Shown: positions 1-64,000 of the stretch, in pieces | How positions within the stretch are numbered: the stretch's first letter is position 1 | How the letters are laid out: the number at the start of each line of letters is the position of its first letter | Assembly (NCBI GenBank): GCA_951812925.1 | Contig: OX638372.1 | Span: 36,640,245-36,704,244 of the forward strand | From: Calliopum simillimum | Lineage: Eukaryota; Arthropoda; Insecta; Diptera; Lauxaniidae | DNA: 64,000 nucleotides | Reading direction: 5' to 3' | Position numbers and translations under genes: made by a program | Notes under the pieces: generated by a model | What the model saw: the letters and a program-made list of their open reading frames with translations, nothing else | Told to the model about the DNA's origin: nothing | The model's database searches: none

Positions 1-332
1 CAGTAGTTTTTTCTCTTCTCCTAATTGTCATAATATTCTAAGTTGGAAAATGCATGGAATTTTCGATTCTTGCAAAAACATTGACTAAAGTTCATAAAAT
101 TAGTATAATTTTCATATAGTCAACATAAACCATTTTAAGTAATCATGGAGAACACGCCAAATATGTGCAACTGGCAACACTTGTCAGTCATATAATAAAA
201 CGGTATTGATTCTCAGCCAATGGCTGAGCCTTACCAAACAAACACAACATGAATGATGACAAAGGAGTATAGAGAATGAAACCACGCTACATGCATATAG
301 GCACTTAAGCTACCAATTTTTCCGAGGGCACA

Positions 333-398
333 CAGCGCAGTCCGTTGATAAATGCGCTATGTAGAGAGATTGATTTCGAAAGGTTCATAGATCGATCC
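333..398 (+). promoter_or_regulatory. tRNA-like Pol III A box and B box
   Basis: A D-arm-like hairpin (GCGC at 335-338 with GCGC at 354-357) encloses an A-box-like stretch at 334-344. GATCGATCC at 390-398 fits the B-box consensus GWTCRANNC. Spacing is normal for a tRNA-derived promoter. The stretch lies about 80 bp upstream of the hammerhead core in the same unit. The acceptor and T stems are not convincing, so this is a tRNA-derived relic and not a tRNA gene. Confidence 0.45.
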
Positions 399-466
399 CG
401 GCCTCAGACAAAAAGTTCAAAAATTTTTCAATTGTTATTTCATTTAATTTAAAATAAATTAAATAA

Positions 467-531
467 AACATAAATTGGTCTGATGATGGTTACGTGGCGG
501 TAACCGAAACATATGTCACCATAGCCATGTT
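467..531 (+). ncRNA. Type I hammerhead self-cleaving ribozyme (candidate)
   Basis: All three helices can be drawn. Core CTGATGA is at 480-486. Stem II pairs 488-493 with 500-505 (six perfect pairs, loop GTGGCG). Core GAAA is at 506-509. Stem III is A509-T516 and C510-G515 with loop ATAT. The cleavage triplet GTC ends at 517. Stem I pairs 476-479 with 518-521, then after an internal loop 467-471 with 527-531 (five more pairs). A stem I internal loop is where natural hammerheads make contacts with stem II. The one departure from the textbook core is an extra T487 before stem II. Predicted cleavage is between 517 and 518. Confidence 0.8.
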
Positions 532-649
532 CAGTAGTTTTTTCTCTTCTCCTAATTGTCATAATATTCTAAGTTGGAAAATGCATGGAATTTTCGATTC
601 TTGCAAAACATTGACTAAAGTTCATAAAATTAGTATTATTTAAAAAAAT

Positions 650-905
650 GTGACAAATTTAACAGTGATAAAATTTGAATTTAATGAAAAATAAACAAAA
701 ACAAATCAACAATAAGATTTCAGATGTCGTTTCCTGTAAAAACAACCAAAATTTCGCACAATTCAAGATAAGAACACCATGACCAACAAGCTGTTGTAAG
801 GGTCGTGGTCGAGTTTTTAAAAAAGACCGGCAATTTGAAGGTGGTCAATCAAAAAGATATAACTAAAATTGCAAAATACAAGGAATTGGCTAATCACGAA
901 CCCAA
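650..905 (-). repeat. Diverged copy of the repeat family at 35500-35710
   Basis: The stretch around 655-745 matches the reverse complement of about 35600-35700, sharing the run AAATCAACAATAA and its flanks; a block near 835-860 also matches. It interrupts the second copy of the hammerhead unit at about 646. No coding potential is seen. From 906 to 1237 I see nothing recognisable. Confidence 0.5.
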
Positions 906-1242
906 TTGACACTCCCGGGTAACTAGGTGAAAAATAAATTTTTAAAAATGCATGTATCATGAAGAAATACGTTGTTTTTTACCAAATATATTTATTGAAC
1001 TCTAATACCAAACACTCTTGTTAACAATTATTCGTTTTGTTAAACCCTGCTTCACGTTCATTCACTCGTTCCAATTTAGTAATGGCAACCAAATTCGTTG
1101 AGCACAAAATACGATTTTTGCCTTGGCGGATGGTCATTGTAGTGTTTTAGTTTCTTCCAATACCTTTGACAAGTTTGCCTTGTTATTGGCCTGGACATTT
1201 TTTAAAGCCAGAGTAGTTCAGATATTGCACCGAAAATAATCC

Positions 1243-1420
1243 TGTTAAAATAAAAGAGATGTTCTTCGTTGTTTAATTGCTTATATTTATTAATTAAAAA
1301 GAATGAAAAATAAGTGTCTTGTTAATTCGGCCATCTTTAAAACAGTACAATAAATTCGGTGTTGCCAGAAGACTAAAAAATAACTTAAACATTTTGCGAT
1401 ACAAAATCATATTTCCAATA
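1243..1420 (-). repeat. 3' LTR of copia element 1
   Basis: 178 bp, reading TATTGGAAAT...TTTTAACA on the minus strand. It differs from the other LTR by one base (G versus A in the TTCGGTGTTG stretch). It is preceded on the minus strand by the polypurine run AAGGAGGTG (1421-1429). Confidence 0.95.
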
Positions 1421-1533
1421 CACCTCCTTGATTTTATATCTTTTAACATTTCAAAAAATAAAGATAATTTTTCACTTAAGAACTAATTGTTTAAATCAAT
1501 AGTAATAAAAAGAAAAACTTTTTAGTTAATATT

Positions 1534-4500
1534 CTATGCCTTTAGGCCCAACTGAAATCTAAAATTTTGAAATTTTGTTTTGCCCAAAGACTTAGTTAAA
1601 ATATCAGCAATTTGATCATCAGTTGATATTTTTTGAACACTTATTATACCCTTTTTTTCAAAGTCATATACAAAATGATAACTTATGTCTATGTGCTTAG
1701 AGTTTTTAGAAAATTTTCCATTTTTAGATAAAGCAATTGCTCCAGTATTGTCTTCATAAATTTTCACAGGTTTGTCGGTTTTTACATGAAGGTCGTTCAA
1801 AATGCCTCTTATTGGTATTACTTCTTCTGCACAATCAGCAAGGGCGTAGAATTCAGCATGTGTCGAAGCTCTGGAGACAACTTTTTGTTTTTGTGATTTC
1901 CACAAAATAACATTTCCAAAGACTCGTATAATTATTCCCGTTGTTGACTTCCTGTCAACTATATCCGCGGCCCAATCGGCATCAACAAAGGCATCTATTG
2001 GTTCATCGAAATTTGAATTGTAATTCAACTTTAATGCTCGAGTATGGTATAAATATTTTAAAACACGTAATGCATACTTGTAATGAGTATCGCAATAACT
2101 GTTTTGGAAGCGACTCAAATAATTTACGGAAAAAGATACGTCCGGCCTTGTTCCATTTGCTATGTACAGCAACGCTCCAATTAAATTTCTGTACTTAAGC
2201 GTGTCGTTAACCTCATCAGCAGGCTCTAATTTTAAATTCAACTCCATCGGTGTATCAAACTTTTTAGATTCTGTTACACCAAACTTTTCAGCAAGACTTT
2301 CTATGTATTTTTCTTGGCTCAAAAACATTTGTTTTTCATCTGGATAGTATTCAATATTCAACCCCAAATATTGTGACGCTTTTCCTAAATCTTTCATACG
2401 GAATCGTTTATTTAGTAAGATTTTTGTGTTTCGAATTATCCTGCTATCTGGTCCGCAAATCAATAAATCATCAACGTATAAAATTATATAAATGTTTTTT
2501 CCTTCTACGCAGCCTTTATATAGGCAGTAATCATAGTCTGACCGATCAAAATTTATACTAATCATAAAATCGTTAAAGCACTCATACCAATCGCGTGGAC
2601 TTTCCCTTAATCCATATAGGGCTCTTTTTAGTAGACAAACTTTATTTGGTAACGATTCATATCCATCAGGAGGGTAAATATACACTTCGGATTTAATATT
2701 TCCATTCAAAAACGCCGTTTCAACATCCATCTGTTCGACTTCCCAACCTTTAATACAAGCAAGTGATAACAATACTTTCAATGTAGTCATTCTTGCTACA
2801 GGAGAATAGATTTCTTCATTTTCTTCATACATTTGTTGAAAACCTTTAGCTACAACGCGTGCTTTGAATTTGCCATTCGACTTGATACGATAGATCCACT
2901 TGACCTCAATTATTTTCTTGTCCACGGGTTCGTCAACTAACAACCAAGTATTATTTTCTTCTAAACTTGCAAGTTCATCATTCATTGCTTTTTTCCATTT
3001 CCTTGAATCCGAGCTCTTGATAGCTTCTTCATAACTTTCTGGTACCGATGCATTACAAAAATTAACATAAACAACATGATCATCTAGCCTTTTTGGTAAT
3101 TTTCTCTCTCTTGTAGGCCGTGTTGATTGAATCACATCTTCATTCACGTCCTCATTACTTGCCTCGTTTGAAGTTTGAACCTCTTGAACATCTTGGTTTT
3201 CTTCGTCATTATTGTCATGGTCTTCTGTATCATGTTCATATCTGATGTATTGTTCTGTCTTCTCAATAAATTGTACATGACGACTGATAATTATTTTATT
3301 TTCTACTAATATTTTGTAACCAGTGTCAGTGTAACCGACTAAAATACCTTTTAACGCTTTAGGATTTAATTTCGATGATCTACATTCTTCGGGAATTCTT
3401 ACAAATACTATACTTCCATACAAACGTAAATTAGATACATCAGGTTTTTTGTTAAAAAATATTTCATAAGGAGTTTTTCTTATCTTTGTGTTGGTGAGCA
3501 CTCGATTTCCAAGATACGCAGCAGTGTAAATACATTCTGGCCAATAGTGTTTCTCAATGTTAGCTTCTGATAATAAACAGCGAGCACGATTCATTATAGT
3601 ACGATTATACCTTTCTGCAACGCCATTAAGTTCATGTGTATATGCTGGTCCAGGTTTCAAATATATACCTTCTTGTCTTGCAAACTCATAAAAACTATTA
3701 TTTAAATACTCTCGCCCATTATCGCAACGAATTTCTTTTATTTTCCTTTCCGTTTGATTTTGCATTAATTTAACATACTCAACAAATCTACTATAAACTT
3801 CGCTCTTTTGTTTGATGCAGTATACTACTGCGATTTTACTAAAATCATCGATAAAGGTTACGAAATATTTTTCACCCTTATATCCGGTCGTAGAAATTGG
3901 ACCATGTACATCTGTATGAATCAATTCTAATATATCGTTTGCTCTACTGCGATTATTTTGAAATGGTAAATTTGTCATTTTATTTGTCAAGCATATTTCA
4001 CATTTTAGAAATTCATTTTCAATATTTTTCGGTAGACCATCAAGTAACTGAGAGTGGCACATTTCTTTCAGATTATTAAAATTTGTGTGACCAAGAATTC
4101 TATGCCATTTTTCTTTATTCGACATGCTTACACAACCTGTATACAACTGAGCTTCATTATCTACATTTTCAAAAACTTTGCCATTCAACTCAAAAAGTTT
4201 TTGCCTTATAAAAGCAGTAGCAATTAAATTTCTTTTAGGATTGTAAATTTTAGCAGTATCTTTATCAAACTTAATAAAATTGTTTTCATTGACTATACAG
4301 GAAACGCTAAGTAAATTTTGTTTCATGCTTGGTACAAAATATACATTTTTTATAACTGTTTTAATAAGTTTACCTGCAGTATTAAAATAAACAATTATGT
4401 TACCAATCTTATCTGATTTTAAAGAAAAACCGTCTCCAACTTTAATGTTTATAGGTTCATCTAATTTTCTGTATTCAAAAAAATATTTATCTGTGTTCAC

Positions 4501-5514
4501 AATGTGGTCGGAGCAACCACTGTCCAACAACCACGTAATCTCTTCTCCATTTGATGCATTATCCATACTAGATGACTCAGCTTTTGTTGTCATAACTTGA
4601 ACATTAAATGAATTGTACTCAGATTTACCTTCTATTTTTGAATTTTCAGCGGTTTTAGTTGAGCTATTCGCACTCCGATAACCTGCAGATGTTCCTTGCC
4701 AATTTGTATTCTTTCCTTGCCAGTTTGAATTTTGTTTCCGCCAATTTGAAATATTTGGACAATTTCTTTTTATATGTCCCGGTTGATGACATCCATAGCA
4801 TTCGAATTTAGTCGTATTTGACCTGTTCTGATTATTTTGATAAAATCGTTGATTAAATTGCTTGCCAGTATTCCGATGATTATTTTGAGAATTAGAACCT
4901 TTCGAAGTATTGGAACTAAATGCTTGAAAATTATTTTTATTATTGCTTTCTCGTTTTTGAAATTCTAATATCAATTTGGATTTCACATATTCGACTGTTT
5001 TGTTATTTGCTGGCAGAGCATCCACAATATCCACAATGTGAGAAAGACTTTCTGGTAAAGTCAATAATAAATAATTTAATTTATCGTCGTTACTTACATC
5101 TTCACCAGCATTCTTAAGTTCGTTTATTTGTTTTTCAAAAAAGTTGAGAAAATCAGACGGGTTTTCATTTTCCTTCATTTTTAATTCGAGCAATCTCCTT
5201 TTACATAGTAGCTTATTAGCACTGCTTTTCACTAAATAAGTCTCATCCAGTTTCATGATCATCTTATAAGATGTACTTTCTGAAATGATTAATTCCAATT
5301 GGGTATTTGAAATACTGTTCACAATGTAGTTCTTTGCTTTAATTTCTTTTCTGTTCCAGTCATCTTGCTTCATAGATTCAGGTTTAACCTCTCTTTTAAT
5401 TGCCTCATCACATGCTTTCATTTCCAAGAACAAGTTCAATCTGAATTTCCATTTATCGTAATTTGTACCATCAAAAACTTGCAGCATAAAATCTTCTTTC
5501 TTTTCTCCAGCCAT
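1534..5514 (-). CDS. Copia-type gag-pol polyprotein, intact
   Basis: A 1326-residue single frame, a normal length for copia polyproteins. The N-terminal gag ends in a CCHC zinc knuckle (CYGCHQPGHIKRNC, about residues 239-252). The protease active site is DSG at 331-333. The integrase has the His/Cys zinc domain (about 470-510) and the acidic catalytic triad in the HTDVHGP, RCDNGRE and NGVAERY contexts. RT carries YVDD near residue 1013, and RNase H carries the VDADWA acidic motif near 1177 and ends close to the C terminus. No stop or frameshift interrupts it. The start codon lies 45 nt inside the 5' LTR end, just past the primer-binding site. Copia elements usually make extra gag by alternative splicing; I did not find decisive splice sites. 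Confidence 0.95.
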   Translation of the reverse strand: MAGEKKEDFMLQVFDGTNYDKWKFRLNLFLEMKACDEAIKREVKPESMKQDDWNRKEIKAKNYIVNSISNTQLELIISESTSYKMIMKLDETYLVKSSANKLLCKRRLLELKMKENENPSDFLNFFEKQINELKNAGEDVSNDDKLNYLLLTLPESLSHIVDIVDALPANNKTVEYVKSKLILEFQKRESNNKNNFQAFSSNTSKGSNSQNNHRNTGKQFNQRFYQNNQNRSNTTKFECYGCHQPGHIKRNCPNISNWRKQNSNWQGKNTNWQGTSAGYRSANSSTKTAENSKIEGKSEYNSFNVQVMTTKAESSSMDNASNGEEITWLLDSGCSDHIVNTDKYFFEYRKLDEPINIKVGDGFSLKSDKIGNIIVYFNTAGKLIKTVIKNVYFVPSMKQNLLSVSCIVNENNFIKFDKDTAKIYNPKRNLIATAFIRQKLFELNGKVFENVDNEAQLYTGCVSMSNKEKWHRILGHTNFNNLKEMCHSQLLDGLPKNIENEFLKCEICLTNKMTNLPFQNNRSRANDILELIHTDVHGPISTTGYKGEKYFVTFIDDFSKIAVVYCIKQKSEVYSRFVEYVKLMQNQTERKIKEIRCDNGREYLNNSFYEFARQEGIYLKPGPAYTHELNGVAERYNRTIMNRARCLLSEANIEKHYWPECIYTAAYLGNRVLTNTKIRKTPYEIFFNKKPDVSNLRLYGSIVFVRIPEECRSSKLNPKALKGILVGYTDTGYKILVENKIIISRHVQFIEKTEQYIRYEHDTEDHDNNDEENQDVQEVQTSNEASNEDVNEDVIQSTRPTRERKLPKRLDDHVVYVNFCNASVPESYEEAIKSSDSRKWKKAMNDELASLEENNTWLLVDEPVDKKIIEVKWIYRIKSNGKFKARVVAKGFQQMYEENEEIYSPVARMTTLKVLLSLACIKGWEVEQMDVETAFLNGNIKSEVYIYPPDGYESLPNKVCLLKRALYGLRESPRDWYECFNDFMISINFDRSDYDYCLYKGCVEGKNIYIILYVDDLLICGPDSRIIRNTKILLNKRFRMKDLGKASQYLGLNIEYYPDEKQMFLSQEKYIESLAEKFGVTESKKFDTPMELNLKLEPADEVNDTLKYRNLIGALLYIANGTRPDVSFSVNYLSRFQNSYCDTHYKYALRVLKYLYHTRALKLNYNSNFDEPIDAFVDADWAADIVDRKSTTGIIIRVFGNVILWKSQKQKVVSRASTHAEFYALADCAEEVIPIRGILNDLHVKTDKPVKIYEDNTGAIALSKNGKFSKNSKHIDISYHFVYDFEKKGIISVQKISTDDQIADILTKSLGKTKFQNFRFQLGLKA

Positions 5515-5548
5515 ATTAAATTATTCAAAATCCAATTTGCAAACCTTT

Positions 5549-5559
5549 TTCTGCTACCA
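5549..5559 (-). other. Primer-binding site, 3' end of initiator tRNA-Met
   Basis: Directly after the 5' LTR the minus strand reads TGGTAGCAGA, the complement of the CCA-tailed 3' end of animal initiator tRNA-Met. Priming here would use the tRNA 3' end. Copia element 2 in this window uses a different part of the same tRNA. Confidence 0.8.
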
Positions 5560-5737
5560 TGTTAAAATAAAAGAGATGTTCTTCGTTGTTTAATTGCTTA
5601 TATTTATTAATTAAAAAGAATGAAAAATAAGTGTCTTGTTAATTCGGCCATCTTTAAAACAGTACAATAAATTCAGTGTTGCCAGAAGACTAAAAAATAA
5701 CTTAAACATTTTGCGATACAAAATCATATTTCCAATA
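5560..5737 (-). repeat. 5' LTR of copia element 1
   Basis: 178 bp, the partner of 1243-1420. The upstream flank on the minus strand is the AATCC target duplication at 5738-5742. It should carry the promoter of the element. Confidence 0.95.
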
Positions 5738-6378
5738 AATCCAATATAAAACATCTATTTTGTGGCAAGATTTCAATTAAATTCAAATATAATTTCTATG
5801 TAAACAAAATAAATTGTGACACACAATGTCAATTATTTTCACACACCACGATTTCAAATAGTATTCACCTCACTTTTTGCACTTTGTAAAGGCAACGGTC
5901 CATTCAGTACGTCGAGTACGTCACGTCGTTTTTTTCGACTGACACACTCAAAAAAATATGACGGTAAAAACAACAAATTTAACAGTAAAAACAATTGTAA
6001 AAACAGTCAAAAAGACTCCCATTACATTTACAGTCATTTTAACTGGAAATTGTAGGTCATTTTTTTTTTTACTGTCTTTTACAATTTATTGCAACCGACA
6101 GTCAAAAATTACAGTCAAATGACAAAAACTGTTTTTTATCAAATGACTGTAAATCGCAGTTATTTAAATGGTTTTACAGTCAAAAATTCAATTACTGTTT
6201 TTTCTAGATTAACTGTAATTTACAGTTATTTTAATTGTTTTAAAGTCAAAATTAAATAACGAATTTTTTTTTTTTTTTTATTTATTGATTTATTCATCTA
6301 GTGCAGCTTACATTTTATAAAAATTTATTGAAAATACAGTAGTTTGTGTAGTTTATATTTAAAGGAAAAATTTTACTT

Positions 6379-7489
6379 TAGCGACTGTTGTTGTTTTTTT
6401 GTTTTGCCCAAATAGGGCTCTAGAAATTAATTACAACAACAACAACAAAAAGTTCGGGTCGAACCTACTTTCGGAGATATTGCCATTGCAAGATCGGGAT
6501 ATATCTTTAATAAAAATCAGTATAAGTTGGGAACCCCTGGATGGATTTTGAAAATATTGATGTTATATGAAATGTATTTTACCGGACTTTATAATTGCTC
6601 TACAAAATTTTCCAATTTGAGTGACAGTTTTCGAGATATGAGAATTTTTCAAAAATTCACCCCATTTTTTTCCCAAAAAATCGTTATTTTTCCATCTTTA
6701 ATAAATTTCTATAGAAAAAACAAAAATGACCCAAATCAATTTTCTTGAAATTAGGAACTTTTAACAACAACAATGCCAGAACAGACAACAAATACAACAA
6801 CTTTACTACTACTTAAACAACAGTAATTTTAAATAAGAGTAGGGGTAAATGGAGGGCCTACGGCCGCAGCTCAGAGTTTAAAACTCCCAAAAATCCAACA
6901 CTGGCTTTGCGGTGGCCTTCGGCCGAGGATCAGTCCATCATATATCCAATACATAGTTTGGTAGCCAAATTGAGTTGTTGTTGTTCTGGCATTCTTGTTA
7001 AAAGTTCCTAGTTTCAAGGAAGTTATTTGGTCTATTTTTGCTTTTTTCTATAGAAATTTATTAATGATGCAATTTCAGATACATGTTGCATATCAAATGA
7101 AAGGAAATAAATTGGGCTTTCTAATTTAGTTATAAAAGTTATAGGTTAATAATACATTTTTTGGGAAAAATAAGGTTTTTTTGGGGAAAAAAAATGGGGT
7201 GAATTTTTGAAAAATTGTCCTATCTCGAAAACTATGACTCAAATTGAAAAATTTTTTAAAGCAATTACAAAGTCCGATAAAATACCTTTAATATGACATC
7301 AATATTTTTAAAATGCATTCAGGGGTTCCCAACTTATACCGTTTTTTATAAAAGATATATCCAGATCTTCCGATGGCTATATCTCCGAAAGTAGACCCGT
7401 TCAGACATTTTTGATTGCATAGTCTTTCTTAGAATTAAAAACTTAACAAACCAAACTAGGTTTAAAAAAAAAATATTAACAGTCGCTAA
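6379..7489. mobile_element. Fold-back element with about 400-bp arms
   Basis: The ends GCGACTGTT (6380) and AACAGTCGC (about 7478-7486) are inverted, and most of 6430-6790 pairs with 6975-7430, including stretches such as GGGAACCCCTGGATG against CATTCAGGGGTTCCC. The loop (6835-6970) is a GC-rich sequence that also sits inside the palindromic element at 23237-23778. Arms have diverged to perhaps 75-80 percent. No coding capacity. Confidence 0.7.
6835..6970 (-). repeat. GC-rich core repeat, copy 1
   Basis: It contains CGGCCGAAGGCC-like palindromes and shares about 130 bp with the inverse of 23447-23615, including TGTTGGATTTTTGGGAGTTT and GAGCTGCGGCCG. It forms the loop of the hairpin at 6379-7489. 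Confidence 0.7.
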
Positions 7490-7579
7490 TCTAACGTTAA
7501 GCAAAAACAAATTCTATCAAATTAAACATCGCCTATAATGAGTTGTGTTACGCACACAGCCAACATTTGAAAAACACAC

Positions 7580-8500
7580 AGCAACCAACCTATATTTTGT
7601 GAAGAAATGTGTACCAGGATGTCCCTCCGTATTCGGTAGGCATTGTACTTTAAACTTAGCCAAGTCTTTGTGAGAATGTTCCTTATACCAGATGAATGCA
7701 GGTGTTGCAGGTTCTTGTGCGCTTTTCAGTAAAATATCTATTTTTGGAAAAAAAGAAACCAAATTAGATTATTCCACATAACAAATCACATATTTTATAC
7801 TTACTCTTCACCCTCGCCCATTTTTGTTGTCGCTTCAATAGATATTCTGTATTTAGTATTTGGTTTTAAGCCGTCCATTTTCATTGCCGTTCTATTGGGA
7901 TCGGTAATGTGTGGCTCGTTTTCACGTCGCTCACCCACAAAGGTGCTTTTAACCTCTTCGAAATAAATTTTATTACCAGTGAGTTTGCCATTAGGACTTA
8001 ATGGTTTCTTCCGTGTTAATCAAAAAGTCGGTGAACCTTACGTGTATCAAAATCAATTACGGCGCTGGGTGGGCCATTGAAACGTCCATTATAGACAAGC
8101 ACACGCGCGAAATTCTTAGAATCGGGCTTAAATTGTGTTACTAATATTTGACTGCTTCTCTCTCCTGTTCAGTCCACTTTTGAATTTTATAACCCTTGAA
8201 ATGACCACGCACAGATTCTACACTGACGGGATTTCAACCGAGTACGGCTGAAGTTGCGCTCGTATTTTGAATCATTGTAAAGTTGGTCGGAGTTTCTAGG
8301 GATCTTGCATGAAAAACAATAAAAACAATTTCAATATTTTCACTTTTTTGGAATTCTGTACATTGTTAATCAAACTTACGATCTTCTCCGGAATAGCCGA
8401 AAATTTCTTCTGCGTCCACTTTGGATTCACTACTTTAATCAAAGTTTCAGTATAAACAAGGGTGCGTTCACTTTGCCGAATTTTTAGCGACTTTGTTATT
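7580..8500 (-). pseudogene. Neuroglian-like (L1CAM family) fibronectin III fragment, broken
   Basis: Three exon-like blocks resemble the FN3 region of Neuroglian, a cell-adhesion protein of neurons and septate junctions. Block a (about 8380-8450) reads GYSGEDR and ends at a GTAAGT site. Block b (7805-8295) starts after CCTAG with PTNFTMIQNTSATSAVL and later gives HFKGYKIQ, NGRFNGPPSAVIDFD, NGKLTG and LKPNTKYRISIEATTKMGEG, but only by switching frame several times and passing in-frame stops. Block c (about 7590-7738) reads EPATPAFIW, LAKFKVQCLPNTEGHPGTHFFT. Introns of roughly 60-85 bp remain between blocks, so this is a DNA-level copy and not a retrocopy. It cannot encode a working protein. 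It lies between inverted repeats of mobile elements. Confidence 0.8.
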
Positions 8501-8835
8501 TGCAAAGGGCTAGTTTACATAGACATTCATAATTAAAATAATCATATATTTGGTGATTATTTTAATCCTGAAATAAATGAGCAAACGATGCCACGAAATC
8601 AAACAGAGTTGTGTTTTAAAGTATTTCACAAAAACAGAGTTGGGTTGTAAAATGTTTCACAATTTTTTCCTTTTGGGAGTAAAATAATACAGTTTTCGTG
8701 AAGAAATCTACGAGATGCATGAAATAAGTGGTTAATAGCAACATAATTTGAGAGTCTATACAAAATTAACTCACAGTTTGACACAAATTTGTTGCATGAA
8801 AAAATAATACAAAAAAGTATTAAAATTCATGATTA

Positions 8836-8945
8836 TAGTTGCGCAACTATCTTGTCTGAATTGAGTTTGTATAGCAAATCTCTCGTGTGGTCGGTCACTT
8901 ATGCCGCTATGTAGAATCGGATAGTTGCCCAACTATCCTGTCTGG
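8836..8945. repeat. Palindromic motif ATAGTTGCGCAACTAT, repeated
   Basis: ATAGTTGCGCAACTATCTTG near 8836 and ATAGTTGCCCAACTATCCTG near 8920 are direct copies; the inverse, with GACAGGATAGTTGCGCAACT, is at about 9992-10012. They look like ends of a small transposon family. The remaining sequence of 8510-9170 shows nothing else I can name. Confidence 0.45.
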
Positions 8946-9836
8946 CTCTTAATCGAGAAATTTATTAATTAAAAATAAAATTCACAGATCTTATTTTATG
9001 TCTTTTAAACAAATAAACAAATTTATTAATTTTTACACAAGAAAAGACTTGCTAACTTAGATAAAAAAATTTTTATTTTATCAAAGTTTTTTAAAGGGAA
9101 ACTATTTGGCCGCGCTGAAGGTAAAATTTTAAAGTCGCGTAATAATTCTTAATACTTTTTTGGCGTCGTATTAGATATGTGACTGATTTTGACCTCAAAA
9201 TAATAGTTTTTCTGACTGTTAAAAACCGTAAATTTCCGTTATTTTATATCTCTAGAAATGACTGTAAAATTTAACTGCAAAATATATTTTACTTACCTTC
9301 ACAGTAGAAATAAAAATAACTGTCGAAGAACAGTCAAAAATGTATTTTCATAGAAAAATGACTATTTTTACAGTAAAAATAACTACAACTGTAAAATTCA
9401 AAATTGACTGTAAATTTTGACTGTTACTTTACCTACAAATTTTTTTGAGTGCAGCTAAGTTAAAAATATGAGTTTATATCAAGTGTGACCCAATCAGTAC
9501 ATCTCCGTCAACGCAACGTACAAAAGTTGCCCAACTCCCAACTTTCGACGCACGTCGTTTGATTTGACAACCGTAAAATAAATTTATTTTCAATTTCATT
9601 TGTTGTTTTTTTTTTTCTTTGTCGTTTTTTTTTTTTTTTTTTAACAATATTGGAATAAAAAAATATTGGAGCTGTGCAAGTGTAAAATTAAAATTTGAAA
9701 TTAATATTATAAAAAGAAGGGTGATATTTTAATCCGTTTTGAAAGTATTCATTGGGCCAGGCTTCTCAGTCAAATGCGTCGCAGTCAGTTGAAAAAAACG
9801 ACGTGACGTATTCGACGTACTGAATGGACCGTTCGC

Positions 9837-9946
9837 TTAAATCAGCATCGCTTCAATCGATGAAGTGAAGTGAAAAGATTCGGTGAAAATGAAAGTGATA
9901 AATATTTTTACACTTCACAGTTTCACTGAACCAGAATCGACCCCCT
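9837..9946 (-). repeat. Half copy of the GGGTCGATTCTGG element
   Basis: About 105 bp match the inverse of 34787-34895, ending at the same terminal sequence (TTCACTGAACCAGAATC). It starts four bases outside the right 50-bp repeat at 9833, so one insertion is probably next to or inside the other. Confidence 0.7.
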
Positions 9947-10051
9947 GATCATTTTATACCAATTGTTCGCTGCCGAGAGTTGTTTCACACGACAGACAGG
10001 ATAGTTGCGCAACTGGTGGGGCATCACCAATTTTTCAGAGGATATATATTG

Positions 10052-10157
10052 GGCCTTATCGTTAATAAATATTCTCGAGAATTTGTTCTCTTACTCACTT
10101 GTTTGCAATCGCAAAACAAATTTTCTGGAAGGGGAAAATTCACTGGAAAAATAAGGC
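10052..10157. mobile_element. 106-bp MITE, GGCCTTATCG family, copy 1
   Basis: It begins GGCCTTAT and ends ATAAGGC, with the same length and about 85 percent identity to 46142-46247. A related end appears inverted near 10820-10835. Superfamily is not clear from the ends. The sequence from 10160 to 10925 otherwise shows no gene. Confidence 0.7.
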
Positions 10158-10927
10158 AATTGTCAAAGTTTGTGAGGACATTTTTTTACGTTTATTGATT
10201 AAATTTACCTCCCAACTTTTTGCTAGGGAATACTAATGTATAAATGAATAATTATAAATAACGTTTGACAAATTAAAAACTTTATTATAACTTTATTATT
10301 ATAGCTTATTAAAATAGCTTCCATATGACACTAAAATTTTTAGTATCTATCCAAGCGTTTCCAACTTGTACCGTTTCTGCTAGAACTATTTTTCACTTCA
10401 TTTTTTTTTTTGCGAACTTGTTGATGCAAACTTTCTATTTCGAAAGTCCACTAAAATGTTAAAAAAATAATTTTTTAAAAGCAAAACATTAACTTAATTT
10501 TCACAAATTTTAATCAGATGCAATTTGCTTGTTTTTTTTTAGTTTAGATGTCAAAATCCAGTGGAAAATGGAATGAAATGTCAACGATATTGGCAAAACA
10601 GCACTGCCAAATGTTATTTTTTTGCAATATATCTACGGTCTCGGAAAAAGTCAGCGTTGCTAACTGGTTATTTCTGAAAATGTCAACGATATTAAAATAA
10701 AAAAACATCCCTGCAGGAAGGGGACTTTCCATTCATAAAATATTCACTACTTCTAGTGCTCCCTCTCAGAGAGGGAGTATATTCTCAAGAATGGAAGCTC
10801 CCCTCAAATTTACGATAAGGCCCATTGTCTCGATGCATTTAATATATGTATGTACTAAATCTCATCTATTTAGGTGCGTAGTACAGTTTCAGATTTATGA
10901 CGAAATATTTTAAGGTCGTAAACTGTA

Positions 10928-11417
10928 AAACTACGTTTCCACCGGTGATTTATGAAGTGATTAAGCCGTTACTCATCTCATTCATCATGTATTAAACGTC
11001 AAATAAATCTGGAAATAGCCGTAAATCACTTCATAAATCTCCGGTCGAAACGCACTATAGTTTATAGACTACGTTTCCATCGCAGATGTATGAGGTAATT
11101 TTGCCGAAACCGACCTCATTCAACATGTATTAAATGACAAATAAATCTGGTAATAGCCGTTCATCGCCTCCTAAATCTCCGGTGGAAACATGCTATAAAT
11201 CATGTGATTAACTCCCAGATTTAGAGCTTAGTCGAAAAACTGCGTTAGATCAACTCATAAATCTGCGGTGGGAACGCAGTATTAATAGCCTGTTTGCACC
11301 GAAGATAATTGACGTGACTTGCAAGCTGTTTTCAGATTTATTTCACGTTTAATACATGATGAATGAGATTAGTTACGGCTTGATCACTTTATAAATCTCC
11401 GGCTGAAACGTAGTATT
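10928..11417. repeat. Cluster of hairpin units ending in TACGTTTC
   Basis: Three related units of about 130-150 bp occur: 10928-11063, 11077-11205 and, inverted, about 11290-11417. Each starts or ends with ACTACGTTTC and a GATTTATGAAGTGAT-like stretch, and contains CATGTATTAAA and AATAAATCTGG. Inverted ends within each unit suggest a MITE that inserted repeatedly or was amplified in place. Confidence 0.65.
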
Positions 11418-11817
11418 TTCTAGTACACTTCTTTTTTGAAAATAGCCAAAATCAAAATAAAATAAATCTAGACAGAAACAGATTTATGGTGATTTACACA
11501 GATTTAAAGATAAATCTCGAAACAACCGTAAAAAAAATGCTCCATTTAAGTTATTTTAGGGTATAAAAGTGATAATGTGATGTCCCATGATGCTCTATGA
11601 AAATGTAAGGGGGTCTAAACATCTTTAAATTCGTGTGAAGACATTTAAAGCTGTTTAAATTGAGCTTCTTTTCTATTGCGGTACTTTAATAAAATTGAAA
11701 AGAATTATAAACATAATAACACAAATGTACTTTTATTCGCAAAGTATCTATATAAAAAAGAAAAATAATTTTTCTCTCCTTTTTGGTTATAAGCTATTAA
11801 TTCAAAATACTATTTAA

Positions 11818-14800
11818 TTAACTTAAATTTTCAGTTATTAAAGCTTGCAATTTTTCAAGAAATATATCCTTTGCCTTGCAATCCTTCATGGCTGTTACAC
11901 ACTTTCGAACATTTTTTATTGTACTCTCCTCCAATGGTTGTGTACATTTTTTAATTATCTCCAATAATAACCATTCAAAGCTCATGAACATTTCTTCGTA
12001 AATTTCAGCTGGTGAAGAGCCAATGATTTTTAATACTTTTGATTCGAGTTTTTCAATTTTTTTTGCATCATTTTCTATTTGAGGAAGCAAAAACTTCACG
12101 ACTATATTTGCATAGTTGACCATACAATGGCGATAATTGTTAACAGCATTATGATTATCTGTTTCTGTAACTACGCCTCCTAAAATGAGCATCATGTCAG
12201 ATATATGAGGAAGTAAGCGGTCACTCCATGCTAACCATTCTGTTTCTTTCATTGTACAACGAACATAATTCTGCATGAAAAAAATACAAAATTTAAATCA
12301 TAATTAAACAATTTTGTTGTGGCTAAAAATATATGTTCAACGCTAGTGCTGCCTTTAAGTGAAACTTTAAGGTTTTAATAGTTGGGCAAGATTATTCTTG
12401 TCTTAAATTTTAATAATAAAAACCGTTTTTTAACCAAACTGCGGTTTCTTCCTTATTAAGTGGCAATCTTTAAAGTACTTACAATAATAAGGAACATTTC
12501 CGCTGTTGATTTGTCTTCAATTTCAACACGTATTAAGAAGCGATCGAAATCGACAGCAGGCTGATTAGGAGCCTGTGAGAATTTCTGGAAATAATACTGA
12601 GTTAGAGGACGATACGGATCCTTCATTACTTTCGTTATCCATTTACGATCTGTAGATTTGTAAAAATATTTATGGCTTGTATTAGAGTAAAAGCTCACAG
12701 GCAAGCAACAACTAACCTTTCTCTGTAGCCACTGGCAAAAATTTCTTTGATGTATTTTGTATAAACTGAATACATTCGCGGACAATTTCATCTCGTTCAT
12801 CTGTATAGGTAATGAGATCCCAGCGAGCCTTTTCCATAACTTGTGCAGTCATCAAAAGCACAGGCGCTGTCGCTTCCCCAAAATTAAGTGGTTTGTATGA
12901 TTGAGTTTCACCACGAGATGCAATTAAATTAAGAGATCTCATAATTGGTAGCAAACCTATGAAGCTTTCCATGTCCAGCAATTCGTTTACAGTCTTGTTG
13001 ATGAAATGCTTTAAAAATTCAGTTTTCCTTTCGGGTTGATAAAGAGTACAATAAATCTCGCAAAGCAAATCCGGAAAGTATTTCTCTTGCATTGTGGAGA
13101 TGTGCTGCATAGCAGCATTTAGCAATGGTTGAAAAAAACTGTTGGAAATGGGTAGTGTCTCACGAACTGTGACGCAAAAATTTTTCACATGCTCGCTAGT
13201 GTGACAGGCAGAGTCAAAGAACTTTCTCCACATTAGTTGTGGATGTTCGAACCAAAGCATTAAAAATTGGTTTAGATCAAAGGAAGAAGAAAATTTATTA
13301 AGAAATTCGGTGGCACGCTGTTGGAAATCGGCTGTGGAATGACAACAAATAGTGGTTTCTGTCCCAAAGGTTTGAATTTCATAAGCCACAAGTTGTAGTA
13401 GTTGATCGCCTTTAAATTGTTTCAATGCTTGTAGTATTATCGTGGTTAAGTCTTCAAAGTCTGTGTAGAGAGAAAATAATATGATGCTAAATGGAATTAT
13501 TTAAAGTAACTGTACACTTATTGGACCTTAAAAAAATTATTATTTATTAAGTATAGTTGAACAATTAAATATTGGGCAAGGAAACAATTGAAAGTAAATT
13601 GTAGTTTATTAACATAGAGTTTTTAAGTGAAAAATGAAAAAATCTGAAGTACAATAAACATTTATATGAAACAATATTTTCAAACAAAACTTAAATCCTT
13701 TTGAACAAGTTAAATGTACAAAGTGATTGTAACGTTTTCTTTCAACACTCCCACTACAAGTTGCAATCACATGTCATTTAAGTTTAGTAAGTTGCGTAAA
13801 TATTGGAAAGAAGTTTTCGGTAATGCCTTTGTGAATAAATCTGCTAATTGCGTTGTACTTGGAACATACAATAGATTAAATTCTTTGTTTTCATATTTCT
13901 CTCGTATAAAGTGATAACGGACGTCGATATGTTTTGTTCTTTTGTGATACTCTGGATTCCTTATCAACTTCATAGCACTTTGATTATCCAATAGTATATC
14001 ACATCCATGTTCCCCTTTAGTAATTTCTTTAAGTAAACGTTTAATCCAAATAAGATCTTTAACTGCCTCAGCAGCTGCAATGTATTCTGCTTCGGTTGTT
14101 GACAAAGCGACTGAACGTTGCTGCTGTGACCTCCAGCAAACAGTGCAGGATCCTAACTGTGTTACCATTCCTGAAGTTGATTTCCGATTACTAGTATCAC
14201 CAGCATAGTCAGAATCAGAGTACGTCCTTAACATAAAATCATTCTGCTTACTGTAAAGAAGTCCAAATTGCATAGTTCCTTTTAAATATCGAAGTACTCG
14301 CTTTGCTGAAGTGATATTAATTAAACTTGGATTATCCATATATCTGCTTAAAGCTCCCACTGCATATGAAATATCAGGACGACTTATAATTGAAAGATAT
14401 AAAAGTGACCCTATCAATTCCTTATATGGAAACTGTTGTACTTTTTCTTCATTGACTTCATTATAATTAGTTTCCAGTGGAGTAGATACACTTTTGCATT
14501 CTGTCATGCTAAATCGTTGCAGAATTTTTGAAGTGTATTGTGATTGATGAAGAAACAAATTTCCATTTTCCATTTGTTTCATCTGAAATCCTAAAAACTT
14601 ATTAAGTTTACATTCTTTAATGTCAAAATGTTGTTTTAAATGGTTTAAAAAAGTTGATGCAAGATTTTGATCACTTGCCAATAAAAGTCCATCATCAACA
14701 TAAATTGCAAGTATTAATTTTGAATTTGTATTATTCTTAATGTATATACAAGAGTCTGCATCACTTACTTGCATATCAAACTTTTTTAGAACTTCGCAAA

Positions 14801-17800
14801 ACTTTTTGTTAAAACATCTTGGAGCTTGCTTCAAGCCGTATAAACTCCGTTTCAACTTACAGACTTTATTTTTGTCTTTAACATAACCGATTGGTTGTTT
14901 CATATAGAGTTCCTCTTCCAATGTTCCATACAAAAAGGCTGTCTTAATATCAAATTGGTTAATTATCATACCTTCATTTACTGCTACACACAAAATTGTT
15001 CTTATTGAATCATATTTTACCACCGGACTGAAGGTTTCTTCATAATCTAAACCATAAACTTGAGTAAAGCCTCTTGCGACCAAACGTGCTTTAAACCGTT
15101 CCACAGATCCGTCCGTATGAAGTTTTGTCTTAAATATCCATCGACAATCCACAAGTTTACGATTAGCAGGCAGATCGCACAGCTCCCAAGTTTGGTTTTT
15201 TATCAGAGATTCGTATTCTTCATCCATTGCCTGTTGCCAGTCTTTTGCATTGCTAGACTGTATTGCTTCCTGGTAAGTCGTTGGATCATCACTATCCGAT
15301 ACAGTCAAAAACATCTCAAATATGTTATTTTTAGATGACCGTAAGTTGTATCTTTCTCTCTCCTGAGTTATTTCATGTAAATTCGGCGTAACTTCTGTAA
15401 TATCATCTTGAATTTCAGCTTGATTTCCATCTAATGAAATAGATTCTTCTTGCGCTACCTGAATGTCATCACACATTGTTGGTAAACTATTATATGTGTC
15501 ATTATCTGGCAATTTGAAAATAACTTCTTCAGATGTTTCATGGTTAACTTCAACCAATTCCTTATTTTCGATTTCTTTTGCAAAAATAACGTCTCGGTGA
15601 ATTTCAACCTTATCTTCCAGCTCAAAATATATTCGATATCCTTTCACATTAGTATCATATCCAATAAAAATACCTCTTTTACTTTTGGCATCCCATTTTT
15701 TACGAAGATCTTTCGAAACATGAGCAAAAACTTCGCAGCCAAATACTCGCAAATGTTTTATTGCTGGAGTCCTCTGGAACCATAACTCGAAAGGAGTCTT
15801 TTCTTTGATTGAACTTGGTCCACTGCGATTCAAAACATAGACAACCGTGTTTACAGCTTCAGCCCAAAGCTTCTTGTTTAAACCTTTGGTGTGGATTAAA
15901 CTTCTAGCTAGCTCAACCACTGTACGTAATTCTCTTTCTACAGCTCCGTTCTGCTCTGGTGTATAGGGCACTGTTCTTTGATGTCGAATTCCATTTTGTG
16001 ACAACAAATCTTGAACATTTTTGTTTATAAATTCAGTTCCATTGTCAGATCTGAATACTTTTGGCACAACTTTGCTATTTTTTACCAGTTTTAAAAATTT
16101 TTTTAAGTTCTCCTTGACTTCATCCTTGTGTTTTAGAAAAAACACCCATTTAAATCGTGAGAAATCATCTTTTAGAAGAAGAAAATACTTTGATCCACCA
16201 ATAGAAGGCTGCTCCATGGGACCACAAATGTCAGCATGTATAATTTCTCCAGCCTTCTTAGCACGGTTATCACTTAAATGGAAAGGCTGCCTATGATGCT
16301 TACCAAAACAGCATCCATCACATATTGTTTCCATATCATTGACAAAATCAACTTCGTGCTGCTTAAGAACCTGTTGTATATGATTATAATTTTGATGAAC
16401 TAACCTTTGATGCCATAATTTAAGCGAAGCTTTTCGATTGATCCCTGCTGAATAATTTGCAGTATTTTCATCATTGGTTATACCTTCACTTTTCTTCAAG
16501 ACTCTCATTTTCATTTCAAATAATTGACCACTTCGAACACCCTGAGCTTGTACTTTGCCATCTCGATGAAATGTGCACACATTTTTATTTGATTTCATTA
16601 CAAACCCTTTATCCATTGCAGTACTAGCAGAAAACAAATTGACTTTTATGTCAGGTACATATAAAACATCAGCAAGATACTTCTGCTGCCAGCCGTCTGA
16701 ACTGCACATTAAAACGGTTATATTTCCCTTTCCTAAGGCTTTTAAAGTTGAACCATCACCAATTCTGACATATTTGCATTTGTCAAATAATTCTAGGCCT
16801 GAATACCAATCCCGATGAGCTGTCATATGTTCGGAAGCACCGGAATCCACATACCACTTTTCATTAACATCAACCACTTGATACTCAGTATCACACATAA
16901 AAGCATTTGATTTCACTTCCTTATTATGGTTTACAGCTAATTTCATTTTAATGAGAGGACAATCCTTTTTCCAGTGGCCTTCTTCATTACAATTAAAACA
17001 TTTTCCTGGGTTTCTGTTAAGCTTAAATTTCTTCGAAGTAAATGCAATTGCATCAGTTTTTTCATCATTGCTCCTGGTTTGTTCAAGAATCAAGCGATTT
17101 GTAAGATTTTCTAAAGTCTTCTTATCTTCTTGTGTTGACTCCCAAGCAGTAATAAAATTATTGAAATTTGATGGTAACGTCATTAAAATTTTCGTCATGA
17201 TCATTTTTTCTGATATTGGCTCACCAAGATTTTTAAGTCTATCAGCTAACTCTTCAATTTTAGCTACATGACCTTCAATGCTATCTTCCGGAGATTTTTG
17301 AATCTGATAAAATTTTTGTTGAAGCATATGAATGCTCACTTCGGACTTCAGTTCGTATATGGTTAGAAGTTTTTTCCACATTTCCTTAGCATTTTTGCAG
17401 CACATTAAATACTGAATCACTGACTTATTGACTGCAGTAATTATGCAACGCTGAGCTTTGATATCAGCCTTTTCCCATTCTTCCAAACTCTTTAGGTATG
17501 CTGCATTTTCAGCATCTCCACCTCCTTGTGGCAATGGTTGTTCCCAGCTGCCTTCAACTATTTTGTAGACGTCCATAGATTTTAAAATGATGCACATCTG
17601 GAACTTCCACGAACTCCAATTCGCAGCTCCTTGCAGTTTTTCAATCTTCACGTCATCCATGTTGAATGCTGTTTCTATAAAGCTGATTTTCACTATTTTT
17701 TATTAAAATTATCTCTATGCAGTTGAACAATTTTTCTTTTTCCTTTATTTAGACGTTGTCTGGGCCCATAACCAGTTGAACAATTAAATATTGGGCAAGG

Positions 17801-19746
17801 AAACAATTGAAAGTAAATTGTAGTTTATTAACATAGAGTTTTTAAGTGAAAAATGAAAAAATCTGAAGTACAATAAACATTTATATGAAACAATATTTTC
17901 AAACAAAACTTAAATCCTTTTGAACAAGTTAAATGTACAAAGTGATTGTAACGTTTTCTTTCAACAAGTATATTCATTGCTTTTCGGCGGTCTTTTGTAC
18001 ACTTATTTTTTTTTTTTTTTTTAATTTACTATTTTGGCGATTCTAAAGGAGAACCCTCCCTCGAAAACACGTAGACTCAAAAAACGTGATACTTTTAAGG
18101 ATAAAAGTTTGTTTTTCACTTTTTTTAAAGGATTCTTTTATCTAAATGATTTAAAAAAGTCTGACTTAACTTAAAAAAAACTTTTAAAAAAGTTTCTTTC
18201 AAGGTCTGATTTTAGCTTTGCATTCATTCCTAAACGTTTTATTTTGATAAATATTAAATATTGTCAATATCTAGCAATTACAATCTTATACTTTACCTGA
18301 AGCATCGATATCCATTTTTTCAGTCTCTGCTGTTGAGTCCTCCTTTTTAATAGCATCGTCGGTAATATCCTCTATTTTAATATCAGTTTCTTTTATAAAA
18401 TTAGTTTCTTCATTGTGCTCCATTTGCAACTTCATATAATTTAAAATTTTCTCACAGTGCTCTACAGTCATCAATTTTATGTTATCCCTTATAGATTGCA
18501 AACATTCATCGTTACCATATGCGACATTGCGATTGAGTAGCTCATTAAACCAAATCATTTTTATGTCGTGCGGTAAATTATTATCATCTAAACTGCGTAG
18601 AATTACTCCGATATTAGCATCACTCACAGTCTCCTCTAGCGTCTTTGGACGTATGGCAATGGCACACAGCTGTTGTTCTACATCGTGAGCAAAACTGCGA
18701 TTTGCTAACATGCGCTGACCTACGCGGTAAGCCAATTCGCCTATGGCCATTTGGAGGTTTATAGTGTCAGTGAGGTCTATTTCAACCCAATACATAAATA
18801 CATCGATTTTTACAAGCATAACATTGTATTGTAGCGAATTTAGAAGTGCAGAAATGATCTTAAGTTGGTATTCCTTTAACAGCGCAAAGTTATTTTTCTT
18901 GTTGGGTTTTGATTTTTTGCATTGCTCTTGACAAATTTCATAAATTTCAATATTGAAGTTTGGTGCGATCAACGCTGGTTTTTCGTATATATCAAAACAG
19001 CGCAATGTCATGTCCAGCAGATGTTTAAGGGCGATACCCGAGTATTTAAAAAACTGAGATTTATTGAATTTTTTAAACTTCTCAGCATCCGGGGTGTAAA
19101 ACTGTCTGAGAAAGTTCATTGTATAATCATACAGCTTACCAAAAATGATTTTCTTTTCAACAACTTCAATTTCACGCAGTTCTCCGCGAGAAATACTGAG
19201 GAATAAGGCATTGACCAATTTTTCTACTTTGTCTAGCACCTCATATGGATCATCTATATATTTCATGGAATCTGAAGCAGTCTCAAAATATTGGAAAGCA
19301 AACCAACAAGGCGTATAGGAAAGTATTTCATAGAAAAACTGATCCAATTTGAGTTCCCACATCATAGTCACCAATAGAAATTTAGGCAGTAGTGGGCATA
19401 ACTCAAGCACATGACCAATGACCGGATCATCTTTCAAATTATACTTGTAAGTTGCATCAGTGTTGGCGAAAAGAAACATCGATAATTTTCGCAGCATTTC
19501 ATAAGCTGTTTCAACTGGCTTCTTCGTTTTTTCATCAATATAGCCCCGCTCTAGCAGAAGTCCTTGGAGTCTGTTAGCGAGTTCATTAATGAAGGCTTCA
19601 TTTCCACCGCGAAAGTGAATTTTGGCAAACGGCTTAACGTATTTATTACAATGTTCTAGTATTGACTTTACTTCATCGAATTCCTCACAGTAATCCATTA
19701 CGGAATCTTTCGAAAATAACTTTAAAATTTTATGCAAATCCCGCAT
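11818..19746 (-). CDS. Four-exon gene, 937-residue helical protein of unknown function
   Basis: Exons on the minus strand: 19746-18297, 13460-12717, 12649-12483 and 12270-11818. Introns are GT-AG with phases 1, 1 and 0, and the exons sum to 2814 nt, that is 937 residues plus stop. Splice donors are GTAAAG, GTTAGT and GTAAGT. The protein starts MRDLHKILKLFSKDSV and is rich in Leu, Lys and Glu with long predicted helices, no signal peptide and no TM segment. An acidic Lys/Glu linker around residues 450-480 (ending KMDIDAS) separates two helical halves. I do not recognise the family; an armadillo/HEAT-like scaffold is only a guess. Intron 1 is 4836 bp because it contains copia element 2; without it and one target copy it would be 419 bp. 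A candidate AATAAA lies at 11732-11737. Confidence 0.85.
13555..13747 (-). repeat. 3' LTR of copia element 2
   Basis: 193 bp, reading TGTTGAAAG...GTTCAACT on the minus strand. It contains the minus-strand AATAAA at 13605-13610. The polypurine run GTGGGAG precedes it at 13748-13754. Confidence 0.95.
13767..17693 (-). CDS. Copia-type gag-pol polyprotein, intact
   Basis: A 1308-residue open frame. The likely start is the second methionine (17660, MDDVKIEKLQGA), since copia gag usually starts just before this motif; the first ATG would add 11 residues. Gag ends in a CCHC knuckle (CFNCNEEGHWKKDC, about 232-245). The protease is VDSGAS at about 281-286, the integrase has a His/Cys domain and the IHADICGP, RSDNGTE and NGAVERE acidic contexts, RT has YVDD near 998, and RNase H has SDSDYAGD near 1160 and STTEAEY near 1200. 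No interruption is seen. It is closer to the classical Drosophila copia group than element 1, judging by the priming site. Confidence 0.95.
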   Translation of the reverse strand: MKISFIETAFNMDDVKIEKLQGAANWSSWKFQMCIILKSMDVYKIVEGSWEQPLPQGGGDAENAAYLKSLEEWEKADIKAQRCIITAVNKSVIQYLMCCKNAKEMWKKLLTIYELKSEVSIHMLQQKFYQIQKSPEDSIEGHVAKIEELADRLKNLGEPISEKMIMTKILMTLPSNFNNFITAWESTQEDKKTLENLTNRLILEQTRSNDEKTDAIAFTSKKFKLNRNPGKCFNCNEEGHWKKDCPLIKMKLAVNHNKEVKSNAFMCDTEYQVVDVNEKWYVDSGASEHMTAHRDWYSGLELFDKCKYVRIGDGSTLKALGKGNITVLMCSSDGWQQKYLADVLYVPDIKVNLFSASTAMDKGFVMKSNKNVCTFHRDGKVQAQGVRSGQLFEMKMRVLKKSEGITNDENTANYSAGINRKASLKLWHQRLVHQNYNHIQQVLKQHEVDFVNDMETICDGCCFGKHHRQPFHLSDNRAKKAGEIIHADICGPMEQPSIGGSKYFLLLKDDFSRFKWVFFLKHKDEVKENLKKFLKLVKNSKVVPKVFRSDNGTEFINKNVQDLLSQNGIRHQRTVPYTPEQNGAVERELRTVVELARSLIHTKGLNKKLWAEAVNTVVYVLNRSGPSSIKEKTPFELWFQRTPAIKHLRVFGCEVFAHVSKDLRKKWDAKSKRGIFIGYDTNVKGYRIYFELEDKVEIHRDVIFAKEIENKELVEVNHETSEEVIFKLPDNDTYNSLPTMCDDIQVAQEESISLDGNQAEIQDDITEVTPNLHEITQERERYNLRSSKNNIFEMFLTVSDSDDPTTYQEAIQSSNAKDWQQAMDEEYESLIKNQTWELCDLPANRKLVDCRWIFKTKLHTDGSVERFKARLVARGFTQVYGLDYEETFSPVVKYDSIRTILCVAVNEGMIINQFDIKTAFLYGTLEEELYMKQPIGYVKDKNKVCKLKRSLYGLKQAPRCFNKKFCEVLKKFDMQVSDADSCIYIKNNTNSKLILAIYVDDGLLLASDQNLASTFLNHLKQHFDIKECKLNKFLGFQMKQMENGNLFLHQSQYTSKILQRFSMTECKSVSTPLETNYNEVNEEKVQQFPYKELIGSLLYLSIISRPDISYAVGALSRYMDNPSLINITSAKRVLRYLKGTMQFGLLYSKQNDFMLRTYSDSDYAGDTSNRKSTSGMVTQLGSCTVCWRSQQQRSVALSTTEAEYIAAAEAVKDLIWIKRLLKEITKGEHGCDILLDNQSAMKLIRNPEYHKRTKHIDVRYHFIREKYENKEFNLLYVPSTTQLADLFTKALPKTSFQYLRNLLNLNDM
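17758..17773 (-). other. Primer-binding site matching the inside of initiator tRNA-Met
   Basis: Directly after the 5' LTR the minus strand reads GGTTATGGGCCCAG, the complement of the anticodon-arm region of initiator tRNA-Met. This is the half-tRNA priming known for Drosophila copia, in which a cleaved tRNA fragment primes reverse transcription. Confidence 0.88.
17774..17966 (-). repeat. 5' LTR of copia element 2
   Basis: 193 bp, same sequence as 13555-13747 as far as I can align by eye. It carries the same sense-strand AATAAA at 17824-17829, which the host transcript must read through before reaching exon 2. Confidence 0.95.
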
Positions 19747-19916
19747 TGAAGTAAATTTGTTTTTCTTTTTTTAACAAAAGTAAAAAAACTGGATTTTTAA
19801 AGAATAAACAGTATAGATCTCGTTCAGAAAACGCGTGAAAAAGTCAAAAACAAATGTCAAATACAATCCTTTTGAATCTGTTTTTCGCATGGTGGAATTA
19901 TAAGGTGATGACAACC

Positions 19917-20517
19917 GTATTCTCACTTGCCTGGTTAACCAGCCTAAAATCAGAAAATCTTGAACATCACAGAACCACGTTCACACCTTTCACCTGGATG
20001 AGCCATCTATCATTTCAATGACACTTTTTGGCGTTTACCAAATCACGACACTATTTTCACTTTTTTCAGATATATTTTTATATATTTCGTTATTAAAATT
20101 TTTTTTTAAAACAATTGAGACGAACTAATTTTTGATTTTAGCTTTAATTTGCTTTTTATTAAAAATGTTTTGAAGTTAGTTTATTGACTGTTTTTTATTG
20201 CTTGTATAGTACTAATGAAAGTACCAACGCGCTTTTTCTAAATTGAAGTATGATAATTTTATATTGAACTAATTAAATAGTCATTTTTTATTTGTTTACA
20301 TTTTGCATCTGTCAAAAGAAAAGGAAATTTCCTAATTCCCCCGGGATTTTTTGAATTTGGAGATGCTTCCTGCCGATTTTTTGGGTTAAATGATCTAATT
20401 ATTTAAAAACTAGCTAATCTTTTCCATACAAATCGAAAAGCTTTTTATATAAAAAACTATCATGGTTAGTGCTTAATCAGCATTCATCTGGTTAACCAGG
20501 CAAGTGAGAATAGGGTA
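19917..20517. mobile_element. Inverted-repeat element, family X, copy A
   Basis: The ends are inverted: ATTCTCACTTGCCTGGTTAA at 19918 and its inverse near 20490-20512. The interior is AT-rich and matches, inverted and diverged, much of 20935-21690. No open frame. It lies about 170 bp upstream of the 937-residue gene, so it may include or displace part of that promoter. Confidence 0.65.
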
Positions 20518-20551
20518 TTACAGAACACCACAGTGAATGATAATTTGCCAT

Positions 20552-20909
20552 TAGCTGTGTTTTAGACGACATTTTTCAGTGTTTGATTCAGCACTTTCTG
20601 AGAAACGCATGGCAAAGCAACAACTAATGTGCTTAATTTAACACAGATAAATTTGCGTGTATAGTTACTAAGCACAAAGTAGGCTTGATCTTTCCATACT
20701 ACACGGAATATTAGCTGTGTTTAATAGGATTTTAACATAGTGGCACCACATTTTTACCAATTGTCTTGGCAAGCGGAGGGAAGTGGTGCAGAAACGAAAA
20801 GCAGAATAAAGTAAAACAAAATAAGAAGAATATAGCATACAAATTCGTTTTAGAAGAACAGTAATAACTACGTGTTAACACGCTGCCGTCTAAAACACAG
20901 CTAAAATTT
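20552..20909. mobile_element. 358-bp MITE with 18-bp inverted ends
   Basis: TTAGCTGTGTTTTAGACG at about 20555 is repeated inverted at 20889-20907. A third internal copy of the start (ATTAGCTGTGTTTAA) is near 20710. It sits between the two inverted copies of family X. No coding capacity. Confidence 0.65.
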
Positions 20910-20934
20910 TTCAGGACTAATATTTTTAAACATA

Positions 20935-21690
20935 TTGCTATACCCTATCCTCACTTGGCTAGTCAACTAGATGAATGCTGATTAACCACCAACCAGGATA
21001 ATTTTCCATATAAACGGTTTTTCGATTATCTAAATTTCAAAAAATTAGATATGTAGTTTCATTCAAAAAATCGGCAGGTGGCATTTCCCAATTCAAAAAA
21101 TTTTAGGGAAATTATAAACTTAAAAATGGAAATTATAATTTTTTTTTTTTGTTTTCGACAAATGTAAAATGTAAGCAAATAAAAAATTTATAATAAAAAG
21201 CAAATTAAAGCTAAACCAACGACGTATGTTTTTATCAAGATACACAGTTCGTTACTGTGGTCTGTGGAATTTGTTAAAATTGATAAAATGTTGCAGAAAG
21301 CGGACAAACGAAATGTCTAAATACGTTTGTTTTTCGAATTTTGCGTCTGTTTAATATAAAATTTTCAGTAAATCAAACGCAGCGTCGGCATAGCAACATT
21401 TTATTCCTCTTTGAACAGCTTTATTTGTGTCTAACCAAATTGCACAGACCGGCGAGTAAGTCAAAGGAATAAAATTTGAATATCTTATTCATATACGTCG
21501 TTGGCTAAACTCCAAAATTAATTCGTCTCAATAGCTAAAAAAAAAAAAAATGTTATTAAAGAATTAAGCAAAAATATATGTGAAACAATTTAGAATAGTG
21601 TTGTGATTAAGTAAACTTTAAGCTAATTGTCAGCCAAATGACAGAGCCATTGATCATGGTTGAGGTATGAACGGTGATGATAAATTATAC
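20935..21690. mobile_element. Family X, copy B, inverted, with insert
   Basis: It starts with CTCACTTGGCTAGTCAACTA and continues as a diverged inverse of 19950-20510 (for example AAAGCAAATTAAAGCTAAA and GAGACGAATTAATTTTGGAG). About 21215-21505 is extra sequence bounded by CGACGTATG and CATATACGTCG, so another small inverted-end element probably inserted there. Another family X end, inverted, is at about 22727-22760. Confidence 0.6.
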
Positions 21691-21699
21691 CCTACACCC

Positions 21700-22710
21700 A
21701 GGGTATATTCACTTTGTCCTTCCGTTTGTATCGCAGAGAAGGAGGCGTGGCAAGTATGGAAAAGTATATATATTTTTGATCAGCGTCACCTCCTGAGTCT
21801 ATATCTCCCCGACTCGACGAGCAATAAATCATGAAATACTTCAGGTCATAACAGCAAAATATCTAGTGGAGACACCAAAATGTTATGAAATGAAAATTTC
21901 ATAACATCAAATCACATCAATTTTGACATAAAAAAAAAATTATGATTTAAATTATAACATAAATAATTGCACGTCGAGTCGTGGTGTTAAGCCATATCCG
22001 TCTGTCTGGCTGGCTAGGTGCGCATGGAAATACACTTTTTGGGAAAACTGAGCAACATAATTCAATGAAATTTGGTATTCTGACTTCGTCGTAAAAGTTA
22101 ACTCGGGGAATTGAAAATGAGCGAAATCGGTCAACGGACACGCCTACCGACCATACAAAAATATTCAAAATGCAATAATAAGAGTATTACTTGCAATAAC
22201 AGAATCAAAATACACATAAATACTAGGGAAAGTAAGTGCAAGCTCTGAGAAAAAACTAGGCGACTTCGGATAAGAGGGCGTGGTGCCTCTCATATAAGCA
22301 AAATTTTCAAAATGTTATACTGAAGGCGTTTTTTGAGACAACCCAACGAAATCGCACACAAATACTCAAATCAATAAGTGCAAGCTCTGAAAAAAAACTA
22401 AGCAAACTCGGACAAGAGAGCGTGGCACCTCCCATATAAGCTTAAGTTCATGAAAGTTTTTTTGAGATTATCCAACTAAATTTCACTCAAACACTAAGAA
22501 CATTAATTGCAAACTCTGAGCAAAAAGGAGGCGTGGCACTTCCCATACAAGCAATTTGTTCTTATACTCTCCTAGGAGTTACGAAAGAATAAAACAATTT
22601 ATTTTAATAAAAACTTGTATGTACTTGCATAGTATTTATCAACTACGTGTTTAATAATATACTTGAAATGCAGTGTAGGGTATTTAGTGTTTGGCCAGGC
22701 CAAAGATACC
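21700..22710. repeat. Dispersed repeat with GAGGGCGTGGTACCTCCCAT motif, copy 1
   Basis: It contains tandem-like blocks of about 120-130 bp beginning near AAGTGCAAGCTCTGAGAAAA followed by ACTAGGCGACTTCGG and GTGGTGCCTCCCATATAAGC (near 22230, 22375 and 22495). Related sequence lies at 53990-54270 and 61000-61560. The shared phrases GTCCGTCTGTCTGG and GGGAAAACTGAGCAA identify the family. No intact protein is found; the class is unknown. Confidence 0.65.
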
Positions 22711-23236
22711 ACCCTTACTAGTTTTCTTATTTCATCTGGCTAACCAGGCAAGTGTGAATGTAGTATTAGAGTCTTTAGATGAGAAGATTCAGTGAATAAA
22801 TTAAGTTAAAAAAAGTTTAGGCCTGACATTGGTAACTTAAAATCTAGTCTCATTTGTATTTAAGCATTTAGCCTTATCAGATCTAGCTTTAAGAATTTTT
22901 ATCTGGCTTTTATTTGCGTCATAAATATTCAACCCTTTAATTTATTAAGTTTAGTTTTAGTGTACTTTAAAAGTTAGCACAGCTATGTTCAAATGTGTTT
23001 TTTTAGAAAAAATTGGAAAATCACTGTACGACATTTGAAATAAATTATCTTTGAAATTAATGTTTTTTATTTGTTGCACTGATTTCATCAGATTTAATAT
23101 TTCACGGATTTATTTTAAATAGTTGCAGTCAAATTCTATGATTTTATGTATTTGCTCAAAAAATTGATACGAAAGTATGAAAAGGTATAAGTCAAATTAA
23201 ATCCAATGCCAACACAGCCCTTGAGTAGTAAATTTG

Positions 23237-23778
23237 GGTTACCGGACATAATCCCAACGGACATAATCCCCATTTCGTAAATGGGGATTATGTCCAAAAA
23301 TTTTTCGGTCATAATCCCCATTTTGGCCATGGGGGTTATGTCCGCAAATTTTTCGGACATAATCCCAATGGGGGTTATGTCCGAAAAATTTAATTAAGAT
23401 TGAACAAAATTTTTGCAATAATCCATTTAAAAAATTTATATAGTGTTGGATGTTATGGACTGATCCGCGGCCGAAGGCCGCCGCGAAGCCGGTGTTGGAT
23501 TTTTGGGAGTTTTAAATCCTGAGCTGCGGCCGCAGGCCGCCTACTTACCCCTGCTCTTATGAAAAAATACTGTGGCTAGCAAACTAGGTGTTGGATATAT
23601 TAAAGACTGATTCGCGGCCGTTATGGGGACTATGTCCGTCTTTTCCTGGGGATTATGTCCGAAACACTTGCGGACATAATCCCCATTGAAAAAATGGGGA
23701 TTATGTCCGAATTACTTGCGGACATAATCCCCATATCGTGAATGGGGATTATGTCCGTGGGGATTATGTCACGGCACC
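23237..23778. mobile_element. 542-bp palindromic element with 9-bp target duplication
   Basis: GTAAATTTG flanks both ends (23228-23236 and 23779-23787). The ends are inverted over about 36 bp (GGTTACCGGACATAATCCC against GGTGCCGTGACATAATCCCC). Inside, the motif GGACATAATCCCCAT and its inverse occur more than ten times, making a series of perfect or near-perfect hairpins at 23244-23385 and 23620-23770. A GC-rich repeat (23447-23615) fills the middle. A 9-bp duplication with multi-hairpin ends suggests a fold-back member of the Mutator-like superfamily. No transposase is present. Confidence 0.8.
23447..23615 (+). repeat. GC-rich core repeat, copy 2
   Basis: It contains GCGGCCGAAGGCCGCCGCGA and GCTGCGGCCGCAGGCCGCC and matches the inverse of 6835-6970 over about 130 bp. 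It forms the centre of the palindromic element, as copy 1 forms the loop of another fold-back element. Confidence 0.7.
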
Positions 23779-24061
23779 GTAAATTTGGCACAAATTTAAT
23801 ACTACAATATGCAACCGTGCATTTAATGTGTCAAAAATAAGGCAACCAATTGAAGGCAGCTAACTAAACAAGCATGTCTTCACCATGCCCTAGCCCTATT
23901 TGCTAATGTAGTTATTTCTATTGTGAATAGTTCTAAATGGATGCACTTTCGAACAAACTTTTTTTGACATAAAGTAGATAAAGTTGTTTTCATTCATTTT
24001 CTAAATAAAGAGGAACAAAATTACTAAGCTTGATTAGTATCCTAATAAAATATAACAGAAT

Positions 24062-25609
24062 ATGTCTAAGGCGGCTATTCTGATTATTGAACCATTTTAT
24101 GGCGGTAGTCATAAGCAGTTAATTGATACCCTTATCGAATGTGAATATTTTGTATACCTTTTTATCTGCCTATTTAATAAATATATTTTATTTTTAAATA
24201 AAATAAGGTTTAAACGCTGCAGACTATGAAATTTGTAGTTTACCAGCAAAGAAATGGCATTGGAGAGCACGAACCGGGGCGCTTTATTTTTCACAAGTTA
24301 TTCCAACAGACCACGAGTACAAAGTTCTGCTCACTAGTTCTGTACTAAATTTGGCTGAGTTGTTGGGTGTGCGCCCAGATTTAGTGAATTGCCGAAAAGT
24401 CGTCTATTTTCATGAAAATCAATTAGTTTATCCAGTTCGAGAGGTGAAGGAACGAGATTGCCAATACGGATTGAATCAAATACTTACATGGTAAGGAGTA
24501 GTACTTGAAGCAGATGTGTTGTGTTTTCGAAATAAGATTGCTAACATACGTTTGACCCAAAGTTTTATATTTGACAAAGATTTAATAAGAAACGTTAATA
24601 TGTAACACGTCATGACAAAAGTAACCAAAGGCTTAAACATAAACTTAAGTCAAAGCTTTGGCATTGTTTTGTTATTCAGAATTGTATCAGAACGGCTCTG
24701 TTCGGACTGTTGTTGGACTGACTCTTTAAATGCAACACATCTTTAACATAAATTTATTTCTTAAAAATTAAAAAAAAAATCCTACTCATTTTAGCCTTTC
24801 TGCTGATTGTATTATCTTTAATTCTAATTTTAATCGAACGTCTTTTTTGGATAATATAACACCTTTTCTTAATATACAACCGGACTTAAAACTAAAGAAT
24901 ATACGCGAAAGAATTGAGAAAAAATGCGAAGTTCTTTATTTTCCTATTAAATTTCATGCGTTCCCAAACAAGCGCCTAATGATTGGATCAGATCCAACAC
25001 TGCCACCTCTCGGTAATGAAAAAGACTGCCTTCACCTAATATGGCCACACCGATGGGAGCATGATAAAAATCCGAAATTATTGGTGGAGGTGCTACTAGA
25101 GTTAAATAAACGACAAGTTGATTTTAAAGTAACGATATGCGGTGAAAACTACCAAATGGCGCCAGAATCTTTTGAAGGTTTACAGGACAAATTAGGATCA
25201 AAGTTAATAAATTTTGGATTTTTATCCCGTGATAAATATATTAAAACGCTGTTGAGCGGCGATGTTGTTATTTCGACAGCTGGACATGAATTTTATGGTG
25301 TAGCAATGTGAGTTGACAAAAATTCAGTCAATATAAAAAACGTTTTATCTCTAATAATTTGGTTTTAGGCTTGAAGCAACGTACTGCGGCTGTATGCCGA
25401 TTGCTCCGAATAAACTTGTCTATCCCGAAATTTATCCAAAAGAAAATTTATACAACACTTCAAATCAATTGATAAAAATGCTTTACAATTGGTGTCGTAA
25501 TCCAGAGATATTTCGTAAACATCGTGATAAGTTTTTCGAATACTTTACATTTGACCGTTATTCCGCACAACATTTAGTACCAAAGTTTTTGGAAAAATTA
25601 CGAATTTAG
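24062..25609 (+). CDS. QTMAN: tRNA-queuosine alpha-mannosyltransferase (GTDC1/QTMAN family)
   Basis: Exons 24062-24140, 24223-24490, 24795-25307 and 25369-25609 join with GT-AG introns (phases 1, 2, 2) into 366 codons plus stop. The protein is a GT-B glycosyltransferase. In vertebrates this family transfers mannose from GDP-mannose to queuosine at position 34 of cytosolic tRNA-Asp. The N-terminal half starts MSKAAILIIEPFYGGSH and carries the family block KKWHWRARTGALYFSQ and the FHENQL motif. The C-terminal donor-binding half has WPHRWEHDKNP and the retaining-GT4 EX7E motif (EFYGVAMLE). Length is close to insect members and shorter than human, which has an insert. The last exon is followed by AATAAA at 25663-25668. 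Diptera take up queuine rather than make it, so activity would depend on diet or microbes (inference). Confidence 0.92.
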
Positions 25610-25619
25610 AGCGAATATC

Positions 25620-27890
25620 AAGTTTGCAATATCAATGTGCAATTGTTGTTACAATAACTCGAAATAAATTTAAGCAACAGTAGATATGTAAGAAAATAAT
25701 GCAAAAACAAAACGTTTTAAAATTGTAACATACTTAAACAAATAGTAAGGGTATAGTCCTTAAAACTTGAAGTTGACCAATTTATTCGTAGATTTTATAG
25801 AATAAATGTTTTGAGTTTGATTCAACGCACTTGTCAATTTTCAAATTCTGTTTTATAATAAACAGCTCAATTTTTACATGTAAGTGTATGTTGCATCAAC
25901 AGCTACACGGTTTATTAAGATACTCTATAAGTAGAGTTATTCCTTTATGAATTTATTGCTGAGTCTTTAGTAGGTTTTAAAAACTTTGTCCCAGAGCTAT
26001 GGAACTACACATTTAAAGGTTTCACATTGTACACAAATATAATTATTTATAAATTCCAAGATAGCCAAATTTAAACGAGTAAGTTTCTCACCTTTACGTT
26101 CGATGTGGGCCAGCAATAAATAATTGTCGCAGAAAATGTAATGATAAGTTGCCGAGTTAAGTTTTTTTTTTTTTAAGTTTCAAAATGAGCCTAATCATGA
26201 ATAAACATTCTTGAGAATGTAAAAAAAAATTTGAAAATGTAGACTAAACTCTCCATTACGTAATACAGCTACATATGTATGTATTCATTTAGTTTTTTAT
26301 TAAGAAATCAATACCATTGGTGCTGTGAAATAACGCCCAGAGGTGTTAATTTCGTTAAAAATGTGTATTATTTAATTTTTCCTGTGGGACTTATTTCATT
26401 TTAGAAATATAAAATAACGCCCATTAATTTAATAAAATTTCGCCGCTAAAATATGAAATAAAACCTAAAATTTTAGAAAAAAAAAAAAAAAATTAAGCAA
26501 AGTGCACATTATTTCATATTTATATAGGAAGTTGCACTTAGATGGTCACAGTTTTGAGAATATTGGAAAAAAAGTAAACTTTGAATTTTTTTGAGTTTTG
26601 TGTAAGAAATTGGTTAAAGTGGTCACGTTTTATAGCTGAGTTTACCTTTATTTAAAATTTCTATCCTTGTGTCATCAGAAATGGTAAAAACAGCAAATAA
26701 TTTCTTAATTTAACTTTATGTAACACAGGATCCATAGTTACCAGGCTTGGGCTTTAAGTTGGAGATATCTTTTACTAGCTCATATAAATATAATATACAT
26801 ACATATGTAATATACCTTCATTTAAAATTTTTACACATTAATAAAGTCATATTTATGTTAATAAACAATAGCGGTTCGGTGTTTGCTCTGTTGTGTTTAA
26901 GTCTACTTTAAGTGTATGTAAAAGTCTCAGCACAAAAACCAGACCACTTCTTGGTTATGTTTTTAATTGCTATACGTTTAATGCGATGTAGATTTTGCTG
27001 AATTACATTGAAACTACGGCACTAATAAAAAATTATTAAAATTACATTTTCTTTGCATATGCGAATTGAATAGTAAAAAAGTTTTCATAGAAATTGTTAT
27101 TGTTATTAAATCACAAATTTTTATCCAATGTTTATTTACATGGGAGTAAGGCAGACTAATATATTTAAATTTATTTTATATTACTTGAATTGCTCTAAAC
27201 TACACAATAAAAGTAAATGTTTTTGTTATACAAATTCTACGTTTTTTTTTTTTAATTCTATATTAAAGTTATCAACTGGGGTCCAAATATACAGAAAAAC
27301 TATTTTTTTTTAAATCGGTCGTCGCTTACCGATTTTCAGGGTCGAATTTCAGCTACCAAATGTAAATTTCGATGCTGAATCCGGTTCCGAATTGCTATAT
27401 CTCGTATGGTTTTTGAGAATTACCTGTTACATTTTAGTGTGTGAACAACCAAAAACACTCTTATATTCAAAAGGTAATTACTTATACTACGGTCGTTACA
27501 TTTTTATGTTCTTGGTATCAATTTATAGGGAAAAGTCTCTAAAATAAAATTAGGACATTGTTTTCAAGATTTTGGTCTTTAAAAAAAAGTGCACAAAAAT
27601 TTTGTACCCAAAAATCACTTAACTCAAAAAAATCTGTCGAGGGGATTTTAATAATACTTTCGAATTTATAATCAGCGTAAATTTTTGCAGAAAACGAGGT
27701 ACCTCCCATCAAAATCCCAAAAATGTATTTCGCGTGGATGTTCATTGTAGTATTTCTTAACAATATGTATATCAATAATGCATAGCAAAATTGAAAAAAC
27801 ACTTTGTTGTTTATTCATTTTGCACAAATCTAAGCTAAAACTACCGGAAGTTTTTTTTGTACGCTCTCGACTTTTTTGGTAGTGGCAAAG
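25620..27890. other. Intergenic stretch without recognised genes
   Basis: AT-rich, stop-dense in all frames. It holds poly(A)-type signals after the preceding gene, short simple repeats (ACATACATATGTATGTA near 26270) and poly-A/T runs. The phrase AAATAACGCCCA occurs twice (about 26325 and 26410). Nothing coding is supported. Confidence 0.6.
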
Positions 27891-27904
27891 GTTTTTTGGT
27901 TTCG

Positions 27905-28232
27905 TTGATAGATTTTGTAATCCGTGTGGTTTCAATTACTTTTCATTGAGGAGGGTTTTTGATGAAAATGGTGAGTCACACGATAAAAAGTACCAGAATC
28001 TTTTTTGCGGAGAATTACAGGCTCTACAAATAATGTTGATTTGCATAAACGACTTTATCGAATATTTCCGAAACAGTTGCTATTTCGTAAATACTAGTCA
28101 ATATTATTTGTAGAACAAGTAATTCTCCACAAAAAAGATTCTAGTACTTTTTATCGTGTGACTCAGCATTTTCATCAAAAAGCCTTCGAAATGAAAACTA
28201 ATTGAAACCACACGGATTACGGAACAGGGCTG
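27905..28232. mobile_element. Long-hairpin MITE, copy 1
   Basis: About 130-bp arms pair with each other: GTAATCCGTGTGGTTTCAAT near 27916 against the inverse near 28200-28222, with GAGTCACACGATAAAAAGTA in both arms. It is the same family as 29433-29787. The left tip is degraded. It lies just downstream of the small membrane-protein gene at 28410-29017. Confidence 0.8.
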
Positions 28233-28409
28233 TATTTTAATATCTTGAAGAAAAAACTTTTCAAACATTTTAAATTTTCTATTTAATACATTCATTGAAT
28301 CTTATCTTATCTTAGCTTCTTAAAAAAACTTACAACAATAACAATGGCTTCGTTTTATTCCACTCATCCACTCAGACTAAACTGATTTTTTAATTTGACT
28401 AGATGAAGA

Positions 28410-29017
28410 TCATTCATGTCGTTCACGATTCGTCCAAAGATGTGTCAAGGATATGGCCACCATACTGATCATAAGAGAATTCATGAAAAACATCAAAATA
28501 ATAACTATGTAACACATAATATTAATATAGAATAAATGAGTTCTCTGGGTTTCATCCCAAATTGATGCTTCAAACTTTAGAATTGAGGTATAAGCGTATT
28601 TGTCGCCGATTTGACCATAGCGAAATATAAAATAAAGAAGCACCCACAGTACCAAAGATTTCTGAAACAAATTTAAAATATTTGATTAATATGATTTAAA
28701 CTGCCGACAGGAGAGAAAACTTACGAATACCCGAAGTTGTACGCGTGTCCTATGAACGGATGAATTATAAAACCATGTTGCAAGTGCAAAAATCAAACAA
28801 ACGGTTCCAGTTGTAAAATAGGCACATTGTGCCTTAAAAATCTGTAAGTCATTTGGAAATCGTTGACTTATTGTTAAAGAGTAAAAGCAAAGTGCACATA
28901 GAATCTGTGAATAAAACAAATTTGATTAATCATATTTTACACTATTAACGATGTTCCTCTTACCACAATTATAATTTGAAAGAAAGAAAGAAATTCTTTT
29001 TTTGAAATCTTTTTCAT
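28410..29017 (-). CDS. Small four-TM membrane protein, unknown
   Basis: Exons 29017-28964, 28904-28725 and 28661-28410 give 161 residues; both introns are GT-AG and phase 0. The protein starts MKKISKKEFLSFFQIIIV, and four hydrophobic segments are visible (about residues 8-28, 42-64, 78-94 and 125-150), with charged ends inside or outside. Exon sizes (54, 180, 252 nt) and phases parallel the two genes at 49181-50329 and 54398-55512 (63, 180, 216 and 81, 186, 219 nt), though sequence identity is low. A MARVEL-like or insect-specific tetraspan family is possible. I do not recognise an ortholog. Confidence 0.7.
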
Positions 29018-29432
29018 TTCGTTTATATTTTATTTCATTTATTTCAATGAAAAAAACAAAAAAATTAGAAAATGTTTTATTTCTGTGTTTCTTCATTTGT
29101 CATTCACCATTAGATGTTGACATATCCGATTTCGATTTTCGAAACCAATGCACACTTTATTAAGACAACAAAAGATGTACAATGCCTTAATACTAAAATG
29201 GTTTGAGGATCGTACAAAAAATGTGCGTGGATATAATAGGAAAATAGTTAAGTCTTTAAAGGTGCTCATCGCACTTCACTTTTGAACTGTCCAGGTATAT
29301 CATTTTTAGAGTGTTTTTTTGCCAAGTTTAACTTGATTTGGAAAAAGTTTAAATTGAATTGAAAAAAGAAAAATTGGTGTGGAATCGTTTAAGTAGTATT
29401 CTTGAATCGACCCAAATCATTTCCAACAAATA

Positions 29433-29787
29433 CAGGCCTGTTCCACAATCCACGTGGTTTCAATTACTTTTCATTTAGGTGACTTTTTGATGAAAACGGT
29501 GAGTCACACGATAAAAAGTAACGGTATCTTTCTTGTGGGGAATTAGAAGTTCTATAAATAACATTAATTTGCATTAACGAAAAAGTAACCTTATAGGAAA
29601 TATCCTTAAAAAACCGCAAAAAGTCGAAAAATTCGACTTTATCGAATATAAATCAATATTATTTGTTGAACCTGTAATTCTCCACAAAAAAGATTCTAAT
29701 ACGTTTTATCGTGTGACTCACCATTTTCATCAAAAAGCCTCCTAAGTGAAAAGTAATTGAAACCACGTGGATTACGGAACAGGCCTG
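29433..29787. mobile_element. Long-hairpin MITE, copy 2
   Basis: 355 bp with near-perfect inverted arms of about 135 bp beginning CAGGCCTGTTCC and ending GGAACAGGCCTG. Flanking ATA on both sides may be a 3-bp target duplication. It shares its arms with 27905-28232 but has a longer centre. The better-preserved ends make this the reference copy in the window. Confidence 0.85.
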
Positions 29788-29789
29788 AT

Positions 29790-31165
29790 AATCCTGTATA
29801 GGCCAGTCCAAAAGAATTTGACCAATGACAAACTTTTTTTGGGTTTTTTTTTTTGTGTTGAAAATCGAAGGAAATGAAGTTCCAGCAACCGAAATAGTTC
29901 AAAAGTAGTTGAAAAGAGCAAAACAATTGTGTGCGTCCTCTATATTACCTCACAAATCATGTTTTTGAACTTTTAGTTTTGTGAGACCGGATTCGTATTT
30001 AGTACTGTGAAGTACATGGCTAATGACTATTATTGTTTTGGATTGCTGTGTTGTTTTGTTAAATTCAGTCCTTAGACCATTTTGTAAGGAGCGCCTAATT
30101 GGTTTTAAAAATTATGGAATTTTGTTGCTAACATCATAAGGTATTGTATAAAAAAAAATCCTCAAACTAGCCCCGTTCCGGAGCACCGTCATATATATAT
30201 CGTCATATGAAAAGCGAAAAGGCGTGACATTTTTTAATTTTCTTAAAAAATAACATAAAACTTTTTATTTTTTTCAGAAGCCAAGCAAAAAACGTCTTAA
30301 AACTCGCATTTCATATGGCGATATGTGATTCTGACGAACGATATAAATTTTTTTGAATAGCTTCTATCAAAGCTTTTGAGACGCAAATGCAAAAACTAAG
30401 TGAAATATGAAATAAAAACAATTTAAATATTAATGAAAATCTACAATTTATTTCAAATAACAATTGTAATGATTTAAAAAGCATTTATTTACATATAGAC
30501 GTCTGGTTTTTGTAATGTATTTTCTAATTGAATTGTATTTTATTATAAACTTGTGTAAAGTTGTCAAATTTCAAATATTAGTTGCTTGGTATAATGTTGA
30601 AATTTAAAGCTTATTCTTATATTTTATAATAACGCACCTAGCACCAATTTTAAATTCAACACCATCGTTAAAAACAATATTGTTATGAATACTAACGAAA
30701 ATATAGTAAACGTCAACCAATCTATATATATAAACCAATATAACTCGTACTATCTAACTTTCTATAACAAAAACCAAATAGCTATTTATTCATTATGAGT
30801 AATAAACTATGAAAAAATGAAAAAAAAAGTATTATAAATTTGTTCCTATTATCTAAGATGTTTCCCTCTATCTTAAAACTAGCTTAAAATATTTCGTCAA
30901 ATATTTTACTTAAACGCAGTATTTGCAAAGTCCGGTGAACAATTAAATATGTACCTATTTGTAGATGTTTCTTTTTCTAAACAACTAATTTTGCAGTTAT
31001 TTGTGAACACATTTTTGTGACTTAAATGTTCGTATACTGCTAGTTTTGAAGTGAAATTACAACTTGTTAAATAAGTTCTAAAAAAGAGTCTATACAATGG
31101 AATAGTCCACACAAGATGTGACATTTAAAAGGAATTATTGTATATTATTGGTTTTATTTAAGTTT
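29790..31165. other. Intergenic stretch, 3' side of mitoguardin
   Basis: No gene is supported. A short inverted pair (CGTCATATGAAAAGCG near 30201 and CGCATTTCATATGGCG near 30305) may be a small MITE. A minus-strand AATAAA (plus TTTATT at about 31152) fits the mitoguardin transcript end. Confidence 0.5.
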
Positions 31166-31170
31166 AGCGT

Positions 31171-34068
31171 TTACTGACTAAATTTGACTCCTATATTGTT
31201 GACACGTGACTTCATATGTTTCAGCACATCTTCGGATAAATCTTCTACTGTTGTGTAACGACTCTTTTGGAAGTTAAATATATCTGCTAAAAATCCTAGC
31301 ATTTGTTCACGAAAATAGTGACAAATGTCGCGTAAATTTTCATCAGGTCCAAAAAAACCCCATGCCATGAGTGGCGAAATTTGTTCAGATATAACATAGA
31401 AATGTGACATGAATCCATTAGGAAATTTAAGCATACGTTTCTTAGCTTTCAACACTGACCATACAGCTGTTGTGAGAGCCTGTATGAAAAGAATATTGTG
31501 AATATGTGCCAACGATATATTAAATGAATTATAGTTACAGTTTCTTTAAAACCATTCGATAGGAACCGGTTTTGTACAACAGCTGTAACACTGCCAGGTG
31601 GCGCATCTAGGTCACGAAACGAGTCTAGAATTATGAAATCCAAACAAATATCGTAAAATGTCATTGCTTTGACATTACGAACTTCTAGCTCTTTTTGTAT
31701 ATAGTCCCAATTTTCGGCTTCATGCAAGTAATTAATCATATCTTCATAACCGACAAGAAACTCTTTTGTATCCTTATCACCAACGCAAAGCAAGTCGGTA
31801 AGGATTTGGCGACCAGTATCTGCGACCCATTGTCCAATTGCCGGGTCCTAAAATTAAAGTCGGAATTATTAGTAGGTACAATAATTACATAATTTTACGA
31901 AAATTGTCTTACTTTAAATAAATATTGGAAGGCTAAGCGCACACAGTGCAACTTTGCTAGATACTCAGTATCATTGGCACAATGCACCAATTCAGTGCGC
32001 AGACTACGACATGGTATCGGCGATTCTTCACCGTGTTTGATTGCTGCTTGATACAATGGATATTGATCATATTCGGCTAGCGTATCTGCAAACTCTTCGA
32101 ATTCACGCAAATCTGCTACTTGGTCTAATGCAGAAGCAAAACTTTCAGCAGAATCAAAGTTTGGATCTGAACCATTTCGACTCATAATTGATTTGCGTGA
32201 GCTTCTCTCTTCGGCGTCAGCATCTTCCTCCGCTTCATCAATAGAAGGTTCATCACGAAATAAAACCGAACGTTGATCTAAAAATAGTAACTCGCTTTGA
32301 TCCTGCAGTGTATACGCCATATCTAGAAGATTTTGTATTTCACGGCAAAATTCAGATTCTTCTGCGGTTGTAAGTAATGCAGGAACACCACCGGGTGAGT
32401 AATGTGCTGCCAATGCATCTTCCCAGTAATTAATAACTGTGTCTAACGCTTCCATGCCCATTACACCCAATTGTTGAGCTGTTAATTGCACAATAACACC
32501 GGTAGAGACGAGCGCACCAGCACCAATGGACCCTGACGCCATTGATAGGCGATCAGAGAGTGCCACTGTTGAACCAACAGGACTCCCTGAACGTGCAGAA
32601 GCTTTTGAGCCAGCTACAGAAATCATGTCATTTGGACTTCGCATACTGTTGCGGGTACGACGTCCAGTATACTTGCGCGAACGACGCGGAGGACGTGGTG
32701 GCTTTCGACGACGTAGAAAGCGTGCAAGTACTCCAAGCAAAGCAACACCCGCTGTGATGGAAACAAGAACAACCTAATAAAATTAAAAAAATGTTCTTAT
32801 AAACTGAATTTAAACAAAAAATTGAGTTGATATTCTTGTTTCTATTTTTGTCCCGGAGGTTAATAATAATGAAACCTATTTTTCAAGTGAAGAACGTATC
32901 ACTTGGACAAAGCTTTAATTTTCCATTCTGATGCTCAAAAAATGTCTGTTTTTGGATTGTTGTCCTTCTAAGTCTAACCGATGCTAATGTTTTTTTATGC
33001 CATCATATCCTGAAGAAATATCCATTAAAAATTTATTATCGTGTGCGCTCGATTTGCGATTACTCTTCATTTTGTGCATTTTTGGTTAAGCGTTTAAAAC
33101 TTCTATATAATAACTTTCAACTTATTGGAATCGGATAAACATACGATTAAATAGGACTACCTTTTATAAAATTGTACAAGAATTTAATTTTTCAGTATCC
33201 CAAAAACAACACTCGAGAAAGTTTTCTGCCACTTTTTACCGGAGTTAGCGTGTCATTTTTCAAAAGAAATAGTTAAACGTTGGAGTGTAACTTTTTAACT
33301 GGAGGTTGGTGTAACCAAGTTATTTTAACAGCATGAAAATTTTTGCTCGTGTAGTGCCATGTCATGTATAGCTAAAGCGTTTCATAATTTTTAAATTGCA
33401 ATTTGTACAGTAGAGTTTTTAATTTAAGTGATTTGACATCTCAGACCTGCCAACATTTATCTATAAAGGGTGTTTTTTTAAGCCCGATAGTACTTGAAAT
33501 TTTTTCTACAAAATTTTTTTTTTTGTTTATTACGATTATTTGTACACGTTAAAATGCGAATAACATGTTTACCAAAATTCAAAACTTTAATGCAATTGTG
33601 GAACTATTATCCAACGATAACTTGTTGCCTCACCCCCATAACAAGAAAAGGTGGAGCAACGCATACCGGGAAATGCTTGCATTTATTATTACCAAAGGCA
33701 GTTAAACTAAACTACTTTTACCTTTTGTTCAAACTGAAAAATAGATGTTTAAAACAATAAGTTAAGCATAAACAATTTTGTCGAATGGTTCTAAATGCAT
33801 CTTCTTCATTTAAGGATTCCCACGCTAGTTTCGACAGAATCGCTCATGTTTATCTATGTACTTCAAAGCAATGTTAATTTATGGTATGCACCAACACATA
33901 ATATGTATAAATAGTTTCTGAAAGATTATTATCAGATTTTTGGTTCAAAAGATATTGTATGTACAATACAGTTCTTATTCTTCAAAGTTTTACCTTCTGA
34001 GAAGTGGTCATGCGAAAAGGAAGTATGCGACAGTCTGCCCATTTAGCCGGTAACAATCCTTGTAACAT
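31171..34068 (-). CDS. Miga: Mitoguardin (mitochondrial outer-membrane protein)
   Basis: Exons 34068-33994, 32773-31913, 31847-31539 and 31479-31171 give 517 residues with phase-0 GT-AG introns throughout. Exon 1 encodes MLQGLLPAKWADCRILPFRM; exon 2 opens with the single N-terminal TM segment (VVLVSITAGVALLGVLARF, about 26-44) followed by an Arg/Pro/Lys-rich stretch, as in the family. A Ser/acidic linker (about 200-250) precedes the C-terminal lipid-binding domain. Mitoguardins promote mitochondrial fusion and bind lipids at ER-mitochondria and lipid-droplet contacts. The C terminus ends GVKFSQ. An AG at 34142-34143 and a GTAAGT near 34330 suggest a 5'-UTR intron. Length is typical of fly Miga. 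Confidence 0.93.
32790..33985 (-). other. Intron 1 of the mitoguardin gene
   Basis: About 1.2 kb separate the 25-codon first exon from the TM-coding exon. No coding sequence or clear transposon is seen; the open stretch at 33494-33760 on the plus strand lacks any domain or codon signal. Confidence 0.7.
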
Positions 34069-34786
34069 TTTGGTATAGCTTGTTTCTTTTAATTGCGTTC
34101 CGATTAGTTTTTTGCAATAGTCAAAGTTTTTAACCTTCACCCTGTAACAAGAAGAGATTTAAGGTTATGTAGTAATTTTTTAGTAGTCACCGATTTCGGC
34201 TAATTTTACTTTATTAGCATTAAAAAATGCTTAAATTTAGAATTCATTAGAATATTAACTGTGTTTTTATTTTTCAATAAATATTTATATGCATAACAAT
34301 GCATGCACAAGCAAACGCATTAAAACTTACCCTGGTTAAGAAATTGTTTTTTCCCTGGACTTTCCATTATTTGCTAAAGTTGTATGAAAAAAATTGAAAT
34401 TTTTTTTTTACAATTAATGCATTTAATTCAATTGTGTATTGTAATTTAATTCTTCATTTCCTTATCAAAAGAAAAACTTTCACTTTTCTCAAATAAAAAG
34501 AAAAAAACCCACACTATTACTATTGCATCACAAAAGTCAAATTTTTGACACTGCTTTCAGTGTTGCCGTAAACTTAAGTAAACTTTTTATTTTTATTTAT
34601 TAGGTTCATGAATCGTACGGACAAATTCGCTAAAATTTTGATCTAATTTTTTTCTATTAACCCTTTAACAACTAAAGGCAAGCACGTTTGCCAGAACCCC
34701 ATTTGCTTCAATGAAAGTTTTATAAGCCCCCATTGCTACGAGTTATTTTTAAATTATTTTGCGTATTAAGACTTGAGGGTCGATTC

Positions 34787-35817
34787 TGGTTCAGTGAAAC
34801 TGTGAAGTGTAAAAAAATTTATCGATTTCATTTTCACCGAATCTTTTCACTTCACTTCATCGATTGAAGCGATTCTGGTTTACAAAGTGAAATAGTTTGT
34901 TTTAAAATACAAATTTTATACACATACGTAATGAGATTCTGTGGCTGATAGAGGATTTGCTTTTTTAATATTTCTGAGCATTGTGTTAGGAGTTCAACCC
35001 CAGTGGGGGACAATTATTTTTTTTTTTAATTATTATTTTTTTTTTAATAATTAACGCTTACCTCGTTTTTGTCAAGCAGAGGTAAGCGCTTACTTCCTAG
35101 AGCATACAATGAAACGATACTTTTTATGGAACGTAAGTGCTTGGTGCTGCCAAATACATAAATGCTAACGAAAACCTTTTACATCACTCTTTTCCCCTTG
35201 GTCGAAATTGATTTTTAGTATACAAATAAACCACGATTACAGCCACACGGTTCTAGCAAAGAGAATGAAACTAGGTACAGTTATTACTTGGGGTCGAAGT
35301 GTGATTAAGATTCAAATTCAGGGAGATAGTTTCAGAGTCTACAAAGCACAGGCTGTCTGATTTGCGATCCGATCTAAGTCACGCTGTCCACTTGCTTTAG
35401 GTGTTCAAAACGAACTCTAGTTTTTTAATTGAACCAACTAAAACTGAACTGCGATGGAATAAACGGCGTTAAATTGAAGCGAATCGAATAAAAAATCAAT
35501 CGGGGTCGAGGGGCAAAAATTCCTTAAATTTTGCAATTTAAAATTTATCCACCTTCAATTTCCGGCCATTTACATCAACTTATTGATAATGTTTTATAGG
35601 AAACGGCATTTGAAATATTATTGTTGATTTGCTTATGTTTGTTTTTCATTAAATTAAATTTTAATCACTGTCGAATTTGTCAGTGAAAACTTTTGCTTGA
35701 GGTGTGAAAAAACTTTTCACATTTTTTAAAATTTTAAACAACAAGAATCGCTTTTACGGTGAAGTGATAAAAAATCATTTTACTTCGACTTTTTACTGAA
35801 CCAGAATCAAACCCCTT
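34787..35817. mobile_element. Inner element with GGGTCGATTCTGGTTCAGT ends
   Basis: GATTCTGGTTCAGTGAAA near 34792 is inverted near 35798-35812 (ACTGAACCAGAATC). A half copy lies at 9837-9946 and an interior piece at 650-905. The subterminal parts of both ends contain GAAGTGA repeats. No transposase is present. Confidence 0.7.
34940..35012 (+). repeat. tRNA-like A and B boxes, SINE head (candidate)
   Basis: TGGCTGATAGAGG (34942) fits an A box and GTTCAACCC (about 34992-35000) fits a B box, followed by CAGTGGGGGAC. No tail or target duplication could be fixed. Confidence 0.4.
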
Positions 35818-36846
35818 GTCGTTAAAGGGTTAAGTTTAAGAAAGAATATGTGATCAAAAAGTGTTGGCAAGATATGGTCTCAGAGATGGCAGTAGAATGA
35901 TCTAGATATATCTTCCACAAAAAGCGCTATAAAAGTTTTTGAAATTAATAGTAGCTGTTGTTGCATTGTTGTATTTGCAAAATTCCATGAGAGTTTTGAA
36001 AAATCGTCATATCTCAAAAAGTATGCATCTGTTAGAAATTTTAAGTAGTACATTTTTATGGGCTATTATATTTAGTCACAATTCATATTGATTTTGACAG
36101 CTCTTACGAAATTTTCGAACCATTTAAACAATTTATGGCATACCCTAATTATTTTCCAGCCGAAAAAAATTGATCATAAAAAAATGAATTTTGCAAAAAT
36201 ATGTTGCAGATTTTTAATACAATTGTATCATTTCGGCAACACTGACTATGTCAAATACACAAATGTCATAAAACAGTTGTGAAAGAGAGTTGCCAGTCAC
36301 ACATGAAAAAAAATCAGTCACAATAGAGTCTTGTCAAATTGGTTGCAAACCAATGTTGCATTCAACCAAAAACCCTGTGAGAAAATTGACAATTGGTGTT
36401 TAAATACCTCACATAACCCTGTGAGAAAATTGGACATTCATCAAATAATATTTCTAATAAAAATAGTTAGAATTCATTGAAAACATTTTTTACAATTAAA
36501 TAGCTTCTATTAATGCGATTTAAATTTTAAAAGTTTTAATTCGTTATCAAGTTAAATTTGGTAATGCGTTGGCAATTTTTTTTTTTAATATGGAAAATTG
36601 TTAGAATTATAATCAAATTGTAGCAATTTGTAATCAAATTACAATGATTGTTACTAATCAAAATATTTTCATGTGTTTTTTGACCCTTCATTCCACAAAA
36701 TATTCTACGAAACAGTTGAGAACATTCGTACCAATTTAATAAAAATAGATCCAGTAGTTTCATTATTGCAAAATTTAAAAGAAAATATAGTATGCGTTAA
36801 TTTTGTTTTTGAATTTGTTTTTTATAAAGAACATAAATTAAATTAA

Positions 36847-37070
36847 ATGGCAACTCTTGGGCAGGCTATGTTCGGCTCCATAAATGAGGTAGCTAGAACA
36901 GCATTATCAAAACTAATGATTCTCGCTTTAACGACTGAAACCTTCGATATTGATGAAAATCATGAAGCCAGAACAATACTATTCTCCTAACAGAAGAGGG
37001 TTCGTCGTAATGCTATGGACCCAGTCGGTCTACGTGAAGTTTTTGCTTACCGCCACTCTAACCTAACCTA
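36847..37070 (+). pseudogene. Unidentified coding-like remnant
   Basis: An ATG opens MATLGQAMFGSINEVARTAL and continues open for about 48 codons to a stop; a one-base shift then reads QKRVRRNAMDPVGLREVF and AYRHSNLT. The composition is coding-like and unlike the surroundings. It resembles a transposon-derived frame but I cannot name it. Confidence 0.4.
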
Positions 37071-37214
37071 AATTAAATTATATTTCTGTTGAAGGAAAAT
37101 TTATTAATTTTTGTATAAGTATATCTTCTCTTCTTACATGAGCTAAAATTGTATATATTTATATAAATATATAAATATATTTATATCATTAAACTTTATC
37201 TGATTCAAATGAAA

Positions 37215-37385
37215 CTAAGGGGAGTAATAGACCCAAAACCAACTGGAAAAGGTCGCTGAAAAAGGAAATACAAGAATTGGGAAAGTCGTGGCAAAAGATC
37301 AAAGCCATCGCAAGGGATCGCAATAAATGGAAACGTCTCATATTGGCCATATGCTCCTCCTGGGAGTTAAAGGAGAATACATATG
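37215..37385 (+). pseudogene. LINE reverse-transcriptase C-terminal scrap
   Basis: The frame RPKTNWKRSLKKEIQELGK, then SWQKIKAIARDRNKW and LILAICSSWE, has the pattern that ends many LINE polyproteins. No RT catalytic part is present nearby, so it is a 5'-truncated copy. From 37400 to 37520 the motif CTAGAGCA and its inverse repeat many times. Confidence 0.6.
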
Positions 37386-38210
37386 TACATATAAAAATCT
37401 AGAGCAGAAAGAGCAAACAGAACAGTTTGGAGCAGACTTAGAGTAGAATAGAGCAAGCTAGAGCAGTAAAAAAGGTTCATCGAACACTTTTGACTGCTCT
37501 AACTTGCTCTAGAGTACTCTAGAGCATCATCAAACAAAGCTAAAATACCACGTCTGTCGGTCTGTTCGTCCGATTTGCATGATTTTTCCTTTTCTTTATA
37601 GATATTTTGCATCGCAAGGTTTTAGAAAACATTTTATTTTGAAATACCCTCGGCTTCGTCCTAGAAAGTCCCATAATTCGAAAGCAGTTATCTAACTTGC
37701 ATGATTTTCATGTTATCAGGTGATACTTCAGAACAAACTCTAATTAGCAATGCTCTCAGCTTCGCCCGGGTTACTATAAAATTTTGGCACTGGGACAAAT
37801 AACATCCGCGCGAAAAATTTACAACACAGCTATATGAAAAAATAACATTCTGAGGTTGTTTGACAAAGGTGGATGAGAATATTTGAAGGGATCGGGCGAT
37901 CGAAGTCGCTCCCGGAAAACTAGTTTTTGAATAAATTAAATTGAAATTAATATTTTTGGTTCATGAGTTTAGTAGCTTCAGCACTAAGAGAAAATTTGAC
38001 GTAAATTTTTGATAGTATAAAATATTTCATAAGATGCATAATTACCTTCTGCTGTAATATTATTAAATGTCTATTTATTGTAAATTAGATTTTTTTATTG
38101 TTTTTGTTACTACAAGTCTGGTAATTTGAAAGTATTTAAGCAAAAAAAAAAATAAAAAAATCGCAATTCCCATTCGCCTTTAAGTTTTAATATTATGAAT
38201 AATAATAATA

Positions 38211-39170
38211 GCTCCGTTCCAGAAGTTTTTTAGTTGAATTTTGAGTTAAATCTTTAGTTAAATAATTTGAGAGAGAAGAACAGCAAAATTGCTCTCAGCT
38301 AGAGATTTAGTTGCAAAATTTACGGGAACAAGATTTAGTCAAAAACTTAGCTAAAGTTTTTACTGTCACAAATTAAAAACATAAACAAACAAATAAATCA
38401 AATAATTTTATGTTTATAAATATATATTTTGATTTCAAGCAAAATCCCATTGCAAAATTACCATATTATTTTCATGTTCACTGCATTCCTAACTGCCATA
38501 CCTAAATTGGGGCGTCAGGCGTTGCGTTATTTAACGCTACACAAAAGCGTCAAGCGCCATACCGAAATAAAGATCGTGCGTTGAAGTCATTTGTTTGTCA
38601 AAATCATATTGTTGTTTCTTTTTTACTTTTCTGCAGCTAACTTCACTCCATAACGCTTTGTCAAAATTGGAAATTCGAATAGCTCAGCGTTGAGCGTTGG
38701 CAATTTCGGTATGCGCCATACAAATTATATGTACATGAGAAATTTTTGACAGTAAAATAACGCTGACGCTCCAATTTAGGTATAGCAGTTACATAAACAT
38801 TTTACACATAAGAATATAGAAAAAACGTCTGTCTCTTGACCAACGCCCAGAAACATCGTCCCATGTTGACACATTCCAGTCCTCTACATCAACTTCTTCT
38901 ATGGATGCTAGTTGTTGGTATGTCCGCCTTTCCTCTTGCGGCAATTGATATTTTCAATTATATTGGAAGGCTCCACCTCCGAGGAGATGGCAAATTTCAC
39001 AAATTTTACCTAAAGAATTTGTTTAGGTAAAATTTGGTTACTTTTGTTTGGAGGGGAAATGATCAGCCATGTTTTTTTCGCTCTCATTTGACTATATTTT
39101 GAATACGGGAACAAGATTTAGTCAACTTTAGGTAACAAAAGTAAACTTTTGTTTCGTTCTGGAACGGAAT
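38211..39170. mobile_element. Element with TCCGTTCCAGAA inverted ends (candidate)
   Basis: CTCCGTTCCAGAAG at about 38212 and TTCTGGAACGGAA near 39156-39168 form inverted ends, with TTTAGTC and GGGAACAAGATTTAGTCA phrases repeated just inside on both sides. A 300-bp MITE is nested at 38491-38790. No protein frame. Confidence 0.55.
38491..38790. mobile_element. MITE with AACTGCCATACCTAAATTGG ends, copy 1
   Basis: 300 bp with about 25-bp inverted ends. The same ends define a 160-bp relative at 53821-53980. The interior repeats CGTC/GACG words such as GGCGTTGCGTT. No target duplication is clear. Confidence 0.75.
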
Positions 39171-39229
39171 GTTACCAAAAAAGAGTAATAGGAAATGACC
39201 ATATTTCCTACACGAAATATGTAGTTAGC

Positions 39230-39268
39230 TTTTTCTTCTTCTTCTTTTTGAAGAAGAAGAAGAAGATG
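39230..39268. repeat. (TTC)n/(GAA)n simple-repeat hairpin
   Basis: TTCTTCTTCTTC is followed after a short T-rich spacer by GAAGAAGAAGAAGAAG, which can fold back on itself. It lies 600 bp upstream of the anoctamin start codon. Confidence 0.8.
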
Positions 39269-39881
39269 GCAGTTTTGAGATTATTATAAATTTCTAAGAG
39301 TTAAAAAATTTTCAAATAATCAATAAAATAAATAAATAATAAGACAATCTTGATTGTTCATAAGAAAAATCTCGGAAAGTATCGAAAAAACCAAAAAAAA
39401 GAAACCTTTGGCGCTTTAGCGAGAATCCGAGAATCCTTTAGAGAATTATTTAATACCGCATTTGATACCGCATTGGACTTTTAGATGAGATTATATAAAA
39501 ATCAACAAGCTCTGAAATTTACTAGAGTTAGAGAGTTATTAGTTAGTTATTAGCTTAGAGTTGTTTCAATGGACTTTCAGTTATGGCAAAAGGAACGCTT
39601 AGTGCAATAAGAATAAAACAAGAAAGGAAAGAATAAAAGTAGCCCACGTCGGGCACAGCTGTTTTCATACGAAAATGGAATCAAAATAGAAAACCGGCAA
39701 AATTGTTGTTAATGGTTTTTGGCTTTCGGCCATTAAAAGTTCTTCATTAATTGTTTGTGGCTGTGTATTAATATGTATATTAAATAATTCTGACATTTGA
39801 AAAAATTTTGCAATCATATTTTTCCATATTTAGTAACTTTATTTTTGCAAATTTTTGTCAATTGAACTAATAAAAACTGCA

Positions 39882-42800
39882 ATGAGTGAAGGCGGAGACG
39901 GACTAAGAGGAGGTATTTCAATAAAAGTTAATATTTATATACATATTATAAAACAATAATTCTAATATTCCACTTACAGCTTCACGGCTGACGGTTTCAA
40001 ATCGGCCACGAAGTATTATAGAGAATCAACTTTTTCGTCGTCAGCGAAGTCTCAACTTGGGTTCTTTGCAAAAGCAAGGTGCGGTGTCGCGGTCGGAAGA
40101 TGAATACTTTGATAAAGTAAGTCGAGGTGTGGTTATTTTAATTGTTGGTAATTATATAACTGTAGCATATTGCAGACTTATGTTGTCATAATATTCTCCG
40201 AAAAGGCTAGGCTGCAAAAATGCCAAGATGTTGTGAAAATTATACAAGAACTTGGCGTAAATACGACGCTGGAAGTTGTAAGGTTTGTTGTGATGACAAT
40301 TTATTCGTTTATTTTAAATATTTAGCAAAGCTTTTTTACTAAATATGTTAATAGGAGTTGAGCAGCCATTTCACTCCAAAAATAGATAATAGACAATATA
40401 GATAATAGACATAATTTTATAATAGTTCTACTTAGTATACATATGTTGTTGCTTAGGTTTCATATAATAAATCATGTTTTTAAGTGCTTCAGTAATTAAA
40501 GTTAATTTAAAGTTCAAACATTTGCTTGAAATTTTGAGTTTGTTAACAAAGCTATAAAGGAAACGAAGTGAAAGGAAAAGGGTAAGATTTGCATGAGTCG
40601 ATCGATGTGTAACACTAAAGTTATTAATTTTTCGTATTTTATTCATGATAAGGCCCAATATCTTTTAACTTTTCAAGGCAGTTTACAATAGAAAACTTCG
40701 AACAAATTCTTTGAGTTGGGGGAAAAGTTGCTTTTCGATTCCTTCAGTTTGTTGTATGCAATAATAAAAAATACTTTTTTTGTGACTTTTTTGTATTTAA
40801 AAAGAAAATATTTTTCAAATTGTAGAAATAGCGCATTTTGAATATGTATGTTAATTATCAAAACTAAAAATCTATTTTAAAAAATAAAAGTTTAAGAGAA
40901 ATCTCCACTTCATGGAGTTTTCATTCAAAAAAGTTAATTTTTCTTTCACAAAATCGTCTGGTTTGCAAAAGAATGTCTCACATATGCAAAAAATTTAAGC
41001 ATTTAATTTGCAAATTTTCCAATTATCGATACTAACACGCTGTAAAAATTTCATCGAAATCGGCCAACCCACACATGTTTAAAGTTTGCTCCATATGCAA
41101 AGAAAAAGTGTCTTACTTGACTTACTCATAAAATATATGATTCCTTGACTTGCGGAAGATTCCTTTATTAATTTTTAACAAAATGATAGCTATTTAATAT
41201 TATGATTGTACTTTTTTTTTCTTACATTTGCCGATTCACTTATCATCGTTTTCCTTACCGCTTGATAAACACTTCTTGTCGTTACAAGTCTCAATACATT
41301 TCAATATACTTATTCTTCGATTTCCGACCCCTCAATAGACACTCCTCGTCGTTTCAATATATTCCCAGACTCCAAATTTAGATACGAGACGACGATAAAA
41401 ACTAAAATGCATTAAAAACGAAATAGAAATCCTAAATAGAAAATTAAAATTTTGAATTAATCCCGGTTCAACAAAGTTATTAAGTACTTAAAGTATGATT
41501 TATTTATGTCGATACGTCCAACGTAAAAGTTGGTAACTCGAAAATCGTTGTTTTGAGTAATGAGCATTTTTGTATTTTAATTTTTTATATTTTCCGTATG
41601 AAAACCTATATAAAATAAATTTAGGTTGTGACTCCAAAAATAGCTCCCAAGCCTTCAAATTTCAAGCTAGAGGTACAAAAATTTGACACAAGATGGAACC
41701 AAATGTGTAGATTTCGAAAAACGCTGTCCCGTAAAAAGTTGGTAACTCAACTTACCAACTTTTACGTTGGAGGTATCGATGTATATATATTTCTCACTAA
41801 ACTTTACCTTTAAACTTTTCCAATTGGATCCTTCCATTTGAGTAATATATCTTAACTACATACAAAGGATTAAATTACAATTGCATGGGTTTGAAATATA
41901 TTTGTAGCAAAAGTGAAAAATACCTCTATTTAACTGCGTCCACTAACCAACTACTGCGATTTGCCGACGAAGCAGAACTTGAGAAAATGACCATCACCGG
42001 CAGTATGCAAAAGTTCAGCTATGACAGCATTTCTGATTTCCTTTTAAAAGATATGACTCCAGCTGATATTATACGTGACTGTGAAGCGCCAGTGTTAATT
42101 AAAGATGTGGTTAAGCCGGCTATTATGTCTTATATAAAAAAAGGAACCATTGAGTATTTCTTTCCGCTGCATGATATTGTAAGATTTTGTATTTCATATG
42201 AGATATGCATAATATAATCAAGCACACGATTTCAGGATTATTTAGATCGTTTCACCTTTAAGTATAACAGACACACGATGCCTATTGAAGAAATACGAAA
42301 TTATTTTGGTTGTAGTATTGGTCTTTATTTCGCATTTACGGAATTCTATACGAAAGCTTTGATATTCCCTGCTATCTTTGGACTACTACAATATATGTGG
42401 AATATAAACTTGTCTTTAGTTTGTGGATTTTATGTTGTATGGACAACGGTGAGAAACTAAATTTCCATAAAAAAGAACAATTTTTGATTTTATCTCTTCC
42501 TTTGCAGATTTTTCTAGAGTTATGGAAACGCAATTGCGCTGGACTTTCTTATCGCTGGGGCACCATCGAAATGAGCAGTCTAGATAAACCACGTACAGCA
42601 TATCGTGGGGTACTCAAACCAGATCCTATAACTGGCAAAGATATCTTACAATATCCTATGCTTTATACATATCTGCAAATGTACTGCATTTCATATCCTG
42701 CTGTATTGCTATGTGTAATAGCAGCTGCATATTTTGCTTTGTATCAATTTCAAATTGAAGCTGAAGTTTTAGCTGATTTTGGTGCTAATTCGAGGCTACT

Positions 42801-44190
42801 TTACATTCCTGTTATTGTGCAATCAATTTTAATCGCTATATTCTCTTGGGCTTATGAAAAATTGGCTACATTTCTTACCAATCAAGAGAATCATCGTACG
42901 CGTTCACAATATGATAGACATCGTGTTATGAAGTTGATGATCTTTGAAATTGTTAACAATTTCTTTTCATTGTTCTATATTGCATTTATATTGCAAGATT
43001 TGAAACAATTGAATTATCAACTTATGATGCAATTGCTTATATTTCAAGTAAAAAGTGATATTGTGTCAAGATATGTGTAAACGTTAATATTATTTTTTTT
43101 CTTCAAAACAATAGATTGTTTGCATTGCCCAAGAGATTGGTATACCACTGGTTGCAGTTATACGTCAAAAGTTTACCAAGTTTTTGCATAAAGAAATTGA
43201 CGAAGAAAAGAAATCAAATATTACAGATTTAGAAAGATACGAACAAGTAATTTTAGCATAAATCTATCTACATATGTATATTATATATAAGCATATAAAT
43301 TTTGCAGTGCCTTTGCGAAGCTGGCTTAGATCAATATCAATCTACCTATGAGGATTATCTACAAATGTGTATACAATTCGGTTATGTTGTTTTATTTGCT
43401 GCTGTGGCTCCATTTGCTGCATTTGGTGCTTTAGTAAATAATCTTTTTGCAATGCATATTGATCTGTTCAAAGTAAGTTTCAAAGTACTTAATTTAAAAA
43501 TTTTTGTATGTATTAATTAAAATATGTTTGTAGCTAAGCAATATCTTTAAGCGTCCTTTCGCTAGACGTTCAAAGAACATAGGTGCTTGGCAATCGGCAT
43601 TTGAACTATTATCTGTTATGGCCATCTTAAGCAATTGTGGCTTACTTTATTTACAACCAAATGTGCAGTAAGTAGTTTGTTTATTTAGTGCGACATTCTA
43701 TCCATTTAATTTACTTACCTTATCTACTGTTTCATTTCATTTAGAGACTTTTTCATTAACATTTTTCCTTCAATGCCAAATTTATCATTTGTATTTTTTG
43801 AGCATTTACTACTGGGTGTGAAATTCGCTATACACAAGGCTATACATGAACGTCCGCGTTGGGTACGCATTGCGATGTTGAAAGATGATTATGAATCTAG
43901 CCAAGCATACAAGTAAGTAGCTTAAAATATATATGTATAATTCGTCCAGTTTGTTTGTCGTCCAGAATTGATCCTATGTGAAACTTAGTTCCATTATCGA
44001 AAATCTAGTGTTTAAAAAATTGAATTTGTCACATCTTCTTCTATGCGCTACTAACGGACAAAGTGATTATCCCCTGTGCGTAGGGTGTAAAAATAGAAAA
44101 TGTTTTGTGCAGTATATCTAGACAGTTTATCCTGATGTTCTTTTTGTTTTTTATTGCAGAAAGTTTAAAGCGAATAACAAAATGGATTGA
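39882..44190 (+). CDS. Anoctamin-10-like protein (Axs/TMEM16K group)
   Basis: Eleven exons: 39882-39912, 39980-40116, 40176-40282, 41908-42178, 42236-42448, 42508-43047, 43115-43246, 43308-43472, 43534-43667, 43745-43912 and 44160-44190; all GT-AG, total 642 residues. The cytosolic N domain (about 1-185) contains [15 protein letters not shown] and leads to FFPLHD, the family mark before the membrane part. The anoctamin core follows with [47 protein letters not shown] and [13 protein letters not shown], the conserved order of TM2-TM7. [20 protein letters not shown] and [17 protein letters not shown] match the last TM region. ANO10 proteins are ER lipid scramblases; Drosophila Axs acts at the meiotic spindle membrane. 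AATAAA lies at 44415-44420. The paralog within the fly set is not certain. Confidence 0.92.
41508..41785. mobile_element. MITE in intron 3 of the anoctamin gene
   Basis: GATACGTCCAACGTAAAAGT near 41510 and its inverse near 41745-41778 form about 28-bp ends; TTGGTAACTC occurs again inside the right arm. It ends some 120 bp before the splice acceptor of exon 4. The rest of the 1.6-kb intron shows nothing else. Confidence 0.7.
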
Positions 44191-44405
44191 AGCAGTGTAC
44201 TAAGATAAAATTGAATCTCATCGTTTGACTAACCAACCTTTTAAAGTAGTAATAAGTATCACAAACTAACAAACCACATTGTGTATCAAGCTATAGATAT
44301 ACATACATACATACTTGTTTAAACATTTTATTTCAAAGATTTGTACTTTTTAAAGTGCCTCAAAATGTGACCAAAGTTTATTGTATTTAACTTTTTCTAA
44401 ATATA

Positions 44406-44420
44406 TTTATTAAAAATAAA
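44406..44420. terminator. Back-to-back poly(A) signals of convergent genes
   Basis: The minus strand has AATAAA at 44411-44406 and the plus strand has AATAAA at 44415-44420. The stop codons of the two converging genes are only 280 bp apart (44190 and 44472), so the 3' ends of the transcripts should overlap by tens of bases. Confidence 0.55.
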
Positions 44421-44469
44421 TAATGCAATGTTAATATGCATACATATGTACATGAATGATTGTATATGT

Positions 44470-45792
44470 TTATCTAAATCCTTTGTATTGTTTAAATGCA
44501 AGAAATGCATCAATTCCATGCAGTATACCGGCCGCATAACCCATGTACTAAAAATTATTTGTAAAAATTTAAAGAACTTAATAAAATAGGTAGGTAATTA
44601 ATTTTGTAATTTATTTTTTATTATTTCACTTACATATGCTGCTGTCATTGCAGGATATGCCCAAAATCCAGGGCGCACTAAAAATTGTGGATGTAACCAA
44701 ACGACACAGGCAAAACCCATATAACTGGCGGAACTAAAATACATCGAGCAGGCGACGGCGTTAAAAAGTGTCTCCTAAATAATTAAAGGATAAATTGTTT
44801 TTTCATTAATATTGTTTATCAGAGAATATGTAAGCATTCATGTAAAATCAGAACCTAATTTAATGGATTACTGACAGAATACCAGCCAATTAATATTATG
44901 GTATTACTTTTGTCTCTATAAGAATTATAAAAATTTAGTATAAACGCAAAGTAAAATTTTCAATCGAAAATACGCCCAACTAAAGTTGAACGTAGAGGTA
45001 TGGATCCTTGGGCAAATATTTATAGAATTGAATAAACTTTCATCCTGGGTTGGTGTTTTGTTTGAAAAATATCATCTAAAAATATGAATCGTTTATTTTG
45101 AAAATCGGTCATAATAATCGGCTATTTGATCGACATCACTTTTTCAAATACATACTATCAATTCCACACCATCAAGTAAACTTTTCGTGTAAACAGAACC
45201 TAATTTTATTGATTATTGACAGAATATCAGCCAAATCATATTATGACATTACTTTTGTCTCTATAAGAATTTTTAAAATTTAGTATGAAAATACAAAAAA
45301 ATATTAAATGCAAGGTAAAATTTTCGATCGACAATGCGCCGAACTAAAGTTGAACGCAGAGGTATGGTTCCTTGGGCAAATATTCGTTGAATTGAATGAG
45401 CTTTCACATAAGGGGGTAGCCGAGGTCGATAAAATTTCGTCCATACAATTTGGCCCACCCTAATCTACATATTTACTTACAAATAATGATTGTCTTATTA
45501 AACTGAAAGATTTTTCCGAAAAGCAATAACAAATCATTAAGATCACAGTCGTTGTAAAGCAATATGCTGTTGTGGTTAGAAAACTGGTCAGGGCTTGTCC
45601 AATAATATCTGCTGCCGGTACTCCATAGCGTATTAAAAGACCCTCGCAAAGTGTTGCTAAGCCAATTTGCAGAAGCTTCAAGAGTCCAGCACGTGAAGTG
45701 GCGAAACCAAAATTTATACAAGTGCAAATGCGACAACAGCAAACGTTTATGCCAAAACTATGATTCATGCTACGCACACCAAACGATGCCAT
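44470..45792 (-). CDS. sing: MARVEL-domain protein, singles-bar-like
   Basis: Exons 45792-45481, 44774-44634 and 44547-44470 give 176 residues with phase-0 introns. The ATG at 45792 starts MASFGVRSMNHSFG; four hydrophobic segments follow, with a Cys-rich stretch (INVCCCRICTCINFGF) before the first. The order and length match the singles bar family, in which the MARVEL protein is needed at the membrane for myoblast fusion in Drosophila. The C terminus reads DAFLAFKQYKGFR. It converges on the anoctamin gene. I am confident of a MARVEL-type tetraspan, less so of strict orthology. Confidence 0.78.
44843..45406. repeat. Tandem duplication of about 200 bp in intron 1 of the MARVEL gene
   Basis: About 44845-45050 recurs at about 45185-45402 at roughly 80 percent identity, including CATTACTTTTGTCTCTATAA-like and AACTAAAGTTGAACG phrases. 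Both copies lie in the intron 44775-45480. It may be a mobile-element fragment inserted twice or an old tandem duplication. Confidence 0.75.
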
Positions 45793-46141
45793 TGTCAAAT
45801 CCTATTGCTTTTATTGATATGTATGTCCTTTCTAGCTAACTCCGCAATTGCAACTGAATAGCTTGGGAAAATATAACTTCAAAGAATGCATAAAAATCGC
45901 TGTATGTGGAGGAAAATGATGCGTGCAGATAGACAAGGGCGCTATAAATAGTTTTTGAATTTAAGATGAAAATGCGTGTCTTACTTGATTTGCCGTTCAT
46001 GACCTCGGTTTTTTACATATGTTTATTTTGTATTCGATATATTCGATGCAATATATGCCTGTGTGCATTTTCTTTGTTTACAAATGTTTCAGTTTTTAAA
46101 TAGAATTTTTTTTAATAGTTGCTGTTCAAAAGGAGTTATTG

Positions 46142-46247
46142 GGCCTTATCGTAAATAAATATTCTCGAGAATTTATTCTCTTACTCCCTAGTTTTTCATC
46201 GCAAAAAAAATTTTTATGAAAGGGAAAATTCACTGGAAAAATAAGGC
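46142..46247. mobile_element. 106-bp MITE, GGCCTTATCG family, copy 2
   Basis: Same length and ends as 10052-10157. Both copies are preceded by ATTGG, which may belong to the element. Confidence 0.7.
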
Positions 46248-46429
46248 TTTCAGTAGTATGGAGTTGGGCCAATACATCGAATAGAGATGCTATGGATGCA
46301 GTCCAATATGTTGAGATACTCCAGAACCTAATGATACCACGGGTCGAAGAAAATTTGCCGGTCATATGGAAGTATTAACAAGGCAATGACGTCTCGAGTT
46401 GACAAAAAAAATTTTTCAAAACAATTCCA

Positions 46430-46600
46430 TCAATGTTCTGGATTGACCATTCTTAAGCATGGACTTAAACCCAATGGAGCATCTGCGGAATGACATGAAG
46501 AATGCATTTAATACGCAAGGGCCTTAATTGAATCGATGCAGCCACGTTGTGCGGCTGTGATAAAGCAAAAAGGCTGTGCAACAAGGTATTAATAATTTTT
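46430..46600 (+). pseudogene. Tc1-like transposase C-terminal scrap
   Basis: The plus-strand frame LSMDLNPMEHLRNDMKNAFN copies the DLNPIEHLW block that holds the last catalytic acidic residue of Tc1-type transposases. It is followed by a stop and lacks the upstream domains. The region 46600-47240 shows no gene. Confidence 0.6.
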
Positions 46601-47240
46601 TCGATATTTTTTTACTGATTTCTAATATTTTCCAATCAGTTTCTGAATCGTTCTTAAGTATTTTTCTTCTGAAAATTTGAATTTCTTTGCTTTATTGCAA
46701 AATTTCAATGTAAAAATTTTAATGTTGAAATCATAATGCACATTAACAGAGTGAGAAAGATCATAGCAAACAAAGAGAAGTGTTTAAACCTTCGATAGCC
46801 AGCGGAATAAAACACAATAATTATTGTGGAAAAAGGAACTATGTCCAAAAAACCACATTTATCATCAGCACACAAAAAGCGCAATAAATACACATCTTTA
46901 CTTCACAACAGCTCAAATAATACTGATACATTATACAAATATGAAAATACATTTTGTTGATTCTCTGAGAAAAACTCGTATACAGGGTGTATACGATACA
47001 AGAAGCAAAAAACTACCGTTATTGCATTGTTAGCAAATAAGTAATGCGCATATATATTGAAGAAGGTATCGTTCTTAAGCATTTTTTAACGGGTGTACCA
47101 ATTCTTATTCATCTGATTCAAATAGTTTCAGAGCTATGATGAACTTTTTTCAGGGCGTGCTGTCACCAATTTTTCTGGTTGATGATATTCGTACTGGTTC
47201 CCTGTAGGGCATTCCGAAGTCAAATATCAATAATTTAAAA

Positions 47241-48900
47241 TTAGCCTGAGTATTTTACAAAAAAACGCAGCTTTTTTTTTAGGTGATAATTGAATTTACA
47301 GTGACCTGTCATTATTTCACTGTACGTTTTTATATCTTTTCTACTGAGATTTAAAAAAACAGCTTCTACCTTGATACGTTTTGGATCGATCAGCCTCTTC
47401 GCCTGTCGCATACCTCCTTTGGCTCTCCAGTGATCGGAGAGGCTTTCCTTTTCCCATTCCCGTATTAAGTTAGTTTTAAGACTGTTGTTTACTCCGCAGA
47501 AAGTATTGAGTGCGCCTCTCTTGGCCAAGCAGTCTGCCCTTTCGTTGCCTTCATGCCCCTCGTGCCCTGGTATCCAAACTTGAAGAAGTTCAAAACACTC
47601 CCAGACAAGCTCGGAGTGAATTGAAAAAGCCATTAGTGATTTTAGAGTTGCTTGGCTGTCCGAATAAATGTATATGTCAGTGCCGGAAGTGCCCCTCCTT
47701 AGATATTCTCTAGCGCACAATTCTAAAGCGTGGACCTTCGCCTGAAAAATGGAAGTTGTTTTTCCCATTGCAACTGCTTTCTGGAATCTTGGTCCCACAA
47801 CTCCAGCTCCTGCGCTGCCATCTTCCATTTTGGACCCGTCAGTGAACCATAGCTGTGAGCCCTGTTTGACATTTATGTCCTTCCTCCTCCATTCAGCGCG
47901 GTCATTGATTACCACTTTGAATTTTCTAGAGAAAACAAACTTTTTACTTAACTTATCGGAGACCGATAGACATGGTGTGTCCCAGAATACATCCAGGATT
48001 TTGACATGTCCTGTTAGATTGCCTTCTTTAAGTTATTGTAAATGAGGTAGTCTGAGGGCCGCACAGGCTGCTTCCTTCTTGACCATAAGGTGAAGAGGAG
48101 TGAGTCCCATAAGCATGCCTAGAGCTACTGTCGGGCACGTCCTTAGTGCCTCTGTAACACCCAAGCAGGCTATTCTGAAGATCCTGTTCATCCTGAGCCT
48201 TTACTACCTTTGGCCACCATGCTAATGCAGCATAAGTGATCATTGGTACGGTGATAGTTTTATAGGACCATGCCATAATTTTTGGCCGTAGTCCCCATGT
48301 TTTACCAGCCTTTGACAAGCATATGTTATTCTTAAGGCTTTATTTGTTATGTATGATAGATGTCTATTTCAAGTTAGACTTTTATCTAGGATTACTCCTA
48401 AATATTTCATCCCCTCGGAAACCGTTACCACCGTTTCCCAGCTTTCAGGTTTAGCTCCCTCTTCCGGGTAAAGGGCACCAGAGTGGTTTTACCAGCACCG
48501 TGCGCAGGATTTGCTCTTGGGGGGGGTTTCATACAAAAAACGAGGGATCACTATACTAAACACTTGATTTGTACCATTATACATATATGGGTAGAATATC
48601 ATCCTGGGGGGGTTTGAACCCCCAAAACACCCCCCGTGCGCACGGGCCTGGGTTTTACTAGGGTTAATTTCAAGTCCATTTTCTCGACACCAGCCTAGAG
48701 CTAAGTTTAGAGCTAGTTGCATTCGTTCAGTTACGGCAGAGTCAAACCTGCCTCTAACCATAATAATCAGATCGTCAGCAAAGCCTTGGACCTCGAATTT
48801 GTGATCATCGAGAATTTCTAGTAGTTCGTCGATGCCTAGTATCCATAAAAGCGGTGACAGTACACCTCCCTGGGGGTGTATTCTTACTTTTACGATTACG
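47241..48900 (-). pseudogene. 5'-truncated LINE with RT and RNase H, interrupted
   Basis: From the 5' side (48900) the frame has the RT motif HPQGGVLSPLLWILGIDELL and the catalytic FADD, then LEINPSKT, a MITE insertion at 48493-48650, more RT, a thumb-like block (GKTWGLRPKIMAWSYKTITV, 48240-48310), and an RNase H domain at 47241-47915 with FTDGSKMEDGSAG, SDSQATL and GHEGNERADCLAKRG. RNase H downstream of RT fits the I-like group of LINEs. Frame changes occur near 48010-48330, and the N-terminal endonuclease is absent. The 224-residue RNase H frame is still open. Confidence 0.8.
48493..48650. mobile_element. 158-bp hAT-type MITE nested in the LINE
   Basis: An 8-bp duplication GGTTTTAC (48485-48492 and 48651-48658) flanks ends CAGCACCGTGCGCA and its partner, inverse CAGGCCCGTGCGCA. 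CAG ends with 8-bp duplications define hAT elements. Removing it in thought joins the RT frame on both sides, so it inserted after the LINE. Confidence 0.87.
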
Positions 48901-49180
48901 ATCACATGAATTCTCAATTGTTGCTTACACAAGAGGGGTTTAAAATCATCAAAAGTCTGCTTACGTAGTACTTGAGCGTTCCTTATGTTTTTATTATTAT
49001 CCGAAATCCATTGGCGTAGGTAAATCAGCAAACTCGAAAACTGTTGTTTCTGTTCTCACGCTTCAAAGACATGCAATGTGTAATGTGGACAAAAGAACAA
49101 ATTTAATTTAAATTTTTTTAAAAATGTAATACATATAAGCTTTTTATTTACATTAAATTACATGCTACATAATAAGATTA

Positions 49181-50329
49181 CTATCTATGACGTTTCAACA
49201 GGTACGTTTCGTCCCATGGTAGAACACTGTGCGTGTAAGCACCATTTATAATGTGAAATATGCCAGCTATAAGACCTAACATAGCACTAACACTAATTGT
49301 GTCCATAGCTTCATTACCGCATGTTGTCAGCGATGTCGAGAGTATAACACTACCGACTATACACATAGTACCCATAGCGATATTATACACAATTGACTGA
49401 AATAAAAGAATATGACATTAAATATTATTAAATATACAATGATATAACGCCAAACATTGATTACTTGAATTTTTAATACTTTAATCGAATCAAGACGCAT
49501 GATATATTATAGTTAGTTATTATTGAGTAATTGAATTATTCGAATTATCAAGTCGATTCGAGTTATCGAAGTTTGACTGTAACTTACTTACTATTGGATC
49601 TTTACATAAACGGGGCAGTGCAAATATGCCAATCATGAAAACAATATTTGGAATTATTGGACAAGCGTTAAACATGATATATATCGCAACTGCACTAGAA
49701 ATTTCGTTTGCATCGATACAGATTGATTTCGTTAATCCAAAGATAGTAAAAACTGATACAAGTTCCATCAACTGTGAAACAAAAATAATAAATTGTTGAG
49801 TAACTTTATTTTTTTCATTGTTTAAAATGTTAGTTCTTAGTCTAACGAATAAAGAGCGAATTGCACCCATCTGTTTGTGGTTCAAAAACCATTAAAGCTT
49901 TTCATGTTCAGAAATTGATGGAAGAATAAAAGTTTTTGAATTTCAATGAGTTCATCTCAGGATTTCGAATTTTGCTATTCGTCGTCCTGTAGGCGAATTG
50001 CACCCATCTGTTTAATGGATGAAAAGTGATTTATATCAAAGATAATATGCTAATAAAATATATCGCGAGTGGGTCGAAACAAATAATATACCAATCGAAG
50101 AAGGAATAAAACTTATCTTCTAATATCTCGCCTACAGGACGACGAATAGCAAAATTCAAAATCCTTTCGTTGGCGGTTGAGATGAACTTATTGAATTTCT
50201 AAAACTTTTATTCTTCCATCAATTTCTGAACATGAAATAGTTTTTGAACCAAAATACACCACTTACCGTAGCAATGATCAAAATAACAAACACTGGCAAT
50301 CTTACTAATAAAACTTGTGGTTGATCCAT
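49181..50329 (-). CDS. Small multi-TM protein, paralog A
   Basis: Exons 50329-50267, 49771-49592 and 49396-49181 give 152 residues with two phase-0 GT-AG introns. Hydrophobic segments lie at about 4-22, 25-40, 45-68, 82-102 and 115-135; the third holds IYIMFNACPIIPNI, and the last exon has YNIAMGTMCIVGSVIL and ends PWDETYLLKRHR. It is clearly paralogous to 54398-55512 (shared CITA/CIDA..EVSSAVA, ACPI.PNI, PRLC.DP and LPWDE). The layout recalls Snakeskin or MARVEL proteins of septate junctions, but I cannot confirm this. Intron 1 holds a hairpin repeat. Confidence 0.8.
49883..50252. repeat. Inverted repeat in intron 1 of paralog A
   Basis: About 49883-49994 is inverted at 50123-50252 (for example GATGGAAGAATAAAAGTTTT and ATTCGTCGTCCTGTAGGCG), leaving a loop of about 130 bp. 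GCGAATTGCACCCATCTGTT also occurs as a direct repeat at 49857 and 49993. The primary transcript could form a hairpin of over 100 pairs. Confidence 0.8.
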
Positions 50330-50449
50330 GGTTGAATACGTATTTAAACTTATTTTTCTGTTTTTTCTTTTTACCAATAAAAATTAAGAATATTGTTTGA
50401 CATAAAAATGTACAACAAAACAACACAAGTTAACAAAAGTTTAATTTTT

Positions 50450-51600
50450 GATTTTGTAAAAATGCGTTCATGGAATTTTGTTTCCAAAATCTGTGTTCAG
50501 TGTTCAAAGAAGAGTTTATAGAAATGTTTTATTCCTTATTTCTGTCTTGGTCTTTGTTAACCCTTTGATCCCAAAATTATTTTAAGCTGCAGGAAATATA
50601 TCATAGCTAGGGAGCTGGCGGCAGAAAAAATTATGTGATAACATCGTCAAACAGACGACGTTTTTTTGTGAAGATTGGAGTAAATCAATTAATGTAAGCA
50701 ATTTTTGCTCATTATTTGTGGCTTTATTTTAAAATGGCGACTCTTCAAAAATGTAAAAAAGAGAATGCTGCGATATTTAGATTAGATTAGATTAGATTTT
50801 ATTCACATTCTCGATACAGTATTCAATTCATTTTCTTATATATGTATAAGGTACAAATCAATTAAAAATTACGAAAATTAATTTAAAATTACGAAAACAA
50901 TTTAGAATATGTAAGAGAAAGGTAAGGGCATTTAATATCCGAAGATAGCGTCAAATGCCGCACTATAAAACTAAAAATTGAGAAAAATAAAAAATGAGAA
51001 AAAAAAGCTTCGTGGCTGGGATAAGAGTAAGTTTAACTTAAAATAATAAGAGTAACTCATAGAGGGAAGGAACTATAGAAAAATTAGAGAAAAAAAAAAA
51101 AAAAAAAAAATTTATAAAGAAAATGATAATTAAAGTGAGAAAAGAGAAAGAAAGATTGAAAATAAATAAAGAAGGAAAATAATGCAAGTAAATATGTATG
51201 TATGGATAAAAAAAAGTAAATAAAAAAACTAATTAAAAGAGTAAACTCATCACATCTCAATCAAAACTTATCCCAGCAAATCCTGTAACCGTTACCAACC
51301 TTATTATATAAGAGTTACAAATCTCGTACTATACCAGTTACATTTCTTCTAGCATCGGTAAAAAAATAACCACCTTTTCCCTATCAGTGTGATCGTGCAT
51401 CCTTGTCTTATCAATACGACTATCTCATCAATAAAAATAATAGAAAACTATAGCTATCTCTTTCATTTATTCCAATTCCTTTTGTAGACATTCTTTCGAT
51501 TTATGTAAACAAATAAAAATCAAATTGAAATTTTAAAAAAATTATTTTAATGTCATGAATGAGTTATGAATGAGTTACAATTTCTTAAATGGATGATGGG
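50450..51600. other. Intergenic stretch
   Basis: No gene. The repeat (GATTA)n occurs at about 50780-50800, and purine-rich, A-rich sequence follows at 50880-51240. Confidence 0.6.
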
Positions 51601-51652
51601 ATTAGTATATGAGGCTTCGTCATAATTTTGAGCAGTTTGCCAACAAATTTAG

Positions 51653-52128
51653 TTACATTTGTATCGTATCAGGATGGCGATCTGGTGCAACCGACGCACT
51701 GCCTCCTGCTGGTATTATCGGCACAGATTTTGGCAACATGCGTGGTGCATTACTGCGATCAAGCGCCACTTTTGCACGAAAATCTTCAGCTATTAATTGA
51801 ATGGCGTATTCTATGGGCATGTTGCGATGTTCTGCAGGTTGACCAGGAACATCTTCGTTGGGAAAAAGAACAGCAACACGTAGCTTCAGGCGATCCACAA
51901 TTGATTCAGCATATTTCCTTCAAATTTTACAAAAATGAGTTTAATTATACAAAGTAACAATACAAACGGAACTTACGTGTTTTTCCGATTAAAAATAATA
52001 ATTTCACAGTCATTGTTTGTTAATGTGCTTCGATTGACAATAAATAACAATTCAATTTTGTTCTCTGTCAACTTGATATTTTTTGAGTAAGGGAGCATGG
52101 CATCTATTCGTTTATATCTTTCCCTTTT
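51653..52128 (-). pseudogene. NCOA5/Neosin-like fragment with intron and internal deletion
   Basis: The block 52128-51977 and the block 51917-51653 join across a 59-bp GTAAGT...AAG intron into an open frame of about 138 codons (an ATG is at 52098). NDCEIIIFNR, TKYAESIVDRLKL, VAVLFPNEDV and GQPAEHRNMP match the nuclear receptor coactivator 5 family (Neosin in flies), an anticodon-binding-like fold in RNA-binding nuclear proteins. About 35-40 residues that normally lie between NEDV and GQPAEHRNMP are missing, in frame. The low-complexity N- and C-terminal parts of the protein are absent. With its intron kept, it is a segmental copy. It may be expressed as a short protein; I favour a pseudogene or captured fragment. 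Confidence 0.7.
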
Positions 52129-52249
52129 TTAATTTCTTTGTGGTAGTAAATTTTGAAAAATTTATCGTAGTATGTGTTAAATGGGTCAGTCCATAATTCA
52201 ATATGGTTACGTAGGATTTGCTGGGTATATTTAAATAAAAATAAAACAA

Positions 52250-52740
52250 CTACAACAGACGGTACACTCTCGAAATGTTACATATAACCAAAGTACCGAA
52301 ACAACTAAGACTCAACTACAAAACTGACACAGACAATTGCGCACACATATATAGACACTTAGTAAAACCAAAAGAGACATCAGCTGGTACATAGACGAAA
52401 ACATAAACATTAACAAGTTGACCGCGCCAAACTACAAAAGTGTATTAACAAATATTTTTGACTTAAAAATTTTAATTTTGCATAACTGTTAATTTATTAA
52501 ATCAGTTGAGTTATTAGTTCAATGTAATTGTTAATTATTTTCATTTTTTAATGTAAGTTTCAATTATTTTATGAATTGTGATATTATTGTAATGAAATGT
52601 TTTTGTGCAATTTGTTTTAAATTTTAGTCCCTGATGATGTCTTTCAATGAAAGACGAAATATTGGAAAAATATAAATTTGAATTTTGTCAACAATTTAAA
52701 TTGAAGTATTTACTGACCTAAAGCTCGTCTAACACAATTA
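52250..52740 (+). mobile_element. Penelope-like element tail (candidate)
   Basis: A short decayed coding-like stretch (ETTKTQLQN-like reading near 52300) is followed by AT-rich DNA and then CCTGATGATGTC...GACGAAATATTGG, the type of hammerhead-bearing segment found at ends of Penelope-like retroelements. No GIY-YIG or RT domain could be recovered. Confidence 0.4.
52631..52674 (+). ncRNA. Second hammerhead-like core, probably decayed
   Basis: CTGATGA at 52631-52637, then one T, stem II 52639-52645 with 52649-52655 (seven perfect pairs, loop AAT), GAAA at 52656-52659, stem III 52659-52663 with 52669-52673 (five pairs, loop GGAAA), and cleavage after A52674. Stem I is weak (C52630 faces A52675), so activity is doubtful. 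It shares the extra T after CTGATGA with the ribozyme at 467-531. Confidence 0.5.
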
Positions 52741-53153
52741 AAAATAAAATATTTTTTGTAGAAAATTTTTAGGGCTACAAAATTGTCATTAGAAAATTTT
52801 CTGTAAAAGTACGCGTAAACGAGATATTTTCAAAAATGTTTTTTGTGACCTTTGACCGAATATCTTGACATGGTCTCTGCCTTAATTCAGTTATCTAACT
52901 TTAAAAGGGAATTAGAAACCTCCATTTTATTTAAGAAAGCTTGGTTCTTGCAAATGAAAACGTAATCAATAATAGTGGCGATGAAATGTCATGTGCATAG
53001 CTTTTTTTTAACATTTTTAAAATTTAACAAAAAAAATCAGCGTTCACATTTGAAAAACCCAACCCAAAAAAAAAAAAAAAAAAAAATGCTTCAAAGTTAA
53101 AATGTAAACGCAGTAATAAAACGTCCTTCTTTGCTCAGAAGAATCCTCTCTTA

Positions 53154-53317
53154 GGGGCTGTCCATAAACTCCGTGACGCTCCTAGGGGGGGGGGGGGTTC
53201 GAGCAAGCGTCACGCTTGGTGTATTTTATTTATTTTTTATATGAAGCTACCGTCACATAGGGGGGAGGGGTGTTCAATATAGCGAATTTTAGCGTCACGG
53301 AGTTTATGGACAGCCTC
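53154..53317. mobile_element. 164-bp Harbinger-type MITE
   Basis: TTA on both sides (53151-53153, 53318-53320) and 27-bp inverted ends GGGGCTGTCCATAAACTCCG and its partner. TTA duplications with such ends fit PIF/Harbinger. A G-run of about 14 bases is near the left arm. Confidence 0.85.
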
Positions 53318-53820
53318 TTATCATATCTGTTGACTTTTGACAAAATAACCTAAGTCGAGATAAGACAAATCTCCAGGATTTTAGTCCTAAATACAAAATT
53401 TAAATACGCTTCTATTGGTATAATCGCCATGTCTTTATGATTTCTTGTGCCAGAGATATACGGGTGTCCCATAGTTCACGCAAGATTTGAACTTAACGCC
53501 ATTCGTGCGGTAAAGTGTTATGAACAAAAAAAAAAAAAAAAAATAATAATTTGACAGCTGACACTTTAAGATTAGTAAAAATGTATGAAAAGAGGAGATT
53601 CACGCTGCATCAACGAAATTGAGCCACATTATTGAAAAGTAGTTAATCAGTTTTTAGGCTCTCCTGAAAAGTTGCCATTTTCGAGTTGGGTTGTTTTGTC
53701 CAAAGTCCACAGATATGTGGTTGCTGTTATTTTGTTTTCCTCTGAAATTATAAATCTATGAGGTTGTTGTTATTTTACTGTTGCTGTCCCTTAAATTTTG
53801 ACAAGCTGCAATAACCTCCT

Positions 53821-53980
53821 TTACTGCAATACCTAAATTAGAGCGTTAGACGAGCGTCAGCGTAATTTAACCGTCTCTGTTTCGGTATACTCCTTATGAA
53901 TTGTATGGGCATGAAACAGACAGAGATGGTAAAATACGCCTGACGCTGGTCTAACGCTCCAATTTAGGTATGGCAGTTAG
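53821..53980. mobile_element. MITE with CATACCTAAATTGG ends, copy 2
   Basis: A 160-bp relative of 38491-38790, with inverted ends and an internal GACGAGCGTCAGCGT. The shorter copy may be a deletion derivative. Confidence 0.75.
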
Positions 53981-53989
53981 AGGGTACTG

Positions 53990-54270
53990 CAATGGGGTAC
54001 TCGAAGTCAATGATTTTCGGAAGTAGGCGTAGCAGGTATAGAAATGTATATTTATTCCTGATCAGCGTCACCTCCTGAGTAGATGTAGTCATGTCCGTCT
54101 ATCTAGCTGGCCACCTGGCAGGCTTGCTGGCTGGCTGGGTGTCTGTGCGTGAAAATACATTTCAAGGGAAAACTGAGCTAGATAATTCAATTAAATTTGG
54201 TACCTGCGTCGTCAAAGTTAGCTCGTGGGCACCGCCCACTTTTCTAGTGGATGATATCTCTCTTTAACTT
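53990..54270. repeat. Dispersed repeat, copy 2 of the 21700-22710 family
   Basis: It has GATCAGCGTCACCTCCTGAG, GTCCGTCTATCTAGCTGG and GGGAAAACTGAGCTA in the same order as at 21775-22055. Confidence 0.65.
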
Positions 54271-54397
54271 CGGAATACTCTTATTCCATGACTAAACTTT
54301 TATTATAAATACGGCTGTTAGAGTTCAAGTCTTTTGAAACTTTATTTATTACCATCTTGAAAAAAGAAAGTTTTTTTAAAAAAAATCGATAATTTCA

Positions 54398-55512
54398 TCA
54401 TTTTTGACGGCGCCTCTGAAGATACGATTCATCCCAAGGCAGAGCGCAGTGGGTATAAATCGCATTTATCATATGAAGTATACCAGCTATTAGACCTTGT
54501 TTTCCACTTGAATTCATTGTGCGTTGATCTTCATTGCCGCACATAGTCAGCGATGAGTCGAGTATTGCAAAACCGACAATACACAAGGTACCCATAACAA
54601 TATTATACACTATTGACTGAAAGAAATATAAGATCTTACATAAATGCTATATTTTAAAGAATTGACAAAGCCACTTACCACTGGATCTCTGCATAAACGC
54701 GGCAGTAGGAATATACCAATTATATAGCAAATATTTGGAACTATTGGACAAGCGGTAAACATAACATAGACTGCAACTGCGCTAGATACTTCATGGGCAG
54801 TAATACATATTGAACGATGCTCAACCAAGGCAAAAATTTTGTTTGCTGAGCGAAATTCCAATAACTGCAAACAAGAAATACATTTATGGTATTTATAGAT
54901 TCTTGGTATTTGTTCTGGTATTCATTAAAATTTAACATAATCACTCTTTTGAGATTAACTTCACTGTTAATCGTTATTCGAGGGATATCAATCAGAAAGG
55001 CATAGAAAATGTTGGAATCATTTGCGAAAAAAGATTATATGAAGAATAGTAATTTTTAAGATTTTTCTTATTTAAAAGTTGTTAGTTAAGGTCCCGAGAT
55101 ATACCAACTTTGAATCTAAGCTGTATTAAAGCTCAAGGTAAGGATTTCACAAAAGCCTAAAGTCGTATAGTTTTGAAAACTGATTTAGATACTATCATGA
55201 AACTAAAAAAAACAACTCAAAACAAGATGACTTAAGGTGACTAATCCACTGAAAAGAAAATTTTTTGCTGAATATTAATATGCTCCGTTTACTACACTAG
55301 TTGGCTTTCGCCGGAATTTACCGGCTGACGTCAATTTGTATGGACTCTGATAAAAAATTTCAAAAGGGTTGATTATTCCCATGTCAATACACTTGTATGA
55401 TTACTTTTCTTAACAAAAATACAAATCTTACCGTAGCAATGATATAAAGTACGAGCACTGGGAATCTTATCAGAAGTCCAAATATGTAACTGGTTATGAA
55501 ATCGTTATCCAT
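54398..55512 (-). CDS. Small multi-TM protein, paralog B
   Basis: Exons 55512-55432, 54864-54679 and 54616-54398 give 161 residues with phase-0 introns at the same places as in paralog A. It starts MDNDFITSYIFGLLIRFPVL; TM segments and the blocks SSAVAVYVMFTACPIVPNIC, LPRLCRDPV and LPWDESYLQRRRQK match paralog A. Both genes lie on the same strand about 5 kb apart, so they arose by tandem duplication before the transposons between them arrived. A basic C-terminal tail (RRRQK) could be an ER-retrieval or membrane-surface signal. Function unknown. A minus-strand AATAAA lies at 54341-54346. Confidence 0.8.
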
Positions 55513-55884
55513 AGCTAGTAACGTATTTAAAATTATTTGCCTGAATGCTATTTGCTAAAATAAAAATTGAAAGAAAAAGTCTATTTGACATAAGAAAACA
55601 TACAATTTCTCAAGTTTACAAAATTTTTGTTCAAAAAAAGTTTTTCATATTAAAGTATATCAACTTTTTACGTATACATTCCTCTGTAGAAGATGGTCTC
55701 TATTAGAATGGGTGCCAGAATATGTGAACCGAAAACTTAGCTCAGATTCTTTTAGGTAGTACTCCAAGTAACTGGAAAGTCGATGTTGCCTGGATCAGCG
55801 GTGGCCCATCTTTTATCCCCTAGCCCCCGTCCAGTGCCACCATGGTTTTCCGTCCTAGATTCTTATAGCCGTTTGTGATGGAAT

Positions 55885-56120
55885 GAGTTCTTTTAATTAC
55901 GAATATGAGCTTGGCTTTCTATCACGTCGGGATCCTGAGCTATCCTTGCTTAAATGTGCAAAAACAGTGTTTTGAGCTTTAAGTATTGTAAAATTAAGGT
56001 AATAATAATTTTTATCAATGGGCTTGGATAGCTAAAACTATTTTCAACAGGCCATACTCATACCATTTTCCAGTTGGATTACTAATTTACGAGTTATAAG
56101 ACATTACAAAAAAAGATTTT
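55885..56120. repeat. Diverged repeat shared with 63340-63570
   Basis: ATCCTGAGCTATCCTTGC and the following 60 bp match ATCCTGAGTTATCCTTGC near 63390, and the order of further short blocks (CGAGTTATAA) is kept. Class unknown. The region 56120-56890 shows nothing else. Confidence 0.5.
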
Positions 56121-56895
56121 TTCAATGCCACACATTTTAATACATATCTTACAAACTATACAAGCTATATTGTTGAAAATTGGTGGATAGACGGCGAACA
56201 TAACTACCATACACTATTCGAAAGTAGGCGAAATTAGAACAGTGCTGTATCTTTTTTTCTTCTCAGAAATATTGTAAACTGAATTAATGAAAAATCGTAT
56301 GTTTGCAATTTTTGAACTTTATAGGTTAGGATATTTCGAAAAAAATAATATTGATATAATTTAAAAAGGGGTTCTAAAGACAAGGACTAGCACTTTTAAT
56401 ATCAACATCAAGTTTTATGGCCAAAGGTTACCCTGACTTGTTAAACATCTTCAAAAATATCAAAAAGACCAGTGTTTTTTGCACTTTTTGGTTAGGATAT
56501 CTCAAAAACTATATGCGATAAAACCTGATATTAGAGAAAAATAAAAAAATGTATATTTATGCGTTAAGGAAATATGTAATTGAAAATTTTTTATGTAATT
56601 TATGAAATTTTTAATTATTGTGAGATATTTTTTTTATTATGGAATTTATGCTCGTAAGTATCAATATCATTTTTTAATTCCGAAATATTTATTCGAAAAT
56701 TGTGTAAAATTGAACATATGAATAGAAAATATGAATTTTATATAAAATGGTTCAAAACATTTTCATATGAACTTCTGTATAAAATTTATACAAAAATAGT
56801 ATAAAAGATTTTTGTATGGCGATACTATTAAGTTTAAACTAAAATAGTGTATATTGTATTAATACTTTATTTGTATAAATTTTATACGAATAATA

Positions 56896-58606
56896 CAAGC
56901 CCTAACCACTATTGGTTCGTACAGCTCCGATTTTTTTCTAAACTCGATATTTGGCGAATTTTCTTGAATTACCTATTGATTTTATGTTCACAGTCTTTAA
57001 ACTTTTGAAAAGCTTATAGTATCAGCTACCAAAAAATAATAACACAAAAAATAAATATTTCAAAACTGCAACAATAAATGCATTTATTCAGATGTATTAT
57101 TTAAAAAAAAACAAAAAAATATGACCACTATTACTTCGTACGGTCACTTCAACTTATGATTAATATTTTGTTACGTCGCCTTTTGCCTTAATAACCTCTT
57201 CGATTCTAAGTGGCATTGTTTTTATTAAACATAAGCACTCATTTAGCGTGATAGAATCCCAGATTTCTTGTATTTTGTTCTTCAAACCATCAACAGTCCT
57301 TTGGGGATCATTTCGGAACCTTCTTTTCATTATTGCCCATAAGGACTCAATTGGGTTAAGGTCCGGGCTGGAAGATGGCCAACCTAAAACTTTTATATTC
57401 TTAAGCTGAAGTCAATTTTTAATAGTTTTGGCAGTATGGGGGGTGCACCATCTTGTTGGAATATGAACTCATCTTCATAAGTTATATGAGACACAGAGGG
57501 AAGCAAATTATTTTCCAAAATATCGATGTAGTTATGGGCTTTTACAGTACCATCTATGAAATGTAGCTTTCCTACTCCTTTTGAAGACATGGAGCCCCAG
57601 ATCATAACGCTCTTTGGGAACTTAACCACTCAAACAATCTCTATGATTAAGTTCGTTTTTCGTTCGTATAACGCGAGATCTGCTATCGCCGACGCATACA
57701 TCAAATTTGGATTCATCGCTAAATATGACGGAGTCCCATTATCGCTGCACCCACAATCGCCTGGACTTGGCCCACAATAGCCGCTTTCGCTTTTGGAGAG
57801 CAGTTAATAAAGGTTTCATCTTTGCCTTAAAAATTCAAGAAATTACTTATGGAATTTACTATGACTGTAACCATACCTCATAGAAGTTGTAATCAAGTTT
57901 ATGCAGCTGTAATCGAGTCCATTCATGTCCCACACGTTTACCGATCTTCTGTGACCATTCTGTAGCCAAGTTGCGAACAGAAGCTCGCCTGTTGTTTTTA
58001 ATTATTATACTCAAATCACGAATGTCTCGATCTGTTAGCTTTGATTTCCGACCGATTTCGTGAGCCTTTGGTGCAACAGATCCGGTTTTTTTTATAATTA
58101 TCGATTATACATTGTACCGTTGACCTCGCCAAGTTTAATTCTTTTGCAATTTAACCATAACTGCTTTTCAATTTATATTTATCAATAATTAGTTCACGAA
58201 TTTCCGTAGAAAGTGATTTTCCGCGCGCCATTGTGAAATGCTGATAGGAAACTTCGCCAAATATTTGACAGAAATATCACGATTAACGGTAAAGTCGTGG
58301 CATACCTTCTGTTTTTATTTTTGTGTAGATTAAACCAGGTTTTTCGGGGCTTAACTGACTGTACGAAGGAATAGTGGTCATATTTTTTTGTTGTTTTTAA
58401 ATAATACATCTGAACAAATGCATTTATTGTTGCAGTTTTAAAATATTTATTTTTTGTGTTAGTATTTTTTGGTAGCTGATACTATAAGCTTTTCAAAAGT
58501 TCAAAAAATGTAAACACAAAATCAATGGGCAATTTAAGAAAATTCGCCAAATATCGAGTTAAGAAAAAAAAAAGGAGCTGTACGAACCAATAGTGGTTAG
58601 GGCTTG
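56896..58606 (-). mobile_element. Tc1-like transposon with 255-bp inverted repeats, inactive
   Basis: TA at 56894-56895 and 58607-58608 flanks ends CAAGCCCTAACCACTATTGG. The repeats run 56896-57150 and 58352-58606 at about 90 percent identity. Each has an outer CCACTATTGGTTCGTACAGC and an inner CCACTATTACTTCGTACGGT, the double transposase-binding layout of the IR/DR group, such as Minos and Sleeping Beauty. The 1711-bp length is typical. Confidence 0.93.
57165..58232 (-). pseudogene. Tc1-type transposase, broken
   Basis: Starts MARGKSLSTEIRELIIDKYK at 58232, then a stop after about 27 codons. Further on SDESKFD (first catalytic Asp), VMIWGSMSSKG, IFQQDGAP (second Asp) and GWPSSSPDLNPIESLW (last acidic residue) appear in different frames, with a stop near 57645. 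All domains are represented but no continuous frame remains. Confidence 0.88.
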
Positions 58607-58609
58607 TAT

Positions 58610-60280
58610 ATTGTATAAACGCTTTGTATACCAAGTTGTAGCATAGATATTATACCAAATTTGGTGTGGATTTGTATTCATTCCAATTTTGTTTGAATTT
58701 TACACCCAAACTATTTACTGTGCACTGTGTGCTACGATGCTAGTGAACGTGAATTGCCTTTATAATAAAATCAGTAATATTAGTCGTACAGTAACGTATA
58801 CTCCCATTTTAGAAAGGTAAAATTGCGTTTGAGTGCAGTTTTACCTAAAGGTTTGGCTTGCAGATAAGACAAATTATGAAAAAACGATGTTAATCATTAC
58901 GTATATTAAGGGCCGTGAGCGACCTCTAAAATGACATCAAATCGAACAATGAATTTGAGTTCATTAATATTTTTAACCATAAAAGTGGCGGCCGCCTTAA
59001 TGTATCTACATATGTACATATATTCAAACATATGTGTTTCACAAAAAAATATGTTGCAATAGGAAAAGCTGCACGATCAATACGAATATCTTGAATTACA
59101 AAATTCCGCATATTAATTAATATGTTTTAAAATTCTTATTAGGGTATGATGGAAATTGTTTCAAACACGTCATGTTATGTAATCTAAGCAATTGTTGATT
59201 TTATTCTAAACGGCATCTACTTAAGTACAATAAGTTCATTATAAGCACGCAATGTGTTCCAATTAAGCATAATAACGAAATAAATATCGAACAAATTGGC
59301 ATACAATAAAGGTGTTAAAATTGCAGTTGCGAGTGTAACAAATTAAAAGTGGGGGTTTTTTTTATAACACAGCCGCAGTTCGTTATTAGTTGAATAAATG
59401 CATGCATTTTTTTTGGGTTTCAGTAATTTTGCACGACTGGCCCTAAAATAATTTCATTCGAAATAATATCACGTGTTTTCTTCCGCATTGTATTCTGAGA
59501 ACCTTCATTAGTTAAAGTAAATTTGACAAAAAATCTGAAGTGCAGTCATTTTTGAGAAATCCTTAGTGTAAAGACCACAAAAATCTGTTTTATGCAAATA
59601 TATCTCTAGCGAATATGTTCTTACAAAAATATTAGTCAACAATTATGTAGCTTTGGGTATGAAACTTTTTTTCTCCAACAAATTGTTTAAGAGATATGCC
59701 AATTGCGCCACATAGCTTCAGAGATACGATGAATCATATTTTTTGGGGAGCGACAACGCCCACTTTTTAAGTAAACATTGATTGTCCCCGTGCCTACTTT
59801 TTATGCAAATATTATTTCTCTCAGAGTTCTTTACATACTTGTGTACTAAATCTCATCTATCTGCCTCAAACGGTTTCAGGAATATGATGAATTATTTTTT
59901 TAGTTAGGATAGCCCACTTTTCCAGTGAAAGCAATTTGCCAGAGGGCTCTTTACGAACGTATTGTACAATATGTACAATATGCATATAGGTACCAAATCT
60001 TATCTATTTGTCCAATAGGTTCAGAAATATGATGATTATTTTTAAGATTTTTTGAATTTAATGATCGAAAAATTGGGTTTTTGCAACCAAAATTCCACTG
60101 TGCGGCATCCAAGACGCGTCTACCACCGAAAAAAATTATTAGTTTATTTTTAAACAAAGTCCACCATATCGAACGGCCATGTTGGGTTTTGTTAAAAACA
60201 TGATATTATTGATGAAGTATATCTGCTATAGAAGTTGCATACTACTTCGTAATTTCCAACACTAGAAATAAAAATAACGC
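58610..60280. other. Intergenic stretch
   Basis: No supported gene or clear element. Open frames here are short and lack domains. Phrases such as CCCACTTTT with TCAGAAATATGATGA recur loosely (about 59700-60040) and suggest old repeat debris. Confidence 0.5.
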
Positions 60281-60283
60281 AAA

Positions 60284-60845
60284 ATCATGACGGAGGGGAC
60301 ACATGACGGTGGGGACATTTCATGAATAATTGAGCATTACGCACACAAAGCATGCCGCCAACTCTTGCTACCGGGCACAATCGACAAAGTTTGACAAACT
60401 CTTCATTCCACAATGATGATACACCAAAATATTTCCACTTCTCACCAATATTTTGACCATGATGAAGGGGACATCGACGTTTTTCCCGTACTTTTGTCTT
60501 TTTGTTTCGACCGCAGCAAGTAAATGGGTACATTTGGAGAGAATTCCTCTGTTGGGCTTGGTTTCTATGTTGATGGATTTGAAAAAAAAAAACCCGACGC
60601 GAAAGCCCTCCAATTTAGAATTATCTACGAAACATGAAAAATGCGTGGGACAAAAGTGATAATGCCACCAGCGAGCATCGGAGGGTCAGAATTGGGCTTG
60701 CTCCACGAAAAAAGCATCTGTTCTTGTGGAACTTAAATATGTCCACACGCAGAACATCAGTGGAATATTGTATTGGGCTAAATCGAGCGTAGAAAAGGCT
60801 TGATTGGCAAAAGTACCATAACGGAGGGGACATTTTTGGTAGTTT
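60284..60845. repeat. Region bounded by GACGGAGGGGACA-type direct repeats
   Basis: TGACGGAGGGGACA and TGACGGTGGGGACATTT lie at 60288-60325 and AACGGAGGGGACATTTT at about 60819-60836. The interior is less AT-rich than its surroundings but carries no convincing frame. The nature is unclear. Confidence 0.4.
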
Positions 60846-60999
60846 TCATGCGATTAAACTTTATCAGGACTTCTTTTTGATTCCGGGATGTACGTACATT
60901 AATAAAAATGTTAATTTTGAAACAATGTTATGGTGGGATGGTCGAAATTTTGCTTCAATCGCGCAATACACCCGTGGGACAGGTGTTTTTCGGCATTTC

Positions 61000-61560
61000 G
61001 TGACATTCACCCATATATGTATGTTCTTGAAATGCATTACCTCCTAAGCCGATATAGCCATGTCCGTCTGTCTGGTTGGCTAGCTGTCTGTCCGTCTGTG
61101 GAATTACTTTTCACGGGAAAACTAAGCAAGATAATTTGATGAAAATTAGTACACTACCACCGTCATCAAAGTGGGATTGAAAATGAGCAAAATCGTTAAA
61201 CGGAAACGCTTACCGACCATACAAAAAAAGTTCAAAACGTAATATAAAGAGCATTATTCGCGAGTTCTCGCGAAAAACACATAAATACTAAAGTTAGTAA
61301 GTACAAGCTCTGAGCCAAAAATAGGCGAACTCAGACTAGAGGGTGTGGTACCTCCCGTATAAGCAAAAGTTTCAAAATGCTATGCTGAAAGCGGTTTTTG
61401 AGTTAATCCAAACAAATTTCTCTCAAACACTGGGAACAGTAAATGCAAGTTCTGTGCAAAAACTAAGTGTATTCGGTCAAGAGGGCGTAGCACTTCTCGT
61501 ACAAGCAAAATTTTCAAAATACTGTAGTTTAGGGTATAATATTTTTTAGTCAGGCCAAAG
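61000..61560. repeat. Dispersed repeat, copy 3 of the 21700-22710 family
   Basis: GTCCGTCTGTCTGGTTGGCT, GGGAAAACTAAGCAAG, AAGTACAAGCTCTGAGCC and GAGGGTGTGGTACCTCCCGT appear in the order seen at 21990-22440, and the end AGGCCAAAG matches 22700. Confidence 0.65.
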
Positions 61561-62984
61561 GCAAAACACTTCTTTGTTTTTATTGGGCGTGAGCCTCCCT
61601 AAAATGCTTAATTATTTTTATATGCATTTATAATATTTACTATAAATGTTCAGATATGACGAATTTAATTTTGATATTGCGTCATAACATATTTTGTAGG
61701 AGCACAAATGCAATGTTCCTCTTTTTTTTATTATTGCCATAATTTCGAATTCTTGATATCCAACATTGCCACTTGGAACGACTTAATTGATTTTGCAAAT
61801 AAAATTTAAATTATAGTTTCCAAGGCAAAGTGCGGCATCGATAGATAGGTTTACAATTCAAATTAAATCAATTGAATTTTTAATTTAAATAATACGCTAA
61901 TTAAAAACGTTGAATACGTAGCTAAACGTTGTTGTTATAAAATTACAATTAAAATCAACAAAAACAAATACAAAAAACATTGCAGTAATATTACGATGTA
62001 ACTTAAGCATGTTACAAAACCAAATGCATAACGTTATGATGCCATAGTATTCGCACACTCTAGAATACCAACTAAAATGTAGATACTTAGATACTCGGAT
62101 TAACGGCGATTGCAATGATGTTCATCATTTAAACGTTACCGGTACTAAGTACGTAAATTGGTGTATGCAAGCCGGTTGCGGTCAATAATCTTAGGAAATT
62201 TATGAATTATTACAACATATTATTTGTTGTTATCGTGTTGTGTATCCGTAGATGATACTCGTAATGCTCGTAATGTTATGTCACGATATAAACACGTGAA
62301 ATGTGCGATGGCAATCTTTACTGTGAGTTATGGGAATTTCTTCGTTTGTTTTTTTTTTCTTGGAGAGAATTAATTTATTTTGATGTTTTTTTTTATTTTT
62401 ATGTGTTTAATCTTATTTATAAATGATAATATAATTATAACTAAGATTTTCTTTTATATTTTATTAATTACTTACCATATTAGCAGCCCCATCGGCATTG
62501 AGAAATTAACTTCATTAAAAAGTTAATTAGCGTTAAGTTTCGATTTAATTGTCTTCATATGATATTGCGTTTCACGAGATATGGTTAATGCATTAGGCTG
62601 AATTTATGGTAGGTAAATGTAAAAGATGAAAAATCATTTTTTGATATTTTATGCATTTTGGTCAATTACTGAAAGTTGTCTTGAGGTTATACATAACGTG
62701 GTAAAATTCCTTTCAAAAGGCCTATTTCGAAACCATACCAGTATTGGTCTCGATCTCGAAATATTATCATCGTCTTCGTCTTGATCTTGGTCTCGAAAAG
62801 TTACCAAGACCAAGACTAATTTTGCTCATCAATTAAAAAAATCCGAAGTAAGTTGAAAAGCACCGAAAATTATACACAAAATGTCGAAAAATATACTAAG
62901 GCATTGTAAAAATTACAACGCTAAACATGACAGAATTCAGCCACTTTAAGTTAGCTGAAAAAAAAATATGCCATAATTATAGGC

Positions 62985-63135
62985 TAATTAAAGGCTAATT
63001 AAAAAAAAAGTTAGTTCTGCTAGCTTAAACTTAAGCTATTTCTAGAAAACACATATTGAACTAAGTAAGAAGTCAATAATTAAAGGCTAATAAAGTTTAA
63101 GCTAGCAGAGCAAACTTTTTTTTTTAAAAAATTAA
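62985..63135. mobile_element. Small inverted-repeat element
   Basis: TTCTGCTAGCTTAAACTTAA near 63015 is inverted at about 63085-63108, with AATTAAAGGCTAAT on both sides. MITE-like, about 150 bp. Confidence 0.5.
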
Positions 63136-63144
63136 GAGTAGAGT

Positions 63145-63265
63145 TCGACCGATTAATCGGCTTCGGCTACGACTTCGGCCACATTCGGCCAAAAAAACGC
63201 CTTCGGCCTCACATTCGGCCTTCGGCCAAAAATAAGTCGAATGTTTGGCCGAAGCCGAATGTTTG
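63145..63265. repeat. TTCGGCC repeat cluster
   Basis: TTCGGCC or its inverse GGCCGAA occurs about eleven times in 120 bp, in both orientations, within AT-rich DNA. It can form several alternative hairpins. No coding frame is implied. From 63600 to the window end nothing else is seen. Confidence 0.7.
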
Positions 63266-64000
63266 TAACTTCAAGCATAAAGCAACTTGTTGATTAAAAA
63301 AAAACTTTTAAACAAAATGATGGCCGTTTATAGTGGATTGGGACTTTGTTATTACGAATCTAAACTTTGTTTTTTTCAATTATGTCAGAATCCTGAGTTA
63401 TCCTTGCCCAAAAGTGCAAAAATCATTGTCTTGAGATATACTTTGGGCTATGTAACAAAAACAGTAAATGGCAAAATTTAATTTTGTTATTGCATTTGGA
63501 TAGGTAAGATCACTCTTAACGCTCTACATTTTTAATTCTATTCCTACTTTCCGAGTTATAAACCATTAAAATAAGGCTATTTCTCAATAACATACAAAGA
63601 ATTTTTCCGGACCGAAAAATTAAAAGTTCTTTATTAATTATTTTTTGTCAGTTAAATATTTCATTACAAACATTTCGAGCCCTTACAGAACAAAGTCGGA
63701 TGATAAATGGCCGCTTTATTTAAGAGAGGTGGTGCCTTCGTGAGATATCGGATACAAAAGGTCGAGTAAATCAGTTTTTGGTCTTCCGATAGTAGGTTTG
63801 ATCTTTTGTTCTAGTCATACCTTGAGAAATTGTGCCTTCCTGAGAAATTGAGTGCTAAAGGTCAAGAAAATACCTTTAAATTGAATATAATTTGTACGAA
63901 AACAACTTATGCAAGTTTTCTGAGCTAAAAAATCGTGGATCAAATAAGGGAATACATTTTATAAAAACCTTTTGCACCTAATATCTCACAAAGGGACCAC

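Follow-up and report, generated by a model that had tools for sequence, protein, structure and literature searches.

What kind of element carries the hammerhead-like sequence near the left end of this stretch, and what has moved that element through the fly genome, are the questions raised by this locus. The window, i.e. the whole stretch of 64,000 nucleotides analysed here, corresponds to positions 36640245–36704244 of contig C5 in a host assembly of 690 Mb. An earlier note had described a near-textbook type I hammerhead ribozyme at 467–531 in a repeated element, with an extra T after the core, a GUC cut site and a second such motif at 52631. On reinspection of the sequence, the coordinates, core, extra T, cut site and second motif were all as described. 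The features of the left end are as follows:

467..531, + strand, motif 1, very probably a hammerhead of type I, in the family A unit (motif scan, folding, chance tests, genome copies)
467-471/527-531, + strand, lower stem I (AACAU/AUGUU), 5 bp
472-475/522-526, + strand, internal loop of stem I (AAAU/UAGCC)
476-479/518-521, + strand, upper stem I (UGGU/ACCA), 4 bp
480..486, + strand, core CUGAUGA, identical in the 100 genome copies listed
487, + strand, extra U separating A9 from stem II, a feature of family A that family B lacks
488..505 (488-493/500-505), + strand, stem II (GGUUAC/GUAACC), 6 bp, with loop GUGGCG
506..509, + strand, GAAA box, identical in the 100 genome copies listed
509..516, + strand, ACAUAUGU, a perfect 8-nt palindrome including CAUAUG; helix III, 2 bp as a monomer and 8 bp as a dimer according to folding
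517..518, + strand, predicted cleavage site GUC/A (UC/ACCA, with U516 and C517; cut 517/518), placed by the hammerhead consensus
1..531, + strand, family A unit, ~530 bp, non-coding (repeat spacing 531; tandem genome copies ~530 bp apart)
532..641, + strand, partial second unit, forming the short-type 3' end of the window insertion (repeat comparison, end mapping)

Motif 1 contains the conserved core (CUGANGA, GAAA and U16.1-H17) plus one base between A9 and stem II, and we hold with high confidence that it is a hammerhead of type I architecture. The claim of three near-textbook helices was overstated. When 467–531 was folded alone (-14.6 kcal/mol), both parts of stem I and stem II formed (mean pair probabilities: stem II 0.93; stem I 0.73 in its lower and 0.79 in its upper part), whereas helix III consists of just A509-U516 and C510-G515 closing AUAU and brought no gain in energy (-9.8 with it vs -10.1 without it). 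In four longer stretches, including 455–545, the mean probability of the hammerhead stems was 0.00–0.10 because a competing hairpin wins; for 455–545 the MFE was -18.4, compared with -16.1 when the hammerhead was imposed, tertiary contacts being outside the folding model. Circular folding of the predicted circle of the family A unit likewise did not form the hammerhead. For the dimer, values of -31.4 (double hammerhead), -29.2 (two monomers) and -34.0 (best unconstrained dimer) were obtained; action as a dimer via the palindromic helix III is possible in this model, although energy alone does not favour it. Loops II and I also offer a possible GGC/GCC contact as a candidate, and self-cleavage by the copy in the window is predicted as likely.

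A descriptor was composed post hoc, with the motif already known, from the core with at most 1 extra base, a stem II of at least 3 bp, GAAA, UH and a stem I of at least 3 bp. It matched exactly two places in the window, 480 and 52631, with both strands searched. In 150 first-order Markov windows it matched 12 times, once with a stem II of at least 5 bp and never with one of at least 6 bp, and 400 descriptors with permuted core and box gave 30 matches in the real window, 1 with a stem II of at least 6 bp. A chance origin of motif 1 is unlikely. The earlier note had proposed a check with Rfam hammerhead covariance models. Neither the gathering score nor a relaxed cut-off of E up to 10 yielded a match anywhere in the window, and searches of small stretches gave none either. 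A copy of the related family B at locus L071 reached 22.2 bits with Rfam Hammerhead_3 (E 0.0058 for 101 bases), less than the threshold of 48.5. A genome search with RF00163, in which 73 of 75100 candidates were scored and 14 control genomes gave no signal, carried no information either way. The exact sequence of motif 1 was not found among the viral contigs searched, where two hammerhead patterns matched 21 loci, 2 of them with a stem II of at least 5 bp. On a phage-like IMG/VR contig (L003, 11740, + strand), CCTGATGATG, a 7-bp stem and CGAAACGTTGG form a hammerhead-like motif with one extra T at the 3' end of a frame.

Window positions 1–111 are repeated at 532–641, with a spacing of 531, and 200 N, an assembly gap or withheld sequence, lie directly left of the window, so that any units further left are out of view. 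The unit has a GC content of 34% and a circular MFE with a z of -4.4 against 60 shuffles. Window 430–600, used as a query against the genome, had 1258 candidates; 40 of these were scored. Of 46 matches in the resulting list, 40 were full length and 100% identical, and among those listed many lay in tandem at ~530 bp and many as inverted pairs. With a flank-anchored pattern (both flanks fixed, the 45–49 bases between them left free), 381 copies of motif 1 (183 + 198) were found genome-wide and none in a reversed control. The search for further copies suggested by the earlier note was thus productive, and its description of a type I hammerhead architecture in a repeated dipteran element was borne out; the element carrying motif 1 is real and recently amplified. 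Among the 100 flank-exact copies listed, 94 carry the same sequence from flank to flank; each of the other 6 has a single change, which falls neither in the core nor at the extra T. A core varying freely between conserved flanks had been named as evidence against a ribozyme; the core is invariant in these copies, but the test is weak because just 6 changes are available (~0.12 by chance, by our own estimate). Compensatory changes in the stems, also suggested as a check, were seen in the PLE hammerheads described below. Of the four changes that fall in stem II of the listed family A copies, three disrupt a pair. When mutation rates within the ribozyme of the fetched copies were set against those around it, the difference seemed significant; this result is void, these copies having been chosen by identity to 430–600.

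The genome pattern CTGATGAN{12,28}CGAAACATATG gave 3068 matches, which are copies of few ancestors and not independent, and 0 when reversed. The matches listed belong mainly to family A (extra T, stem II GGTTAC/GTAACC) and to family B, which lacks the extra T and has a stem II of GTCTTT/AAAGAC, a canonical core and mostly the same loop letters as family A; UAGCC is retained in two family B copies examined in full (L071 and L058). The extra T shared by the two motifs had been read as a variant of one fly lineage. This reading was not supported. Motif 2 belongs to a PLE, and PLE ribozymes regularly have an extra nucleotide there (14 of 14 aligned rows); motif 1 belongs to a non-coding unit, and the canonical core of its sister family B lacks the extra T. 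Judged from the copies compared, the extra T of motif 1 is a family A feature.

Several observations on these repeats may be noted separately. Family B hammerheads with a 406-bp spacing occupy C1:369-2701, at the very start of contig C1, possibly as a satellite-like or chromosome-end array, and at L071 a PLE ORF of motif 2's family has a family B ribozyme (1379–1440, - strand) a short way upstream. Window 651–741 and 35592–35682 (- strand) are 87% identical; the retrozyme copy stops within 10 bp of another repeat recurring in the window. A tRNA-like Pol III promoter at ~324–410 was considered but found no support: an exact B box with an A box of at most 2 mismatches occurs 26 times in the window and neither ARAGORN nor cmscan reported a tRNA there.

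Insertion scars were mapped in 20 regions, comprising the left flank of the window and 19 regions around exact matches on contig C1, chosen by identity to 430–600. Thirteen were two-ended insertions, in which an inverted and a direct arm stand head to head, each finishing outward in a partial unit. One outer end lies at unit position 105–112 and the other at 134–146 in 12 of the 13, one end being ~30 nt longer, and the shared flank, i.e. the target duplication, measures 12–16 bp in 12 of 13, compared with at most 10 in 156 cross pairs of different insertions; the exception is L049, with ends at 128 and 141 and a shared flank of just 4 bp. Anchored on the duplications, the end difference was 27–33 nt in nine insertions (L034, L035, L036, L037, L039, L042, L043, L046 and L050; L024 and L025 duplicate the L050 place, the match at L033 was longer and unrelated, and L032, L044 and L049 are outside this list). 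Six single-arm insertions end at 107, 110, 137, 141, 142 and 146, with a shared flank of at least 10 bp in 3 of the 6, and the family A copy of the window ends at 111. Further places, kept outside these counts, are L023 (137, 107), L026 (112, 137), L028 (137, 118), L029 (138, 110) and L027 (138, with a single arm); L030 repeats the L049 place. The unit thus shows head-to-head arms, a tail on one end and a target duplication, the marks by which PLE-mobilized sequences are recognized.

Measured from the predicted cut, the outer ends of the arms lie ~120 or ~150 nt downstream; a cut linear monomer would accordingly yield a cDNA of at most ~160 nt. Of the 32 arms, 30 cross the predicted cut site (the exceptions are the right arms of L032 and L049), and the 5' end of only 1 falls within 10 nt of it, with 1.3 expected (KS p 0.68). 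If reverse transcription began at these outer ends, by analogy with the anole PLE, it used circles or uncut multimers as templates, and the data do not separate these two.

The resident PLEs became visible through the second motif, the features of which are as follows:

52248..52394, + strand, end of a PLE reverse transcriptase ORF, preserved as a C-terminal remnant (match to P0021 over 40 aa at 77% identity, E 2.9e-15; stop codon 52392–52394)
52628..52666, + strand, motif 2, hammerhead of the PLE class (extra U at 52638; stem II 52639-52645/52649-52655; GAAA 52656–52659; no helix III; predicted cut 52663/52664)

The frame at 52248–52391, just 5' of motif 2, matches the C-terminus of four RVT_1 proteins, one of them from the fly Eurosta solidaginis. 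We take these relatives to be PLE proteins from their GIY-YIG-like block (YVGTTK..KLKTR); the repeats around the ORF point the same way, Pfam having returned RVT_1 only. Motif 2 lies 237 nt past the stop of this C-terminus and is the ribozyme of a PLE. It has a UU cut site, and its A9, extra U and G10.1 form an AUG (at 52637), with the predicted cut 26 nt past that A.

A genome search with P0022 gave 53 matches from the 52 scored of 1963 candidates, and at least 8 loci have open frames of 841–907 aa with no stop within the match; 30 loci were excised. A strict descriptor (stem II of at least 4 bp, canonical core plus one extra nucleotide) placed a ribozyme in 24 of the 30 loci, and a looser, motif-only pattern placed a hammerhead in 29, with downstream and direct copies in 28 and upstream copies in 11; at L079 no hammerhead was found in the DNA stretch searched. 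In PLE hammerheads at L051, L052, L053, L058 and L060, five loci additional to the 24 and representing at least two families, U3 and A8 replace C3 and G8. The AUG of 10 upstream copies is followed by a frame of only 2–15 codons, and ACG replaces it in one copy, so the main PLE ORF starts elsewhere or is spliced; a role of the extra T as a start codon is accordingly unproven for PLEs, and none is claimed for motif 1.

Covariation was analysed in 14 rows, 13 picked by us from the PLE loci plus motif 2, with L057 and L063 nearly identical. An extra nucleotide follows the core in all 14 rows (T in 12 and C in 2). Standard pairs filled 85.7% of the pair cells, as against a shuffled mean of 67.4 (0 of 500 shuffles as high), with 95.9% in stem II and 69.0% in stem I, and 12 of 15 pairs had changed on both sides (0 of 500 shuffles). 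Sliding the partner by 1–3 columns lowered the covariation score from 0.52 to at most 0.14, kinship inflating such counts. At core positions 3 and 8, 12 rows pair C with G and 2 pair U with A; this swap is reported to occur in nature, and ribozymes carrying it to be active in vitro (PMC3088659).

Eight PLE loci with hammerheads facing both ways were checked for scars. The insertions at L055, L059, L073 and L080 have duplications of 13–15 bp and end differences of 33–37 nt, the values at L070 were twelve T and 26, and no coherent pair emerged at L056 or L071, nor any at L063. In 11 of 12 PLE tails (L053, L055, L056, L059, L060, L064, L066, L069, L070, L072 and L073) a motif like TGACCTNNAGCY follows the start of the core at a distance of 59–102 nt, with AGGTC further on in several, and may be a recognition hairpin for the reverse transcriptase. 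No useful PLE relatives were found in the viral and other genome contigs searched; one Bacteroidetes MAG contig ends in 21 residues that match PLE reverse transcriptase (L001, 49–111), possibly through contamination.

The rest of the window contains the following. At 1534–5520 and 13767–17699 (both - strand) there are uninterrupted polyprotein frames of 1328 and 1310 aa, judged by eye to be of copia type, and there is a LINE-like RT/RNase H piece. A mitoguardin exon lies at 31895–32770 (best named relatives Musca autumnalis, 74%, and Condylostylus longicornis, 71%; closest overall, 93%), and a MITE-like inverted repeat, GGGGCTGTCCATAAACTCCGTGACGCT ... AGCGTCACGGAGTTTATGGACAGCC, lies at 53147–53318. 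A protein search with 18286–19767 returned no named relative.

Because the insertion scars of the unit resemble those of the resident PLEs, PLE enzymes are proposed as its mover, and mobilization of family A in the PLE manner is, in our judgement, strongly probable. Taken as a whole, the reading that motif 1 is the ribozyme of a non-autonomous retrozyme of the metazoan type (~530 bp, family A), moved in trans by PLEs of the same genome, seems to us reasonably likely. Under it i) tandem arrays would be transcribed, ii) ribozymes would pair in twos through the palindromic helix III at ACAUAUGU and cut after C517, iii) host ligase, as proposed from other animals, would circularize the 530-nt monomers, iv) PLE reverse transcriptase and endonuclease would start at either of two places, ~120 and ~150 nt past the cut, one site per target strand, v) the target would be opened with a ~13-bp stagger, vi) copying would proceed round the circle or along an uncut multimer, and vii) the two cDNA arms would join head to head. 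Steps iv to vii are modelled on the scars.

In favour of this reading are the chance tests, the copy counts with their empty reversed controls, the scars common to the unit and at least four of the eight resident PLE loci checked, the covarying PLE hammerheads and the arms that cross the cut site. Against it stand the missing Rfam match for family A, the low probability of the hammerhead stems in longer stretches and their absence from the predicted circle, L049 and the 3 single-arm insertions that show no clear duplication, the results for the anole PLE in vitro, the unit length, the scant sequence similarity to the PLE loci, and the choice of insertions by identity from one contig. No PLE protein remnant was found in the unit, blastn gave no similarity to the 30 PLE loci except to the family B copy next to L071, alignments of its tail with 12 PLE tails were not significant except perhaps for L073 (18 of 400 shuffles as good), and folding of its tail hairpin was no better than that of shuffles. 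In a variant of the proposal the unit is an internally deleted PLE, i.e. a pLTR-like remnant without the coding region that is still moved by PLEs, so that origin alone would differ. Such a derivation would account for a PLE-like insertion scar and for an extra ribozyme nucleotide as in PLEs; the absence of a protein remnant and of blastn similarity speaks against it, as does the ribozyme class, a GUC cut and palindromic helix III standing against a UU cut and no helix III, and we consider it unlikely. Still less probable is movement by a retroelement of LINE or LTR type, or amplification of a satellite by recombination, with PLE-like scars arising by convergence. The LINE-like piece and the two copia-type ORFs of the window would suit the former and the family B arrays at a contig start, with their 406-bp spacing, the latter, but neither sits well with dispersed two-ended insertions that have 12–16 bp duplications and paired short and long ends, as in the resident PLEs.

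The ribozyme might also be a non-cleaving relic, inactivated by the extra U and the competing fold, in an element that spreads without it. The extra core base, the poor folding in context and the failure of Rfam models to match speak for this, and PLE insertion in vitro is independent of ribozyme cleavage (PMC11167929). Opposed to this are the unchanged core in the 100 listed copies, a comparison of low power (~0.12 by chance), and the covariation under constraint of PLE ribozymes with an extra base at the same place; on this balance a relic appears doubtful. That there is no hammerhead at all and the resemblance is fortuitous would agree with the lack of an Rfam match at E up to 10, and is scarcely credible given the null rates from Markov windows and permuted descriptors, the 3068 genome matches against 0 reversed (not independent) and the detection, below threshold, of family B by Rfam Hammerhead_3 at 22.2 bits. 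The preferred reading thus remains a retrozyme moved in trans by PLEs.

Extended beyond this fly, the proposal is that animal retrozymes are moved in trans by PLE enzymes, with two start sites on a circular or multimeric RNA, one per target strand, giving head-to-head arrays that have a short end and a long one; we lean towards this generalization. To a similar degree we favour the joint statement that an element amplified recently and strongly can have a hammerhead with one nucleotide inserted between A9 and stem II and that PLE enzymes move animal retrozymes. Matching scars in retrozyme and PLE copies are physical evidence on what moves animal retrozymes; together with hundreds of young copies and at least 8 PLE loci with open frames, they make the question testable at the bench. 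The role of hammerheads in PLEs has been termed a mystery (PMC7761336), and the PLE hammerheads of this fly are a natural covariation series that includes the swap from C3-G8 to U3-A8.

The ribozyme and the retrozymes are of known kinds. Non-LTR retrozymes of metazoans, with insects among the carriers, have been described (Cervera and de la Pena 2020, PMC7229834), and mobilization by PLEs is an earlier published conjecture (PMC7229834, Discussion; PMC7761336, section 8). The earlier note knew of no such unit in a fly; dipteran hammerheads had in fact been published, as Aedes repeats (PMC3088659) and as type III motifs in house fly, fruit fly and soldier fly (PMC7936874), and neither this fly family nor PLE-type scars on retrozymes were found in the titles, abstract starts and passages of the open-access literature searched.

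Like the metazoan retrozymes described in PMC7229834, family A consists of short tandem non-coding units with type I hammerheads; with respect to the retrozyme criteria given there, GC below 50% and target duplications above 4 bp, it has 34% and 12–16 bp (in 12 of 13 insertions). Motif 1 also resembles the ribozymes of axolotl retrozymes, which have a helix III with a palindromic tetraloop and act as dimers (PMC7229834). The unit of ~530 bp exceeds the 150–450 bp reported for animal retrozyme repeats, a size that we do not treat as defining because it is given as a description and circles of up to more than 1000 nt are also mentioned (PMC7229834). Unlike metazoan retrozymes as described in that source, family A has an extra core U and head-to-head insertions with paired short and long ends, and its predicted circle would block the ribozyme, unlike that of most animal retrozymes (PMC7229834).

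Minimal hammerheads of PLEs are known from reviews (PMC6155905, PMC7761336). Motif 2 and the motifs of 29 of the 30 PLE loci are like them in being minimal and of type I, without helix III, in repeats flanking the PLE ORF, whereas motif 1 differs from them in its GUC site, its palindromic helix III and the lack of a PLE ORF. In the anole PLE PAc the ribozyme overlaps the start codon and cuts 26 nt downstream (PMC11167929), as predicted for motif 2 with its AUG at 52637 and cut at 52663/52664; in contrast to PAc, the AUG of the fly PLEs opens just 2–15 codons and is not established as the main start. Ribozyme mutants of the anole element insert unimpaired in vitro, the ribozyme cut only with protein added, and two reverse transcription start sites account for an optional tail (PMC11167929).

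Bdelloid rotifer Penelope elements (PMC3846280) are similar to family A in having an inverted pLTR at one end, an optional 31-bp tail on one of the inverted pLTRs and target duplications, and in carrying unrelated sequence between pLTRs. Their duplications measure 8–10 bp, compared with 12–16 in family A, and the cargo of family A, unlike theirs, is a ribozyme-bearing tandem repeat in hundreds of copies. The scar of family A fits mobilization by PLEs because the published PLE tail and inverted pLTR (PMC3846280) and the two start sites of PAc (PMC11167929) match it.
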